A DNA stretch of 64,000 bases from Gemmatimonadota bacterium (lineage in GTDB: Bacteria > Gemmatimonadota > Gemmatimonadetes > Longimicrobiales > Gaopeijiaceae), in the NCBI GenBank assembly GCA_022822325.1, contig JAJEBW010000015.1, forward strand, positions 62,001 through 126,000. The letters run 5' to 3'. Positions 1 to 64,000 of the stretch are shown here, piece after piece. Made by a program: the position numbers and the translations under genes. The notes beneath the pieces are model-generated. The model ran no database searches. It was not told where the DNA came from and saw nothing but the letters and a program-made list of their open reading frames with translations. Numbering within the stretch: position 1 is the first letter of the stretch; each line of letters starts with the position of its first letter.

Positions 1-3000
1 TCAGCTTGTCGCCTTCGTTCGAAGACCGCGCACCCAGCGGATCGTGATCGCGACGAAGGGCCAGCTCACCAGGAGCGCCGCCCAGAGGATTCCCAGCACG
101 ATCAACGGACCCTGCAGCGCGTCGGGGATTCGCGAGGCCAGGCTGAAGACGCTCTCGACCAGATCCACGTCGCCGCGCAGCCCCTCCACGAGGTTCCACA
201 GCGCCAGCGCGCCGAAGACGAATCCCACCATGACAGTCAGGTAGAGCGCCACCTTCACGCCCCATTCCCCCCAGCCGACGGTGCCCGAGGTTCCGAAGTG
301 CTCGGAGATCGTGGCGCGCCCCTTCGGGCTCTCGAAGAGGAAGTAGAGCGCGGGAGTCGCCGTCAGCACCAGGAAGGTGGAGGAGAGGAGCCCCCCGATC
401 ACCGAATAGGCCAGCGCGTTCCAGATGTTGGAGTCGGCGGTCTCGCTGAAGAGAACCAGGGGAAGGAGCCCCAGCACGGTGGTGGTCGTCGTCATCAGGA
501 TCGGCCGCACCCGTTCGCGCGTCCCCTGCACGATCGCCTCCTCGAGACCGAGGCTGCGCTCGCGGCGCAGACGGTTGATGTGATCGACGAGCAGAATCGA
601 GTTGTTGACGACAATTCCGCACATCATGATCACCCCCATCCACGCTTCGCGGGTGAACTGCGCATCGATGAAGAAGAAGAGGAGGAAGACCCCGATCAGC
701 GCCATCGGCACCGTAAGAACCACGCAGAGAGGCTGCCTGACCGACTCGAAGAGCGCCGCCGTCACCATATAGACCAGGAGGAGCGCAACCGACAGGACGA
801 GCAGCAGTTGCGACTGATCCTCGGTGGACCAGCGCCAACTGTCGGCCTCCTTGACGGTGTAGCCGGGGGGAACCTCGGTTCCGTTGATGATCGTGCTGTG
901 GTAGAGGTCGCCCAGCTTGTAGGGACCCCGGAACTCGTAGGCGACGGTTCGTTCGTACTGCTGGTTTTCGCGGCGGATCTGGGCCAGCACCTCCTGCGGG
1001 GCGATGGTGACGAGCTCGCCCAGCCGCACCGGATCGTTCGCGGGGGTGAGGATCAGCGTCTGGCGAAGACGGTGCAGATCGACCTCGCGGTTCCCCTCCA
1101 GCTTGACGTCGTAGCGGACCTCGTCGCCCCCGATCTTGATCTCGGTGCTGCTGACCTGCCCCCGCACGGCGGCCGTGATCTGCCGCACCAGAGACGAGAC
1201 CGGCAAATCGTGCTGCGCAACCACGTCGCGCCGGATGTCCACCACGAACTGCGATGCGCGGTCGCGGGTCAGGAAGCCATAGGAGGCATTGGTGTTCACG
1301 TCGCGAATGCGCGGATATCGCTCCAGCCTTCCCCCCAGGTCCTCGGCGATTTCGCGCACCTTCTCGTAGTTGTAGCCGAGCACCTGTATGCGGTAGCGCG
1401 GAGGATTGCTGCCGCCCCCGTAGAAGGAGGGACCGTAGCCGTAGACGCGAACGTCGACCCCGGAAAAGCCGAGCGAATAGGCGAAGAGCTGGTCCTTGAT
1501 GGCGGGCGGAATGTTGGTGTGTTCGAGCTCCCGGGGGAAGGTGACGCGGATGCTGCTCTGCGATTCGCCGACGCGAGTGACGAACTCCTTCACCTCGGGC
1601 ATCTCGCGCAGCCGGTCCTCGAAGAAGCGCGTGAGCTCGTCGGTGCGTTCGATTCCGGAGCCGCTGCGAAAACCGATCTGAATCGAGATGTAGGTGCTGC
1701 CGCTGCCTCCTCCGCCCCACAGCACGCCGCTGCGCACATAGTTCTGGAAGAGCCAGGTCGATCCCCCGAGCGCCGCGAGTCCGATCGCGATCACCAGCCA
1801 GGGGCGAAGCAGGGTCAGCCCCAGAAGCCGTTCGTAGAAGCGGATGTAGAGCGGCTTGCGGCTTGCGGCCCCGGCGTCTTCGCGCGCGGGCAGGATGCGC
1901 CCCACCAGCGCGGGAATGAAGGAGAAGGCGACGACCAGGGAGGCGATCAGGGTGAGAACCACGACCATCGCGAGCGGGAGGTAGTACACCCGAAGCTCGC
2001 CTTGCAGATAGACGAAGGGGGCGAAGACGATCAGGGTGGTCGCGGTGGAGGCGATGACCGGAAGCACGACATCCGAGGCCCCCCTGAGGATGGCGGTGCG
2101 CCGCGGCTCGCCCTCCTGCCACCTTCGGTAGACGTTTTCGAGCACGACGATCGCGTTGTCGACGATCAGACCGAAGGCGAGTGCCAGCCCCATCAGCGTG
2201 AGGACGTTGAGGGTGAGCCCGGTGAAGTGGATCACATTGAGGGTGATCAGGATCGAGAAGGCGATCGACGCGAAGATGACGAAGGCGGTGCGCACCGATC
2301 CCAGGAAGACCAGGAGGACGCCCAGGATGACGAAGACCGATACGGCGGCGCGGCTGCTCAGGTCGGAGAGGACGCGGCGGATCTCGCGGCTCTCGTCGGC
2401 GTTCAGAATAAAGCGCGTGTTGGGCGGGTTGCGGGCCTCGACCGCCTCCATCCGCTCCTTGACCCGGTCGGCCACCCGCACCGCGTTGGCTCCGATCTCC
2501 TTGGTGACGACCAGTCGAACCGCGGGCCGCGCATTGATCCGGTGGTAGCTGCGCGCGTCCTCCCAGGTGTCGCGCACGGTGGCGACGTCGGAGACGCGCA
2601 CGATGCGTCCGCCATCGCTCCTGATCACGGTGCTCGCGATGTCGGCGGCGGAGTTGGGGCGGTTGCGAATCGTCAGCGTCCACTGCCGGTCCTCTTCGCG
2701 CACGACCCCGGCCTCGCCGACCAGGTCCAGATCGCCGATGCGCAGGCCGACCTGCTGGGCCGAAACCCCCATCGCGGCCATCAGCTCGCGGTCCAGCTCG
2801 ATCTCGAGGAGGCGCTCCCTTCCCCCGTAGGCGGTGACGACCGCGACCCCCTCCACCCGGGTCAGCTCCGGCACCACCACATCGTTGAGATGCTCCCTCA
2901 GCGACTCGCGCGTGCGGGCTCCGGTGAAGGTGTATTCGAGCAGCCCGAGCTGCCGCTGAAACTCCTGCGGCACATAGGGACTCACCGAGACGGAGCGCAC

Positions 3001-3363
3001 CCCCGGCGGCAGTTCGTTTTCCTCCAGGGTGGCCAGGCGCTCGGAAAGATCGAGGCGGGCGAAATCCATGTCGACGTCGCGCGCGAACTCGATCTCGATG
3101 CGGGCGGATTCCTCGCTGGAGATCGAGACGACCTTCTCGACCCCCTGCACAAGCTGGATCGTCGCCTCCAGGGGCGAGGTGAGGAAGGCCTCGACGGTCT
3201 CGGGCGACGCCCCCGGCCAGCTTCCGGTGACGGTCAGACGGGGCAACTGGGCATCGGGATAGAGCTCGATGGGGATGTTGCGCCAAGCGAAAATTCCGAG
3301 CGAGGCGATCGCCAGGTAGGCCATGGCGACGGCGACCGGCCGCTGCAGCGAGAGGCGAATCAT
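1..3363 (-). CDS. RND-family efflux permease (AcrB/HAE1 type), second of two in the operon
   Basis: 1120-residue inner-membrane proton-driven exporter of the AcrB/MdtB class. The first transmembrane helix lies near residues 9-28, followed by the large periplasmic porter region, a central helix bundle containing LIVDNAIVVLENVYRR (helix 4 proton-relay area, Asp-Asn rather than the Asp-Asp of AcrB), a second porter region and a last helix bundle with GIVVNNSILLVDHINR. The stop codon sits at the first three bases of the window, so the gene is complete. Its ATG overlaps the TGA of the preceding permease by the four bases ATGA (3360-3363), which suggests translational coupling. A gly-rich segment (VLWGGGGSGS) starts the second half. 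The substrate cannot be read from sequence; drug, bile-salt or lipid export are all possible. Confidence 0.93.
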   Translation of the reverse strand: MIRLSLQRPVAVAMAYLAIASLGIFAWRNIPIELYPDAQLPRLTVTGSWPGASPETVEAFLTSPLEATIQLVQGVEKVVSISSEESARIEIEFARDVDMDFARLDLSERLATLEENELPPGVRSVSVSPYVPQEFQRQLGLLEYTFTGARTRESLREHLNDVVVPELTRVEGVAVVTAYGGRERLLEIELDRELMAAMGVSAQQVGLRIGDLDLVGEAGVVREEDRQWTLTIRNRPNSAADIASTVIRSDGGRIVRVSDVATVRDTWEDARSYHRINARPAVRLVVTKEIGANAVRVADRVKERMEAVEARNPPNTRFILNADESREIRRVLSDLSSRAAVSVFVILGVLLVFLGSVRTAFVIFASIAFSILITLNVIHFTGLTLNVLTLMGLALAFGLIVDNAIVVLENVYRRWQEGEPRRTAILRGASDVVLPVIASTATTLIVFAPFVYLQGELRVYYLPLAMVVVLTLIASLVVAFSFIPALVGRILPAREDAGAASRKPLYIRFYERLLGLTLLRPWLVIAIGLAALGGSTWLFQNYVRSGVLWGGGGSGSTYISIQIGFRSGSGIERTDELTRFFEDRLREMPEVKEFVTRVGESQSSIRVTFPRELEHTNIPPAIKDQLFAYSLGFSGVDVRVYGYGPSFYGGGSNPPRYRIQVLGYNYEKVREIAEDLGGRLERYPRIRDVNTNASYGFLTRDRASQFVVDIRRDVVAQHDLPVSSLVRQITAAVRGQVSSTEIKIGGDEVRYDVKLEGNREVDLHRLRQTLILTPANDPVRLGELVTIAPQEVLAQIRRENQQYERTVAYEFRGPYKLGDLYHSTIINGTEVPPGYTVKEADSWRWSTEDQSQLLLVLSVALLLVYMVTAALFESVRQPLCVVLTVPMALIGVFLLFFFIDAQFTREAWMGVIMMCGIVVNNSILLVDHINRLRRERSLGLEEAIVQGTRERVRPILMTTTTTVLGLLPLVLFSETADSNIWNALAYSVIGGLLSSTFLVLTATPALYFLFESPKGRATISEHFGTSGTVGWGEWGVKVALYLTVMVGFVFGALALWNLVEGLRGDVDLVESVFSLASRIPDALQGPLIVLGILWAALLVSWPFVAITIRWVRGLRTKATS

Positions 3364-6300
3364 GACGGAACGGCTCCCCCCTGGGAGGATGAAGGATCGG
3401 TCCGGGCGGTGCGGAGGCCGCGGACATCCTCCACGACCGAATAGACGACCGGAACCACAATCAGCGTCAGGGCGGTGGCGACCAGCAATCCCCCGATCAC
3501 CGAGATCGCCATCGGCGCCCGCAGATCGGCCCCGCGCCCGATGCCCAGCGCCATCGGCAGGAGCCCCAGGACGGTGGTGACGGTGGTCATCACGATCGGT
3601 CGCAGCCGCACCTGGCCCGCCTCCAGGATGGCGTCGCGCAGAGCCAGCCCGCGAGAGCGCGCCTGATTGATGAAGTCCACCTTGACGATCGCGTCGTTCA
3701 CCACAATTCCCACAAGGATCACCACTCCGATCAGGCTCATCGTGTTGAGCCCCTGTCCGGTGAGCGCAAGAGCCAGGACGGCCCCCACCAGCGCCAGCGG
3801 CACCGCCATGAGAATGGTGAAGGGATGGACGAAGGACTCGAACTGCGCCGCCAGGATCATGTAGACGAGCAGCACGGCCAGCCCGAAGGCGAAGGAAAGG
3901 TCGCGGAAGGAACGGCGCATCTCTTCGTTCTCGCCGCCCACCTCGACTCCGACGTCCCAGGGGACGCTAAGCTCGGCGAGCGCTTCCTCCACCGAGGCGA
4001 TCGCCGCCCCCAGTCCTCCCGTCGCCACATCGGCGAAGACGGTCACGACCCGGCCCTGGTCCTCGCGCCGGATCTCGGCCGGGCCCAGCGTCTGTTCCAC
4101 CGTAACCAGCTCGCGCAGCGGAATGCCGCGGACCCGCAGCATGTCGAGGGTCGCCGCGTCGTGGCGGAGGAAGTCGGGGAGCCGCACCATGATCGCGATC
4201 TTGCGGTCGAAGTCCACGAACTCGGTGGCGCGGTCGCCAAGCATGGCCGACTGAATCGTCTGGGCGATCACCCGCGGCTCGATCCCGTATCCGGCGGCCG
4301 CGTCGTTGTCGATCGAGATCTGGTACTGCGGCTGGCCGCGCTCCGTGCCGATCCGAACATTGCGGATCTCGGGCACGGTGGCCAGGCGGGCGCGCACTTC
4401 CTCCGCGAAGGGATAGCTCTCCTCGAGGTCCTCGCCCCGCAGCCGCACCGCGATGTCCGCCTCGCCGCCTCCCAGTATCCGGCCCAGCGCCGTGGCCTGC
4501 CCGGTCTCGAAGGCCAGCGAAGCCGGCCCGATCTCGCGACCGAGTCCCTGCAACCGGGTCACCACCGTCTCGGTGACCGCCGCGTCGTCGAGGCGGATCT
4601 GAATCTGCGCCGTGTGCAGCCCGGAGGCCTCGCCCTCGTCGCCCTGGGCCTTGATGTCGCGGCCGATGTGACTGAAGACCGCCGCCACCTGGGGATCCTC
4701 CTGCAATCCGCCCTCGATCGTTTCGACCACTCCGGCGGTCGTTTCCAGGCGGGTGCCCTCGGCCAGCTCCAGCCGCAGATCGAAGGCGCCCTGGTCGACA
4801 TTGGGCAGCAGATCGCGCTCCAGCGAAGAGGCCAGGAGGATGATTCCCGCGAGGACAAGCCCGGAGATCGCCAGGACCGTGCCGCGGCGGTCGAGAGCGG
4901 TGGAGAGGAGGCGGTGATAGTGTCCGGCGAAGACGTTGAAGGCCCGGTCGAAGACGCGAAAGAAGGGCCCGAAGAAGGTGGACAGGAAGGAGGTCGCGAT
5001 TTGGCCCCAGTAGCGCACGAGCTGCCCGCCCAGCGAGAAGGCGCCCCGGATCAGGAAAAAGGGAAGGGTGGCGAGGCGGACCGTGTGGCCGACCAGGCGC
5101 GAACGGGAGTCGGCGGGAGCCGGCGCGGAATCGGAGGCGGTGGCGCGCTCGCCGCCGCGGAAGTGGCCCGCCATGGCCGGAAGGAGGGTGACGGCGACGG
5201 CCAGGCTGGCCAGGAGCGAAAAGGCGACCGCGAGCGAGAGCGCGCCGAAGAGCTCCCCGGCCACCCCCTGAACGTAGATGATCGGGCCGAAGACCGAGAT
5301 CGTCGTGAGGGTGGCGGCGGTGATGGCGCCCTGGACCTCTTCGGCTCCGCGGGCCGCCGCTTCGAGCGCCCCCGCGCCCTGCTGCCGGTGCCGGAAGATG
5401 TTCTCCAGAACGATGATCGAGTTGTCCACCAGCATCCCGACCCCGAGCGCGAGCCCCCCCAGACTCATGATGTTGAGCGAGACCCCGAAGGCGTCCATCA
5501 GCGAGAATGTGCCGATCACCGAGATCGGGATGGCCAGGGCGATCGCGATGGGGTAGCGGGGATCGCGCAGAAAGAAGAAGAGCACGACGAAGGCGAGGAG
5601 CCCGCCCAGGATCAGCGCCTGCACCACATTGCTGATCGATTCGTCGATGAAGGTGGCCTGGTTGGATGCGATCTCGGCGGTGAACTCGGGGTACTGCTCC
5701 TTCAGGAGGTCGAGCGTCACCTGCACGTCTTCGGAGACGGCCACCGTATTGGAGCCCGATTCCTTGAAGACCAGGATTCCGACCGATTCCGCGCCATTGT
5801 AGCGGGCGATCTCCTCTCGCTCGGCGAAGCCGTCCACCACGGTGGCGATGTCGCGGAGGCGGACCAGACGGAAGGCGGCGTCGTCCTCCTCCGAATCCGC
5901 GCCCTCCTGCCCCGCCCCGCCCTGCTGCCCCCCGATCCGCTGCCGCGCCACCACCACGTCGCCGATCTCCTGGACCGTCTGAAATTCGCCCAGGGTGCGG
6001 AGCGGATAGCGGTAGCGGCCCCGCAGGATCGTCCCCCCCCGCGCCGAGTAATTGGCGTCGTCGAGGGCGGTCGAGACCTCGGCCAGGGTGATTCCATTCG
6101 ATTCCAGGAGCGCCGGGTCCACATCCACCTGGATTTCGCGGTCGAGCCCGCCGGTCACGGAGGCCTGCGCCACCCCGTCGAGCTGTTCGAGGCGGCGCCG
6201 GAAGACCCGGTCGGCGATCTCCTTGTTCTGGAGCAGGTTGGCGCCCCCGGTGAGCGAGATCGTGAGAATCGGCTCGGCCTGCGGATCGACGCGCAGAATG

Positions 6301-6680
6301 GTGGGACGCTCGGCCGTCTCCGGCAGCAGTTCGCGAATGTTGTCCAGCCGCTCGCGCACGTTGAGGGTGGCGAAGTCCATGTCGGTGCCCCACGCGAAGC
6401 GGAGGGTGACCAGACTCACCCCCTCCTGCGAGACCGAGGTGACATTCTCCACCCCGGGCACCGCCGCCGCCTGCTGCTCGATCGGCTCGGTGACCAGGCG
6501 CTCGATCTCGGCGGGCGCGACATTGGGATAGCTGGTGTGGACGACCAGGCGCGGGAAGCTGACCTCGGGCAGGAGGTCGATGGGAAGGCGCGCGTAGGAG
6601 ATGATGCCCAGCATGACGACCGCCATGACCAGCATGGCGACCGCGACCGGGCGACGGGTCGACGTTCGGGGAATCGACAC
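3360..6680 (-). CDS. RND-family efflux permease, first of two in the operon
   Basis: About 1106 residues, inner-membrane RND exporter. I chose the GTG at 6680: it lies 6 bases after the TolC-like stop and has GGGAGG about 10 bases upstream, and the protein then opens with the usual charged stub plus helix 1 (VSIPRTSTRRPVAVAMLVMA). The open frame extends to 6950, but the extra 90 residues are low-complexity Gly/Arg translation of the tolC-like gene. Helix 4 carries LGVGMLVDNSIIVLENIFRH and the later bundle GIVVNDAIVKVDFINQ. A longer than usual segment with extra hydrophobic stretches (around residues 530-640) separates the two halves. It is only about 40% similar by eye to its partner at 1-3363, so the pair is not a recent duplication. 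The two may form a heteromeric pump like MdtBC. Confidence 0.92.
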   Translation of the reverse strand: MSIPRTSTRRPVAVAMLVMAVVMLGIISYARLPIDLLPEVSFPRLVVHTSYPNVAPAEIERLVTEPIEQQAAAVPGVENVTSVSQEGVSLVTLRFAWGTDMDFATLNVRERLDNIRELLPETAERPTILRVDPQAEPILTISLTGGANLLQNKEIADRVFRRRLEQLDGVAQASVTGGLDREIQVDVDPALLESNGITLAEVSTALDDANYSARGGTILRGRYRYPLRTLGEFQTVQEIGDVVVARQRIGGQQGGAGQEGADSEEDDAAFRLVRLRDIATVVDGFAEREEIARYNGAESVGILVFKESGSNTVAVSEDVQVTLDLLKEQYPEFTAEIASNQATFIDESISNVVQALILGGLLAFVVLFFFLRDPRYPIAIALAIPISVIGTFSLMDAFGVSLNIMSLGGLALGVGMLVDNSIIVLENIFRHRQQGAGALEAAARGAEEVQGAITAATLTTISVFGPIIYVQGVAGELFGALSLAVAFSLLASLAVAVTLLPAMAGHFRGGERATASDSAPAPADSRSRLVGHTVRLATLPFFLIRGAFSLGGQLVRYWGQIATSFLSTFFGPFFRVFDRAFNVFAGHYHRLLSTALDRRGTVLAISGLVLAGIILLASSLERDLLPNVDQGAFDLRLELAEGTRLETTAGVVETIEGGLQEDPQVAAVFSHIGRDIKAQGDEGEASGLHTAQIQIRLDDAAVTETVVTRLQGLGREIGPASLAFETGQATALGRILGGGEADIAVRLRGEDLEESYPFAEEVRARLATVPEIRNVRIGTERGQPQYQISIDNDAAAGYGIEPRVIAQTIQSAMLGDRATEFVDFDRKIAIMVRLPDFLRHDAATLDMLRVRGIPLRELVTVEQTLGPAEIRREDQGRVVTVFADVATGGLGAAIASVEEALAELSVPWDVGVEVGGENEEMRRSFRDLSFAFGLAVLLVYMILAAQFESFVHPFTILMAVPLALVGAVLALALTGQGLNTMSLIGVVILVGIVVNDAIVKVDFINQARSRGLALRDAILEAGQVRLRPIVMTTVTTVLGLLPMALGIGRGADLRAPMAISVIGGLLVATALTLIVVPVVYSVVEDVRGLRTARTDPSSSQGGAVPS

Positions 6681-6685
6681 CTGGA

Positions 6686-8104
6686 TCAGCCCTCCCCGCC
6701 CGGATCGGCGTTGCCGTTGCCCAGTCCGGCCCGGTCGGCGACCACCCCGGCCGCCTCGTAGAGCCCCAGGAGCGCGACCGCGAACTCGAATCGCTGATCG
6801 ACCAGGTCGCGCTGCGCGCCCGCCTCCTCGCGGATCGCCGCCCGTAGCTCCTCGATGCTCTTCACCGCCAGCCGGTACTCCTCCTGCACGATCCGAAGCC
6901 GTGCGCTCGCCACCTCGGCCGCCGTCTCGCGCTGTTCGACGTTGGCCCACGCGGTCTCCAGATCGACGAAGCCCGCGCGGACCTGTTCTTCAAGCTGAAG
7001 CTCGCTCTGGCGAAGCTGCTCACCGGCGTTGCGCAACTCCACCTCGGCCGAGGCGATCTGTTGCGACGTCTGGAAGCGGCTGAAGACGGGAATCGAGACG
7101 CTGAGGCTGACGCTGCCGCTGAAGTCGTCGGGATTGAAACCAAAGAGGGCATCCCGGTCGCTGCCGCGGGACCAGCGGCTCACGCTCGAGCTGAGCGAGA
7201 GCGAGGGCCAGCGACTCGCCTTCTGGGAGTTCAGCATCGACTGTCGCACGGCGCGTCCCGCGGCCGCGGCGGCGACGGCGGGGCTTCGTCCCAGTCCCTC
7301 CTCCACGAGCGCCTCCAGATCCAGGTTGGCGGGGTCGAAGGGTTCGGGAAGCTGCTGCTCGATATCCAGCGAAGCGAGCGCCGGATCGCCGATCGCCCGC
7401 CGCAGCGCGAGCATGGCCTTCTCCACCTGGCCGCGAGCCGTGGTGACCGTGACGCGCTGATTCTGCAACTCGAGGGTGGCGCCCAGAAGATCCGATCGTC
7501 CCACCGTCGCCAGCTCGAAGCGGCGCTCGGCGACCTCGAAATCCCGCTCCCGGGCGATCAGGAGCTCCTCCTCGACCGCAAGTCGCGCCCTCTGGCGCTG
7601 GGCGAAGAAGAACTGCCGCTGGACCTCGGCCAGGATGCGGTTCAGATCGCGCTCGGCGCTCAACCGGTCCACGCGCGCCTGGGCCCGGGCCTGGCTGTAG
7701 GCGTGGAAGCGGCGTCCCCCCTGGAAGAGTTGGAGACCCGCCCGAATCCCCTCGCTGGAATTCGAATTGACGATCGTGCGGACATCCGGATTCTCGATGG
7801 GGTTGCCGAAGAAGTCGAAGTTGACGGATTCCTGGTAGAAGCTCAGGCCGGTGCTGTAGCTCAGGTTCAGATCGGGCAGGAAGGCGCCCCACGCCTGGCG
7901 AAGCTGGATCCCTTCGAGCTCCATGCGGTTCAGCGCCTGGCGGTATTCCGGATTGTGCACGATCGCGCGCGTCAGGGCGTCCTGCAGGGTGAGGACGCTG
8001 CCCTCGCCGGCCTGCGCCCGGAGCTCCGCCGCCGTGCCTGCGAAGGCCAGCGCCAGCGCCCCGATCGCCAACGCCCCCAATGGCTTCCCTCTCGCTCCCT
8101 TCAT
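6686..8104 (-). CDS. TolC-family outer-membrane efflux channel
   Basis: 472 residues beginning MKGARGKPLGALAIGALAL, a Sec signal peptide ending near AQAGEG. The rest is the duplicated TolC pattern: long helices (for example QARAQARVDRLSAERDLNRI and QLRQSELQLEEQVRAGFVDL) alternating with beta-strand stretches such as SLSLSSSVSRWS. It should form the outer-membrane duct for the two permeases encoded downstream. Its ATG overlaps the adaptor gene's stop codon (ATGA, 8101-8104), and only 5 bases separate its TGA from the GTG of the next permease. I set the start at 8104 rather than further upstream because the earlier in-frame sequence is out-of-frame translation of the adaptor gene and contains no signal peptide. 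Confidence 0.93.
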   Translation of the reverse strand: MKGARGKPLGALAIGALALAFAGTAAELRAQAGEGSVLTLQDALTRAIVHNPEYRQALNRMELEGIQLRQAWGAFLPDLNLSYSTGLSFYQESVNFDFFGNPIENPDVRTIVNSNSSEGIRAGLQLFQGGRRFHAYSQARAQARVDRLSAERDLNRILAEVQRQFFFAQRQRARLAVEEELLIARERDFEVAERRFELATVGRSDLLGATLELQNQRVTVTTARGQVEKAMLALRRAIGDPALASLDIEQQLPEPFDPANLDLEALVEEGLGRSPAVAAAAAGRAVRQSMLNSQKASRWPSLSLSSSVSRWSRGSDRDALFGFNPDDFSGSVSLSVSIPVFSRFQTSQQIASAEVELRNAGEQLRQSELQLEEQVRAGFVDLETAWANVEQRETAAEVASARLRIVQEEYRLAVKSIEELRAAIREEAGAQRDLVDQRFEFAVALLGLYEAAGVVADRAGLGNGNADPGGEG

Positions 8105-9291
8105 CGGGTCGGCCTCCCGCCCGCAGCCTCCGGATCCTCCACCAGCTCGACCGCGGCGTCGTGCGGCAACATCTGGTGGCCATCGACGAGAACGACCTCG
8201 CCCGCCGCCACCATGTCGGTCTCGGAGTGCTCCGTGATCTCGACGTAGTAGGCGTTCTCCAGTCCGGGCGTCACGTAGCGCCACTTCGCTCTGCCGTCCT
8301 CGACGACGAAGAGGAAGTAGCGGCGGTCGTCGGTCTCGCGGATCGCCGTCTTGGGGACGAGGATTCGGTCCGGGAACTGCTGCGCCTCCAGGTCCGCCTC
8401 GGCGTACATCCCCGGCTTGATGCGCCCGTCCCGGTTGGCGATATGAACCGTCACCCGCGCGGTGTTGGTCAGCGGATCCACAACCGGATTGATCGTTTCG
8501 ATGCGGCCGGTGAAGGTCTGGCCCGGAAAGGCGGTGAAGACGAGAGAGGCGGCCCGGCCCTCGTCCAGGTGGACGACCTCGGTGGCCAGAACCTCGACCG
8601 CCACCTTGATGGGATCGATGTCCACCACGGTGAGCAGCTCTTCGCCCTCGCGCACGAACTGCCCGGCCACAACCTTCAGATTCGCCACGCGGCCGCCGAA
8701 GGGCGCGCGCACCACCGTCTTGTCGAGCTGCATCCGGGCCCGCCGGTACTCCACCTCGGCCTGGTCCAGACCCATCTGCGCCCGCGCCAGGATCGCCCGT
8801 CGCTCGCGCACCGCCGGATCCTCCAGCTCCTCGTCGAAGAGGACGCGGGTCCGGTAGTCGGCCTCGGCCTTGCGGAGCGCGGCTTCCCGGGTGGCGACCT
8901 CGAGCGCGTACTCCGTGGTGTCGATCCGAACCACCGCCTGCTCGCCCACGACGGTCTGGTTTTCCCGCACGCTCACCTCGGAGACGATCCCGCTTACTCG
9001 CGCGGTCAGCCTGGCTTCGCGGAAGGCCTCGGCGCGCCCCTTGGCGGTAACGGAGATCCAGAGGGTGTCCTGGACCGCCGTCACCCCCGTGACCGGCTGC
9101 GGGAGTTCGGTGTTGAACTGCTCTCGCACCGACTCCACGACCTCGCCCGCCTCCTCCGAGAGATTGGCCAGCTCGGCGGCTTCCTCCTCTTCCTCGGGCG
9201 GCGGACGCAGGCGCCACCAGATCCCCCCCGCCAGCACGGCAAGTATGATGAGGACGGTGAGAACTCCCAATGTGGACCGCGACTGTGCCAT
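8101..9291 (-). CDS. RND efflux periplasmic adaptor (HlyD/AcrA-type membrane fusion protein)
   Basis: 396 residues starting MAQSRSTLGVLTVLIILAVL, a single N-terminal membrane anchor followed by an acidic run (PPPEEEEEAAEL). Then come the lipoyl half-motif (VSEVSVRENQTVVGEQAVVR), a helical hairpin (about residues 125-180), the second lipoyl half (VRAPFGGRVANLKVVAGQFV), and beta-barrel and membrane-proximal domains. This is the canonical architecture that couples RND permeases to TolC. It is the first gene of the operon adaptor-tolC-RND-RND. The ATG at 9291 sits behind AGGGA; a longer frame to 9438 adds a residue stretch with no family character. No regulator gene is adjacent. Confidence 0.93.
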   Translation of the reverse strand: MAQSRSTLGVLTVLIILAVLAGGIWWRLRPPPEEEEEAAELANLSEEAGEVVESVREQFNTELPQPVTGVTAVQDTLWISVTAKGRAEAFREARLTARVSGIVSEVSVRENQTVVGEQAVVRIDTTEYALEVATREAALRKAEADYRTRVLFDEELEDPAVRERRAILARAQMGLDQAEVEYRRARMQLDKTVVRAPFGGRVANLKVVAGQFVREGEELLTVVDIDPIKVAVEVLATEVVHLDEGRAASLVFTAFPGQTFTGRIETINPVVDPLTNTARVTVHIANRDGRIKPGMYAEADLEAQQFPDRILVPKTAIRETDDRRYFLFVVEDGRAKWRYVTPGLENAYYVEITEHSETDMVAAGEVVLVDGHQMLPHDAAVELVEDPEAAGGRPTR

Positions 9292-9339
9292 TCCCTGGTC
9301 TCCCTCCGGAGCTTTGGTGGAATCGTTAACGGTGAAATG

Positions 9340-9369
9340 CCCGGCGATCCGCCTGGGGGGACCGCCGGG
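9340..9369. terminator. Inverted repeat between ispG and the efflux operon
   Basis: CCCGGCG at 9340-9346 pairs perfectly with CGCCGGG at 9363-9369 across a 16-base loop. It lies in the 159-bp gap between the ispG stop and the adaptor start, where a terminator for ispG would be expected. There is no T-tract and the loop is long, so this is only a candidate. Confidence 0.25.
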
Positions 9370-9450
9370 ATTCGGGTTGCTTCCCTTCAGATACCCCGGC
9401 CGGTTGCAAAGTTGCCTCGGGGGGCGTCGGCGCGGCAACCCGGAGCGCGT

Positions 9451-10686
9451 TCATTCCCCATTCGGCGGCGACCGGCGGCCCCCGTTCTCCCCGTACCGCC
9501 GCTCGACGTACTCCCCCAGAATCTCCTTGAATTCCTCCACGATCGCCGGTCCCTTGAGCGTCCGCAGATGCGCGCCGTCCACATAGACCGGGGCCTTGGG
9601 CGCCTCGTGGTTGCCGGGCAGCGAGATTCCCAGATCGGCGTGGCGCGACTCTCCCGGACCGTTCACCACGCACCCCATCACCGCGACCTTGAGCTCCTCC
9701 ACCCCGGGGTAGCGGCGGCGCCACTCGGGCATGCGGGCGCGGATGTGGCCCTGGATGTCCTCGGTCATCTCCTGGAAGAAGGTGCTGGTGGTGCGGCCGC
9801 AACCCGGACAGGCGGTTACCTGCGGCTCGAAGCTGCGGATCTCCAGCGACTGCAGGATCTGCTGCGCGACGCGAACCTCCTCGGCGCGGTCGCCCCCGGG
9901 GCGCGGGGTGAGCGAGACGCGGATGGTGTCGCCGATCCCGTCGAGGAGGAGCGGCGCCAGCGCCACCGAGGTCGCCACGATTCCCTTCGATCCCATCCCG
10001 GCTTCGGTGAGGCCCAGGTGCAGCGGGTGGCGGGTCAGCGGGGCGAGCTGGCGGTAGACGAGGATCAGGTCGCGCACCCCCGAGACCTTCGCGCTCAGGA
10101 CGATGCGGTCGCCGCCCAGTCCGGTTTCTTCGGCCAGCTCCGCCGAACGGGTGGCGCTCTCGACGATGCAGTCGCGCAGAACCTGGCCGGCTTCCTTCGG
10201 GCGGGGACGGCAGGCGTTGGCATTCATCATCCGCGTGAGGAGGCGCTGGTCGAGCGAGCCCCAGTTCACCCCGATCCGCACCGCCTTGCCATTTGCCATC
10301 GCGATGCGCACGATCGCCTGGAAGTTTTCGTCGCGGCGGCTGGTTCCCACATTGCCGGGGTTGATCCGGTACTTGTCGAGCAACGCGGCCGCGCGGGGGT
10401 AGTCGCGCAGCAGGATGTGGCCGTTGTAGTGGAAGTCGCCGACGATGGGAACGGCGCAGCCCAGGTCGGCCAGGCGCTCGAAGAGCTCGGGGACGGCGGC
10501 CGCGGCGTGGCGGGTGTTGACGGTGACGCGCACGATCTCGCTGCCGGCGTCGGCGAGGGAGCTGACCTGCGCGGCGGTGGCGGCGGCGTCGGCGGTATCG
10601 GTGTTCGTCATCGACTGCACGACGACCGGGTTGCCTCCGCCAACCGTCACGCCGCCGATCTCGACCTGATGGGTCCCTCTGGCCAC
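9451..10686 (-). CDS. ispG: 4-hydroxy-3-methylbut-2-en-1-yl diphosphate synthase (IspG/GcpE)
   Basis: Converts 2-C-methyl-D-erythritol 2,4-cyclodiphosphate to HMBPP in the MEP isoprenoid pathway, using a [4Fe-4S] cluster and reduced ferredoxin or flavodoxin. The N-terminal barrel is clear ([42 protein letters not shown]). The C-terminal cluster cysteines are in [10 protein letters not shown] and [10 protein letters not shown]. About 411 residues from the GTG at 10686, which has GGAGG ten bases upstream. An in-frame ATG exists at 10830, but a perfect TATAAT on the same strand at 10801-10796 would put the transcript start below about 10790, so the upstream ATG is unlikely. GTG at 10728 is a second option. 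It is divergent from the S9 peptidase gene. Confidence 0.95.
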
Positions 10687-10795
10687 TTTGGCTTTTCCTC
10701 CGCATCTTCGTAAGCCGGTCGGATTCACCGCTCCGACCCCGACCCGCGCCCGGCTCGGTTTCCACAACGCCGGCTCAGGTTCCGCAACTTCGACA

Positions 10796-10803
10796 ATTAT
10801 AGT
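10796..10803. promoter_or_regulatory. Shared -10 core between divergent ispG and S9 peptidase
   Basis: The bases ATTATAGT read TATAAT on the minus strand (10801-10796) and TATAGT on the plus strand (10798-10803). The element is in the AT-richest spot of the ispG/peptidase intergenic region, about 110 bp before the chosen ispG start and 75 bp before the peptidase start. I see no convincing -35 hexamer on either side, so this is a partial promoter prediction. Confidence 0.4.
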
Positions 10804-10877
10804 ACACAGTCCGCCACCGCACCCGCACATCGCTCAGGGCAAAGTCCGTCAGACACCCGAAAAAAACAAGGCGCCCC

Positions 10878-13691
10878 ATGAAGAAGATCCTCGCCGCCGC
10901 GGCTCTCGCCGCCCTCGCCTCTCCATCCCCCGCCCTCTTCGCCCAGGAGAAGCCGACCCTCGCGCCCGACGACTACGACCGGTGGGAACGGCTTGGCGCG
11001 GGCGTGCTTTCGCCGGACGGACGCTGGCTGGCCGCCTCGATCTCGCGCGTCGACGACGAGAATGAGCTGCGCATCCACGCCACCGATTCGGATTCGACGG
11101 TCGTCGTCGCCTACGGTTCGCGTCCCGTCTTCAGCGCCGACGGAGGCTGGCTGGCCTATGCGATCGGGGTCTCGCCCGACGAGCGCGAACGGGCGCAGGA
11201 ATCGCGCAGTCCGGTGAGGAACGACCTGGGACTGCTGAACCTGGCCACCGGCGAGCAGGAGACCATCGAGGAGGTCGAGTCCTTTTCCCTTTCGGACGAC
11301 GGCCGCTTCCTGGCGATTCGCCGCTACAGGCCCGAGGACAAGGAGAGCCGCGGGGTCGATGTGGTGGTGCGCGAACTGGCGACCGGATCGTCGCTGAGCT
11401 TCGGGAATGTGGCCTCTCTGGCCTGGCAGGACGAGGGAACGCTCCTGGCGATGACGATCGACGCCGACGACCGGGTGGGCAATGGGGTGCGGCTCTACGA
11501 TCCCGCGACCGGCCGGCTGAGCTCGCTCGACACCGAGGCCGCAAGATACCGGGGGCTGCGCTGGCGCGAGGAATCGGCCGATCTGGCGGTGCTCAGAACC
11601 TTCTCCGACGATGAACACGAGGACACCGCGCATGTGGCGCTGGCCTGGGCGGGACTCGACCGCGACAATCCGCGCGCCTTCGTCCTGGACCCGCGGGACG
11701 CGACGGTGCTGCCCGCGGGAACGCGGATCGTCGAGCACCGGACGCCGTCGTGGTCGGAGGACGGCAGCGTGGTCTTCCTCGGGATCCAGGACCGCATTCC
11801 GGTCGAAGCCATGGCGGACGAGGAGGAAGCGGACGACGAGGCGGGCGAGGGCGAGGAGGAGGAAGAGGAAGGGGAAGGCGCGGGCAGGCGCGGCCGGGGC
11901 GACGACGACGAGGCGCCCGGGGTCGAGATCTGGCATTCCCTGGACGTCGATCCGGTGCCGCAGCAACGGGTGCGGGAGCAGCAGTTGCGCCGGGTTCACC
12001 ACATCGGCGCATGGAACCTTGACCGGGGCGACTTTCTCCAGCTCGGGGGCGACCACGCCGACCGCGCCACGATCGCGGAGGGCGGCGCCCACATCATCGC
12101 GCGCGACGAGACCCCCTACGATGTGGAGGCGATGTTCCGCCAGCAGTTCTACGACATCTACGCCGTGGACGCCGCCACCGCGCAGCGCACCCTGGTCCGC
12201 GAACGGGTCGCCCAGGACTACGGCGGCAGCCCCGGCGGGCGCTACATCCTCTGGTTCGAGGGCGAGGACTACTGGAGCCACGATCTGGCCAGCGGCGAGA
12301 CGCGCAACGTCACCGGCGAGCTGGGCGGCCTCTTCGTCAATCTCGATGTGACGCCGACCCGCGAGCAGATGCCCTCCTTCGGGGTGGCCGGCTGGCTGGA
12401 GGACGACGAGGCGGTGCTGATCAACGACCAGTGGGACGTCTGGGAGGTGAACCCCGACGGCTCCGGCGGGCGGAGGCTGACGCGGGGCGCGGAGGAGGAG
12501 GTGCGGCACCGGCTGGTGCAGGTGGACCGCGACGCCGACGCGTTCGACGCGGACGCGCCCCTCTACTACTCGATCTATGGCGAATGGACCAAGGAGGCCG
12601 GATTCGCGCGCGCCGTCGCCGGGCGGGAGCTGGAAACGCTGATCCGGGACGACGCGGCCTACGGTTCCTTCTTCGCGGGGCTGACGAAGGCCGAGGACGC
12701 CGACCGCTACCTCTTCCGCCGCGAGCGCTTCGACGACTCCCCCGACTTCTTCGTGGCCGGCCCCGACCTGTCCGGCGCCCGCCAGGTCACTCGCACCAAT
12801 CCCTTCCAGGAGGAATACGCCTGGGGCCGCACGCAGTTGATCGACTACGAGAACGAGTGGGGACGGCCGCTCCAGGGCGCCCTGATCTACCCGGCCGACT
12901 ACCAGCCCGGCGAGCTCTACCCGATGATCGTCTACCACTACGAGATGCTCTCGCAGGGTCTCCACCGCTATGTCGTTCCCGACGCGACGAGCTACTACAA
13001 CGTCCAGGCATGGAGCCAGGAGGGATACTTCGTCTTTCAGCCCGACATCGTCTACCGCGACCGGCGTCCGGGACAGTCGAATGTGGAGACGCTGCGGCCG
13101 GCGGTGGCGGCGGCGCTCGAGACCGGCGTGATCGACCCCGAACGGGTGGGGCTGATCGGCCATTCATGGGGCGGTTACCAGACCACCTTCTTCGTCACCC
13201 AGGACGACCTCTTCGCCGGCGCGGTGGCGGGCGCGCCCCTCACCAATCTGATGAGCATGTACCTCTCCTTCTACTGGAATTCGGGGGGCACCGACGCGCG
13301 CATCTTCGAGATCAGCCAGGGCCGCATGCAGGTCCCCTGGTGGGAGGACTACGACTCGTACCACGCCAACTCGCCGCTGCACCACATCCAGGAGATGAAC
13401 ACCCCGCTGCTTATGATGTTCGGCGACAACGACGGGGCGGTCGAGTTCAACCAGGGCGTCGAGTTCTACAACGCCGCGCGCCGTCTGGGCAAGGAGATGG
13501 TCCTGCTCGTCTACGAGGGCGAGAACCACGGACTGCGCAACGAGGCCAACCAGCGCGACTACCGCGACCGCATCATGCAGTGGTTCGCCCACTACCTGAA
13601 GGGGGAAGAGGCGCCCGAATGGATCACGAAGGGGCTGCCGTACCTGGAGCAGAAGGATGGATTGAGGAGGGGAAGACGCGCGGTTCCGTAA
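10878..13691 (+). CDS. Secreted S9-family (prolyl oligopeptidase/dipeptidyl peptidase-like) serine peptidase
   Basis: 937 residues with a Sec signal peptide (MKKILAAAALAALASPSPA, cleavage near FAQ|EK). The N-terminal two thirds are WD/beta-propeller-like (DGRWLAASIS, DGGWLAYAIG, DGRFLAIRRY). The C-terminal alpha/beta hydrolase carries the triad: Ser763 in GHSWGGY, Asp853 in GDNDGAVEF and His884 in ENHGLRNE. It probably cleaves short peptides in the periplasm or outside the cell. An unusual acidic insert, almost all Glu/Asp/Gly followed by Arg, occupies residues about 313-346 inside the propeller. It is a single-gene unit divergent from ispG, followed 25 bp after its stop by a GC-rich hairpin repeat. 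Confidence 0.93.
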   Translation: MKKILAAAALAALASPSPALFAQEKPTLAPDDYDRWERLGAGVLSPDGRWLAASISRVDDENELRIHATDSDSTVVVAYGSRPVFSADGGWLAYAIGVSPDERERAQESRSPVRNDLGLLNLATGEQETIEEVESFSLSDDGRFLAIRRYRPEDKESRGVDVVVRELATGSSLSFGNVASLAWQDEGTLLAMTIDADDRVGNGVRLYDPATGRLSSLDTEAARYRGLRWREESADLAVLRTFSDDEHEDTAHVALAWAGLDRDNPRAFVLDPRDATVLPAGTRIVEHRTPSWSEDGSVVFLGIQDRIPVEAMADEEEADDEAGEGEEEEEEGEGAGRRGRGDDDEAPGVEIWHSLDVDPVPQQRVREQQLRRVHHIGAWNLDRGDFLQLGGDHADRATIAEGGAHIIARDETPYDVEAMFRQQFYDIYAVDAATAQRTLVRERVAQDYGGSPGGRYILWFEGEDYWSHDLASGETRNVTGELGGLFVNLDVTPTREQMPSFGVAGWLEDDEAVLINDQWDVWEVNPDGSGGRRLTRGAEEEVRHRLVQVDRDADAFDADAPLYYSIYGEWTKEAGFARAVAGRELETLIRDDAAYGSFFAGLTKAEDADRYLFRRERFDDSPDFFVAGPDLSGARQVTRTNPFQEEYAWGRTQLIDYENEWGRPLQGALIYPADYQPGELYPMIVYHYEMLSQGLHRYVVPDATSYYNVQAWSQEGYFVFQPDIVYRDRRPGQSNVETLRPAVAAALETGVIDPERVGLIGHSWGGYQTTFFVTQDDLFAGAVAGAPLTNLMSMYLSFYWNSGGTDARIFEISQGRMQVPWWEDYDSYHANSPLHHIQEMNTPLLMMFGDNDGAVEFNQGVEFYNAARRLGKEMVLLVYEGENHGLRNEANQRDYRDRIMQWFAHYLKGEEAPEWITKGLPYLEQKDGLRRGRRAVP

Positions 13692-13715
13692 GGGGTATGG
13701 GGCGAGGCGGTCGCG

Positions 13716-13777
13716 CCCGGCCCCTGCGCGGGCCGGCCCGGATGGCGGCGGCGCGGAGGCGGCGCGCGCGCAACCCC
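13716..13777 (+). repeat. 62-bp intergenic hairpin repeat, copy 1
   Basis: Begins with a perfect hairpin: CCGGCCC at 13717-13723, loop CTGCGC, GGGCCGG at 13730-13736. About 25 variable bases follow, then GCGCGCGCAACCCC. The same arrangement recurs at 55483-55545 and, reversed, at 33938-33999. Here it lies 25 bp downstream of the S9 peptidase stop in the same orientation, so it may terminate that transcript. Confidence 0.6.
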
Positions 13778-13846
13778 TCCCGCGTTTCCCGGGCCTGGGG
13801 AAGATCCGGCCGATTTTGGGAAGGGGAGGCCTGCGAGAAGCGGGGG

Positions 13847-14434
13847 CTACCCGGCGATCTCGTAGTCGATATCCACGCTGCATGCGTCGCTGGTCGGAGT
13901 GGCGGCCATCCGCCCTCTCCTGTAGCTCCGGACTTCCAAGCCGCTGGTCATGTCCCGCGAGGGAATGGGGCCCAACTCGACGCCGCCGACGGTCACCCGC
14001 GTCGCGACGTCGACGAGGTCGATGTTGGCGCGCAACCAGTATTCGATTTCATAGTCGGTGCCCTCGTCGGCGGGCGTCAGGACGCACTTCGTGACTCCGC
14101 CGTTCCAGGCGTTCCTGGCCACAACCCGGTAATCGACGGCGCCGGTCGCCCCGTTGGCCCCCCTGGCCACCACCGTGACCCGGGCTTGGCCCTCGCTTTG
14201 GCCGGTCACGACGAGCTTGCCGCCGGAGATGTCGGCGGTGACGACCTCGCGATCGGAGCTCTTCGCCGTGTAGGTCAGAGCTTCGCGGGAGGACGCATCG
14301 AAGCAGATCCCGTACTCCATCGGGTGCTCGCGGATGGCGTAGATCGGGAGCGGCTCGTCGCAGGCCAGCGGAGCCACAGGGCTGTCGCAGGCAATGGCGA
14401 AGAGCGAAAGGGGGAGGATTCGGCGATACCGCAT
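13847..14434 (-). CDS. Ig-like (Big_2-type) domain lipoprotein, function unknown
   Basis: 195 residues. The ATG at 14434 has an ideal AAGGAG seven bases upstream. The N-terminus MRYRRILPLSLFAIACDSPV is a lipoprotein signal with Cys16 as the probable lipidated residue. Residues about 45-100 (YTAKSSDREVVTADISG, KLVVTGQSEGQARVTVVARG) have the strand pattern of bacterial Ig-like domains found in surface proteins. The remainder has no recognised motif; five further cysteines could form disulfides. It lies downstream of the amidase gene on the same strand with a 110-bp gap, so co-transcription is possible. No function can be assigned. Confidence 0.75.
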   Translation of the reverse strand: MRYRRILPLSLFAIACDSPVAPLACDEPLPIYAIREHPMEYGICFDASSREALTYTAKSSDREVVTADISGGKLVVTGQSEGQARVTVVARGANGATGAVDYRVVARNAWNGGVTKCVLTPADEGTDYEIEYWLRANIDLVDVATRVTVGGVELGPIPSRDMTSGLEVRSYRRGRMAATPTSDACSVDIDYEIAG

Positions 14435-14544
14435 GGTTGAGCTCCTTGGTCGCAAAAGGGGACTCCGGCGGAAGGATACCCGGCGGGGCCCGGCAAGTTC
14501 CATTCGCGCGTGCAAATGCAATGCCGGATCCGTGGGCTCCGAGG

Positions 14545-15423
14545 TCATCTTGCGACGGCGGCGGAGACCCGAATCGACGCCGCCCGTTCCCACGCCTCGG
14601 CGTAGACTCCGGCGCGGACGTCGAGGTAGCCGGGGTAGTCGCGCCGGGCGGCCTCGAGCGCCGAACGCTCCAGCCGGACCGCGGCCACCGGTTCGGTGGT
14701 TTCGAGAAGGACTTCGCCGCTCGGAGCGATCGCCACGGAGGGACCGCCGATCACGCCGCCGGAGCGCCTGCCCGGCCGGTTGACCGAGATCACGAAGGAG
14801 CAACTCGCGACGGCCGCCGCGCGCAGGACCAGACGCCAGCGCCACCAGCTCTCGGCCGGGGTGGCCCGCGGCACCAGAATCGCCTCGGCGCCGAGGGCGG
14901 CCAGGGCGCAGAGGGCCTGGGGACGATTCGCATCCGAGCAGATCTGGACGCCGACGGCCCAACCGCCCAGCCGGACCGGATCCGCGATGCGGTCGCCGGG
15001 CCGGTAGTGCGCCGCCTCGTGAAAGCCGGGTTCGTCGGGGAGATGAATCTTGCGGTAGCGGAGGACCGGGGCGCCATTCGCGGCGAAGAGGAGGGCGGTG
15101 TTGTGGCGGTGGCCGCTGGCGGGATCGCGGACGATGGCGCCGCCCAGCGTGGGGAGCCGGGCGCTGCGGGCGGCATCGGCCTGGGCGCGGTGACGAGGCC
15201 CGCCCGGAGCTTCGGCGTCGGCGCGGGAGGGGTCCGGCGCGCAGGGAATCCAGCGATCGAGCGGCAGCTCGGGAAGAACGGCGAGATCGGCGCCGGCGTC
15301 GCGGGCCGCGTGGAGGCGGTCCCGGAGGCGCGCGCCGCCGCCCGTGCCGGGGAAGACCTCGGTGAGGAGCGCGACGCGCAGGTCGGGGGAAGGCGGGTGG
15401 GGTGGGGGTTGGGAGCGAGGCAA
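14545..15423 (-). CDS. Carbon-nitrogen hydrolase (nitrilase superfamily)
   Basis: 292 residues from a TTG at 15423. The superfamily catalytic triad is visible: Glu52 in VLPELPLD, Lys125 in RYRKIHLPDEPGF and Cys162 in VGVQICSDANRP. The lysine context and the length fit the N-carbamoylputrescine amidase/beta-ureidopropionase-like branches, so it probably hydrolyses a small amide or carbamoyl compound; the substrate is not determinable. Cytosolic, without a signal peptide. The next gene downstream on the same strand is the Ig-like lipoprotein. A 10-bp palindrome CCTGTACAGG at 15434-15443 lies just upstream of the start and could be a regulator site or chance. Confidence 0.88.
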   Translation of the reverse strand: MPRSQPPPHPPSPDLRVALLTEVFPGTGGGARLRDRLHAARDAGADLAVLPELPLDRWIPCAPDPSRADAEAPGGPRHRAQADAARSARLPTLGGAIVRDPASGHRHNTALLFAANGAPVLRYRKIHLPDEPGFHEAAHYRPGDRIADPVRLGGWAVGVQICSDANRPQALCALAALGAEAILVPRATPAESWWRWRLVLRAAAVASCSFVISVNRPGRRSGGVIGGPSVAIAPSGEVLLETTEPVAAVRLERSALEAARRDYPGYLDVRAGVYAEAWERAASIRVSAAVAR

Positions 15424-15634
15424 GTCGGCCGGTCCTGTACAGGTGGGGGTGGCGAGAGAACGGATGGCGAGTCGAAGCGCCGACGGGGGGGTACTCTATC
15501 ATCGAGGGGCTGGGACGGTCCAGGATTCCGTCCGCGCGTCCGGTCCCCAGGCGGCTAATTTACGGATCGAGGATCCGGCCCGTACTCTTGATCGGTGACG
15601 AGCACCCGGTTTTCCCCCGACATGGCGGAACCGC

Positions 15635-15790
15635 ATGAAGATATGCAAGGCCACGCGCCCGATTGCCATCGCCCTGCCGGTGCTCGCCGGATGCGGCGAC
15701 GACGGGACGATGCCCACCTTCCCCGCGGCTCGGACCCTCGAGAGCGATCCGGAGCCGGCGGCGCTCCGCAGCCCTCTTGAAGCGCGCTGA
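15635..15790 (+). CDS. Small putative lipoprotein (51 aa)
   Basis: A short frame from ATG 15635 encodes a classic lipoprotein signal: MKICKATRPIAIALPVLAGC, with lipobox LAGC and Cys20, followed by an acidic tail (GDDGTMPTFPAARTLESDPE) to the TGA at 15790. The ribosome-binding site is weak (GCGGA). It lies 82 bp before the MscS start on the same strand. The intact signal and lipobox favour a real gene, but its size and the missing homology test keep confidence moderate; it could be the relic of a longer lipoprotein. Confidence 0.45.
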   Translation: MKICKATRPIAIALPVLAGCGDDGTMPTFPAARTLESDPEPAALRSPLEAR

Positions 15791-15872
15791 TGCCGTGGCG
15801 CTCATCGAGGTGGGTGATCGCACGGATTCCCCCGAGCGGCGGCAGCGCGACATTCGGGGAGGTCGCGGGCAC

Positions 15873-17204
15873 TTGCGACGATGTGCCGGGCGAGCCGCGG
15901 CGGGCCTGCGAATCGTGGCCGGATTCGCCGTCGTGGCCGCCATTGCGTGCGGGGAGCCGCAAGAGCGGACGGGCGGGGTCGGCGGCGCCTCTCCGGACCG
16001 GACGGATTCGGCGGCTGCGCTTGCGGAGATCGAGGCCGGGCCGGGGACGCCGTCCTCCTCCCCTCCTCAACCCGCTGCAACTGCCGACCCACGCGATTCG
16101 GCCGGGACGCCGCCGAGCGGAGAGGGATCCTTCGCTTCGCAGGATGCGGGCCCGGCGCTGACGGATGCCGGACTTGCCTCGCAGAACCCGGCCGGAACCC
16201 TTGCGGGTTCCCCGGATGCGTCCCCTGCCCCGCAGGACCCCGCCCAAACCGCCGCCGATTCGCTGACCGCGGCCCTTGCGGAGATCGCGGAGGCGCAACG
16301 TCTGATCCTCGCGCGGCTGGATTCGATTGAGGCGCGCGCGCCGACGCCGACCCAATCCGACAGCGCGGCCACCGGGGTCGCGACGCTGGAAGAGACCACC
16401 GACGACGTGCGCAACCTCGGGGTCAAGATCTTCTGGTCGCTGGTGATTCTCTTCCTTTTCCACTTCCTGACCCGCGCGGTGATCTGGGTGCTGGAGACGC
16501 TGGCGGAGCGGAGCGTGGCGCGAAGGCTGACCTTCAAGTGGCTGATTCCGATCACGCGGATGGCGCTCTGGGCCCTTGCCATCTACCTCATCATTCTGAA
16601 TGTGTTTCGGATCGATGCGCAGGGAATCCTGGCGGCGAGCGCGGCGCTTGGGTTGGCGGTCGGGGTTGCGGCGCAGGACGCGCTCAAGAATGTGCTGGGC
16701 GGCCTCACCGTCGTCTTCGACCAGCCCTTCCAGGTGGGCGACAAGATCTCGGTGGGCGGCACCTACGGCGAGGTGGTCTCGATCGGACTGCGATCGACGC
16801 GCATCGTGACAGCGGACGACAATCTGGTCTCGATCCCCAACGCGCAGGTGGTGGGGGAGCAGGTGGCGAATGCGAATGCGGGCCAGCTCAACTGCCAGGT
16901 CGTTACCCGCCTTCATCTTCCGGGACAGGTGGAGGAGCGCCTGGCGAAGCGGATTGCCCTGGAGGCGGCGCTGACCTCGCCCTATGTCTACCTCGAGAAA
17001 CCCGTCGGCGTGCTGGTTGCAGACGACTTTCGCACCACCTTCCTGACCAGGATCACGGTGCGCGCCTACGTGCTGGATCCACGCTTCGAGTTCCTCTTTC
17101 AGAGCGATGTGACGGAGCGCGCGCGCGAGGGTTTTCGCGCGGCCGGCCTGACGGCGGGTCCGGAGTGGCGGCCCTGGGGCCCTGAATCGGAGGACGAGGG
17201 GTGA
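15873..17204 (+). CDS. MscS-family mechanosensitive channel with a lipoprotein-like N-terminus
   Basis: About 443 residues from the TTG at 15873, which has GGGGAGG ten bases upstream. This start gives a signal-like N-terminus (AGLRIVAGFAVVAAIACGEP, lipobox AIAC). An in-frame ATG at 15663 would add 70 low-complexity residues and bury this signal. A long Ala/Ser/Pro/Asp linker and a short helix (ALAEIAEAQRLILARLDSIE) precede the helices (IFWSLVILFLFHFLTRAVIW, LIPITRMALWALAIYLIILN). The pore helix and beta domain follow (ILAASAALGLAVGVAAQDAL, QPFQVGDKISVGGTYGEVVS), as in MscS. It should open under membrane tension. The stop overlaps the GTG of the downstream 1061-residue protein (GTGA), so the two are probably translated together. 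Confidence 0.88.
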   Translation: MRRCAGRAAAGLRIVAGFAVVAAIACGEPQERTGGVGGASPDRTDSAAALAEIEAGPGTPSSSPPQPAATADPRDSAGTPPSGEGSFASQDAGPALTDAGLASQNPAGTLAGSPDASPAPQDPAQTAADSLTAALAEIAEAQRLILARLDSIEARAPTPTQSDSAATGVATLEETTDDVRNLGVKIFWSLVILFLFHFLTRAVIWVLETLAERSVARRLTFKWLIPITRMALWALAIYLIILNVFRIDAQGILAASAALGLAVGVAAQDALKNVLGGLTVVFDQPFQVGDKISVGGTYGEVVSIGLRSTRIVTADDNLVSIPNAQVVGEQVANANAGQLNCQVVTRLHLPGQVEERLAKRIALEAALTSPYVYLEKPVGVLVADDFRTTFLTRITVRAYVLDPRFEFLFQSDVTERAREGFRAAGLTAGPEWRPWGPESEDEG

Positions 17205-20200
17205 GCGGGGGGAAGGAAGCCGGGCAGGGCAATCGCGAGGCGCACCGGCCGGTGGACGCGGAGGGCGGCGAGGCGATTGTCGGGCTGATCGACCGCGCGG
17301 TCGACGGACCCTTTCGGCGGTTGTGGACGGGGTGGCGGCGGGAGGGCCGGCGCGAGGTCGGAGGGGCGCTGCGGCAGGCGATGGGCGCCCACGCGGAGGC
17401 GCTGGCCGGGCTGGGAGAAGCGTTGCAGGCGACGGGTTGGAGGAAGGTTGCCCCGGGCGAAGGGGAAGCGGGCGAGGGGGAAGCGGGGGCGCAGGAGGGC
17501 GGCCGGAGGGCGGAGGAGGCCCTGGAGGAATACCGGCGGCAGGTGTCGGAAGGGGTGCTGGCGCCGCTGGCGAAGGCGCTCGGGGACGCGCGGACGGCCG
17601 CGGAGATGGAGGAGGCGCTAGCGGCCGCGGCTCTGCAGGCGGCGGAGTTGGCCGGGGCGTTGCCCGGGAGCATGACCGCGCCGCTGGACGACGACGCGCT
17701 GGCTCGGGCCCGGGGCGCCGGATGGAGGGTTGCGGCGAAGGCAGGCTTTGCGCGCGCCCTTCCCGGTCGCTGGCGGCCGCGCGGTTCTCGCGCTGTCCCG
17801 GTGCGGGCGCTGGCGCGGTGGCAGTTGCGGGCGACGGCGCCCGGGCGGCGGGAGGCGTTTCGCGCGTGGCAGCGTTCGCGCGTGGGTTGGCTGCACGAAC
17901 TGGAACGGGGCTGGGCCCGATGGTGCATGGCGGCCTTTGGCAGCGACTCCGTCGGTGGGCTCGTCGAGGCGGGCGAAGAGCTGCAGAGCGTCTTGACCGG
18001 TCTCCTGGAGCGGATCGAGGCCGTGGATCCGGTGCCGGAGGAGCGGCTTGACGACGGCGCGAGGAGGCTCCGGGCCGAGGTCGCGGTGGCGGGGAGCTGG
18101 GTGGGACGCGGGGGCGGGGGGCGGGGGCGTTGGGAGTGGAGGCGCCTGGAAGAGGAGGCGGCGCGCTGGGACCGCCGGGCCGGTGAATGCGGGGCCCGTC
18201 TGGCGCTCTGCCTGGAATTACTCCGGTTGCGAGCAGCGGTGGAAGAGGCCGCGCGCTCGCTGCGGAGGGGGTGGGGGAAGGCGACGGCGGCGGTGGCGCG
18301 GCGGCTGGACGAGATCGGTGCGAGACTGGCGGCCGCGGGCCGGCGGGTGGACTGGAACCGCGATCTCCACCGCGTCCCGGGCGACCGGCTTGAGAAGGAA
18401 CGGAGCCGCATCGTCGGGGAGATCAGCGAGCTGGAGGGGGCGCTGGGGGATCCCGCGCGCCTGGCGACGGTCTTTCGCGAGGGGGTCGAGAGGGCCCTCC
18501 GCCAACTTGCCGAGGCCTGCCGGCGGTTGCCGGAGGCGCTTGTCGTGCATCCGGTTCCGGCCGACGGCGCGGTGGTGCGGCGTCCTGGACGACCCGGCGA
18601 GGCGGTGCCGTTGCGCGAGGTGGCGGCCGGAATCTTCCACCCGCTCTGGCGGCGGCGGCTTCGGGCCACTTCCGGGATCGTGCCGGCCTCGATGCGACGG
18701 GTTCTCGCCGTCGTGGCGGAGTTGCGCGAGGTGGCGGCCTACGGCTACGAGGCCGCGCTCCAGGAGCTGGCGGAAGATGTGGAGGGGGCAGCCGGTTCGG
18801 GATCGGCGGCCGGAATGGCGGGCGACGGTCTGCAACGCGCGGAGGCGCTGGCCGCGCGGGCGCGGGAGATCGTCGAAGGGGCGCTGGACGAGGCGACCGA
18901 CGGCGCCGGGGCGGAGTTCGCGGCGGCGATGGCGGGTCTCTTTCGGCGCGCAACGGCCGACCCCCTTGCCGCGCGCTGGATCGATTTTCGGTCCGGGATC
19001 GCGGCCGGGGCGGCGCGTGGCCGGACGAGCGGGCGGGATCGCGCGAAGCGGGTGGCCGCGCTGGGGATGGGGGTGGCGGCGGGGTTGAGACGACGGCTGT
19101 GGCCGGTTCGGCGGGCATTGGGAATCGGCGCCGGCGAGGCGAGCCGGGCGGCGCTTCGCGATCGGACGCGCGCGGGTCCGGAGGAGGTCGTCGCAACCCT
19201 TCCCGTCCTCTACCGCCGTCTCTTCTCCTTCGAACCGGTGACCGACCCCCGTCTCCTGACCGGGCGGACGGAGGCGCTCGCCACCCTCGCGGCATCCTGC
19301 GAACGGTGGAAGCGGCAGCGCAACGGTTCGGCGATGGTGATCGCGCAGCCGGGAGCGGGCGTGACCAGCTTCCTGAACGTCGCGGCTCGATCGCTGGCGG
19401 AGACTCTCCCGGGCGGGGTCCGCGAGGCGCTGCGGGAGGGCTGCCGCGAAGAGGCGTCGCTGGCCGCGCTGCTGGGGGGTTGGCTCGGGGTGGGACCGGC
19501 GACCGACCTGGACGAGCTGGCCGCCGCGGCGCTCGATGCGGAGGAAGAACGGCTGCCCGGCTTCGTTGTGCTCGAAGGAATCGAACACCTTCACCTGCGC
19601 GTTGCGGGAGGGGGCCGCCTCTTCGAGCGAATCGCCGACCTCGCCGCGAGGACCAGTCCGCGAATCTTCTGGGTGTTGTCGATGGCCGCCTCCGCCTGGC
19701 AGTTGGCGCGGAAACGTTCCCCCGCCTGCGTCTCCGATCTGGAGAGAATCAGGCTGGGCGAGCTTGATGTGGACGAGCTGCGCGGCGCGATCCTGGCGCG
19801 GCACCGGCTCAGCGGCATCCCGCTGCGGTTCGCGGAACCGGGTGGCGGCCGACGGCTCCTGATGCGCGGCGTTCGCGGGATCGGAGGCCCCGGACGCAAC
19901 CGCCAGTTCGTCGAATCGGACTACTTCCAGCGGCTGCACCGGGCGTCGCTCGGGTCGATCCGCAACGGACTTCTCCTCTGGCTGCGCTCCGCGGATTTCC
20001 GCAGCGTGGAGGGCACCCTGGTGATTCGACCGCTGGAGACGCCCGCGATCTCCCTTGCCGGGTTGGAAACCGACCAGAGCTTTGCGCTCAAGGCGCTTCT
20101 GGACCACGGATCGCTGACTGTCGGCGAATACGGAGCCGTCGCGCGGCTGGAGGGGACCGTCGCGCGTCACCGGTTCCGGGCGCTCCAGGAGCTCAACCTT

Positions 20201-20386
20201 ATCGAGGCCGCGCCGGGGATGGGGGTTGGGGACGGCTCGCCGGAGCGGCGCCGGGGGGGAAGCGGCATCGCGCGCGCGGAAGCCGGAGGCGGAAGCGTTG
20301 CGGGGCGCGAGGCGCGCTACCGGATCCGCCCCTTCATGGTGGGGGTGGTGGCGTCCCACCTGAGATCGTCCAACATTCTGCACTGA
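17201..20386 (+). CDS. Large helical protein with a degenerate P-loop ATPase-like C-terminus, function unknown
   Basis: 1061 residues starting at GTG 17201, overlapping the MscS stop. Residues 1-650 are almost wholly alpha-helical and very rich in Arg, Ala, Glu and Gly, with no signal peptide. Residues about 680-1030 look like a STAND/AAA-type module: a lead-in LFSFEPVTDPRLLTGRTEAL, then IAQPGAGVTSFLN at the Walker A position (715-724; no Lys before Thr/Ser), then GFVVLEGIEHLHLR at the Walker B position (Leu791-Glu795; Glu in place of Asp). The tail (ALKALLDHGSLTVGEYGAVA) resembles a winged helix. Operon position suggests it works with the MscS channel, for instance as a sensor or gating partner, but this is inference. 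I do not recognise a named family. Confidence 0.8.
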   Translation: MSGGKEAGQGNREAHRPVDAEGGEAIVGLIDRAVDGPFRRLWTGWRREGRREVGGALRQAMGAHAEALAGLGEALQATGWRKVAPGEGEAGEGEAGAQEGGRRAEEALEEYRRQVSEGVLAPLAKALGDARTAAEMEEALAAAALQAAELAGALPGSMTAPLDDDALARARGAGWRVAAKAGFARALPGRWRPRGSRAVPVRALARWQLRATAPGRREAFRAWQRSRVGWLHELERGWARWCMAAFGSDSVGGLVEAGEELQSVLTGLLERIEAVDPVPEERLDDGARRLRAEVAVAGSWVGRGGGGRGRWEWRRLEEEAARWDRRAGECGARLALCLELLRLRAAVEEAARSLRRGWGKATAAVARRLDEIGARLAAAGRRVDWNRDLHRVPGDRLEKERSRIVGEISELEGALGDPARLATVFREGVERALRQLAEACRRLPEALVVHPVPADGAVVRRPGRPGEAVPLREVAAGIFHPLWRRRLRATSGIVPASMRRVLAVVAELREVAAYGYEAALQELAEDVEGAAGSGSAAGMAGDGLQRAEALAARAREIVEGALDEATDGAGAEFAAAMAGLFRRATADPLAARWIDFRSGIAAGAARGRTSGRDRAKRVAALGMGVAAGLRRRLWPVRRALGIGAGEASRAALRDRTRAGPEEVVATLPVLYRRLFSFEPVTDPRLLTGRTEALATLAASCERWKRQRNGSAMVIAQPGAGVTSFLNVAARSLAETLPGGVREALREGCREEASLAALLGGWLGVGPATDLDELAAAALDAEEERLPGFVVLEGIEHLHLRVAGGGRLFERIADLAARTSPRIFWVLSMAASAWQLARKRSPACVSDLERIRLGELDVDELRGAILARHRLSGIPLRFAEPGGGRRLLMRGVRGIGGPGRNRQFVESDYFQRLHRASLGSIRNGLLLWLRSADFRSVEGTLVIRPLETPAISLAGLETDQSFALKALLDHGSLTVGEYGAVARLEGTVARHRFRALQELNLIEAAPGMGVGDGSPERRRGGSGIARAEAGGGSVAGREARYRIRPFMVGVVASHLRSSNILH

Positions 20387-20488
20387 CCGCGCCCGGACGG
20401 GATTCGCGCGGGTACCGAGCGAGAGAAGCGCCGCCCCCATGCGCGGCGGAGACCGTCATGCGCTCCCATGCAGCCGGAAAGGACACGA

Positions 20489-20998
20489 ATGAGCGATCGC
20501 AACCGAACCCGCATCGACCATACGGTCGAGATCTTCGAAGCGGCCCGCCGGCCACTCGACTCGGTGCTCGACGGGATTGGGCAGGCCGATCTGGACTGGC
20601 AGCCCGCGCCGGGCATGCGCGGCATCGGCAAGATCTGCCGCCACATGTACCGGGTCGACATCTGGTTCCTGAAGCGGCTCGGAATCACGCCCGTCGTCAC
20701 CCATGACGCCCCGGGCTCGGCAGAGGAGATCGCGGGACGCATGCGCCGGATCCAGGAGCAGATTCTGGCCGAGGTGCAGGGATGCGAGAACGACTCGGAG
20801 CTCATGGCCCCTCGCACCTCGCTTGATGGCGAGACCGGCGCCCGGCTGGGGTCGGACGCGATCCACATCGCCCAGCACTACCTCTATCACCTCGCCCAGA
20901 TCACATACCTGCGGCGAATCCGCGACCGCGACTGGGCCGCGCCCCTCGACGACTGGGAACGCGCAAGCCACCTGATCGGCGACCGGGTGCTGGCATAG
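20489..20998 (+). CDS. DinB-fold family protein
   Basis: 169 residues. The ATG at 20489 follows AAGGA with a five-base spacer; an ATG seven codons earlier lacks a site. The fold is a four-helix DinB/YfiT-like bundle. The putative metal ligands are His in GKICRHMYRVD and the pair in IHIAQHYLYHLAQITY (H-x3-H). DinB-like proteins include thiol-S-transferases using mycothiol or bacillithiol and many of unknown role. It is on the same strand 102 bp after the ATPase-like gene, so it could share its transcript. There is no evidence for a specific substrate. Confidence 0.8.
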   Translation: MSDRNRTRIDHTVEIFEAARRPLDSVLDGIGQADLDWQPAPGMRGIGKICRHMYRVDIWFLKRLGITPVVTHDAPGSAEEIAGRMRRIQEQILAEVQGCENDSELMAPRTSLDGETGARLGSDAIHIAQHYLYHLAQITYLRRIRDRDWAAPLDDWERASHLIGDRVLA

Positions 20999-21055
20999 TC
21001 GCCGGGAGGATGCGGGACGACGGAATGCGTCCCCAACCAGCGCGCGAGGACCGCG

Positions 21056-21430
21056 TCAGCTCTTCTTCCGTCCGCCTCCCCACGCACGCCGAAGGAGCGT
21101 TCTGCGCGCAAAACTCCACGAGGGACTCGATGTGGTGGGAGACCCCTCCTCTTCATCGGTTGCGGCCACCCCGAACCTGCCGTCGATCCGTTCCCCGAGC
21201 GAGGCCAGATTCTCCTGCAGGCGCGCCTCGAGAGCGTCGAGATCTTCCTTGATGTTCGCGTAGAGCTCCCGGGCCGTCTCGCGCGCCACCTGACGCACCA
21301 TCGGCCGAAAGGCCTCCACCAGCGCATCGATCGTCGTGAACAACCACCGCAGGCATGCCAGCCAGGCGGCCGCCACCGCCGCAATCAGAATGAGCATCGG
21401 TCCCACGTCGTTCCAGCTTGGCCAATCCAT
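21056..21430 (-). CDS. Small single-pass membrane protein with a coiled coil
   Basis: 124 residues from the ATG at 21430, preceded by GAGGGG with six-base spacing; another in-frame ATG at 21454 is less well placed. One transmembrane helix near the N-terminus (VGPMLILIAAVAAAWLACLR) is followed by a long amphipathic helix (RQVARETARELYANIKEDLD, ALEARLQENLASLGERIDGR) likely to form a coiled coil, and a basic tail. No family recognised. It could be a scaffold or a small stress protein. It converges with the DinB-like gene. Confidence 0.65.
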   Translation of the reverse strand: MDWPSWNDVGPMLILIAAVAAAWLACLRWLFTTIDALVEAFRPMVRQVARETARELYANIKEDLDALEARLQENLASLGERIDGRFGVAATDEEEGSPTTSSPSWSFARRTLLRRAWGGGRKKS

Positions 21431-21557
21431 ATCGTTCCCCTCGTGCCATGACATCGCGATTCGGCACCGGAACAGCCACCCATCTCGCGGGATCCGGCGG
21501 TCCGGTCCGCACAGTATCGACGAATTGCGGCGGAGATGTCAACTGATGGGACGCTCA

Positions 21558-21818
21558 CGGAGGGGGTGGGATTGACCTGCGGGCGGCTCGCGCCGTCCTC
21601 GGTCGTCTCCGGCGTTCGCCCCTGAAGGGCCGACCGCCTCCGGCTCGACGAAGTTCCGTATCCCCTCCCCGGCGCTCGCTCACGCTCACGGAGGGGGTGG
21701 GATTGACCTGCGGCGGCTCGCGCCGTCCTCGGTCGTCTCCGGCGTTCGCCCCCGAAGGGCCGACCGCCTCCGGCTCGACGAAGTTCCGTATCCCCTCCCC
21801 TGCGTTCGCTGACGCTCA
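21558..21818 (-). repeat. Tandem 130-bp repeats each carrying a copy of the tRNA-Ser 3' end
   Basis: Two near-identical units, 21558-21688 (131 bp) and 21689-21818 (130 bp), directly follow the tRNA-Ser 3' end in its direction of transcription. Each unit ends with the same 16 bases as the tRNA terminus (CGGAGGGGGTGGGATT on the plus strand at 21558, 21689 and 21819), with CGCTCA flanking all three. The units differ by only a few substitutions. The arrangement is like the rtT repeats of the Escherichia coli tyrT locus, where 178-bp units carry 19 bp of the tRNA 3' end. No gene lies between 21431 and 21818. Confidence 0.85.
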
Positions 21819-21902
21819 CGGAGGGGGTGGGATTCGAACCCACGAGTCCTTGCGGACGCCGGTTTTCAAGACCGGTGCATTGAGCCGCTCTGCCACCCCT
21901 CC
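21819..21902 (-). tRNA. tRNA-Ser (anticodon UGA)
   Basis: On the minus strand the acceptor GGAGGGG (from 21902) pairs with CCCCTCC (ending 21820), with discriminator G at 21819. The anticodon stem CCGGT/ACCGG encloses the loop CTTGAAA, giving anticodon UGA for UCA codons. The T arm is GTGGG-TTCGAAT-CCCAC, and an extended variable arm (CGTCCGCAAGGAC) is typical of tRNA-Ser. CCA is not encoded. It reads away from purH into the tandem repeats. Confidence 0.95.
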
Positions 21903-21950
21903 TGGGTCGAAAGATGGGTGGTGGCGGGGACGGCTTCAAGGGGTGGAGAC

Positions 21951-23645
21951 TCAGTGCCGAAAGAGGCGCCTTCCGGTGAAGACCATTGCGATGCCGTGTT
22001 CGTTGGCGGCGCGGATCGTCTCTTTGTCGCGAATGGAACCGCCCGGTTGCACGATGGCGCGCACCCCCGCCGCCGCCGCCGCGTCCACACCGTCGCGGAA
22101 GGGGAAAAAGGCGTCCGAGGCCAGCGCGCATCCCTTCATCTCCGCGCCCAGTCCGGCCTCCCGCGCCTTGGCGGCGGCCAGGCGCGACGAGTCCACCCGG
22201 CTCATCTGGCCGGCGCCGATTCCAACGGTCGCTCCATCTCTGGCGAGGAGGATCGCATTCGACTTGACCGCCGCCACGGTCGCCCACGCGAAGGACAGGT
22301 CGCGTTGCTCGGCGGGGTTCGGGCGCCGCCTGGTGACGACCTGCCAGCCCCGGTCCGCGATCCCGTAGAAGGGCGGGTCGGGATGGGTCTGGACGAGAAT
22401 TCCCCCGTGGACCGAGCGCAGCGAACGCGCACCCGGATGGCCGCCGCACCGCGCCAGGAAACGCGCCGCGCCGCGCAGTGCCCGGTCCTGGTCCGCCCAC
22501 CAGGCCGCATCGGGTTCGCACCGGTGCGGGTGCGGAGAGCGACCGAAGCGCAGGAGCCGCAGATTCTTCTTCGCGGCGAGGATCTCGAGGGCGTCGTCGT
22601 CGAAGGCCGGGGCCGCGACGCACTCCACGAAGAGGGCGCCGAGCTCGGTGGCGGTCGCGGCGTCGACGGGCCGATTGAGCGCGATGACCGACCCGAAGGC
22701 GGAGACGGGATCGGTGGCCCGCGCGCGCCGGAAGGCCTCGGCGAGTTCGGGGCGCACGGCGAGCCCGCAGGGGGTGGTGTGCTTGACGATCGCCACCGCC
22801 GGATCGGGCGAGAAGGCGAAGGCGGAGAGTGTGGTCAGAGCGCCGTCCACATCGAGCAGATTGTTGTAGGACAATGCCTTGCCATGAAGTTGTTCGAGCT
22901 GCGAATCAACCCCGTCGAGGGCGTGGAAGGTCGCCTCCTGTCCCGGGTTTTCCCCGTAGCGAAGACGCTTCCCCCCTTCCAGTCGCAGGGTGAGTTGGCC
23001 GGGGAGCGTCTGGGACGGCGCCGGACCCGGATCGTCGCCTGCGGTTGCCGAACCCTCCAGCCAGCCGGCCACGGCCCGGTCATAGCTCAGGGTGGTGCGA
23101 AAGACCTTCGCGGCCAGTCTGCGCCGGAGCCCCGCGCCCCCGTCCGGCCCGGCCCGGCCCGCCAACGCATCGAGCACGGCGGGGTAGTCCGCCGGATCCA
23201 CGACCACCCACAGATCCCGGTGATTCTTGGCTGCCGCGCGGATCAGGGTGGGCCCGCCGATGTCGATCCGCTCCATGGCCGCCTCTTCCGTCACCCCGGA
23301 GGCGCGAATGGTGTCTTCGAAGGGGTACAGGTTGACTGCGACCAGATCGATCGGCGCGTAGCCCTGTCGCCCCAGCTCCTCCATGTCTTTCGGGTTCGAC
23401 CTGCGCGCGAGGATGCCCGCGTGGATCGCCGGATGCAACGTCTTGACGCGCCCCTCCATCATCTCCGGATGAGAGGTGACCCGCGACACCGGGGTGACCC
23501 GGATGCCCGCCGCGGCCAGCTTCCGCGCGGTTCCGCCGGTCGAGAGAATCTCCCAGCCCGCCGCCTGCAGCCCTGCCGCGAACCGGGCGATTCCCCTCTT
23601 GTCGGACACGCTCAACAGCGCCCTTCTCATCTTCGCTTCAGCCAC
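21951..23645 (-). CDS. purH: Bifunctional AICAR formyltransferase/IMP cyclohydrolase
   Basis: 564 residues catalysing the last two steps of purine synthesis. The N-terminal MGS-like IMP cyclohydrolase domain shows RALLSVSDKRGI, LSTGGTARKL, VTSHPEMMEGRVKTLHPAIH and VNLYPFEDTI. The C-terminal transformylase has RLRYGENPGQEA, SYNNLLDVDGAL, the catalytic Lys-His in AIVKHTTPCGLAV, and the final QPGGSIRDKETI and MVFTGRRLFRH. The ATG at 23645 follows the purN stop by 6 bases, so purN-purH is an operon. Near-canonical length. Confidence 0.97.
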   Translation of the reverse strand: MAEAKMRRALLSVSDKRGIARFAAGLQAAGWEILSTGGTARKLAAAGIRVTPVSRVTSHPEMMEGRVKTLHPAIHAGILARRSNPKDMEELGRQGYAPIDLVAVNLYPFEDTIRASGVTEEAAMERIDIGGPTLIRAAAKNHRDLWVVVDPADYPAVLDALAGRAGPDGGAGLRRRLAAKVFRTTLSYDRAVAGWLEGSATAGDDPGPAPSQTLPGQLTLRLEGGKRLRYGENPGQEATFHALDGVDSQLEQLHGKALSYNNLLDVDGALTTLSAFAFSPDPAVAIVKHTTPCGLAVRPELAEAFRRARATDPVSAFGSVIALNRPVDAATATELGALFVECVAAPAFDDDALEILAAKKNLRLLRFGRSPHPHRCEPDAAWWADQDRALRGAARFLARCGGHPGARSLRSVHGGILVQTHPDPPFYGIADRGWQVVTRRRPNPAEQRDLSFAWATVAAVKSNAILLARDGATVGIGAGQMSRVDSSRLAAAKAREAGLGAEMKGCALASDAFFPFRDGVDAAAAAGVRAIVQPGGSIRDKETIRAANEHGIAMVFTGRRLFRH

Positions 23646-23651
23646 CGCCTC

Positions 23652-24329
23652 TCACTTTCCGAAGGCCTCCCCGATCGTCCGCTCCAGCTTCCCCCCGCTC
23701 GCGTCCCCGCCCTCCGGCCAAAGGAACGACGGACCCCTGCCCCGCTCGGGCCAACCGCGCGTTAGCGCGCGCGCCAATGCACCGGCCGCTGCCGGAAAGA
23801 GTACGTGTTCGACTCGGAGCACCCGCGCGGCCAGATCCGCCGGCGAATCCCCGGAGCGCACCGGAACCGGCCACTGCGCCAGAATCCGCCCCTCGTCGTA
23901 GCGTTCGTTCACGAAGTGGATGGTGGGTCCGGAGAGGACCGCGCCGGCGCGCAGGACGGCCTCGTGGACATTGCGGCCATGCATCCCCCGGCCCCCGAAG
24001 GAGGGCAGGAGCGCCGGATGGATGTTCAGGATTCGATTCCGAAAGGCTCGGCAGACCGAAGATGGAACCAGCCGCAGGAAGCCCGCGAGGAGGACGGCGT
24101 CGATTCGGCGCTCATTCAGCAACTCGAGGATCCGGTCGCCCGCCGGCCCGCTCCCCCGGTTGAAAGGGACCCGTTGGCGCGCGATTCGGTGGGCGTCGGC
24201 CCGCGCTTCGGCGGTGCAGCGACGATCGGTGACGAGGAGTTCGATCCGGTACCCCGTTCCTGCACCCTGGCGATCGACGAGCGCCTGCATGTTGCTGCCG
24301 GACCCCGACGCAAAGACGGCCGCCCTCAC
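23652..24329 (-). CDS. purN: Phosphoribosylglycinamide formyltransferase
   Basis: 225 residues; transfers the formyl group from 10-formyl-THF to GAR in purine synthesis. It begins MRAAVFASGSGSNMQALVDR with the phosphate loop. The catalytic block RILNIHPALLPSFGGRGMHG supplies Asn and His, and FVNERYDEGRILAQ the Asp. It overlaps the MBL hydrolase stop by four bases (ATGA, 24326-24329) and precedes purH by 6 bases. The C-terminus is about 20 residues longer than usual. Confidence 0.95.
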   Translation of the reverse strand: MRAAVFASGSGSNMQALVDRQGAGTGYRIELLVTDRRCTAEARADAHRIARQRVPFNRGSGPAGDRILELLNERRIDAVLLAGFLRLVPSSVCRAFRNRILNIHPALLPSFGGRGMHGRNVHEAVLRAGAVLSGPTIHFVNERYDEGRILAQWPVPVRSGDSPADLAARVLRVEHVLFPAAAGALARALTRGWPERGRGPSFLWPEGGDASGGKLERTIGEAFGK

Positions 24330-25033
24330 ACGCGTACGCCGCTGAACACCGGAGAGAGGAAGGGATTGGTGCGCCGCTCGTGTCCGGCGGTGGTCTCGGG
24401 GCCATGACCGGGGTGCAGCCGGGTGTCGGGCGGAAGGGGCAGGATGGTGCGCTCGATCGAGTCGATGAGGGTGCGGTAGTCGCCGCCGGGAAGGTCGGTG
24501 CGCCCGATCGATCCCAGGAAAACGACATCGCCGACGATCGCGAAGGGGTGGCTGGCGGAGACGAAGATGACATGGCCCGGAGCGTGGCCGGGGGCGTGGA
24601 CGACGCTGAGCGCGGAGCCGCCGAACTCCAGGACGCCGCCCGGGACGAGATCGCGATCGAGGGGGGGCGGGGGGGTGAAGGGAACGCCGAAGGCAAGCGC
24701 CTGCGAGTGCACGTTCTCGTAGAGGTTGCGGTCGGCGGGGTGAAGGTGGATGGGGGCGCCGGTGGTCTCCTTCGCCAATGCGGCGCCCTCGATGTGGTCG
24801 AGGTGGGCGTGGGTCAGGAGGATGGCGGCGATATCGAGTTTGCGCCGCGTCGCCTCGGCCAGCGCCTCCGCGGTTGCGGCTCCCGGATCGATCAGGAGGG
24901 CGGTGCGGCGATCGTCGCAGATCCCGAGGATGGTGTTCTGGGCGAAGGCGCCGCCGGTGAAGGTGAGGATGTCGATCGGTCCGTCCCTGGCCTCTTGCGC
25001 GGCTACACCGTGAAGGAGCTGCCGCAGCCGCAA
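24326..25033 (-). CDS. MBL-fold hydrolase (glyoxalase II-like, YcbL type)
   Basis: About 216-235 residues. Metal ligands: THAHLDHIEG (HxHxDH), His in VVHAPGHAPGHVIF, Asp in AIVGDVVFLGS and His in LHPGHGPET. The size and motif order fit single-domain glyoxalase II-like enzymes that cleave hydroxyacyl-thioesters. The start is uncertain: the fold begins at DILTFTGGAFAQN (ATC codon at 24976), and no ATG or GTG lies between the Fe-S carrier stop and that point. I used the in-frame TTG at 25033, which overlaps the carrier gene by 31 bases. Its stop overlaps the purN start. Confidence 0.88.
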   Translation of the reverse strand: MRLRQLLHGVAAQEARDGPIDILTFTGGAFAQNTILGICDDRRTALLIDPGAATAEALAEATRRKLDIAAILLTHAHLDHIEGAALAKETTGAPIHLHPADRNLYENVHSQALAFGVPFTPPPPLDRDLVPGGVLEFGGSALSVVHAPGHAPGHVIFVSASHPFAIVGDVVFLGSIGRTDLPGGDYRTLIDSIERTILPLPPDTRLHPGHGPETTAGHERRTNPFLSPVFSGVRV

Positions 25034-25332
25034 CCGCCCGTCGCCTGCGGGTTCCTGAAGGCGAATCCGGAGCCCATCATCGAGGTGATGTAGTCGATCT
25101 CGATTCCCTCGAGGTATTGGGCGCTGAAGGGATCGACGAAGATGCGGATGCCCGACCGTTCGAGGATCTCGTCGTCCCCCTCCGGAGCCTGCTCGATATC
25201 GACCCCGTACTGGAAGCCGGAGCATCCCCCGGGAAGAACGGAGACGCGCAACCCCGCATCGGGCCCCTCGGCGGCGTCGGCGAGGAATCCCCGGACCTTC
25301 CGCGTGGCTTCGGTTGTGAGTGTGATTTCCAT
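25003..25332 (-). CDS. A-type iron-sulfur cluster carrier (IscA/ErpA family)
   Basis: 109 residues. The three conserved cysteines of A-type carriers are present: LPGGCSGFQYGVDI and the C-terminal TGGCGCGSSFTV. The central segment SGIRIFVDPFSAQYLEGIEI is also typical. It delivers Fe-S clusters to apoproteins; IspG, the helicase and others encoded here are possible clients. IscA, ErpA and SufA cannot be separated by sequence inspection. Its 3' end overlaps the MBL hydrolase frame. Confidence 0.94.
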   Translation of the reverse strand: MEITLTTEATRKVRGFLADAAEGPDAGLRVSVLPGGCSGFQYGVDIEQAPEGDDEILERSGIRIFVDPFSAQYLEGIEIDYITSMMGSGFAFRNPQATGGCGCGSSFTV

Positions 25333-25445
25333 GAATTCGGTCGCTCGGTGGGTTCGCCAACTGGCGAAGGAAAGCTATCCGAGGCGCCGTCCCGGGTCAA
25401 CGCGGGTGCGCGGCGAGCGGTGCGCAAAGGGTTCGCGGCGGCGCT

Positions 25446-26072
25446 TCAACCGCGGGGTTGGGCGGGTCCCCGGTCCCGCCGGGATTCCAGTTCGGCGATG
25501 AGGTCGGTCGCCGCGGCCAGGTCGTCGGTCACATGGAAGTCGTCCTCCAGGTGGGGCTCGTGGGCCCGTCCATGGCCGGTCCGCACCAGAATCCCCTCGC
25601 CGCCAAGGCTCCGGGCCGGGAGAAGATCGCTCCGCTTGTCCCCCACGAAGTAGGAACCGCGCAGAGCGAGATCCAACTCCCGGGCTGCATCCAGGTACAT
25701 CTTCGGACTCGGTTTGCGGCAGGTGACGAGGGGGTCGCCGCCGGGAGCGTCGGTGCAGAAGCGGGTGGCGTCGACCGCGATGCCGCGTGCGCGAAGCCGG
25801 CGTTCGGTCTCGGCCGCGACCCGGTGGTAGTCGGCCACGGTGTAGAGGCCGCGCCCGATGCCGGACTGGTTGGTGACGACGACCAGGGCGAGTCCGAGGG
25901 CGCGCAGCCGGTGCAGGGCGTCGGCGGAACCCGGAATGAGCGCGACCTCGGCCGGGTCGGCGATATAGTGGCGGTCTTCGATGATCGTCCCGTCGCGGTC
26001 CAGGAAGGCGGCGCGCCGGGGGGCGTCCGGTGGCCGGTGCGCCTGGGGCTCGGAGCCGCGCCGGGGGATCAT
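25446..26072 (-). CDS. gmhB: D-glycero-D-manno-heptose 1,7-bisphosphate 7-phosphatase (GmhB), HAD superfamily
   Basis: 208 residues. HAD motifs: AAFLDRDGTIIED (Asp25 nucleophile, Asp27), VVVTNQSGIGRG, CRKPSPKMYLDAA and SYFVGDKRSDLLPA. The enzyme makes the heptose precursor of lipopolysaccharide, agreeing with an outer membrane. The structural zinc site of the Escherichia coli enzyme (two Cys-x-His/Cys pairs) is incomplete: only Cys106 and Cys118 remain, with Asp108 and Val116 at the other ligand positions, so it may be a zinc-free variant. The ATG at 26072 overlaps the selA stop (ATGA, 26069-26072). Confidence 0.92.
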   Translation of the reverse strand: MIPRRGSEPQAHRPPDAPRRAAFLDRDGTIIEDRHYIADPAEVALIPGSADALHRLRALGLALVVVTNQSGIGRGLYTVADYHRVAAETERRLRARGIAVDATRFCTDAPGGDPLVTCRKPSPKMYLDAARELDLALRGSYFVGDKRSDLLPARSLGGEGILVRTGHGRAHEPHLEDDFHVTDDLAAATDLIAELESRRDRGPAQPRG

Positions 26073-27475
26073 GGGGCGGCGGGGGGCCGGGGGGGAAGCG
26101 ATCGCGCGAGGGCGCGGAGGGCGGAGACGACGATGGCGTCCTCTTCGGGAGCGACGGTGCGCAGATCCAGAATGACGCGCTGGCCGCTCCGGCGGGCGAT
26201 CACCGGGGGATCGTGGGCCCGCAGCCGGGTCGTCCACCCCCCCTCCCCCGGCCCCAGCGCGATCACCGCACTGGGAATTCTCAGATCCGGGCAGCTTCCG
26301 CCTCCCACCAGCGAGTTCCCGGCCACCACCTCGGCGCACAGTCCCCCTTCCCCTCCGGCCCGGCCTTCTCCCACCGCCGCCAGCACCGCCCTCGCGCGGC
26401 GCGCCACCTCTTTCACAGGAGCCCCGATCATGGCAAGGGCGGGAATTCGCGCGCGGGCGCGATCGGGATCGCGGTAGAGCGCCAGCGTCGCCTCGAGTCC
26501 GGCCAGAGTCGCCTTGTCGCAACGGAGCGCGCGGCAGAGCGGATGCGCTTTTGCGCGCGCCACCCCCGCAACGGTTCCGGCGAGCACCCCGGCCTGCGGT
26601 CCCCCGAGCAGCTTGTCGCCCGAGAAGGCCACCAGGGTGGCCCCGGCCGCAACGCTCGCCGCCGGGGTGGGTTCGTCTGCGCCGCCGGGAAGAATGTCCG
26701 CCAGGAGGAGCCCCGAACCGAGATCGTGGATGACGGGGATCTCCCGCTCGGCCCCCAGCGCGACCAACTTGTCCAGCGCAGCCTCGCCGGTGAATCCCGA
26801 GATCGAGAAGTTGGAGCGGTGCACCTTGAGGATCGCGTCGGCCTTCCCCCCTGCTATCGCGCGCGCGTAGTCGGCCACGCGGGTCCGGTTGGTCGTTCCC
26901 ACCGCCACGATCCGCGCGCCCGCCGCCTCGACGACCTCCGGGATTCGGAAGCCGCCCCCGATCTCCACCATCTCGCCGTGGGAGACCGCCACCCCCTTCC
27001 CCCCCGCCAGCGCCGCCAGCGCCAACGCGACCGCCCCCGCGTTGTTGTTGACCACCAGCGCGTCGCCGGCCCCGGTCAGCTCGCGCACCAGCCCCACACA
27101 GTGATCGTAGCGCGATCCGCGGCGTCCGCTCTCCAGATCGAACTCCACATTGCCGTACCCGGCGGCCGCGGTCATTGCGCGGGTTGCCTCGGCAGCCAGG
27201 GGGGCGCGCCCCAGATTCGTGTGCAGGACGACCCCGGTCGCATTCACGACGCGGCGCAGCGAGGGACGGTTGCGCTCGGCGACGCGGCGGCGGATCAGGC
27301 GTGCGAAGTCGTCGTCGGAATCCGGTAGGGGAAGGCGGCCCCGGCGAATGTCGCGCAGCGCGGCGCGCAACGTTTCCACGATGTGGCTGCGGCCATGCGC
27401 GCCGGTCAGCTCAAGGCACCAGGACCGGGCCAGGATGCGGTCTACACTCGGGATCGCGCGGCGTGGATCGCCCAC
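26069..27475 (-). CDS. selA: L-seryl-tRNA(Sec) selenium transferase
   Basis: 468 residues from the GTG at 27475, which follows AAGG with a seven-base spacer and gives the typical opening (VGDPRRAIPSVDRILARSW). PLP-dependent enzyme converting Ser-tRNA(Sec) to Sec-tRNA(Sec). Family landmarks: VVNATGVVLHTNLGRAPL, NNNAGAVALALAALAGGKG, VGTTNRTRVADYARAI, HDLGSGLLL and the PLP lysine in LVAFSGDKLLGGPQAG. It shows that this organism makes selenocysteine; SelB, SelD and tRNA-Sec are not in the window. The start lies 34 bases inside the 3' end of the upstream lipoprotein gene, and the stop overlaps gmhB. Confidence 0.95.
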   Translation of the reverse strand: MGDPRRAIPSVDRILARSWCLELTGAHGRSHIVETLRAALRDIRRGRLPLPDSDDDFARLIRRRVAERNRPSLRRVVNATGVVLHTNLGRAPLAAEATRAMTAAAGYGNVEFDLESGRRGSRYDHCVGLVRELTGAGDALVVNNNAGAVALALAALAGGKGVAVSHGEMVEIGGGFRIPEVVEAAGARIVAVGTTNRTRVADYARAIAGGKADAILKVHRSNFSISGFTGEAALDKLVALGAEREIPVIHDLGSGLLLADILPGGADEPTPAASVAAGATLVAFSGDKLLGGPQAGVLAGTVAGVARAKAHPLCRALRCDKATLAGLEATLALYRDPDRARARIPALAMIGAPVKEVARRARAVLAAVGEGRAGGEGGLCAEVVAGNSLVGGGSCPDLRIPSAVIALGPGEGGWTTRLRAHDPPVIARRSGQRVILDLRTVAPEEDAIVVSALRALARSLPPRPPAAP

Positions 27476-29169
27476 GGGAAGGCCTTTCCGGCGGAAACCG
27501 GCCCTGGGGGAAGGGGTGGCGCCGAACCCGGCGGAGCGGCGCCCGGGCGGGTCCAAGCGGTATCGGGCGGTACCGTGTCGGGCGGCGGTACGGTATCCGG
27601 GGGCACCGTATCCGGAAGGACGAGCGTATCCGGGGGGAGCGTGTCGGGTGGAAGGGTGTCGGGAGGAGCGAGCGTATCCGGGGGGAGCGTGTCGGGTGGA
27701 AGGGTATCGGGAAGAACCAGCGTGTCGGGAGGCAGCGAATCGCTCACCAGGGTGGAGTCCGCCGCCAGAGAATCGGACGCGGCCTGGAGGCTGTCCGCCA
27801 CGGCCGTGTCGGGCGGCGGCAGCTCCCAGACGACCACGGTGGTTCCGCCTCCGTCCCCCGCCTGCGCCACATTCACCACGCCATTCACGCTGAGCTCGTA
27901 GGGAACCCCCCGCACCAGCGCCTCCGCCAGAACCCCGGTCAGCGCCTGCTCGGGCACCCTGAGCCCCGAAAGGCCGAACCTTCCCGGGTCCGCCTGGGCC
28001 GTGTCAAGCTGGGGCGCGGCGCCGGGCGGCGGCAGCTCGCCCACCGCAGCCAACGAATCCACCATCGCCTGCCACTCCGCCATCGCGACCGAGTCCCGTT
28101 TTTCGCGCTCGCGCAGTTCGAACTCGTGGCTGTGGAAGAAACGGACATCGATCGTGTCCTTCCCCGGCGGAATCGTCAGGGTGTCGGCCGGAGCGACCTC
28201 TGCGGCGTCGGCCACGATCGAATCGCCCGCTTCCTCTTCCTCCGCCCCGGCTTCCGCCTCCCGGGCGAGGGTCGTGTCGGACTCCGGTTCCGCCCCCGGG
28301 GCGTCGGCGGCCGCGGTCGTCGTGTCGGTCAGCCGCGCGAGGATCAGGCGGCCGTCGAAGAGGGCGCCCGGCGCCTCCGGATCCAGATAGTCGTCGAACT
28401 CGAGATCCAGGGTGACCGAATCCCGCACCTCGGCGCGAGCCAGCCGCGGGGGGGTGGTGTCGGGTTCGATCAGGGTCAGCACGGTGAAGGTCGTGTCCGG
28501 ATCGGCGGCGAAGGCGCCCTGCCTGGTCGTCGCCTGCGCCTCGCTCTCGCCCGCCTCGCCATCGCGGTTGCGGTCCAGCCACGAGGTCAGCTCGAAGTCT
28601 CCGGCCGGAACGTAGCGGAGCGAGAAGACCCCCTCGGAGTCGGTGAGATTCCAGTGCACCAGGGTGTCGTCCTCCACGACGAAGCGCGCCTCCACCCGCG
28701 CATCGGCCACGCCCGCGCCGGTCACGCGGTCCTCCACCATTCCCGCCACCACATTGGGGACGAATTCGGGGCCGCTGGAAAGGACCAGGTCGAAGGGATC
28801 GCGGAGCCTGTTGCCGAACATGTCGTTGATGACGGGCAGGAGGGTCACGCGGTAGAGCCGGTCGTCGGCCACCCCTTCCTGCGTCTCGACGCGGAGGCCG
28901 TCGCGGGTATGCCGCACCCGCACCCCTCCGAGCGGGGGCGAGATCACCACGGCATTGTCGAGCTGGCCGGCCGCGGGTCGTTCGCTGATTCGCTCGTTGA
29001 AACGGAAAGAGAACTCGCGGGTGCCGGGTTCGACGATGGCGAAAGTGTCGGGGACGGTCTCCAGGACGACGGGCGGCAGCCGGTCCTCGGGGCCGCCGGG
29101 GGGGCGTTCCGGTTGCGCGCAGGCGGTGGCCGCAAGGAGGACGAGCAGGCGCGCCGGGCCGCGGATCAT
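27442..29169 (-). CDS. Lipoprotein with N-terminal Ig-like (Big_5/SbsA) domain and Pro-Asp-Thr repeat tail
   Basis: 575 residues. MIRGPARLLVLLAATACAQP is a lipoprotein signal (Cys17). Residues 26-130 form a SbsA-type Ig-like domain (VVLETVPDTFAIVEPGTREF, SFRFNERISE). A second beta domain (VAGMVEDRVTGAGVADARVE, YVPAGDFELTSWLDRNRDGE) resembles carboxypeptidase-regulatory folds. An acidic region follows, and the last 100 residues are built of PPDTL/LPDT/PPDT repeats, likely an extended wall- or surface-spanning stalk. Proteins of this type are common in Bacteroidota and Gemmatimonadota; no activity is known. The ATG overlaps the valS stop (29166-29169), and selA starts within the 3' end. Confidence 0.85.
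   Translation of the reverse strand: MIRGPARLLVLLAATACAQPERPPGGPEDRLPPVVLETVPDTFAIVEPGTREFSFRFNERISERPAAGQLDNAVVISPPLGGVRVRHTRDGLRVETQEGVADDRLYRVTLLPVINDMFGNRLRDPFDLVLSSGPEFVPNVVAGMVEDRVTGAGVADARVEARFVVEDDTLVHWNLTDSEGVFSLRYVPAGDFELTSWLDRNRDGEAGESEAQATTRQGAFAADPDTTFTVLTLIEPDTTPPRLARAEVRDSVTLDLEFDDYLDPEAPGALFDGRLILARLTDTTTAAADAPGAEPESDTTLAREAEAGAEEEEAGDSIVADAAEVAPADTLTIPPGKDTIDVRFFHSHEFELREREKRDSVAMAEWQAMVDSLAAVGELPPPGAAPQLDTAQADPGRFGLSGLRVPEQALTGVLAEALVRGVPYELSVNGVVNVAQAGDGGGTTVVVWELPPPDTAVADSLQAASDSLAADSTLVSDSLPPDTLVLPDTLPPDTLPPDTLAPPDTLPPDTLPPDTLVLPDTVPPDTVPPPDTVPPDTAWTRPGAAPPGSAPPLPPGPVSAGKAFPWAIHAARSRV
27573..27745 (-). repeat. Tandem repeats encoding Pro-Asp-Thr stalk
   Basis: In-frame DNA repeats inside the lipoprotein gene. 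One unit of about 48 bp (16 residues) beginning AGCGTATCCGGGG at 27623 recurs almost unchanged at 27671, with shorter 15-bp variants on both sides. Such an array can expand or contract by slippage without breaking the frame. Confidence 0.7.
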
Positions 29170-32003
29170 GGGCGCGCTTCCGGCGAAGAGCCTCTCGTCA
29201 GCGAGGCAAGCTTCTCCTGGAGCTTCTCGAACTGGAGACGGGCGGAGGCCAGCTTGTCGCGTTCCCGCTCCACGACGGCGGCGGGCGCGCGGGTGAGAAA
29301 GTTCTCGTTGGCGAGCTTGGCCCCGAGACCGCGCAGCCGGCCCTCCAGCCGCTTCGCCTCCCGCGCCAGCCGCTCGCGCTCCCGTTCCAGATCGACCAGA
29401 CCGGCCAGGGGCATGAAGAGTTCGGCGCCGTCGGTCATCACGGCGCTGGCCCCGGCCGCCTCCGCGTCGCCGCCGCCGTCCTCCGCCTGGTCCGCGCGCG
29501 AAATTCGGCCCACCCGCGCGAGTTGACGCAACATCGCGCCCCGCCCCGCGAGCGATTCGGCCCCCCGCCCCCCCCGCACCCGCACCGTCACCAGGCGTCC
29601 CTCCGGCACGCGGTACTCCTTGCGCATCGCGCGCACCTTCATCACCAGTTCGCGGATCCAGTCGAATCCTTTCTCGGCCTCCTCGTCGATGCGATCGGCC
29701 GCGGGCTCCGGCCAGGCCGCCACGATGCAGGGCGCCCGCCCCATTCTCCGGCCCGGCATCCGCCCGTAGAGCTCTTCGGTCACGAAGGGAACCATGGGGT
29801 GCAGCAGCCGGCAGATCTGGTTGAAGCTGTGGGCCAGCGTTGCCCGCGCCGCCTCGCGCCGGTCGCCTCCGGGACGCAGCCGGTTCTTGATGCACTCCAG
29901 GTACCAGTCGGCGAACTCGCCCCGGAAGAAGTCGCGCAGCGCCTCGGCGGCGCCATGAATGCGGAACTCTTCGAGCTCGTCGTCGGTGCGCCGGATCGCG
30001 CGTTGCAGGCGGGAGAGGATCCAGCGGTCCTCCAGCGCGAGATCGTCTTCCACCTCCGCCAGCGGCGGGACCCGTTCGTCGCCGAGATTGAGCAGGGCGA
30101 AGCGGCCCGCGTTCCAGAGCTTGTTGACGAAGTTGCGTCCCGGCGCGAAGGACGCCTCCAGATCCTCGTGGTCCAGGCGAATGTCGGCGCCCACCCCCGC
30201 GCTCGCGATCAGGGTGAAGCGCAGCGCATCGGCCCCGAAGAGCTCGACCACCGCCAGCGGATCGATGCCGTTGCCGAGCGACTTGGACATCTTGCGGCCC
30301 TGAATGTCGCGTACGGTGCCGTGCAGATAGACCCGCCGGAAGGGCTCGGCGCCCATCGCGTGGTAGCCCGACATGATCATGCGCGCGACCCAGAAAAAGA
30401 GGATTTCGGGGGCGGTGGAGAGGGTGTGGCCGGGGTAGAATGCCTGCAGGTCCCGGGTCTCGTCGGGCCAGCCGAAGACCGAGAAGGGCCAGAGCCAGGA
30501 GGAGAACCAGGTGTCGAGAACATCCGGATCCTGCTCGATTTCGTCGCTCCCGCACTCGGAGCAGCGGTCGGGGTCCTCGCGGCAGGCCATCTCGGCGTCG
30601 CAGCTCCGGCAGCTCCAGACGGGAATCCGGTGTCCCCACCAGAGCTGGCGCGAGATGCACCAGTCGCGGATCTCCTCCAGCCACTGTTCATAGACGCGCG
30701 TCCAGCGGCCGGGGGCGAAGGTGACGGCGCCCTCGCGGCAGGCCTGCAGCGCGGGCCGGGCCAGCGGTTCCATCCGCACGAACCACTGTTCGCTCAGCCG
30801 CGGCTCGACGACGGTGTCGCAGCGGTAGCAGCGCGGGACCGCATGGTCGTGATCGTCGCGTCCGGCCAGAAGTCCTTCGCGCCGAAGCGCCTCCACCACC
30901 GCCTCGCGGGCGGCCTCGCGGGCCATCCCCCGAAATTCGCGCGGCGCGTTCTCGTTCATGACGGCCCGGTCGGTCATCACATTGAGGAGATCGAGGCCGG
31001 TGCGCGCGGCGATCTCGAAGTCGTTGGCGTCGTGCGCCGGCGTCACCTTCACGATCCCGGTGCCGAAGTCGGCGTCGACGTGCCGGTCGGCGACCACGGG
31101 GATTGCGCGGTCCGCGAGGGGGAGCTCGACGGTGGCGCCGACGAGGGGGCCGTAGCGGGGATCGGAGGGGCTGACCGCGACCCCGGTGTCGCCCAGCATC
31201 GTCTCGGGCCGGGTGGTCGACACGGTCAGGTGCCAGCGCCCGCCGGGGAGGCGTCCCACCGCTTCGGCCCCCGCCGCCCGCGCCGCCGCGGCCGCCTCTT
31301 CGCTCCCCGGCGCCAGGGGATAGCGCAGATGCCAGAGCGATCCGCGCGCCTCCGTCCCCTCGGCTTCCTCGTTCGACAGCGCCGTCAGGCAGCGCGGACA
31401 CCAGTTGATTATGTACTCGCCGCGGTAGATCAGTCCGTCCTCGTAGAGCCGCACGAAGATCTCGCGGACGGCGCGCGACAATCCCTCGTCCAGGGTGAAG
31501 CGGGTCCGATCCCAGTCGCAACTGCATCCAATCGCCTTGAGCTGCCCGAGGATGCGGTCCCCGGTCTCGCGGACATGTTCCCAGATGCGCTCCACGAAGG
31601 CCTCCCGGCCCAGATCGTGGCGCGTCTTCCCTTCGCTCGCGAGCCGCCGCTCGACGACGTTCTGGGTGGCGATTCCCGCGTGATCGGTCCCCGGAATCCA
31701 GAGGGTGACCCGTCCCTGCATGCGCCGCCAGCGAATCAGCACATCCTGGATGGTGTTGTTGAGGCCGTGTCCCATGTGAAGGACGGCGGTCACATTGGGC
31801 GGAGGAATGACGATGACATAGGGATCGCCCCCGTCTTCGACCGCTTCCGCGTCGGCGCCGAACCAGCCCTCGCTCTCCCACATCTCGAGGATGCGGGGCT
31901 CCACGGCGCGCGGATCGAAGACCGGATCCAGGGGCGGGAGATTCGAGGCGGAGGAATCCAGCCCGGGGGGAAGTTCGCTTCCCGGCGTTTCCCTGTCGTT
32001 CAC
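29166..32003 (-). CDS. valS: Valyl-tRNA synthetase
   Basis: 945 residues, class I synthetase. The HIGH motif is HMGHG (76-80) in PPNVTAVLHMGHGLNNT, and KMSKS is at 571-575 in GRKMSKSLGNGID. The editing domain contains STTRPETMLGDTGVAV and VTPAHDANDFEIA. A zinc-like cysteine cluster (WSCRSCDAEMACREDPDRCS) sits before the end of the catalytic core. The C-terminal coiled coil (GLVDLERERERLAREAKRLE) is typical of ValS. It starts 13 bases after the preceding TM-protein stop and overlaps the lipoprotein gene at its end. Confidence 0.97.
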   Translation of the reverse strand: MNDRETPGSELPPGLDSSASNLPPLDPVFDPRAVEPRILEMWESEGWFGADAEAVEDGGDPYVIVIPPPNVTAVLHMGHGLNNTIQDVLIRWRRMQGRVTLWIPGTDHAGIATQNVVERRLASEGKTRHDLGREAFVERIWEHVRETGDRILGQLKAIGCSCDWDRTRFTLDEGLSRAVREIFVRLYEDGLIYRGEYIINWCPRCLTALSNEEAEGTEARGSLWHLRYPLAPGSEEAAAAARAAGAEAVGRLPGGRWHLTVSTTRPETMLGDTGVAVSPSDPRYGPLVGATVELPLADRAIPVVADRHVDADFGTGIVKVTPAHDANDFEIAARTGLDLLNVMTDRAVMNENAPREFRGMAREAAREAVVEALRREGLLAGRDDHDHAVPRCYRCDTVVEPRLSEQWFVRMEPLARPALQACREGAVTFAPGRWTRVYEQWLEEIRDWCISRQLWWGHRIPVWSCRSCDAEMACREDPDRCSECGSDEIEQDPDVLDTWFSSWLWPFSVFGWPDETRDLQAFYPGHTLSTAPEILFFWVARMIMSGYHAMGAEPFRRVYLHGTVRDIQGRKMSKSLGNGIDPLAVVELFGADALRFTLIASAGVGADIRLDHEDLEASFAPGRNFVNKLWNAGRFALLNLGDERVPPLAEVEDDLALEDRWILSRLQRAIRRTDDELEEFRIHGAAEALRDFFRGEFADWYLECIKNRLRPGGDRREAARATLAHSFNQICRLLHPMVPFVTEELYGRMPGRRMGRAPCIVAAWPEPAADRIDEEAEKGFDWIRELVMKVRAMRKEYRVPEGRLVTVRVRGGRGAESLAGRGAMLRQLARVGRISRADQAEDGGGDAEAAGASAVMTDGAELFMPLAGLVDLERERERLAREAKRLEGRLRGLGAKLANENFLTRAPAAVVERERDKLASARLQFEKLQEKLASLTRGSSPEARP

Positions 32004-32016
32004 GGTTTCCGGGGCG

Positions 32017-32907
32017 CTAGCGGCGCCTGTTTCGGGTGGTGGAGGTGTCGGGCCGGACGACGGGGGGATTCTCGCCGCGGGCGGCTTCCTCCTCGGCCCG
32101 GCGCGCCTCCCGTCGCCGCCGCATGAATTCGATGCGTTCCTTCCAGCTCATGCGCGCGGCCAGGGTGCCCGCCGCGCGATCGATGTCGGCCATCCGGAAG
32201 GCCCAGTCGGCCTGGTCGCCATTGTAGTCGGGCGGCGGACCGAAGCCGAAGGGCAACGGAATCTCGACGTCGCCCAGATGGATCTTGCCGGGAGACACGC
32301 CCCATTTGCGGCCCTCGTCGTCGGTGCGGGTCCAGTCCATGGAGGCGGCGAGACGCTCGGCCTCGGCCAGGGCGGAATCGTTGGCGGCCTCGATCGCCGC
32401 GTAGACGCGGAGCCGCATGACCTCCTCGGGCGTCGGCGCCACCAGCGCAGGATCGAGCGGTTGCCAGAGACGCGGGTCGCCCTGGCCCAGAAGCAGGCGC
32501 TCGCCGGGCGTGCGGATGCGGCCCGGAAGATACAGCTCGAACACCTCTGCGGCTTCGTCCCCGGCCTCGATCTCGATCTCGGGCGTCTCCGGGTCGGCCA
32601 GATCCTCCGGATTCTCCGGGACGCCGCTCTCGGAAATCGAGATCTCCACAATCGCGAGCGAGCGCATTCCCGCGACCTCGCGGATGGCGGGCCGCACCAG
32701 AACGCCGGGCGGGCCGGGAGGCGGGGGCGCGAAGAAGGGATAGACGAAGACGAGGACCAGGTGCGCCAGCGCCGAGATCCCCATCCCGGCCAGGAGCGGG
32801 ATCCGGCCGGAGGCTCCGCGCGGATTCGCCGGGAGCGGGGACGGCGCGATCGGGCGCAACCCGGCCGATCCGGTCCGGCTTCCCCCAGGCGAACCCTTTT
32901 CCATCAT
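32017..32907 (-). CDS. Single-pass membrane protein with TonB-like N-terminus, function unknown
   Basis: 296 residues. A cytoplasmic Pro/Arg-rich leader is followed by one transmembrane helix (LLAGMGISALAHLVLVFVYP, residues about 38-57) and a Pro-rich start of the periplasmic part (FFAPPPPGPPG), as in TonB-like proteins. There is no recognisable TonB C-terminal domain: the rest is acidic, then ends in an Arg/Glu-rich helix (SWKERIEFMRRRREARRAEE). Two ATGs at the start (32907, 32904) are equivalent. It precedes valS by 13 bases and may be co-transcribed with the FAH-family gene. Role unknown. Confidence 0.78.
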   Translation of the reverse strand: MMEKGSPGGSRTGSAGLRPIAPSPLPANPRGASGRIPLLAGMGISALAHLVLVFVYPFFAPPPPGPPGVLVRPAIREVAGMRSLAIVEISISESGVPENPEDLADPETPEIEIEAGDEAAEVFELYLPGRIRTPGERLLLGQGDPRLWQPLDPALVAPTPEEVMRLRVYAAIEAANDSALAEAERLAASMDWTRTDDEGRKWGVSPGKIHLGDVEIPLPFGFGPPPDYNGDQADWAFRMADIDRAAGTLAARMSWKERIEFMRRRREARRAEEEAARGENPPVVRPDTSTTRNRRR

Positions 32908-32968
32908 GCCGTCGCCCTTCCTTTTCTCGCAAAGCCTGTTCCGGGAAGCCCGGTTCCGGGCGGCGGGG

Positions 32969-33640
32969 TCACGGCCGGCCGGGTCGCGACGAACCGCGTC
33001 TCACCGGCCGCGCGACATCCAGCGGGGGACCTTCCTCCACCGGATTGCGCACCGACGATCCGCAGGAGAGCGTCACCTCCACGAGATCGCCGACAACGAG
33101 CGGCCCCACCCCCTCGGGCGTTCCCGTTGCAATCAGATCGCCCTCTTCCAGCGTCATGACATGCGAGATGAAGCTGACCAGGCGGCGCGCCAGGAAGACC
33201 ATCTCGCTCGCCGGAGCCCGCTGCCGCACGACGCCGTTCACGCGGGCGACCACCTCGAGATCGTCGGGTTCGACTTCCCGCGCATCCACAACGTTGCCCA
33301 CCGGACAGAAGGTGTCCAGTCCCTTGGCCCGCGTCCACTGGCTGTCGAGGCGCTGAATCTCGCGCGCCGTCACATCGTTGACCGCGACCACCCCCGCCAC
33401 CCGTCCCCACGCCTCGGCTTCGCTCACCCGGCGGCACCGGCGCCCGATCACCAATCCGATCTCGCCCTCGAAGTCGATGCGGCCCGCGTCGGGGGGAATC
33501 CGCACGCTCTCTCCCGCGGCGATCACCGACGACGGCGGTTTCAGGAAGATGAGCGGCTCGCGCGGAACCCGGTTGCCCAGCTCCGCGGCGTGACCGGCGT
33601 AGTTGCGTCCCACGCAGACGATCTTGCCGGGAGGTCGCAA
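32969..33640 (-). CDS. Fumarylacetoacetate hydrolase (FAH) family protein
   Basis: 223 residues from TTG 33640. Typical opening KIVCVGRNYAGHAAELGN, substrate block PLIFLKPPSSVIAAGESVRI, divalent-metal ligands in IDFEGEIGLVIGR, then GVVAVNDVTAREIQ, GNVVDAREVEPDDLEVVARV and DLIATGTPEGVGPL. The family covers acylpyruvate hydrolases, oxaloacetate decarboxylases and HpcE-like isomerases in aromatic degradation; the single-domain form most often acts on acylpyruvates or oxaloacetate. It begins 6 bases after the small membrane protein's stop. Confidence 0.9.
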   Translation of the reverse strand: MRPPGKIVCVGRNYAGHAAELGNRVPREPLIFLKPPSSVIAAGESVRIPPDAGRIDFEGEIGLVIGRRCRRVSEAEAWGRVAGVVAVNDVTAREIQRLDSQWTRAKGLDTFCPVGNVVDAREVEPDDLEVVARVNGVVRQRAPASEMVFLARRLVSFISHVMTLEEGDLIATGTPEGVGPLVVGDLVEVTLSCGSSVRNPVEEGPPLDVARPVRRGSSRPGRP

Positions 33641-33646
33641 CGGTCG

Positions 33647-33844
33647 TCAGCCCCTTTCGCGCGTGTGAATCACGGTGCCCACCACGGCGCCGACGCCCGC
33701 GGCGGCGAGGAAGCAGGTGATGACGGTCCACCAGAAGCCGACGTCGCCATGTCCGCCCGCCCATCCGGTCCAGGCGGTCCGAAAGGCGCCCGCGGCCAGG
33801 GCGAGAAGAGCGAGTCCGGCCAGGACTCCAAGAGCCTTCTTCAT
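33647..33844 (-). CDS. Small two-helix membrane protein
   Basis: 65 residues, MKKALGVLAGLALLALAAGA then VGFWWTVITCFLAAAGVGAV: two hydrophobic helices with a short Gly-rich loop (TAWTGWAGGHGD). The ATG at 33844 was chosen because the upstream in-frame sequence is not hydrophobic. It is placed 6 bases before the FAH-family gene. No homologue recognised. Confidence 0.6.
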   Translation of the reverse strand: MKKALGVLAGLALLALAAGAFRTAWTGWAGGHGDVGFWWTVITCFLAAAGVGAVVGTVIHTRERG

Positions 33845-33937
33845 CGGGGGAATCTTCTTTGGGCAAGGGTGCGATTGGCAAGACCGAGCAGACCGGGAAT
33901 TCGCCGGGGCTGCGGGCCGGTCCTGCGGGATGCGATT

Positions 33938-33999
33938 GGGGTTTGCGCGCGCGCCCCCTCGGTTCGGCGGCGTCCCGGGCCGGCCCGCGCAGGGGCCGG
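33938..33999 (-). repeat. 62-bp intergenic hairpin repeat, copy 2 (minus orientation)
   Basis: On the minus strand: hairpin CCGGCCC (33999-33993), loop CTGCGC, GGGCCGG (33986-33980), a variable spacer, then GCGCGCGCAAACCCC ending at 33938. Same length and order as copies 1 and 3. It lies 74 bp beyond the stop of the helicase gene, in its direction of transcription. The rest of 33845-34072 holds no other feature that I can see. Confidence 0.6.
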
Positions 34000-34072
34000 A
34001 GCCGTGGTCAACGAGTTCGTCCCGGAGGCCGGAGGCGGTTGACATCGGACCGGGAGCGAATCCGGCGGTCCT

Positions 34073-36760
34073 TCAGGAATCTACCGGGGAGGCGCGATCG
34101 GGCAAGGCGGCAGCGGCGTAGAACTCGCTCGCGCGTTCGCGCATTCGGTCCCACGGACCCCGCAGGAGGGGCATCGGCGGGAGCGACTCGCGGATCACGC
34201 GCCCATAGCGCCGGGTCAGGAGGCGGTCGTCGAGGAGGAAGACGACGCCGCGGTCGGTGCGGGTGCGGATCAGTCGCCCGATTCCCTGCTTGAGGCGCAC
34301 GGCGGCGTCGGGCACCATCAGTCCCCAGAAGGAGTTCTCGCCGCGGGCGGTCATCGCCTCGATGCGGGCCTCGGTGAGCGGTTCGGTGGGAACGCGAAAG
34401 GGCAGCTTCTGAATGACCAGGCCGCGCAGAGGATGGCCGGGGACATCGACGCCCTCCCAGAAGGAGGCGGTGCCGAGGAGAAGGCCGGAGCCGGCCTCGC
34501 GAAAGCGTCGCAGCAGCTCGAAGCGGTCGGCCTCTCCCTGGACGAAGAGCGGCCAGCGCGCCCCGGCGTCCATGCGGCGCAGCGCGGACGCCACCGCGCG
34601 CAGGGCGGCGAAGGAGGTGAAGAGGGCGAAGATGCCCCCATTGGTGATTGCGGCAAAATCCCGGATGACCCGGGCGGTGGCCTCGTTGTGGCGGCGGGCG
34701 CCGGAGCGGAGGCCGGGAAGGTCGGTGGGAACGACGAGCAGACTCTGCGTGGCGTGGTCGAAGGGGGAACCGAAGACGGCCTCGGCGACGGCGGGGGAAT
34801 CCGCCGCGGGGAAGCCGCGCGGGAGCGGGTCCGGGATCGAATGCGCGCCGGAGACCGCGGGGACGGCGGGGCGGCCCGGGCGATCGGAGACGAGATTCAG
34901 GGTGGGGGCCGGAGCGGGCGCGTCGAGTCCCAGGCGGCCGCGCATGTAGGAGAAGTCGCCGCCGACCGCCAGGGTGGCCGAGGTGAGGACCACCGTCCCG
35001 GTCTTGGCGAAGAGGTGCTCCGCGAGGACCGGTCCCAGCTCCACCGGAGCCGCCGCGAGGGATAGCCGCGCGCCGCCCTTGCGGCCGGGACGGCGAAGCT
35101 CGATCCACCGCGCCTGGGGCCTGCCGCCGGCGGCGGGATGGAGGCAGCGACGCAGGGCCCGCTCGATCGCACCGAGGCGGTTGCGGGAGGAGCGGAGATC
35201 GAGGACGCGCTCCTGAAGCTCGGTCCGAAGGTCGTCGTCCTCGCCCAGGCGGTCGATGAGGGTGTCCAGCTCGCCCTGCGCCTCGGCGAGGAGGAGGAGC
35301 GCATTGTCGAGCGCGGCCTCGATCATCGGGTCGGTGGCCGGTTCGGGGGGGGCGGGGGGCGGGAAGGGCGAAGCGGCGGGGGGAGCGGGGCGGCCCAGTC
35401 GCAGGACGCCGCTTCCCTCCACGCGCTCCGCCACCCAGCTCTCCAGATGGTCGAAGAGCTCGGTCAGGGCACGGTTCAGCTTGCGGAGTTCGCCGCGGGT
35501 GCGATCGCGGATGCGCGCGTTCAGCTCGGTCGCCGCCGCGATGCCCCGGCTGCCGACGAGGAGTCCCTGAATGGCCGGAAGAATCCCCTTCCCTCCGCGC
35601 TCCAGCCGGGTCAGGGTGCGGAGCGCCCCGCTGCGGGTGGTCTCGGCGCCGAGCCGCGCGGTGGCGGCGTCCTCCAGATGATGGGCTTCGTCGAAGATCA
35701 CCCGGTCGGCCGGGGGAAGGACGGCGGCGTCGGAAAAGTTGTCGGAGGCGATGCGGATGGCCAGGTCGGAAAAGAAGAGGGCGTGGTTGACGACGATCAC
35801 ATCGGCCGCGGCCGCCCGGCGGCGCGCGCGCTGGTAGTGGCACTGCTGGAAGTGGGGACATTCGGCCCGAAGACAGACGTCGGTGTCGCTGCGGACCTCG
35901 TCCCAGAGCTCGGCGCCCGGCCGGAAGGGCAGGTCGGAGCGCGATCCGTCCTCGGTGCGGTCGGCCCACTCCACAAGCGCCCGCAACTCTTCGGTGCGGT
36001 CGTCGGGAAAGAGGGTCGGGGCGCTCTCGGCGGCCAGACGCGCGCGGCGAATCGAGATGTAGTTGGCTCTTCCCTTGGCGAGCGCCCAGGAGAACCGTTC
36101 CCCGAGCAGATCGGCCGCCGTTTCCAGATCCTTCCGCACGAGCTGTTCCTGCAGATGAATCGTGTTGGTGGAAACGATCGTGCGCTGTCCATTGCGCACC
36201 GCCCAGCGCGCGGCCGGCACCAGGTAGGCGAGCGACTTTCCCGTCCCCGTTCCCGCCTCCACCATCCCCACCCCGCCCCCATTGAAGCGCTCGGCCACGA
36301 AACGCAGCATGGCGCGCTGTCCCCTGCGGTCCTCGTATCCGGGGGTCCCGGCGTAGGGGCCCGACGGACCCAGGAGCGCCGCCAGCTCGTCCACCTCCAG
36401 CGGTTCGATCCGCTCCGGTTCCGGGGGCTCGACCACCACATAGATCCGCTCGGCCGCATTGTCGACGATCGCGGTTCCGAGTCCCCGTTCGTGGATCCGG
36501 GCCGCCACCGCCAGATCGGCGTCGGAGGGCTCGAGGAGTCCGGACGGGTGGTTGTGGATCATCAGGGCGCCCTCGGGAGCCCCCCGGGCCACGGCCAGCA
36601 CGGCATGACGGTTCCCGCGGGCGACGGCGCGGGGGTCGACGATCGTGCGGCTGGGCGCGACCTCGGCCAGAAAGGAGACTTCGCGTCCCCCGGCGCGGGC
36701 CACCTCCTCGCGAATGACGCGGGCCGCCTCGGGAGAGAGCCGCAGCGGAGGGGCGGTCAT
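34073..36760 (-). CDS. JAMM (RadC-like) domain fused to a DinG/XPD-type DNA helicase
   Basis: 895 residues. Residues 40-115 are a RadC/MPN-like domain with an intact metal motif: His69-x-His71-Pro-Ser-Gly and Asp82. The superfamily 2 helicase follows: Walker A EAGTGTGKSLAYL (168-180), VSTNTIHLQEQL, DEAH box 357-360 (VIFDEAHHLED), ALFTSFAALRAV, LLGTASFWEGVDVPG and QGIGRLIRTRTDRG. The Fe-S cysteines are Cys296, Cys301 and Cys307, but the first ligand of the usual four is Ser236 (KGRANYISIRR, where relatives have NYxC). DinG-type helicases unwind 5'-overhang DNA and R-loops. The gene stands alone on the minus strand, followed by a hairpin repeat. The fusion couples a possible metallo-hydrolase or DNA-end reader to the helicase. 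Confidence 0.92.
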   Translation of the reverse strand: MTAPPLRLSPEAARVIREEVARAGGREVSFLAEVAPSRTIVDPRAVARGNRHAVLAVARGAPEGALMIHNHPSGLLEPSDADLAVAARIHERGLGTAIVDNAAERIYVVVEPPEPERIEPLEVDELAALLGPSGPYAGTPGYEDRRGQRAMLRFVAERFNGGGVGMVEAGTGTGKSLAYLVPAARWAVRNGQRTIVSTNTIHLQEQLVRKDLETAADLLGERFSWALAKGRANYISIRRARLAAESAPTLFPDDRTEELRALVEWADRTEDGSRSDLPFRPGAELWDEVRSDTDVCLRAECPHFQQCHYQRARRRAAAADVIVVNHALFFSDLAIRIASDNFSDAAVLPPADRVIFDEAHHLEDAATARLGAETTRSGALRTLTRLERGGKGILPAIQGLLVGSRGIAAATELNARIRDRTRGELRKLNRALTELFDHLESWVAERVEGSGVLRLGRPAPPAASPFPPPAPPEPATDPMIEAALDNALLLLAEAQGELDTLIDRLGEDDDLRTELQERVLDLRSSRNRLGAIERALRRCLHPAAGGRPQARWIELRRPGRKGGARLSLAAAPVELGPVLAEHLFAKTGTVVLTSATLAVGGDFSYMRGRLGLDAPAPAPTLNLVSDRPGRPAVPAVSGAHSIPDPLPRGFPAADSPAVAEAVFGSPFDHATQSLLVVPTDLPGLRSGARRHNEATARVIRDFAAITNGGIFALFTSFAALRAVASALRRMDAGARWPLFVQGEADRFELLRRFREAGSGLLLGTASFWEGVDVPGHPLRGLVIQKLPFRVPTEPLTEARIEAMTARGENSFWGLMVPDAAVRLKQGIGRLIRTRTDRGVVFLLDDRLLTRRYGRVIRESLPPMPLLRGPWDRMRERASEFYAAAALPDRASPVDS

Positions 36761-36872
36761 GCGGCTTCGGCGGGCGCAGCCGCGGTCGGCTCCGTCATCG
36801 TCGCCGGGGCGGCCCGCGCACGGACTCCCGGCGGCGTTCGAGCGGAAATGCCGGGCCGCGGGCCGCGCGCCG

Positions 36873-38282
36873 TCACGTCTTCAGCTTCTTCTTCCGGGCC
36901 GCGGGAAAGAGGACGTTGTTCAGGATGAGGCGGTAGCCGGGCGAGTTCGGGTGCAGCGCCAGATCCGTCGGGGGATCGCCGATCTGATGTTCCGGATCCT
37001 CGGGATCGTGTCCCCCGTAGTAGGTCCAGGTTCCTTCGCCCAGGCTTCCGTGGATGTACTTGGCCCAGGCCCCCTCGACGCCGAGCTTCACCACGCCGGG
37101 CTTCAGGCGGTCGATAGCGAAGGAGGTCGTCAGCCCGTAGAAGTCCGGCAGCACCGATTCGTGATTCTGCGTCAGCATCGCCGGAACGGGGTCGAACTTG
37201 GCGGAGAAATCGAAGAGGGTGAAGGCGCCCAACTGCTGCTTCCAGGCGGTGTTGACCTGGTGGCCGTCGATGTCCGAGAAGGCGTTGACCGAGGGAGAGG
37301 TCTGGATCCGGGCGTTCTCGAAGGCCATCGCCGATCCCCAGTCCACCTTTGCGCCGGCGTCGGGATCGGGGGGCGTTCCGTCGGAGTAGGCCGCGGCGAT
37401 GTCGACCGACCCGGCGGCCAGCGCCAGCTCCAGCGTTTCGGGCGCCGAGCACATGGCGAAGAGGAAGCCGCCGTTCTCGACGTACTCGCGGATCCTGCGG
37501 CTGACGGCCTTCTTGAGCGCGGGCACATTGGCGAATCCGAGGGAAAGCGCCGCCTCCTCGTTGCGCGCCACCTCCTCCTCGAGCCAGGGCGCCCCCGCGT
37601 AGGTGATGTAGAACTTGGAGTACTGGCCGGTGAAGTCCTCGTGGTGCAGGTGAAGCCACTCGAAGTCATCGAGGCCGCCGGCGATGACCTGGTCGTCCCA
37701 GATCTTCTCGTAGGGAATCTCGGCGTAATCCAGCGCCATGGTGACGGCGTCGTCCCACGGGGCGCTGTTGGGCGGCGTGTAGATTGCGATCCGGGTGGCC
37801 TTCTCCAGAACGACCGACTCCATGTTCGACTGCGCGATGATCCCTCGAATGCGGGCCTCGTCGGCGGGGCCCACCGGCTGAATGCCGACGCCCATGAGCG
37901 CGGCGCGGCGGCGGGCGCCCTCGGTGTCCGGGAGGAGGAAGGCGCCCCCCTGGAAGTTGAGGAGCCACTCGGCGCGGCCGCCCGCCTCCAGCACGGCGTA
38001 GGCAAGTCCGTAGGCCTTGAGATGATTGGCCTGGGTGCGGTCCATGGGGACGAGCAGCGATTGCGCGGCCAGCCGGCCGGAGTCCACACCCCCGCCCAGC
38101 GCCGCCAGCGCCAGCGTCACCAGCGCGCGAACCGGCCGCCGCACCGCCGTCGGGCCCGTCTTCGGTTGGCGGACGCTCTTTCCGGGGCGCATCGGATTCC
38201 GCGTCGTCGCGTCGCTTCCCCCGCCTGCGGTTCCCCTGCCCTGCATCGTCGCGCTGCTCCATCTCATGGCATCCCTCGTCAT
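36873..38282 (-). CDS. Periplasmic conserved protein, family often labelled 'asparagine synthetase B' in Bacteroidota
   Basis: Up to 469 residues if the ATG at 38282 is used, which overlaps the TPR gene stop (ATGA). An in-frame ATG at 38192 gives a tidier signal peptide (RRPVRALVTLALAALGGGV, cleavage after LAAQ). The body follows a strongly conserved family by memory: SLLVPMDRTQANHLKAYGLA, DDFEWLHLHHEDFTGQYSKF, FLFAMCSAPETLELALAAG, WTYYGGHDPEDPEHQIGDPP and the C-terminal LHPNSPGYRLILNNVLFPAA. The MCSA cysteine and surrounding fold resemble a class I glutamine-amidotransferase-like domain. The common database name has no biochemical support that I know of. It is the last gene of the DUF4159-DUF4175-TPR cluster. 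Confidence 0.85.
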   Translation of the reverse strand: MTRDAMRWSSATMQGRGTAGGGSDATTRNPMRPGKSVRQPKTGPTAVRRPVRALVTLALAALGGGVDSGRLAAQSLLVPMDRTQANHLKAYGLAYAVLEAGGRAEWLLNFQGGAFLLPDTEGARRRAALMGVGIQPVGPADEARIRGIIAQSNMESVVLEKATRIAIYTPPNSAPWDDAVTMALDYAEIPYEKIWDDQVIAGGLDDFEWLHLHHEDFTGQYSKFYITYAGAPWLEEEVARNEEAALSLGFANVPALKKAVSRRIREYVENGGFLFAMCSAPETLELALAAGSVDIAAAYSDGTPPDPDAGAKVDWGSAMAFENARIQTSPSVNAFSDIDGHQVNTAWKQQLGAFTLFDFSAKFDPVPAMLTQNHESVLPDFYGLTTSFAIDRLKPGVVKLGVEGAWAKYIHGSLGEGTWTYYGGHDPEDPEHQIGDPPTDLALHPNSPGYRLILNNVLFPAARKKKLKT

Positions 38283-40123
38283 GGCAATCCCGCTTCCCGA
38301 ATCCTCGCCAGCTCCACGCGGGCGCCCGGGGCGACCGGGCTCTGCGGCCAGCGCACGATCAATTCCTCCAGGACCCGTACGGCCTCCGCGCGCCCCTCCG
38401 GTTCGGCCGCCAGCGTCCGGGCCAACGAAAGCGCGGCCTCGGGAAACTCGCGCGAGTCCCCGTGTTCGGCCACGATCCTGCGCCGGAAAGCGGTGGCGTC
38501 GGCCCCCAGCCCGGCCTCGTCGGCGGCGCGCGCTCCCATGGCCAGCACGGCCGCCCGGTCGCTTGCCGGAACCCCATCGGCGCGCATCCGCACGGCCCGC
38601 GCCCCGTCGCCGGGACGGCCCCGGTGGCGCGCGATCGCGACCTCGGCCACGAGCGCCCCGCCCGGCGGCGTGAGCTCGCTCAGCGAGAGGGTCAGCGCGA
38701 GGATCTCGGTCGCCGCGGCGGGGTCCAGATCGGGGAGCGCGGCTTGCAGCGCCATCGTCCCCTCCGGCAACGCGCCGCCCTCCAGCAGCAGAAAGGCCCT
38801 CTCCAGGGCGGCTCCGGGGCCCTCGATGCCGTCGAGCACCTCCATCGCTTCGTCGCGCAGCCCAAGGCCGAGAAGGCGCGAGGCGAGTGTGGAGGAGAGT
38901 CCGTCCAGATCCGGAGATTCGGGGAACTCGGCGCGATATGCGGTCAGCCCGCCCAAGACCCCCTCGGGGTTCGGCGAAGCGACCCGGATGCGCAGCTCGT
39001 TGGTCCACGCCCGCAGCCGCTCGCCGGAACCGGGCGGGTGCGAGGCGGTGATGCGAGCCATGGCCTCCAGGGCGGTCGCGCTGTCGCCTGCCGCGAGCGC
39101 CGCTTCGGCCAGCCGTTCATCGGTGGCGCGGGCATCGGCCGGATCTTCGACGGCTTCGCGGAGGAGGGTCCAGGCGCGGAGTGCGCTCCTCTCCCGGTTC
39201 AGCTCCTCGGCGCGGCGGGCGAAGGCGGTCAGGAAGCCGCGCGCCTCCCCCTCCTCCAGCTCCTTCAGCACCCTCTCGACGAGGATGAGCGCATCGTCTT
39301 CAAATCCTTCGCGCAGAGCGAGTTCGGCCCCGGCGTCAAGCCGTGCGACGGTGGTGGGCTCGACTGCCAGCGCCGCCACGATCCGCCGCGCCGCCGCGTC
39401 GCGCTCCTCATTCTCCAGCCTCTCGACTCTCCGGAAGACCGCGCCGCGGCTGGCCCGGTCTCGTCCCAGCGCGCGCGCCCAGCTCGCGGCGGCCTCGTCC
39501 ATGCGTCCGCTCTCCGCGCGGAGGTCGCCCAGATCGATCAGGAGGATGGAGTGCTCGCCACGTTCGGCCAGCCCCGCCTCCAGCAGCTCCGCCCCGCGGC
39601 CTGGATCGTCCAGCGCGCGCCACGCCTTCGCGCCCTCCAGCCAGGGCTCGATCGATTCGGGATCGGCGCGGATCCAGGCCTGCACCGCGTTCTGCACCGC
39701 ACCGGCGTCCGCCAGTTCGGCCACGATGGCGAGCTGAAGCGCCCGAATGCGACCGCTCGCGCCGCCGTCGGCGAGGAAGGCGTCCAGCGCGGGGAGGAGG
39801 TCGGCCACGCGGTCGTCCGCGCGCAGAATGCGTTCCAGAGCGATGACCGCCGCGGACGATCCCGGGTGCAGCGCCAGCAGTTCGCGCAGGATGGTCTCGG
39901 CCTGGCCAAGTTCGCCGCGCGCCTCCCGTGCCGACGCCTCGCGCAGCATCCGATTCTCGATGCGGGGATCGGGCCGCGACTGCGCGGCGAGGGGAGCCGC
40001 GACGGGGTGAAGCGGGAAGGAGACCGCGAGAACGAGGAGGAATCGGCGCAGAAGGGTGGCCGGGCGGAGCTCCCGGGTGGAAGGGCGCCCGGCGCGCCGG
40101 GAGGGGGGGACGGACGGGATCAC
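38279..40123 (-). CDS. Periplasmic TPR-repeat protein
   Basis: 614 residues from a GTG at 40123 that overlaps the DUF4175 gene stop (GTGA, 40120-40123). A basic leader and hydrophobic helix (LLRRFLLVLAVSFPLHPVAA) form a signal peptide ending near LAAQ. The rest is helical repeat of about 34-residue TPR type (LGQAETILRELLALHPGSSA, PWLEGAKAWRALDDPGRGAE, LIDLGDLRAESGRMDEAAAS). Likely a protein-interaction scaffold for the neighbouring membrane proteins. No catalytic motif. Confidence 0.85.
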   Translation of the reverse strand: MIPSVPPSRRAGRPSTRELRPATLLRRFLLVLAVSFPLHPVAAPLAAQSRPDPRIENRMLREASAREARGELGQAETILRELLALHPGSSAAVIALERILRADDRVADLLPALDAFLADGGASGRIRALQLAIVAELADAGAVQNAVQAWIRADPESIEPWLEGAKAWRALDDPGRGAELLEAGLAERGEHSILLIDLGDLRAESGRMDEAAASWARALGRDRASRGAVFRRVERLENEERDAAARRIVAALAVEPTTVARLDAGAELALREGFEDDALILVERVLKELEEGEARGFLTAFARRAEELNRERSALRAWTLLREAVEDPADARATDERLAEAALAAGDSATALEAMARITASHPPGSGERLRAWTNELRIRVASPNPEGVLGGLTAYRAEFPESPDLDGLSSTLASRLLGLGLRDEAMEVLDGIEGPGAALERAFLLLEGGALPEGTMALQAALPDLDPAAATEILALTLSLSELTPPGGALVAEVAIARHRGRPGDGARAVRMRADGVPASDRAAVLAMGARAADEAGLGADATAFRRRIVAEHGDSREFPEAALSLARTLAAEPEGRAEAVRVLEELIVRWPQSPVAPGARVELARIREAGLP

Positions 40124-43100
40124 CGGGTTGGGGCGGGAGGGGGTGGGGGGGACGCGCCCGCGCCGGGGCGGTTGATGCGCTCGAAGTAGCGCAGGACGAG
40201 GGCGCGCTGGGCGGGGGGGAGGGAGCGCAGGCGGGACGCTTCGGGAAGCCGGAAGCGAAGGATCTCGAGCGCTTCCGCGTTCAGGGCGTTCACCCCGGCC
40301 CGCTCGAAACCGCTCGCCGCCTCCGATTCCCTTTCCTCGGATTCCTCGTCGCGCTCCAGCGTCCGGCCCGCATCCAGCAATCGGTGGAAGAGCCGTTCCT
40401 GGCGCCGCAGCACCTCCGGGTCCAGTCGTCCCTGCGCCAGCGCTTCGGCCAGCCGCTGCGCCTCTTCCGCAAATGCCGAGAGATCGCCAAGAGGATCGCC
40501 CTCCGGAGTCCCCCGTTCCTCGTTCTCCGACATCTCCCCCAGCTCTTCGGCCACATTCTCCTGGCGACCGGCCATCTCCTCGATCCGCTCCTGCAACGTC
40601 TCCTGTCCCAGCCGCATCGGAGTGAGCGAAGCGGCGTCCTGCATGATCTCGCCCTGTTGCTGCGCGAGTTGCTGAAGCTGTTGCATCATCTGCTGCGAGG
40701 CCGACGCCGAGCCCTGCGACTGCGCCTGCTGCCCCGAGGTCATCGCCATGCGCGCGACCTCGTTCAGAGACCGCACGACCTCTTCCGCCTCGGCGGCCGG
40801 CGAGGGACCCCGGGCCCGTGGATTCTCCATGGCGGAGATGGTGGCGTCGAGCCGGGTCATCGCCTGGCCCACGGCGGCGAGGAGGTCGCGGGCTCCCGGG
40901 GCCATCATCTCGGTGTCGTTCGCGTAGTTTTCAGCCAGATTGCGGATCCCCTGCGCCATCGCCGCCTCGTCGCCCCGCATCTCCGCCAGCTCGGCCGCGC
41001 TCGCCCCCTGCATCGCGTCTCGCAACTCGGACTGCCGCCTGGCCAGCGCGAGCGCGTCGGCCGCGGTCTGACCCAGCGCCGCCTGCACCCGCTGCATCTG
41101 CTCCTGCTGCATCTGCATCTGCGCCTGGTCGAGCTGCTGCGTCAGCTCCGAGAGATCGCCCGCCGCCGCCTGCGCCTGCTCGCTCGCCTCCTGTTGCCGG
41201 CCCTGGCGGGCCATCTGGGCGGCCTGCTGCATCTGCCGGCGGGCCTGCGAGAGCTGGTGGCGCGCCTCCTGCACCCCCGCCCCCGCCTCCACCTCCCCGG
41301 CTTCGGCCAGCATCCGCTGCAAGTCGTCAAGCTGTTCCTGAAACTCCCCCGCTTCCATCTCCAGCGCGGCCTGCTGTTCCGCCCGAAGCTCCTCGTTTCC
41401 GCCCTCCGCCATCGCCTGCGCCAGGATCTCCTGCTCCTCGGCCAGCTCGCGGGCCTCCTCCCCGGTCGCGCGAAAGTCCTGCTCGATCGCGGCGTCGCGA
41501 AACTGTTCGAGCGAATTCTCCAGGCGCTCGCGCATCCGTTCCTGGTCGGCGGCCATCTTCTCCAACGCCTCGAGGAGCGCCTCGGGGTCCATCTCCGCCA
41601 ACTCGTCCTCCATCGCGGCCAGCTCTTCCAGCTCTTCGGGGGAGATCTGGTCGAGCAACTCCTCCAGATCGCCGAGCGCCTCCTCGGTTTCGGGGTCGGC
41701 CATTCCCGTCTCGCTCAGATCATCGCGGAGTTCGGCAAGCCTGTCCCGCAATGAATCCACCGCCGCCGTCAGCCGCTCCTGCCGTTCCAGCGCCTGGGCG
41801 ATCTCTTCGCGGTCGGCGAAGTCCGCCTCCTCGGCGCGTCCCCGGTTGCGGCTCTCCTCGGCTCGCGCGCGGGCCTGCAGATCGCGGGTCTCGGCCTCGG
41901 CCCGGCGCGCCTCCTCGGCCAAACCGGCCACCTCTTCCGCCGCGCGCTCCATCTCCTCCTGGGCCGCCCGTTCCAGATCGGCCACCCCACCCAGCCAAAG
42001 CGCGTACTCGGCGCTTTCGGTCGCCTGTTCCGAGGGATGATTGTCCACCGCTCGCGCCCGGTAGCGAATGGTGTCGCCCGGAGAGAGTCGCCAGGTGGAG
42101 ACGTCGAGGACCGGCCGCGCGACCGCGCCCTCCGCGCCGCCCAGCTCGATTCCCTGCACGACCGGCTCCCCGGCCTCGCCGATCGCGCTGACGCGGCGCA
42201 CCACGATCTCGATGCGCGCGACCCCGTAGTCGTCCCGCGTCCGAATCACCAGCGGCTGCCGCAGATCGATCGGCATCAGGGTATCCACACCGGGATACAC
42301 GATCGCGATCTCGGGGGGCTCGTCCGGCACCACCTCGACGGCGAGCGATCCGGGCGCGGTGGCCGCCGGTGCGCCGGTTGCGTCGGAAAACCGCCATTCG
42401 TAGCTGCCGCTCCGGCTCGGAACCCAGCTTCCCTCGAAGCGCGCGCCATCGATCCCGAGCGCGACCGCGGCGCGGCCCTCGTCGTCGAGCAGCTCCCCCG
42501 CGCCGATGCTCCGGCTGCCCTCGCCGCGAAAGCGCAGGTGCGTGCCCGTCGGCAGGACGAGCGGGGGGATCTCGTTGCGGTATTCGGCGGGGGGGAGGTG
42601 GGTGTGGGGGGGATGCGTGACCTCGACGGAGAAGCTGCTGACGAAGAGCGGATCGACCGGAGCGAGGGTGAAGGTTTCGGTGCGGGCGCCGTCGGGGGCC
42701 TCGATCCAGTAGCGGGTCTCGGCGCGGAGGGGGGGCAGCGAAGCCGATCCCCTTCCCTCTTCCAGGGCGACGACGACCGAACGGGTCACCTGCCCGGTCA
42801 CATCCCAGCGGAGCGTCACGCTGTCGCGCAGTGGGGCGTGCGCCACGATCTCCACCACGGCGTCGCGCGCGATCTCGGCGTCTCCGGGCTCCACGCGGAT
42901 CGGCGGCAGCTCGCTCTCCACCAGAACGGCCATCGGGCGAAGGAGTCCTCCCCAGGCTCCCAGCGTCCGCGCGGGCGCGAGGAAGACCACCAGAAGAAGG
43001 ACCGGAATCGCCGCCAGGAGGGCGGTCACGCTTCGCCGGAAGGCCCCGCTGAAGCGTCCTCCCAGGGCGCCGCTGAGGGTGCGCGCATCGCCCGCAAGCC

Positions 43101-43494
43101 GGTCCCCCACCTCTTCCAGCGCCAGGTTGCGAAGTCCCGGCGACGTTCCCGGGGGAGCGAAGCGCGAGAGCTCCAGCCCGCCCAGCACCGCGCCCGGATC
43201 CAGCCCCGCGGTTCCGTCCATCGCCCGGGTGACGCGCAGATCGGTGCACCAGCGCCGTCCCAGCGTCCGCCAGGCCTGAAATCCCAGGGGCAGGAGCGCC
43301 GCGATCAGCGCCACGATCAGGATTGGACCGGGACTGCCGGCCCGCCATCCTTCCCCCCCCGCAAGGGCCGGCGCCAGCGCGAGGAGGAGGACTGCGGCGA
43401 CCGCGCACCAAGCCGCGACCGTCAGCGCCAGGGTGCGAAGCAGGTGGTCGCGCACGCCCCGGACCGCGCCGCGAATTCGTCCGGCGGGGCTCAC
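40120..43494 (-). CDS. DUF4175-family large membrane protein with coiled coils
   Basis: 1124 residues from a GTG at 43494. Three transmembrane helices: LLRTLALTVAAWCAVAAVLL, GPILIVALIAALLPLGF and SVTALLAAIPVLLLVVFLAP. A periplasmic beta region with Ig-like pattern follows (residues about 200-470), then about 500 residues of Glu/Gln/Ala-rich coiled coil (EEMERAAEEVAGLAEEARRA; QQLDQAQMQMQQEQMQRVQA) and a basic end. This domain order is that of DUF4175, usually found beside DUF4159 and Bat/MoxR-type genes. It is linked by GTGA overlaps at both ends. Function unknown; a mechanical or envelope-sensing role is a guess. Confidence 0.88.
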   Translation of the reverse strand: MSPAGRIRGAVRGVRDHLLRTLALTVAAWCAVAAVLLLALAPALAGGEGWRAGSPGPILIVALIAALLPLGFQAWRTLGRRWCTDLRVTRAMDGTAGLDPGAVLGGLELSRFAPPGTSPGLRNLALEEVGDRLAGDARTLSGALGGRFSGAFRRSVTALLAAIPVLLLVVFLAPARTLGAWGGLLRPMAVLVESELPPIRVEPGDAEIARDAVVEIVAHAPLRDSVTLRWDVTGQVTRSVVVALEEGRGSASLPPLRAETRYWIEAPDGARTETFTLAPVDPLFVSSFSVEVTHPPHTHLPPAEYRNEIPPLVLPTGTHLRFRGEGSRSIGAGELLDDEGRAAVALGIDGARFEGSWVPSRSGSYEWRFSDATGAPAATAPGSLAVEVVPDEPPEIAIVYPGVDTLMPIDLRQPLVIRTRDDYGVARIEIVVRRVSAIGEAGEPVVQGIELGGAEGAVARPVLDVSTWRLSPGDTIRYRARAVDNHPSEQATESAEYALWLGGVADLERAAQEEMERAAEEVAGLAEEARRAEAETRDLQARARAEESRNRGRAEEADFADREEIAQALERQERLTAAVDSLRDRLAELRDDLSETGMADPETEEALGDLEELLDQISPEELEELAAMEDELAEMDPEALLEALEKMAADQERMRERLENSLEQFRDAAIEQDFRATGEEARELAEEQEILAQAMAEGGNEELRAEQQAALEMEAGEFQEQLDDLQRMLAEAGEVEAGAGVQEARHQLSQARRQMQQAAQMARQGRQQEASEQAQAAAGDLSELTQQLDQAQMQMQQEQMQRVQAALGQTAADALALARRQSELRDAMQGASAAELAEMRGDEAAMAQGIRNLAENYANDTEMMAPGARDLLAAVGQAMTRLDATISAMENPRARGPSPAAEAEEVVRSLNEVARMAMTSGQQAQSQGSASASQQMMQQLQQLAQQQGEIMQDAASLTPMRLGQETLQERIEEMAGRQENVAEELGEMSENEERGTPEGDPLGDLSAFAEEAQRLAEALAQGRLDPEVLRRQERLFHRLLDAGRTLERDEESEERESEAASGFERAGVNALNAEALEILRFRLPEASRLRSLPPAQRALVLRYFERINRPGAGASPPPPPAPTR

Positions 43495-44201
43495 CGGACC
43501 GCCTGCGTCAGCGCATGAACGAAGATGTTGACTCCCATCCGCAAAGCGTCCTCTCTGACCTCCGGAAGGTCCTCGTGAACGTCGGGGTCTTCCCAGCCGT
43601 CGCCGAGATCGGATTCGTAGCTGTAGATGACGAGCAGCCGCCCCTGATCGAAGATGCCGAAGGCCTGAGGGGGATTGCCGTCGTGTTCGTGGATCTTGGG
43701 GAGTCCGTCCGGGAATTGATAGGGGGCGCGGAAGACGGGGTGATCGGGGGGAAGTTCGACGAGCGCCCGGTCGGGGAAGACGCGCGCGATCTCTTCGCGG
43801 AAGGAGGCGTCGAGGCCGTAGTTGTCGTCGGCGTGGAGGAAGCCGCCCTCGAGGAGATAGCGGCGCAGCGCCAGACGTTCCTCGGGGGAGAAGCGGACGT
43901 CGCCGTGGCCGGTCATGTAGAGGAAGGGGAAGTCGCGCAGCGCCGGGTCGGTGGGACGGAGGACGACCTCGCGCTCGGCGGTGGGGATCCCGGTCCGTTC
44001 GCGCACCTCGGCCAGGAGATTGGGAAGGGACGAAGGATTGGCGTACCAGTCGCCGCCGCCCTCGTACTGGAGGCGCGCGATCGTGATGGGACCGCCGGGC
44101 TGGGCCTGGAGGCCGGGCTGGAGGACCGGCGCGAAGAGGAGGGGCGCCGCGATCGCCATTGCCGGGCCGGACCCCGGGACAATCCTGCGACGCATCGTCA
44201 T
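43491..44201 (-). CDS. DUF4159 domain protein (periplasmic, amidotransferase-like fold)
   Basis: 236 residues from the ATG at 44201, preceded by GGAGGA with five-base spacing; a second ATG two codons on is equivalent. Signal peptide MTMRRRIVPGSGPAMAIAAP continuing to LQAQPGG. DUF4159 core: IARLQYEGGGDWYANPSSLP, FPFLYMTGHGDVRFSPEERL, YLLEGGFLHADDNYGLDASF and VIYSYESDLGDGWEDPDVHE. The family has a GATase1-like fold without proven activity. It is first in a coupled chain with DUF4175, the TPR protein and the 'AsnB-like' protein, and starts one base after the rsmI stop. Confidence 0.9.
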   Translation of the reverse strand: MTMRRRIVPGSGPAMAIAAPLLFAPVLQPGLQAQPGGPITIARLQYEGGGDWYANPSSLPNLLAEVRERTGIPTAEREVVLRPTDPALRDFPFLYMTGHGDVRFSPEERLALRRYLLEGGFLHADDNYGLDASFREEIARVFPDRALVELPPDHPVFRAPYQFPDGLPKIHEHDGNPPQAFGIFDQGRLLVIYSYESDLGDGWEDPDVHEDLPEVREDALRMGVNIFVHALTQAVR

Positions 44202-44202
44202 A

Positions 44203-45156
44203 TCAGTCCTCCTCCCGCGGGTTCGGATCCGCGTCCAGGGGGCCGCCCGCCGCGACCGCTCCCGCCGAAGCGCGGGTCTTTGGGCCAGCGGGGTCCGCGG
44301 AGGACCTCCCCCGCCCCGCCCCGCGCACGGCATCGTAGGCCTCGCTGCGGGTCGCTCCCGAGCGGGCCGCCACCTCGCGGGCGGCCGCCGTGGGCGCCAA
44401 CCCCGCCGCCAGCGCCTGGCGGGCCAGCGAATCCAGCTCCGCGGGATCGACCCGGCGCCGTCCCCGCCGCCCCTCCACCACCACCGTCACCTCGCCGCGG
44501 GGCGTCCTCTCGCCAAAGCGCCGCGCCGCCTCGGCCGCCGTTCCCCGGAAGATCTCCTCGTGCAGCTTGGTCAGCTCGCGGCAGACGGCCACCCGCCGCT
44601 CGCCCGCATCCGGCCGCGCCCGCAGCCGCTCGTCCAACTCCGCGAGCAACGCCGCCAGCCGCCCCGGCGACTCGAAGAGGACTGTGGTTTCGGCCGCGTC
44701 GATGATCGCCTCCAGCGCCCGGGCCCGCGCTCCCGCCTTGCGCGGCGCGAATCCCCGAAAGGTGAATGGCACGCAAGGTAGTCCCGAGACCGCCAATGCC
44801 GCGAGGATGGCCGACGGACCCGGCACCGGCGCCACCTGGGCGCCGTCCTCGACCGCCGCGGCCACCAGCCGTTCCCCCGGGTCGGAAAGAAGGGGCGTTC
44901 CGGCGTCGGAGATCAGCGCAATGTCTTCGCCGCGCGCGAGCCAGCGCCGAACTCGCGGCGTTCGCGCGGCCTCGTTGTGGGCGTGCAGCGAAAGGGGCCG
45001 CGTCGCCACCCCGATGCGCGAGAGGAGGGTGCGAGCCCTGCGAGTGTCTTCCGCCAGGATCCGGTCCGCCTGCGCCAGCGTCCTCTGGGCGCGCTCCGAC
45101 AGATCGGCGAGATTCCCGATCGGAGTCGCCACCAGAAAGAGCCGGCCCGTCTTCAT
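44203..45156 (-). CDS. rsmI: 16S rRNA (cytidine1402-2'-O)-methyltransferase RsmI
   Basis: 317 residues. SAM-dependent tetrapyrrole-methylase-fold enzyme that modifies C1402 in the ribosomal P site. Landmarks: LFLVATPIGNLADLSERAQR, ILAEDTRRARTLLSRIGV, ALISDAGTPLLSDPGERLVA, PVPGPSAILAALAVSGLP, PFTFRGFAPRK and TKLHEEIFRGT. The tail contains an extra helical HTH-like segment. It starts 47 bp after the trxA stop. Confidence 0.96.
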   Translation of the reverse strand: MKTGRLFLVATPIGNLADLSERAQRTLAQADRILAEDTRRARTLLSRIGVATRPLSLHAHNEAARTPRVRRWLARGEDIALISDAGTPLLSDPGERLVAAAVEDGAQVAPVPGPSAILAALAVSGLPCVPFTFRGFAPRKAGARARALEAIIDAAETTVLFESPGRLAALLAELDERLRARPDAGERRVAVCRELTKLHEEIFRGTAAEAARRFGERTPRGEVTVVVEGRRGRRRVDPAELDSLARQALAAGLAPTAAAREVAARSGATRSEAYDAVRGAGRGRSSADPAGPKTRASAGAVAAGGPLDADPNPREED

Positions 45157-45203
45157 CCTGGCAGGACCGATTCATTCCGAACGCCGCGTCATCCCGAACC
45201 GCT

Positions 45204-45536
45204 TTACAGCAGCCGGGCGATCTTCTCTTCCAGTTGCGCCTTCGGCACCGCCCCGATCACCGTGTCCACATGCTTTCCCCCGCGGAAGAAGAGGATGGTG
45301 GGGATCGAACGCACCCCGAAGCGCATGGAGGTGGACATGTTGGCGTCCACATCGAGCTTCCCCACGCGCACGCGATCGGCGTAGTCGTCGGCCAGCTCGG
45401 CGACCAGCGGGGCGATGATCCGGCAGGGACCGCACCACTCGGCCCAGAAATCGACCATGGCGAGACCGTCGAAGTTCTCGATCTGTTCCCGGAAGTTGTC
45501 GTCGGTGAGGGTGACGAGGTTCGCGCTGTCTGCCAT
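45204..45536 (-). CDS. trxA: Thioredoxin
   Basis: 110 residues with the redox site WCGPC in MVDFWAEWCGPCRIIAPLV and the cis-Pro segment RSIPTILFFRGG; ends AQLEEKIARLL. Cytosolic disulfide reductase. The ATG at 45536 has AAGGGA upstream, and this ribosome-binding region is duplicated in tandem (see the repeat at 45536-45565). A longer upstream frame is noise. The next gene downstream is rsmI. Confidence 0.97.
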   Translation of the reverse strand: MADSANLVTLTDDNFREQIENFDGLAMVDFWAEWCGPCRIIAPLVAELADDYADRVRVGKLDVDANMSTSMRFGVRSIPTILFFRGGKHVDTVIGAVPKAQLEEKIARLL

Positions 45537-45565
45537 TATGATTGTTCCCTTTATGATTGTGCCCT
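45536..45565 (-). repeat. 15-bp tandem duplication covering the trxA ribosome-binding site
   Basis: TTATGATTGTTCCCT (45536-45550) is followed at once by TTATGATTGTGCCCT (45551-45565), one mismatch. On the minus strand each copy contains AAGGG, so trxA has two consecutive Shine-Dalgarno-like sites, the nearer being about 9 bases from the ATG. Confidence 0.7.
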
Positions 45566-45575
45566 TGGGGTGTCG

Positions 45576-45636
45576 GATTGGGGGCGCGTCCGAATTGCAG
45601 GCGCGTCGCAATTTGTAGGCGCGTCCCAATTGTAAA
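45576..45636. repeat. About 17-bp tandem repeats upstream of trxA
   Basis: Three and a half imperfect units of (G/C)AATTG..GGCGCGTC lie between trxA (minus) and the epimerase-like gene (plus). The core GGCGCGTC starts at about 45583, 45600 and 45618. This is the only AT-containing block in the divergent region and probably overlaps both promoters. A TTTACA on the minus strand (45636-45631) is a possible -35 for trxA. Confidence 0.55.
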
Positions 45637-45665
45637 CAGATTCGCCGGCAAAAGGGGGAAGAGCG

Positions 45666-46202
45666 ATGCGCGCGGATGCGAGGGCGGCCGAGCCGGGCAA
45701 GCCGGCGGGGGTGGACGAAATGCCGGGAACGACCGGCCGCGCGGGGAGCGACGCGGACCCGGAAGACCTTTCCATTGGGGACCTGGCCTTGGGGGAGCTG
45801 GCCTTCTCCTTTGGGGATCTGGCCTTCGACCATGTGGCGATCGCGGCGCGGTCCTTCGACGGGATTCTGCCGCTCCTGGAGGCGCTGGCGGGCGAGCGCG
45901 CGACGGAGCCGGCGCGGGTGGAGTCCCAGGGTGTGGAGGTGTGCTTCGTGGGGGACCGGGTCGAGCTGATCCGGCCGCTGGACGAGGATGGCGGCGTGGC
46001 GCGATTCCTGGCGGCGCGGGGGCCGGGTCTGCACCACATCGCCTACCGCGTGACGGCGCTGGAGGAGCGGATGGCGGAGCTGAAGGCGCGAGGGTACCGT
46101 TTCACCTCGGAGGAAGCGACGGTGGGAGTGAAGGGACGCCGGATCGCCTTTCTGCACCCACGGAGCGCGGGGGGAGTGCTGGTGGAGCTGGTGGAGGGCT
46201 GA
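45666..46202 (+). CDS. VOC-fold protein, methylmalonyl-CoA epimerase-like
   Basis: 178 residues. After an unusual 50-residue acidic, low-complexity N-terminal extension the VOC metal fold begins: LAFDHVAIAARSFDG (first ligand His), VELIRPLDEDGGVARFLAAR (Glu), GLHHIAYRVTALEERMAELK (His) and AFLHPRSAGGVLVELVEG (terminal Glu). The last block closely matches methylmalonyl-CoA epimerase, which interconverts the R and S epimers in propionate metabolism. The mutase is not in the window, so specificity is inferred. The ATG at 45666 follows GGGGGA; a later start within the extension cannot be excluded. Divergent from trxA. Confidence 0.83.
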   Translation: MRADARAAEPGKPAGVDEMPGTTGRAGSDADPEDLSIGDLALGELAFSFGDLAFDHVAIAARSFDGILPLLEALAGERATEPARVESQGVEVCFVGDRVELIRPLDEDGGVARFLAARGPGLHHIAYRVTALEERMAELKARGYRFTSEEATVGVKGRRIAFLHPRSAGGVLVELVEG

Positions 46203-46312
46203 AACCCCGGGGTGGCCGACGCCGGACGCCGCCCGTTGGCCCTTCGCTCCTGCCCGGCCCCGCATCCGGGCCCATGGGCGTGGAGTTCGCCCCCCGTCGG
46301 CGGGTTGCCCCT

Positions 46313-47416
46313 TCAGCGCCGCGTCCAGATCAGGATCACTCCGCACGATGCGCCGGTGCCCGCGTACTGCGGCGGGAGGCCCGAGGAAGTGGGGAAGACT
46401 TCGACGCCGGAGACCGCCGAGGGATCGATCAGGTGGTTGACGACGGCCGGTTCGCTTCCGCCCCGGCTGGTCAGGACGCCGTCGAGGAGGACGCGCGGAT
46501 AGCAGCGCTCGGTGCTCGAGGAGCGACCGCCGCGCAGGACGATGTAGCGTTCGAGGGGGTTGTCGGGATCGGGCACGACCTCGGCGCCGGGGATGCGGGT
46601 GAAGAGATCGGTCATCTGGGCGGGCGTGCGATCCTCGATGGCGGCGCGGTCGATGAAGGAGCCGAAGCCGTCCTCGGCGCGCCTGTAGAAGCCGACGTCC
46701 TGCAGCTTGATCTCGCGGCGCTCGACGGTGACCTCGAGGGGATCGACCTCGAGCGGATCGGGAGACAGCGTGATGCGCAGATTGGTCACCCGGCCGCGGA
46801 CGACCTGGATGGATTCGGTTCGGGTGGCGAAGCCGATCTGGGTGAATTCGACCAGGCTCGGACCGGCGGGCAGGTTGTCGAGCGAGAAGCGGCCGCGCCG
46901 GTCGGTGACGGTCTCGGCATCCGGAGCGCCCTCGCCCCGGCGTTCCCGCACCCGCACGGTGACGCCCCGCAGCGCGCTGCCCCCCTGGGCGTCGTTCACC
47001 ACCCCGACGATCCCCGTCATCAGACCGTCGTCGTCGGCCGCCACCGGCTGCATGGTGGTGGTGAAGTCGCCCGGGCGCAGGACCGCGAAGTCGCCGACCG
47101 CCGGTTGGTAGAGGGGGTGCGTGAGCCGCAGCGTGTACTGGCCGACGGGGACCGAATTCAGGCTGAAGCGGCCATCGCCATCGGTCTCGACGATGAAACC
47201 CAGGCCACCGAGCGCGACGGTGACGCCGGAGATCGGTTGCCGGGTGACGGCGTCGAGGATCGTGCCCGAGATCGTGACGAGGTCGTCGCGGGGGGTCTGG
47301 GGGGTGGCGGGGGCGGGAAGCGCGAGGAAGAGCGGGAGGGCGAGGCCGAAGACGGGGAGGCGCGGCGGGGGGCGGCCGGGGGAAGCAAAGGGGGAGGGGT
47401 GCCGCGGGTGGCGCAT
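46313..47416 (-). CDS. Outer-membrane-associated protein with two carboxypeptidase-regulatory domains and a TonB plug-like domain, no barrel
   Basis: 367 residues from ATG 47416 with a signal peptide (VFGLALPLFLALPAPATPQ). Two CarboxypepD_reg-like beta domains: VTISGTILDAVTRQPISGV/GDGRFSLNSVPVGQYTLRL, and GIVVNDAQ-type strands with DRRGRFSLDNLPAGPSLVEF. A plug-like region follows (RTPAQMTDLFTRIPGAEVVP, RVLLDGVLTS) that ends at GASCGVILIWTRR. The 22-strand barrel of a TonB receptor is absent, and the end looks natural rather than truncated. Two Cys (CYP, SCG) may form a disulfide. It is divergent from the carbohydrate-binding lipoprotein, sharing the operator region at 47527-47576. Confidence 0.82.
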   Translation of the reverse strand: MRHPRHPSPFASPGRPPPRLPVFGLALPLFLALPAPATPQTPRDDLVTISGTILDAVTRQPISGVTVALGGLGFIVETDGDGRFSLNSVPVGQYTLRLTHPLYQPAVGDFAVLRPGDFTTTMQPVAADDDGLMTGIVGVVNDAQGGSALRGVTVRVRERRGEGAPDAETVTDRRGRFSLDNLPAGPSLVEFTQIGFATRTESIQVVRGRVTNLRITLSPDPLEVDPLEVTVERREIKLQDVGFYRRAEDGFGSFIDRAAIEDRTPAQMTDLFTRIPGAEVVPDPDNPLERYIVLRGGRSSSTERCYPRVLLDGVLTSRGGSEPAVVNHLIDPSAVSGVEVFPTSSGLPPQYAGTGASCGVILIWTRR

Positions 47417-47526
47417 GGATCGGAGAGCTCCGGTGGGGGCGAGGATGGCCGTGGGGGATTTTGGGGCGGGGGGGTGGGGGCGGCAAGGCGAGGGGCGGTG
47501 GGCGCGGGGATTTCCTGGGCGGTTTC

Positions 47527-47576
47527 TTGACAACGCGCCATTCTCGTCCGCACTTTGTTCGGCAACCGAACAAAGT
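47527..47576 (+). promoter_or_regulatory. Promoter with palindromic operator upstream of the glucan locus, copy 1
   Basis: TTGACA at 47527-47532, a 19-bp spacer, then a perfect palindrome: ACTTTGTTCGG (47552-47562), CAA, CCGAACAAAGT (47566-47576). The palindrome covers the expected -10 area, fitting a repressor site. The identical 25-bp element with the same TTGACA and 19-bp spacing stands before the glycosidase gene at 60838. It is 68 bp upstream of the lipoprotein ATG. The ROK regulator at 50214 is the obvious candidate to bind it. Confidence 0.75.
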
Positions 47577-47644
47577 CGGGGGGACCGCGCTTTCCGGTGG
47601 TCCGACCGGCTCTCAAGCGCATCCGTTCATGTGGGGAATCGACG

Positions 47645-50155
47645 ATGACAGCGCGCACTTCCTATCGGCTGGTCACTGCCTTCGCGGCCGCCTTCAACCG
47701 AAGAGGCCCGGGGCCGCGGGACGACGGAAGTCTCGCGCGGAGGGACGGGTCGCGGCCGGTCCTGCTCCTGGCGCTCCTGGCCGTCGCGGGCTGCGAGAGA
47801 GATCTCGGGGTCCTCGATCCGGCCCCCTTCCCTCCCGAAGCGGCGGTCTTCCACGACGGCTTCGGTCCCGGGGTCCAGTTCTCGGCCTTCGGCGGGTCCA
47901 AGGTCGATGCGCTGGACATCGAGCACGACGAGGTCTACCGCGGGACGGCGGCGCTGAAGTTCACGGTCCCGGCTCCCTCCGATCCATCGGGCGGCTACGC
48001 GGGAGGCGTCTTTTTTTCGGTGGTCCCCCGCGACCTGACCGGCTTCGACGCCCTCACCTTCTGGGCCCGGTCCAGCACGGCGGCCACGATCAACACGATC
48101 GGGATCGGCAACGACAACAGCGGCGCCTCGCGCTATCCCGCCACGGTCGAGGGGCTGCCCTTCTCCACCCGCTGGACCAAGTACGCCGTTCCGATTCCCC
48201 TGCCCGCCAAACTGGGCGAGGAGCGCGGCCTCTTCCTGATCGCGGAGGGTTCCGAGTATCCGGTCGGCTACGACATCTTCTTCGACGACGTGCAGTTCGA
48301 GAGACTGGGCACGCTCGCCAACCCGCGGCCGGCCATTGCCGGGCAGACGGTGAATGGCGAGGTCGGCGGCACGCTGGCGATCGGCGGCACGACGGTGACC
48401 TTCGACGTGAACGGGCGGGACCAGACCGTGTTGGCGGCTCCGGCCTACTTCACCTTCGCTTCGTCGGACGCGGGGGTGGCTTCGGTGACGCCCGACGGCT
48501 CCATCTCGCTCGTCGGCGCGGGAACCGCCGCGATCACCGCCACCCTGGGTTCGACCGCGGCGGCCGGGGCGGTGACGGTCAATGTCTTCGCGCCTCCGAC
48601 CAGCGCGCCCCCCACCCCGATGGTGCCCCCCGAGGATGTGATCTCGCTCTTCAGCGACGCCTACGACGATGTTCCGGTGGACACCTGGTCGGCGGATTGG
48701 GATGTGGCCGACGTGGAAGACGTCGCGGTGCAGGGCGACCCGGCCAAGAGGTACACGAACCTGGCCTACGCGGGGATCGAGTTCACCTCGCAGCCGGTCG
48801 ACGCCTCGTCGATGACTTACCTGCATGTGGACCTCTGGACGAACGATCCGTCGGCCTTCCGGATCAAGCTGGTGGACTTCGGCGGCAACGGCGTCTTCGG
48901 CGGCGGCGACGACAGCGAGCACGAGATCACCCTCGACACCGGCACGATGCCGCCGATCGCGTCCGGCCAGTGGAACGCCCTGGACATCCCGCTCGCGGAC
49001 TTCGCCGGCCTGGCGAACCGTGCGCACCTCGCGCAGATGATCATCTCGGGTGCAAGTCCGACGGTGTACCTGGACAACGTCTTCTTCTACACGACCGAGC
49101 CTCCGGGACCGACCGCTCCCGAGGAAGCGGCGCCGACGCCCCCGCATCCGGCCGCCAACGTCGTCTCGCTCTTCAGCGACGCCTACGACGACGCGACGGT
49201 CGACACCTGGTCGGCCTCGTGGGACCAGGCGGATGTGGAGGACGTGCAGATTGCGGGCGACGCGGTCAAGCGGTACGCCAACCTGACCTTCGCCGGAATC
49301 GAGTTCACCTCGGCCCCGGTCGACGCCAGCGCCGCGACCCACTTCCACTTCGATTTCTGGACCCCGGATCCCACCGCCGCCCCCGCCGCCTTCCGCGTGA
49401 AGCTCGTGGACTTCGGCGCCGACGGCGGCTTCGGAGGGGGAGACGACACCGAACACGAAGTCGCCCTCACCGACGCGTCCGATCCCCCGCTGGCCACCGG
49501 CGAGTGGGTGGGATTCGACCTTGCCTTCGCCGACATGACGGGTCTCGCGAACCGGGAGCACCTCGCGCAGCTCATCATCTCGGGCGACCCGAACACCGTC
49601 TTCGTCGACAATCTGTACTTCTACTCCGCCGCCGCGACCGAGCCGGCCGAACCGGCGCCGGCGCCCGCGCACGCAGCCGAGGACGTCGTCTCGCTCTTCA
49701 GCGACGCCTACACCGACGCGACGGTCGACACCTGGTCGGCCTCGTGGGACCAGGCGGATGTGGAGGACGTGCAAATTGCGGGCGACGCGGTCAAGCGGTA
49801 CGCCAACCTGACCTTCGCCGGAATCGAGTTCACCTCGGCCCCGGTCGACGCCGGCGAGATGACCCACTTCCACTTCGATTTCTGGACCCCGGATCCCACC
49901 GGAGATCCCGCCGTCTTCCGCGTGAAGCTCGTGGACTTCGGCGCCGACGGCGGCTTCGGAGGGGGAGACGACACCGAGCACGAGATCACCCTGAACGCCG
50001 CCTCCGACCCTCCGCTGGCGACGGGAAGGTGGGTCCGGTACGACATTCCGCTCACGGCCTTCACGGGGCTGACCGCGCGCGGCCACCTCGCCCAGCTCAT
50101 CATCTCGGGCGACCCGAACACCGTCTTCATCGACAACGTGTACCTGCACAGGTGA
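47645..50155 (+). CDS. Lipoprotein with galactose-binding-like, Ig-like and three carbohydrate-binding repeats
   Basis: 836 residues from ATG 47645. The signal VLLLALLAVAGCERD contains lipobox VAGC. Residues about 58-215 form a CBM11-like beta sandwich (AVFHDGFGPGVQFSAFGGSK; GYDIFFDDVQFERLG). About 225-318 is a Big_2-like Ig domain (FASSDAGVASVTPDGSISLV). Three repeats of roughly 155 residues start at 330, 506 and 681, each opening DVxSLFSDAY, with IEFTSxPVDA in the middle and closing HLAQxIISG and DNVxxY. Such repeats accompany laminarinases of Bacteroidota. It likely binds beta-glucan at the cell surface. Next come the ROK regulator, GH16 and transporter. Confidence 0.88.
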   Translation: MTARTSYRLVTAFAAAFNRRGPGPRDDGSLARRDGSRPVLLLALLAVAGCERDLGVLDPAPFPPEAAVFHDGFGPGVQFSAFGGSKVDALDIEHDEVYRGTAALKFTVPAPSDPSGGYAGGVFFSVVPRDLTGFDALTFWARSSTAATINTIGIGNDNSGASRYPATVEGLPFSTRWTKYAVPIPLPAKLGEERGLFLIAEGSEYPVGYDIFFDDVQFERLGTLANPRPAIAGQTVNGEVGGTLAIGGTTVTFDVNGRDQTVLAAPAYFTFASSDAGVASVTPDGSISLVGAGTAAITATLGSTAAAGAVTVNVFAPPTSAPPTPMVPPEDVISLFSDAYDDVPVDTWSADWDVADVEDVAVQGDPAKRYTNLAYAGIEFTSQPVDASSMTYLHVDLWTNDPSAFRIKLVDFGGNGVFGGGDDSEHEITLDTGTMPPIASGQWNALDIPLADFAGLANRAHLAQMIISGASPTVYLDNVFFYTTEPPGPTAPEEAAPTPPHPAANVVSLFSDAYDDATVDTWSASWDQADVEDVQIAGDAVKRYANLTFAGIEFTSAPVDASAATHFHFDFWTPDPTAAPAAFRVKLVDFGADGGFGGGDDTEHEVALTDASDPPLATGEWVGFDLAFADMTGLANREHLAQLIISGDPNTVFVDNLYFYSAAATEPAEPAPAPAHAAEDVVSLFSDAYTDATVDTWSASWDQADVEDVQIAGDAVKRYANLTFAGIEFTSAPVDAGEMTHFHFDFWTPDPTGDPAVFRVKLVDFGADGGFGGGDDTEHEITLNAASDPPLATGRWVRYDIPLTAFTGLTARGHLAQLIISGDPNTVFIDNVYLHR
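49160..49852 (+). repeat. Recent internal duplication in the carbohydrate-binding lipoprotein
   Basis: 49160-49327 and 49685-49852 (168 bp each, offset 525 bp) differ at only three positions by my reading, far closer than either is to the first repeat at 48632. A further identical tract around GACTTCGGCGCCGACGGCGG follows in both units. This points to a recent duplication or gene conversion of the last two binding repeats. Confidence 0.8.
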
Positions 50156-50213
50156 TTTTTCGCCGACGGCGGTTGGGAAGGCGGGCGAGCGGCCGGACGG
50201 GGAGGCCGGCGAG

Positions 50214-51443
50214 GTGACGAAGGGGAGACGGGTCCGGGCCGCCCCCGCGATCGACCAGGACGTCACCACCTCGGTCCTCCGCCTCGTCTGGAAGCGCCGC
50301 CGGGTTTCGCGCGCCGAGATCGCGCGCCGGACGGGCCGCTCGCCCTCCACCATATCGGATGCGGTCGCGCGTCTGCTCGACGCCGGTCTGTTCGAGGAGC
50401 GGGGCAGCGGCCGGAGCCGGGGGGGACGGCGCCCCATCCTGATCGGGTTTCGGGACGACGCGGGCGTCATCCTCGGGGTCGATCTGGGAGCGACCCACCT
50501 TTCGGTCATCCTCATGGACCTCCACGGCGCCGAGCTGGCGTGGCGCGAGCGGCCCCATCCCGTGCGCACCGATCCCGTCGGCGCCGGAAAGCTCGTCGTG
50601 GAGCTGTGCCGCGAATGTCTTGTCGAGTGGATGGGCGATCCGCGGCTGCTCCTGGGTGTGGGCGTGGCGGTGCCGAGTCCGGTCGATCCCGATTCCCCCG
50701 ACCGCGTGCTCGACCGGATCCATCCGGCCTGGCGAGGCGGCGCGATTCTGGACCGGATCGACGCGGCTCTGGGAGCGCCCGTCTTCGTCGAGAACGACGC
50801 CAATCTCGGTGCGGTGGCCGAACGCTGGTGGGGGGAAGCGGTGGGAATCGACGACTTCGTCTATCTGAAGGTCTCCACCGGGGTGGGCGCGGGCATCATG
50901 ATCGGGGGGGAGATCTACCGGGGCGCCACCGGGGTGGCCGGAGAGATCGGTCACCTGGCGATCGACCCCGGGGGACCGGAATGCATCTGCGGAAACCGCG
51001 GCTGTCTGACCACCTTCGTGGGCGCGCGCCACCTCCTGGACCGGGCGCGGACGCTAAGCGCGCACTACCCGGAGAGCTCCCTGGCCGGCGACCGCTTCGA
51101 CATTCACGCGATCGAGGACGCCGCGCTGGCCGGCGATCCCCTCGCGCTCCGGATCGTGAACGAGGCCGCCGAACGGTTGGGAACGGTGATCGCCGGAATG
51201 CTCAACCTCCTCAATCCCGGTTCGGTCATCATCGGCGGAAGCCTGGCCCGCGCGGGCGACCGCCTGATCGATCCCCTGCGCCGCGTCGTCGCCAACCGCA
51301 CGCTGGTCGCGTCGGCGGCGGCCTCCGACATCCGCACGAGCGATCTGGGCAAACGCGCGACCGCGCTCGGCGCCGCGACCCATGTGCTCGTCGCCGCACT
51401 CGAGAATCCCCGCCTCTTCCCCGGGGTCGGGTCCTCGCACTGA
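50214..51443 (+). CDS. ROK-family transcriptional regulator
   Basis: 409 residues from GTG 50214. N-terminal winged helix-turn-helix: VLRLVWKRRRVSRAEIARRT, GRSPSTISDAVARLLDAGLF. The C-terminal sugar-kinase-like ROK domain has the phosphate loop GVDLGATHLSVI, FVENDANLGAVAERWW, STGVGAGIMIGGEIYRGATG and the zinc motif Cys257-x-Cys259-x4-Cys264 (CICGNRGCL). ROK regulators of this type repress sugar genes and release DNA on binding a sugar. It sits inside the glucan locus, 58 bp after the binding lipoprotein and 20 bp before GH16. Predicted to recognise the palindrome at 47552-47576 and 60868-60892. Confidence 0.93.
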   Translation: MTKGRRVRAAPAIDQDVTTSVLRLVWKRRRVSRAEIARRTGRSPSTISDAVARLLDAGLFEERGSGRSRGGRRPILIGFRDDAGVILGVDLGATHLSVILMDLHGAELAWRERPHPVRTDPVGAGKLVVELCRECLVEWMGDPRLLLGVGVAVPSPVDPDSPDRVLDRIHPAWRGGAILDRIDAALGAPVFVENDANLGAVAERWWGEAVGIDDFVYLKVSTGVGAGIMIGGEIYRGATGVAGEIGHLAIDPGGPECICGNRGCLTTFVGARHLLDRARTLSAHYPESSLAGDRFDIHAIEDAALAGDPLALRIVNEAAERLGTVIAGMLNLLNPGSVIIGGSLARAGDRLIDPLRRVVANRTLVASAAASDIRTSDLGKRATALGAATHVLVAALENPRLFPGVGSSH

Positions 51444-51463
51444 AATCCCTGGAGGGAAACGAC

Positions 51464-52306
51464 ATGACGAACCCCAGCGCCCGCAACGCGATCCCCTTCC
51501 CGCCCCCTCCCCTCCTCCCGTCCCTTCTCTGCATCCTCGTCCTCTTCGCGGCGGCCTGCGACGACGGCGCGACGGTGGACGAGCCTTCCTGGCGACTGGC
51601 CTGGAGCGACGAGTTCGACGGGCCCGCCGGACAGCTCCCCGACCCCGCCAACTGGGTCTTCGACATCGGCACCGACTGGGGCAACAACCAGCTCGAATAC
51701 GACACCGACCGCCCCGAAAACGTGTCGCTCGACGGCAACGGCAACCTGGCCATCACCGCGCGCGAAGAGTCGTACATGGGAAGCGCCTACACCTCGGGCC
51801 GCATCAAGACGCAGGGACTCTTCGAGCAGGCGTACGGCCGCTTCGAGGCGCGCATCCGGCTCCCCTCCGGCCAGGGCATCTGGCCCGCCTTCTGGTTGCT
51901 CGGCAACGACATCGACTCGGTCGGATGGCCCGAATGCGGCGAGATCGACATCATGGAGTACCGGGGGCAGGAACCGGGAATCGTGCTGGGGACCATTCAC
52001 GGCCCCGGCTATTCGGCGAGCGCGGGGGTGAGCGGCCGCTATGCGCTGCAGGGCTCCCGCTTCGACGCCGGCTTCCACACCTTCGCCATCGAGTGGCGGG
52101 AGGACGGCATCGACTGGTTCGTCGACGACAGCCTGTACCACTCGGTCGACCATGCCGATCCAGAGGGCCGCTGGGTCTTCGACCACCCCTTCTTCATCCT
52201 GCTGAATGTGGCGGTGGGCGGCGGCTTCGTGGGTCCGCCCGACGCATCCACCACCTTCCCGCAGTCGATGCTGGTCGACTGGGTGCGCGTGTACCGGAGC
52301 GATTGA
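51464..52306 (+). CDS. GH16 beta-glucanase (laminarinase-like) lipoprotein
   Basis: 280 residues. The ATG at 51464 follows GGAGGG closely. A lipoprotein signal (LLCILVLFAAACDDG, Cys32) places it on a membrane. Clan-B GH16 fold: RLAWSDEFDGPAG, NWVFDIGTDWGNNQLEYDTD, GRFEARIRLPSGQGIWPAFW, with the catalytic E-x-D-x-x-E at Glu160, Asp162 and Glu165 (CGEIDIMEYRG), and a C-terminal WVRVYRSD. The E-I-D-I-M-E form is typical of beta-1,3-glucanases. It would cut laminarin-type chains into oligosaccharides for the transporter encoded 4 bases downstream. Confidence 0.94.
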   Translation: MTNPSARNAIPFPPPPLLPSLLCILVLFAAACDDGATVDEPSWRLAWSDEFDGPAGQLPDPANWVFDIGTDWGNNQLEYDTDRPENVSLDGNGNLAITAREESYMGSAYTSGRIKTQGLFEQAYGRFEARIRLPSGQGIWPAFWLLGNDIDSVGWPECGEIDIMEYRGQEPGIVLGTIHGPGYSASAGVSGRYALQGSRFDAGFHTFAIEWREDGIDWFVDDSLYHSVDHADPEGRWVFDHPFFILLNVAVGGGFVGPPDASTTFPQSMLVDWVRVYRSD

Positions 52307-52310
52307 CCCA

Positions 52311-54422
52311 ATGCGCACGCGGACCGCCCCTCGCGACCGGATCTCGTTCCCGCACAAGGTCGCCTACGGGATTGGGGGATTCGTCAACAACCTCCTGGCT
52401 TCGGCAATCGGAGGGATGTCGATCATCCTCACCCTGGCGCTGGGGGTGAGTCCGGCGCTCGTCGGCCTGCTGGGCCTCTTTCCGCGGATCTTCGACGCGG
52501 TCACCGATCCCCTCGTCGGGTTCATCTCGGACAACACGAAGTCGCGGTGGGGACGGCGGCGGCCCTTCATCTTCGCCGGAGCGATCTTCACCGGTCTGGT
52601 ATTCGCGCTTCTCTGGCAGATTCCGGCCCCGGCGCAATTTCGCCTAAAGCTCGTGGACTACGGCGCGGACGGCGTCTACAGCGGCGCGCAGGCGGTCCGG
52701 GAGGAGACGGAAGCGGAAGCGGTGGGGGTGGGGCAGGCCATCTCGGGATGGCTGGGCACCGCGCAGCGGATGGACGACGTCGAGCACGAAGTGGTCGTCA
52801 CGCCGCCCACGCTGCTCACCGGCCGGTGGGTGGGCATCGATCTGCCGCTGGCGGACTTCGACCAGTTGACCACGCGCGGCCACCTCGCCCAGATCCTCCT
52901 CTCGGGCGATCTCGAGAATCTCTACGTCGACAACGTGTATCTCTATCGCGCCGCGGACGGCGCGCCCAACCCGTCCGCGGAGGCGCCCCCGGCCGACGTG
53001 GAGGGGGCCACTGCACCGGCCACCGGCGCTCCCACGCCCACCCTGCCCGCCGACGATGTGATCTCCTTCTTCAGCGACGCCTACGAAGACGTCCCCGTCG
53101 GATACTTCTCCACCGACTGGGACCGCTCGGAGGTGGAAGACGCCGTTGCGGGGGGAGACCCCGTCAAGCGCTACCGCGAGCTGCGCTTCGCGGCGATCGA
53201 CTTCGGCGAACAGACGGTGGACGCCTCCGAGATGACGCATGTCCACCTCGACATCTGGACGCCCGACGAGACGCCAGAGGGCCGAAGCGACATGTACTAC
53301 TTCTGGCACTTCCTGATCGGGTCGCTGATCTTCTTCCTGGGCTACACCGTCTTCGCCACGCCGTGGGTCGCCCTCGGCTACGAACTGACGCCGGACTACA
53401 ACGAGCGCACGCGGCTGATGGGCGTGCAGAACTTCATCAGCAACTTCGCCTTCATCATCGCGCCCTGGTTCCTGGTCATCATGACCAACCCGGACTGGTT
53501 CCGGAACCAGATCGACGGCGCCAAGTTCCTCGCGCTCATGGTCTGCATCGCGACGATCGCCCTCGGCGTCCTGCCCGCCCTCTTCCTGCGCGAACGCGTC
53601 GCACCGCCGCCCAGCGCGGCCGCTGCGGGAGAACCGGAAGGCAAGACTCTCGGGGCCAGCGCCGGCGAGTTTCTTTCCGGCCTGGTGAAGACCGTCCGCT
53701 CGGGACCGTTCCTGCTGCTCTGTCTGGCGACCTTCCTGATCTTCAACAGCTTCATCATGATCTCGTCCTTCCAGATCTTCGTCTTCATCTACCACATCTC
53801 GGAGGGAAGCCAGGTGGACGGCGCCTGGCTGGCGGGCATCGTGGGCACGGTGGGGATCGTGGCCGGCTTCGGCGCCATCGCGCTGGTCACCTGGCTGGGC
53901 ACGCGGATCGGCAAACGCAGGGCCTTCTTCGTCTCGACGGCCATCTCGATGCTCGGCTACGCGCTGAAGTGGTTCTGCTACCAGCCCGAATACCCCATGC
54001 TGGCCCTTGTCCCGGCCCCCTTCCTCGCCTTCGGCCTGAGCGGGTTGTTCACCCTGATGGGCTCGATGATCGCCGATGTGGTCGATCTGGACGAGCTGAA
54101 GAACATGGATGCGCAGGGACGCAGCCAGCGGCGCGAAGGAATGTTCGGCTCGATCTACTGGTGGGTCGTCAAGGTGGGCCAGGCGGTCGCGCTCGGCCTG
54201 GGCGGATACCTCCTGGTGGCAACGGGATTCGACATCGATCTGGGAGCCAACCAGGCGGCCGACACCCTCGTCCTGATGCGCGCCTTCGACGCCTTCATCC
54301 CGCTGGCGGCCTCGGGCGTGGCGATCTACGCGATCGCCAAGTTCCCGATCACCGAGGAGATCGCGCGCCGCACCCGCGAGGAGCTGGAGAGGCGGCGGGG
54401 AGCGGGGGCGATGGCGGGATAA
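52311..54422 (+). CDS. GPH-family sugar:cation symporter interrupted in frame by a carbohydrate-binding repeat
   Basis: 703 residues from ATG 52311, four bases after GH16. Residues 1-109 are a normal MelB-like start: HKVAYGIGGFVNNLLAS, the cation-site block PRIFDAVTDPLVGFISDNTK with Asp62 and Asp66, cytoplasmic loop SRWGRRRPF and helix 3. Residues about 110-325 are not transporter: they match the binding repeats of the lipoprotein at 47645. From 326 the symporter resumes (MYYFWHFLIGSLIFFLGYTV, WVALGYELTPDYNERTRLMG) through the remaining helices to 703. Without the insert the length would be about 487, normal for GPH. By MelB topology the insert lies in periplasmic loop 3-4. It should import glucan oligosaccharides or glucosides. 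Confidence 0.88.
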   Translation: MRTRTAPRDRISFPHKVAYGIGGFVNNLLASAIGGMSIILTLALGVSPALVGLLGLFPRIFDAVTDPLVGFISDNTKSRWGRRRPFIFAGAIFTGLVFALLWQIPAPAQFRLKLVDYGADGVYSGAQAVREETEAEAVGVGQAISGWLGTAQRMDDVEHEVVVTPPTLLTGRWVGIDLPLADFDQLTTRGHLAQILLSGDLENLYVDNVYLYRAADGAPNPSAEAPPADVEGATAPATGAPTPTLPADDVISFFSDAYEDVPVGYFSTDWDRSEVEDAVAGGDPVKRYRELRFAAIDFGEQTVDASEMTHVHLDIWTPDETPEGRSDMYYFWHFLIGSLIFFLGYTVFATPWVALGYELTPDYNERTRLMGVQNFISNFAFIIAPWFLVIMTNPDWFRNQIDGAKFLALMVCIATIALGVLPALFLRERVAPPPSAAAAGEPEGKTLGASAGEFLSGLVKTVRSGPFLLLCLATFLIFNSFIMISSFQIFVFIYHISEGSQVDGAWLAGIVGTVGIVAGFGAIALVTWLGTRIGKRRAFFVSTAISMLGYALKWFCYQPEYPMLALVPAPFLAFGLSGLFTLMGSMIADVVDLDELKNMDAQGRSQRREGMFGSIYWWVVKVGQAVALGLGGYLLVATGFDIDLGANQAADTLVLMRAFDAFIPLAASGVAIYAIAKFPITEEIARRTREELERRRGAGAMAG
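52638..53285 (+). other. Carbohydrate-binding repeat inserted in the symporter, halves permuted
   Basis: Encodes about 216 residues. The first part (FRLKLVDYGADGVYSG through HLAQILLSGDLENLYVDNVY) corresponds to the C-terminal half of one binding repeat. A Pro/Ala-rich linker follows, then DDVISFFSDAYEDVPVGYFS to THVHLDIWTPDETPE, the N-terminal half of the next repeat. Both joins keep the reading frame. The segment is clearly diverged from the repeats at 48632-50155, so it was not copied from them recently. Codons TTT and CTA at the 5' join are rare for this genome. Confidence 0.8.
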
Positions 54423-54574
54423 CGGGGGGTGGTTCGGCGGCTTGAAGCGAGATAATCCATTCCTCCCTTGCCATTCCAACCCTGGCGCCGGACACCGCAT
54501 TCAGGATGGCGGAGTTCGCGCCGGCCATCGCCGCAACCTTACCTCAGCCCCGGGAACGGGAGTTTCTTTCAAGG

Positions 54575-55248
54575 ATGACCTACGAGGAAATCGCCGAATG
54601 GGCTCGCGCCGGCGAATCCGAGCGCCTGGAGTTCAAGGCCACCACGGGACAGCGAAGGGCAGCCGCCCGGACCGTGTGCGCCATGCTCAATCAGGATGGC
54701 GGGCGCGTGATCTTCGGGATCGACGACTCCGGGCGCATTGCCGGGCAGGAAGTTGGCGCCGGCACTCTACGCGACCTTCAGCGGGAATTCGGCGAGATCC
54801 AGCCGCCCGTGTCTCCGTCGGTTTCCGCAACCGAGCGCTCTTCGAACCCCGCGAATCGCTGCCCTGGAACCCTCTGATCGCCGGCGTCTTCTACCGCCGC
54901 GGCGTCATCGAGAGGTGGGGCCGAGGAACGATCAGGATGGCCGAACTGGCCGAGGAAGCGGGTCTGCCGCCACCGGAGATCGAAGACAGGGGCGGTGGCG
55001 TGACCGTGCGTTTCCGGCCCGGCGGCCATGCGCGCGCGCGGTCCCAGGCGAACGGCGTCGAAGCCCCGGGGGGGCATGCTCTCCCTGCTGGACGACGCGC
55101 GGGGATGGATCGGTTCTGCGCGAAGTCGCGCCGGGAATGGGCAAGGGCGAGGAAGGGTTGGGCCGGGCGCGGGGTGAGGGGCGGTGGCGGGCGCGTTGAC
55201 GTGGGCGGGTCGATCTGTGTGGAAGGGGTGACGCGGTTTCGTCGTTGA
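54575..55248 (+). pseudogene. Remnant of an AlbA_2/HATPase_c_4 (Schlafen-like, RecG-like) DNA-binding protein
   Basis: The N-terminal part (MTYEEIAEWARAGESERLEF, AAARTVCAMLNQDGGRVIFG, ending GEIQPPVSPSV) is a normal AlbA_2 domain. The frame then runs into a stop at 54877. The C-terminal part of the same family appears in another frame: RESLPWNPLIAGVFYRRGVI, ERWGRGTIRMAELAEEAGLP, EIEDRGGGVTVRFRPGG, up to about 55035. Roughly 250 central residues are missing and the frame shifts between about 54810 and 54840, so the gene is a deletion remnant. The end is uncertain; the frame stays open to 55248 without family resemblance. Confidence 0.75.
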
Positions 55249-55482
55249 CGCGGATCGCGGCGGTGCCGGTTTGGGTGGGAGGAGGTGGGGGGAGGAGGGC
55301 GACGATGTGGCCCCGGCCGCCCCGGCCGCGCCGAAGTCGAGTGAGCGTCCCGGCGGCCCGGGGTTGCGCGAGGGCCGGGGGCCCGACCGCGCTTCGGGGG
55401 TCGTGCGGCTGGCGGAGTCGTTCCTGACGAATCAAATGTCAGCGCGGCCAGACTAACGATCCCTCAGCCCATCGCACCCCCC

Positions 55483-55545
55483 CCCGGCCCCTGCGCGGGC
55501 CGGCCCGGATCGTTTGCCGGGCGGTCAGGGTGCGCGCGCAACCCC
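55483..55545 (+). repeat. 62-bp intergenic hairpin repeat, copy 3
   Basis: Hairpin CCGGCCC (55484-55490), loop CTGCGC, GGGCCGG (55497-55503), then a 28-base spacer and GCGCGCGCAACCCC (55532-55545). Matches the copies at 13716 and 33938. It lies in the 416-bp stretch between the pseudogene and the GH3 3' end, in which I see no gene or other feature. Confidence 0.6.
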
Positions 55546-55664
55546 CGCTCTGACGTCCCCAGCCGTGACCGGCGTCGGCTGCGAACCGGCGTTTCCGGAT
55601 CCGGAGGCGTTTCGCGTTGGTCGTCTGACATGCCGCGACCCGTTCCGCCATCGCCGCAACCGCA

Positions 55665-57593
<1,929 letters not shown>

Positions 57594-57649
57594 GATTCTC
57601 GCTCCCCGCGGAGACTGGCGTTTGCGAAGGCGTTCCCGGAGGCGTTCCG

Positions 57650-60600
57650 CTACATCCCGATGTGGAGGTAGGTGCGGATCTCCCACTCGCGGCCGTTCTC
57701 GGTGCCGATGTCGGGATTGCACTCCATCCGGCCGAAGTCGTCGGGGGAGAGAGCGGGACAGTAGCGCGGCGAATGTTCGTTGAGGGTGCGCATCGCGGCG
57801 CGCACGCCGACGCGGGTCTGCGGCATGTCGAACCACTCGGGGGGACCCAGGGTGTACGAGAGGTCGCCCACGAGCTGGAGCGGGAAGGTGTGGTTGAAGT
57901 CGCGGTGGTAGTCGTAGGGACCCCAGTCGTTGACGCGCGCCATCGACTGGAACTTGACCGGGCCCGTGATGAGGCGGAGGTCGAGTCCGGCCCGGTTGAT
58001 CGTCCGCTCGTCGTCGCCGTTCGGCTCGCCCTTGCCCACGAAGAGATTGGCGATCACTCCCGCCGCGGCCGACCGCTTCGAGACGACCCGCGCCTTGAAC
58101 TCCCAGAGATCCTGCGCGGGCGGCGCTCCGGGGAAGGCGAAGGTCGAGCGTCCGTCGGCGAGGATTCCGATCCCGGCGTCCTGGGTCGTGAGGAAGTTGT
58201 AGTAGACGAAGCCGAAGGAGGTGGCGAAGCGCGCGTCTTCGCGGATATCGCTGTCCCAGGTGTACATCCAGGTGGCGGGCGTGGGATCGTAGGTGACGAG
58301 GATCTCGGCGGCGCGGGTCTCGCGGTTGGCGCGCACCGCGAAGGGGTCGTCCAGGATGTTGCGCGGGCGTCCGGGGGCGGGCACGTCCTGCGGCACCGGG
58401 CCCACCAGGGGCTTGCGCCAGAGGAAGTTGGGCGCGATCTGCAGGCTCCCGTTGGTGATCGCGAAGCCGGTGATGACGTTGCGCTGGTTGCCGCTGCCGG
58501 TGTCCTTGAGCGTCCAGCCGGTGAAGGTCTGCGTCTGGGTGAAGCCGCCGTCGGCCACGAGCCCCATGGCCGCGCCCTGCAGGTACCAGCTCAGACGGCC
58601 TCGCTGCACCTCGATCTTCGCCTTGGCGCCCAGGGCGTCCGAGGGCCTGATCTCGTCCTGCAGAACTCTGTAGCTGCCCGGCGAACCCTCGACGACCTGG
58701 AAGGGCTGGCCCTCCTTCGTGCTCCCCGACCAGATCCCGCCGAAATCGAAGACCGCGCCGCCGCGGGTGGCGGCCAGGTGAAGGGTGGCCTTGCGGGTGG
58801 GAGGCAGCGGGATCGCGAAGGAGCTCGCGGCCTTTCCGGCTTCGGCCAGATCCTCCTGGTAGATGGCGGTGGTCTCGAAGGGACCGACATTCGTCTGGTA
58901 CTTGGCCAGCACGGCCGGATTCGCTCCCCACCAGAGCTCGGGGCCGATCGCCACCTTCCACCCGGCGAAGGCGCGCTTCCCGGCGATCTCCATCCCCACC
59001 GGCGCGACCCCGTTGTAGATGTCCATGTTGGGGCCGTAGTTGGCCTCGGGGTAGAGTCCGAAGAAATCGCCCTCGTAGCCCCAGTGGTAGTGTCCGGTCC
59101 GGTAGAAGCCGTCGAGCTCGAACCACTTGTCGTCCCACGATACGCTGGCGTTGTAGACCTTCAGCCGCTCGATGTCCTGAAGAGAAAAGGTCTCGCCGTT
59201 GTCGGCCTCGACGACGCGCGAACGGCCGCGGTTTTCGTAGAAGAGCTCGTCGATGGGATTCTGGGGAACGTCGCCCAGGATATTGACGGAGACGTTGGTG
59301 ACGACGTTCTGCACGGGTCGCGCCTCCAGATCGGCGTAGAAGGACTGCATCTTGTCGAAGCCGCGGTGGCTCGGGAAGGCGCGGTTGCGCTCGGGCGTCT
59401 CCTCGGGGGTGCTGACCAGGTGGCCGCCGGTGCTGAAGGTCTCCAGCTCCGCGCGGATCCCGCTCAGATACACGCGGTCGAGGGCGGTGGAGAGAAGGGC
59501 GGCGCGGTCGCCCAGAGCCTGCACGCCGACGTTGGCCGGCTGAATGGCGGCGAAGTGATCGCGAATGGCGGCAAGGTCGGTCCCGGGCGCGTAGGGATCC
59601 AGGGCGTAGGCCTGTTGCAGCGCGTACCAGGCGGCGCGCGGGTAGAGCTCGTAGAGGTTGTTGTGGTCGGTGGGGCCCTTGGCGACGATCCCCCACCACT
59701 CTTCGTTCATGTTGTTGTCGCCCTCGACGAAGTCCTCCGGGTAGGCGTCGTTCGCCCACGACGCGTTCGTGTCCTGAATGTCGAGCCTGTCCTCCTGGCC
59801 GAACTTCCACCAGCCGTCGGTCCACTGGAAGGTGAGCCCGCCGATCGAGTTGCCGACCAGCCCCTTCCCCGCCGACTGCTCGTAGATCTCGCGCCACTGC
59901 TCGATGAGGTACTTCGCCTGGACGACCTGGTCCTCGCGCATGTTCTTCGCGTCCCACACGTCCGCGCCGAACTCGGTGAACATCACGGGGCGGTCGAGCT
60001 TGTCCTTCACCTCCTGGAAGAGGTCTCCGAAGGAGATGCCGCGGTAGACGTTGGTGCCGAAGATGTCCAGGTCGGGGATCTCCTCGGCGATGATATCGAT
60101 GTACTGGAGGTCGCCGTTGGCCATCGCGATCGGGCGGGTCGGGTCCATCTCCCTGATGCGCGCGGCCACGTCGCCGAAGAGCGAATACATGTAGCGCGCC
60201 CGCACGGCATCGGCCTCCCCGGCAGGCAGATCCTCGGTCTCGGCCGAGCTCCATACCAGCCCGTAGTTGTTCTCGTTGCCCAGGAGCCACATCAGGACGC
60301 CCGGGGTGTCGCGGAAGTCCTCGACCATCTGCTCGATCTCGCCCATCACCACCGCGCGCGCCCGCGGATCCGAGTAGTCGGTGTTGGCGTTGAAGACGCC
60401 GCCGACGGTGACGCCGTAGCGGGCGACCGCGTGGTTGAGGACGGTGTAGACGCCGTAGCGCTCGTAGATGTGGCGCACCCACCTGGGGGTGATTCCCACG
60501 TAGGCGCGGATCGCGTTTCCGCCCATCGCCCTGAGCAGCGACATCTCGCGGTCGAGCGCGGCCTCGATGATGTGGTCGGGCTCGGTCCAGAAGCTGTAGT

Positions 60601-60838
60601 TGTAGGTGGTGCCGCGCGGGAAGTAGTCCCAGTTGACGCCGAGCACCATCGTGTCCTCGCCATCCACCTGGAGACGGACGCCGGAGCCGTCGCGCACGAG
60701 TTCGATGACGGGCATCCGCGCGTCGGCGGTCTCCTCCTGGGCCGGGGCGGGGGCGGGGAGCGCGAGCGCCGGCAGGAGCGCCAGCGCGAAGGCGGGGCCG
60801 GTGGCGGGCGGGGTGCGCGGATGGCGGATCGTCTTCAT
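57650..60838 (-). CDS. Secreted glycosidase (TIM-barrel) with a barrel-like C-terminal half
   Basis: 1062 residues from ATG 60838 (GAGGAG seven bases upstream). Signal peptide ends near APAPAQ. Residues 45-430 form a clan-A-type glycosidase related to GH2/GH5 catalytic domains: VLGVNWDYFPRGTTYNYSFW, LLRAMGGNAIRAYVG, acid/base Glu189 in WLLGNENNYG and nucleophile Glu289 in VMFTEFGADVWD. From about 520 to the end the pattern changes to alternating aromatic strands and turns (FELDGFYRTGHYHWGYEGDF, YTWDSDIREDARFATSFGFV, QLVGDLSYTLGPPEWFDMPQ, EWEIRTYLHIGM), as in outer-membrane porin-like barrels. It may be a surface-anchored glucan-active enzyme. It is preceded by the second copy of the operator and followed by GH3. 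Confidence 0.82.
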   Translation of the reverse strand: MKTIRHPRTPPATGPAFALALLPALALPAPAPAQEETADARMPVIELVRDGSGVRLQVDGEDTMVLGVNWDYFPRGTTYNYSFWTEPDHIIEAALDREMSLLRAMGGNAIRAYVGITPRWVRHIYERYGVYTVLNHAVARYGVTVGGVFNANTDYSDPRARAVVMGEIEQMVEDFRDTPGVLMWLLGNENNYGLVWSSAETEDLPAGEADAVRARYMYSLFGDVAARIREMDPTRPIAMANGDLQYIDIIAEEIPDLDIFGTNVYRGISFGDLFQEVKDKLDRPVMFTEFGADVWDAKNMREDQVVQAKYLIEQWREIYEQSAGKGLVGNSIGGLTFQWTDGWWKFGQEDRLDIQDTNASWANDAYPEDFVEGDNNMNEEWWGIVAKGPTDHNNLYELYPRAAWYALQQAYALDPYAPGTDLAAIRDHFAAIQPANVGVQALGDRAALLSTALDRVYLSGIRAELETFSTGGHLVSTPEETPERNRAFPSHRGFDKMQSFYADLEARPVQNVVTNVSVNILGDVPQNPIDELFYENRGRSRVVEADNGETFSLQDIERLKVYNASVSWDDKWFELDGFYRTGHYHWGYEGDFFGLYPEANYGPNMDIYNGVAPVGMEIAGKRAFAGWKVAIGPELWWGANPAVLAKYQTNVGPFETTAIYQEDLAEAGKAASSFAIPLPPTRKATLHLAATRGGAVFDFGGIWSGSTKEGQPFQVVEGSPGSYRVLQDEIRPSDALGAKAKIEVQRGRLSWYLQGAAMGLVADGGFTQTQTFTGWTLKDTGSGNQRNVITGFAITNGSLQIAPNFLWRKPLVGPVPQDVPAPGRPRNILDDPFAVRANRETRAAEILVTYDPTPATWMYTWDSDIREDARFATSFGFVYYNFLTTQDAGIGILADGRSTFAFPGAPPAQDLWEFKARVVSKRSAAAGVIANLFVGKGEPNGDDERTINRAGLDLRLITGPVKFQSMARVNDWGPYDYHRDFNHTFPLQLVGDLSYTLGPPEWFDMPQTRVGVRAAMRTLNEHSPRYCPALSPDDFGRMECNPDIGTENGREWEIRTYLHIGM

Positions 60839-60867
60839 GGCTGCACTCCTCGGGAACGCGATGCGTG

Positions 60868-60917
60868 ACTTTGTTCGGTTGCCGAACAAAGTGCGGAGGC
60901 GCGTCGGCGGATGTCAA
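60868..60917 (-). promoter_or_regulatory. Promoter with palindromic operator upstream of the glycosidase gene, copy 2
   Basis: Minus strand: TTGACA (60917-60912), 19-bp spacer, then ACTTTGTTCGG (60892-60882), CAA, CCGAACAAAGT (60878-60868). Arms, centre and spacing are identical to copy 1 at 47527-47576 when both are read in the direction of their genes. The palindrome ends 29 bp before the ATG. It probably controls the glycosidase and GH3 together. Confidence 0.75.
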
Positions 60918-61177
60918 GTTGGAGCCCGGACCCACCGCCCGGAGACGGCCTTCCCGGGAGTCCCGCAACCACCCGGCGCAACCCCGCCCGAATCCCCTCC
61001 CCCCTTCCCCCTACTCCGCCTTTCGGCTACCATTTCGCGACAGGAACCACGGCGATTTGTGGCATATTGCGGCCAGCAACAGCTAAAAAGCCACGTCCGT
61101 CCGGCGGAGACTCGTTCCCGGCGCCCCGGGGGACGCGCATCCGCCCGGCCGGCGTTTTGGCGGGAAGCGCGGGAACA

Positions 61178-64000
61178 GTGAGATCTCCCAAGGCTCGTTC
61201 ACCCGGGACTTCGCCGGAGACCCGTTCGTCCGGAACCTCGCCGGAGACTTCTCCGCCCGGGGCGCCTTCGTGCAGCCCGGGTTGCGGGAAGGTCCATTCA
61301 GGGAACGCCGGCCGGCAAGATGTCGGCGATGTCCGGAACGGCGCCGGAATTTCCCCCGGGAACCACGCCGGATCCAGGGCGCGTCCCCCCTTCCCCACCC
61401 TTCCGCTCGACCGCATCCTCGTCCTCGACGGCGCGATGGGGACCGTGATCCAGGACCGCCGCCTCACCGAGGACGACTACCGCGGCGAACTCTTTCGCGC
61501 CCACTCCCGCCCCCTCTTCGGCGCGGCCGACATCCTCAACCTGACCCGCCCCGACCTGATCGGCGAGATTCACCGTCTCTACTTCGAGGCCGGCGCCGAC
61601 ATCGTAGAGACCAACACCTTCAGCGCCACCCGGATCGCGATGGAGGAGTACGCCGTCGGCGACGCGGTGGCGGAGATCAACCTCGCGGGCGCCCGGATCG
61701 CGCGCGCGGCCGCCGACGCCTTCACTGCCCGCACCCCCGAACGGCCCCGCTACGTGGCCGGAGTCCTGGGCCCGACCAACCGCACCGCCTCGATCTCCTC
61801 CGACGTGAACGACCCCGGCGCCCGCCAGACCACCTTCGAGGAGCTGCGCCGCACCTACGCCGAGCAGGCCCGCGCGCTCGTCGCCGGGGGCGTGGACATC
61901 CTCATGGTCGAGACGGTCTTCGACACCCTGAACGCGAAGGCGGCGGTCTTCGCCATCCTGGAGCTCTTCGACGCGCTGGGAACCCGTCTGCCGCTCGTCA
62001 TCTCGGGAACGATCACCGACCAGAGCGGGCGCACCCTCACCGGCCAGACCCCGGAGGCCTTCTACCACTCGCTCCGCCACGCCGAACCCTTCGCCTTCGG
62101 GCTCAACTGCGCGCTGGGCCCCGAGGCGATGCGGCCCTCGCTGCACGAACTCGCCGGGGTCTGCGAGGCGGCGGTGAGCTGTCATCCCAACGCGGGCTTG
62201 CCGAACGAGTTCGGAGGCTACGACCTCTCCCCGGAGGCGATGGCCGCGTCGATCGGAGAGTTCGCGCGCGCCGGCCTCCTCAACATCGCGGGCGGCTGTT
62301 GCGGCACCACCCCGGACCACATCGCCGCCATCGCCGCCGCGGTCGGAGAAGTCGCCCCCAGGCCCATCCCCCGCACCTCCCGCCGCACCCGTCTCTCCGG
62401 TCTCGAGCCCCTTGTCATCGGCCCCGGTTCGCTCTTCGTGAATGTGGGCGAACGCACCAATGTGACCGGATCGCGCCGCTTCGCCCGCCTGATCCGCGAG
62501 AACGACTACGAGGCCGCCGTCGAGGTGGCGCGCCAGCAGGTGCGCGGCGGCGCCCAGATCGTCGACGTGAACATGGACGAGGGGCTGCTCGACTCGCAGG
62601 CCGCAATGGTCCGCTTCCTGAATCTCCTGGCCGCCGAGCCCGGGATCGCGCGCGTCCCCGTGATGATCGACTCGTCGCGCTGGGAGGTGATCGAGGCCGG
62701 GCTGAGGTGCGTTCAGGGCAAGGCGATCGTCAACTCGATCAGTCTGAAGGACGGCGAGGAGGAGTTTCGCAGGCAGGCGCGGCTGGCGCGTCGCTACGGG
62801 GCGGCGCTCATCGTGATGGCCTTCGACGAGAAGGGACAGGCCGCCGACGCCGACGCCAAGGTCGCGATCTGCGGGCGCGCCTACCGGATCCTGACGGAGG
62901 AGGAGGGATTCCCGCCCGAGGACATCGTCTTCGATCCCAACATCTTCGCCGTCGCCACCGGGATCGCCGAACACGACGACTACGCGCTGGCCTACTTCGA
63001 GGCGGTCCGCCGGATCAAGGAAGAGTGTCCGCACGCGCTCGTCAGCGGGGGGGTGAGCAACGTCTCCTTCTCCTTCCGGGGAAGCGAGGGGGTGCGCGAG
63101 GCGATGCACGCCGCCTTTCTCTACCATGCGGGCAGGGCCGGAATGGACATGGGGATCGTGAATGCGGGCCGGATCGCGGTCTACGACGAGATTCCCTCCG
63201 AGCTTCTCGCCGCGGTCGAGGACGTGCTCTTCAACCGCGACCCGGGGGCCACCGAACGCCTGACCGCGCTGGCCGGCCGCTACCGGGGGAGGGGGGCCGG
63301 GGTGGGCGAGGATCTCTCATGGCGCGAGGGCGACGCCGCGGCAAGGCTTCGGCACGCGCTCGTGCACGGGATCACCGACTACATCGAGGCCGACGTCGAG
63401 GAGGCGCGCCTCGCCGCCGGAGCTGCGCTGCGGGTGATCGAGGGACCGCTGATGGCGGGAATGAACGCGGTGGGCGACCTCTTCGGCGACGGCAAGATGT
63501 TTCTGCCGCAGGTGGTGAAGAGCGCGCGGGTGATGAAGCGGGCGGTGGCCTGCCTGGTGCCCTTCCTGGAGCGCGAAAAGGGGGACGGGGAGGCGCGGCG
63601 TTCCGCCGGGCGGGTGGTCATGGCGACCGTCAAGGGCGATGTGCACGACATCGGCAAGAACATCGTCGGGGTGGTGCTGCAGTGCAATGGCTACGAGGTC
63701 CACGATCTGGGGGTCATGGCATCCGCGGAGAGAATTCTGGCGAAGGCGCGCGAGGTGGAGGCCGATCTGGTGGGGTTGTCGGGGCTGATCACGCCGAGCC
63801 TGGACCAGATGGTGCATGTCGCCGACGAGATGGAGCGCACCGGAATGAGGCAACCGCTCCTGATCGGTGGCGCGACGACATCCCGGGTGCACACCGCGGT
63901 GAAGATCGAACCGCGCTACCGGGGCGCCACGGTGCATGTCGCCGACGCCTCGCGGGCGGTGGGGGTGGCGGGCAGTCTCCTGGACCCGCGGCGAGGCAGC
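61178..64000 (+). CDS. metH: Cobalamin-dependent methionine synthase, 3' end outside the window
   Basis: 941 codons are present and the frame is still open at the window end. Homocysteine-binding barrel: [18 protein letters not shown], zinc ligands Cys311 (GLNCALG) and Cys374-Cys375 ([10 protein letters not shown]). Pterin domain: [57 protein letters not shown]. Cap helices follow, then the B12 module with DxHxxG at Asp821, His823 and Gly826 ([14 protein letters not shown]) and [12 protein letters not shown]. The reactivation domain lies beyond the window. The start is uncertain: GTG 61178 (or TTG 61157) implies a 76-residue Ser/Pro/Gly-rich leader before the barrel, and there is no other in-frame ATG/GTG/TTG until 61436. 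60918-61177 shows no recognised riboswitch. Confidence 0.94.

Follow-up and report, generated by a model that had tools for sequence, protein, structure and literature searches.

A sugar symporter encoded in the window (the whole 64,000-nucleotide stretch of Gemmatimonadota DNA analysed here) carries, in the loop between its transmembrane (TM) helices 3 and 4, a folded domain that is one complete, circularly permuted repeat of the kind borne in tandem by a lipoprotein of the same operon. The symporter with this permuted insert is a real, conserved and unusual architecture, for which no description was found in the open-access literature (PubMed Central, searched for CBMs inserted in GPH or MFS proteins). 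We establish its architecture, insertion site, permutation and single origin, the selection acting on the insert and the synteny of the symporter locus. The original prediction had recognised a GPH-like symporter of the MFS_2 kind whose loop 3-4 holds a repeat-type insert, and both Pfam, which matches the protein in two stretches, and alignment with insert-less orthologues bear it out; the circular permutation, the single origin and two palindromes bracketing the locus go beyond it.

Table 1. Features of the symporter locus, with positions in the window
Feature	Position	Strand	Basis
Perfect palindrome ACTTTGTTCGG-N3-CCGAACAAAGT, putative ROK operator before the + operon	47552..47576
Lipoprotein (lipobox by eye), three tandem repeats of the insert's domain	47645..50155	+
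Native repeat 1	48629..49090	+
Native repeat 2 (structure predicted)	49151..49624	+
Native repeat 3	49676..50149	+
ROK-family regulator	50214..51443	+
GH16 family protein, lipobox-like cysteine (by eye)	51464..52306	+	Pfam
MFS_2 (GPH-like) symporter with inserted domain, 703 aa	52311..54422	+	ORF, Pfam, predicted structure
Symporter residues 1-105, TM helices 1-3	52311..52625	+
Insert, residues 106-323, one circularly permuted lipoprotein-type repeat	52626..53279	+
Insert first part, residues 106-219, native repeat second half, strands 5-9	52626..52967	+
Insert-only extension, about residues 126-153	52686..52769	+
Pro/Ala-rich linker, about residues 220-239, joining native C- and N-termini	52968..53027	+
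Insert second part, residues 240-323, native repeat first half, strands 1-4	53028..53279	+
Symporter residues 324-703, TM helices 4-12	53280..54419	+
GH3 glycosidase, start approximate, signal peptide not evident by eye	55665..57668	-
GH2-type TIM-barrel protein, 1079 aa	57650..60889	-
Second perfect palindrome, 5' end of the - operon	60868..60892

The symporter reading frame is open throughout its 703 codons, with no stop, and its translation scores above the gathering cut-off of Pfam MFS_2 (PF13347; E 7e-55, 186.7 bits versus 27). Predicting the structure of the whole protein, as had been suggested earlier, gave an AlphaFold model with 12 long helices and the insert between helices 3 and 4, a MelB-like fold whose best structural matches by Foldseek are MFSD2A and MelB. 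The window symporter shares with these two (MelB of the GPH:cation symporters, and MFSD2A, both Pfam MFS_2) the 12-helix MFS fold and the MFS_2 match, and differs from them in the 218-residue folded domain of loop 3-4. Strict membership of the NCBIfam gph family (TIGR00792) was rejected, the window symporter scoring 148 bits against a cut-off of 231.35 and the insert-less orthologues 167-183 bits (4/4 tested; one insert-bearing orthologue was also run). Since the scores fall short with and without the insert, the low value is not due to the insert alone, and on these profile scores the symporter is best regarded as a divergent, GPH-like branch of MFS_2, filed as MFS_2/GPH-like rather than under TIGR00792. 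With the symporter as query, no second symporter was matched in its own genome (3.48 Mb, 49 contigs) at E 0.001. The helix-2 acids D62 and D66, invariant in the symporter alignment, align with MelB D55 and D59, which we take to be the cation-site acids of that helix, so that cation coupling is plausible. Unlike MelB, the window symporter lacks conserved equivalents of D19 and D124, presumably the sugar residues, which are replaced by N27 and, through a weak alignment, by A349.

Alignment with the insert-less orthologues L021 and L022, in which the junction reads WQLPG-GRSEAFYFWYFL and WQLPR-GRPESFYFWYFL, respectively, delimits the insert as residues 106-323 (218 aa). Insert-bearing sequences begin at the motif W[QR][IM]P-APxQ[FL]R[LV]KLVD and end with WTP, five residues and G[RW]. 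The original prediction, of about 216 residues following residue 109, was thus right as to the presence of an insert and slightly off as to its bounds. It was likewise right that the insert resembles the lipoprotein repeats, four stretches of the adjacent lipoprotein matching the symporter query at 52-56% identity (E 4.8e-38 to 1.4e-15, own-genome search), but the insert is not a plain copy: it runs from the second half of the repeat through a linker to the first half. Taken singly, its halves match three native repeats (E 2e-22 to 4e-31), and the insert rotated in silico aligns with a whole native repeat in one alignment (E 2e-57; both against a three-sequence database), as expected of whole-domain homology to the lipoprotein repeat family. 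The AlphaFold model of the insert has nine strands in permuted order, strands 5-9 preceding strands 1-4. A non-permuted insertion was rejected because the order of the halves is reversed both in the sequence and in the predicted strands, and the insert is best described, on sequence and model together, as one complete lipoprotein-type repeat opened between strands 4 and 5. Insert and lipoprotein repeats thus belong to one domain family, yet the lipoprotein keeps the native strand order, holds several copies and has no symporter part, whereas the insert is permuted and has an extra segment of about 28 residues. This insert-only extension lies between native strands 5 and 6, is partly helical with pLDDT below 50 at residues 135-151, varies in length among relatives and is absent from the native fragments aligned.

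Structure prediction gives both the native repeat and the insert a CBM-type beta-sandwich fold. No CBM family was assigned to the repeats at the sequence level by Pfam, NCBIfam, PDB sequence or profile search; the best Pfam E-value among 68 repeats was 0.0028, no match being convincing, and identity to the beta-sandwich CBM families 8, 11, 29 and 30 and to the laminarin-binding CBM X584 (8qx6) is only 9-17%, with no sequence-level match. The engineered protein 4rzp (phmmer E 4.5e-4) was set aside, being absent from the profile search. Elsewhere the repeat shares an ORF with GH16 (L087:3381-7790) or with a GH2-type TIM barrel (L097:12626-16429), an association that supports a glycan-related role. 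As to topology, loop 3-4 of MelB lies in the periplasm. Nearly all positive charge outside the insert sits in loops assigned inside, and the insert itself is acidic (40 D+E versus 12 K+R); because of this topology and charge distribution the insert probably lies on the outer (periplasmic) side of the membrane, in agreement with the placement proposed originally.

The surrounding genes form a compact locus, with lipoprotein, ROK regulator, GH16 and symporter on the forward strand and GH3 and GH2-type genes on the reverse strand, and a 25-base palindrome, one copy at each end, whose 21-base core occurs at only these two sites in the assembled genome (94% complete). This arrangement resembles a compact two-operon regulon, presumably ROK-controlled. 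In a scan of named genomes, the lipoprotein, ROK and GH16 genes accompany 10 of 10 insert-bearing loci, GH3 and GH2-type genes 8 of 10, and the palindrome core is likewise found in 8 of 10; the corresponding counts for the 68 insert-less loci are 19 (lipoprotein), 18 (ROK), 42 (GH16), 48 (GH3) and 23 (GH2-type). The presence of GH16 and GH3 suggests beta-glucan as the substrate.

Taken together, we consider the balance even as to whether the symporter is a cation-coupled importer of beta-glucan oligosaccharides released by GH16, the permuted CBM-type domain capturing or holding substrate at its periplasmic mouth. On this reading a single lipoprotein-type repeat entered the presumably periplasmic loop 3-4 of the symporter once, in an ancestor; it was opened between strands 4 and 5, and the linker joined its native ends. 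The insert would keep an intact CBM-type sandwich fold above the mouth of the transporter, where it may hold a glucan chain or oligosaccharide near the cavity and so raise the local substrate concentration. Oligosaccharides freed from a putative beta-glucan by the neighbouring GH16 enzyme would be imported by the inner-membrane, GPH-like and probably cation-coupled symporter, and a GH3 enzyme, predicted to be cytoplasmic, would then cleave the imported sugar. More tentatively, and at less than even probability, a secondary transporter may have absorbed its own substrate-binding protein, the permuted CBM-type periplasmic domain capturing beta-glucan oligosaccharides and delivering them to the MFS cavity. 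Such a symporter would be assisted by a binding protein within its own single chain, and would have arisen once, when adjacent genes of the operon recombined.

MFS secondary transporters are generally held to draw their substrate straight from solution, while ABC, TRAP and TTT systems make use of a binding protein, tethered or free, that captures it. ABC importers such as GlnPQ have a tethered binding domain of the venus-flytrap type and are energised by ATP. The proposed resemblance to them would lie in the covalent attachment of a capture domain to the translocator; they differ in transporter class, in the use of ATP and in the venus-flytrap domain. Whether capture can be added to a rocker-switch transporter could be tested on a conserved sugar symporter that has a binding-type domain built in, and orthologues with and without the insert offer a natural pair for comparing binding and uptake; if the reading is true, the importer may be able to keep its food molecule right at its entrance.

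Residue conservation bears on this capture reading. At least 80% of the 11 inserts keep 54 of the 81 positions conserved in at least 80% of 34 native fragments; Y258, Y288, W173, D116, D155, D156, E158 and E160 are kept in 11 of 11 inserts, and W316 in 10. Several residues invariant among native repeats are altered in the inserts. Changes comprise F117 to Y and E297 to D in 10 inserts each, G295 to T or A in 9 and H159 to D in 7; W270 is lost in 6 of 11 and kept in the window's insert, in which (as in L035) W266 is replaced by F. The inserted domain has been maintained, and its surface may have been retuned. Such systematic changes, together with the insert-only extension, would also fit a docking or scaffold domain that keeps the symporter close to the GH16 enzyme in the periplasm, to the repeat lipoprotein or to a strand of glucan, with no hand-over of substrate, a reading that we regard as somewhat unlikely. 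The GH16 gene lies directly upstream of the symporter in 10 of 10 insert-bearing named loci, as a docking partner might, but that partner is only putative, and many of the aromatic and acidic native positions are kept. The extracellular domain of PepT1 and PepT2 sits in another loop than the insert. It provides a precedent for docking on an MFS importer, since in these mammalian POT-family transporters it is described as interacting with trypsin, and a role in concentrating the supply of substrate at the transporter has been proposed for it (PMC4597091). Like the insert, which is probably periplasmic, it is a sizeable soluble beta domain on the outer face of an MFS importer; it differs in its tandem Ig-like folds, its trypsin partner, its mammalian occurrence and its lack of any carbohydrate relation.

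The phylogeny of the symporter, with the insert masked, places the 22 insert-bearing of 100 rows on one side of a branch (SH-aLRT 100, quick method); each of the other 78 rows has 3 residues in those columns, counting the flanks. Some genomes enter more than once, through two collections. L019 and L038 represent one gene, and L124, a long row, is probably paralogous. The tree leaves out the lipoprotein stretches L002-L005, the disrupted frame L017, the contig fragment L020, the weak or partial matches L023-L032, the partial L047 and L068, L125 (the second piece of an included gene), and L035-L037, L040, L043 and L044, of which L035, L036, L037, L043 and L044 apparently duplicate genomes in the tree. 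The inserts also group together (100/100) in a separate tree built from 11 of them and 34 native fragments, which singles out no donor repeat among these fragments. The insert-bearing symporters therefore form one clade with a single origin of the insertion, within which no insert loss occurs among the 100 rows. As the repeat lipoprotein adjoins all 10 insert-bearing symporters and 19 of the 68 insert-less ones, it probably preceded the insertion, and the lipoprotein of the window is likely a member of the donor family. One recombination between neighbouring genes is the likely history; an excised repeat-unit circle as its route is a conjecture. Since donor family, recipient and uninterrupted recipient all still exist in relatives, the insert is an example from nature in which a circular permutation that came about through domain insertion can be traced.

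Single origin would also fit a tolerated passenger, inserted once by recombination between neighbouring genes, on which the symporter now depends to fold or stay stable but which takes no part in handling substrate. This is a doubtful explanation, to which we give less weight than to docking. The loss of native-invariant residues such as W270 agrees with it, as does a dN/dS higher in the insert than in the rest of the symporter in 9 of 10 chosen pairs. However, the insert values (0.15-0.42, versus 0.10-0.23 for the rest) denote constraint, so that the insert is under purifying selection, and both the retention of two-thirds of the native-conserved columns and the absence of loss within the clade argue against a passenger.

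The insert recurs in relatives of the window's genome. In 12 of 59 genomes (own included) the symporter match runs unbroken through the insert, from residues 1-4 to 694-703, and in two of them it does so twice; G020 and G022 have the insert with the symporter match split further on, G005 has a symporter cut by contig ends, and in G007 (L017) the frame of an insert-bearing gene is disrupted after about residue 464. A family-wide search of 121 genomes added the insert-bearing G071 (2 contigs) and G072 (1 contig), and G001 and G021 are also insert-bearing single-contig genomes. The TM3-insert junction (47-residue query, E 1e-6) was detected in 21 of the 395 Gemmatimonadota genomes searched (the window's own among them), which belong to four genera of its family and to a single genus in a second family of that class. 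Among the best 80 of at least 585 loci in the named-genome scan, the insert occurs at the same residue in 10, labelled Gemmatimonadetes/Gemmatimonadota, Gemmatimonadales, Longimicrobiales or Candidatus Palauibacter, and none of these 80 shows it outside Gemmatimonadota; 68, from many phyla, have a net length difference of at most 10 residues across the gene, and 2 are partial. Absence of the insert from all close relatives, which together with coverage breaks the original prediction had named as the sign of an artefact, is thus not what is seen, and mis-assembly or a private gene disruption (no evidence for either was found in the window, and one relative's gene, in G007, has a disrupted frame) is rejected as having next to no probability, insert site and junctions being identical in independent assemblies, single-contig genomes included, and the insert being under purifying selection. 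Insert-less orthologues are also present in the window's own family, so that transfer of the locus between lineages, or losses, form part of its history.

Further observations concern the neighbourhood and the wider family. Between the symporter and GH3 genes (54442-55248), ORFs in two frames resemble, by eye, pieces of one AlbA_2/RecG-like gene, possibly frameshifted, and 46313-47533 on the reverse strand encodes a 406-aa protein with CarboxypepD_reg domains and a TonB plug domain, no barrel domain being matched. Only one repeat-bearing ORF was matched in the window's genome, and L037, L038, L039, L041, L042, L043 and L044 have a second one near the first. Finally, members of the symporter family are fused C-terminally to a GH3 glycosidase in one ORF (in other phyla L083 by Pfam and L070 and L081 by reading; also L097 and L107 by ORF length and the position of the GH3 match), joining transport and hydrolysis in a single chain.
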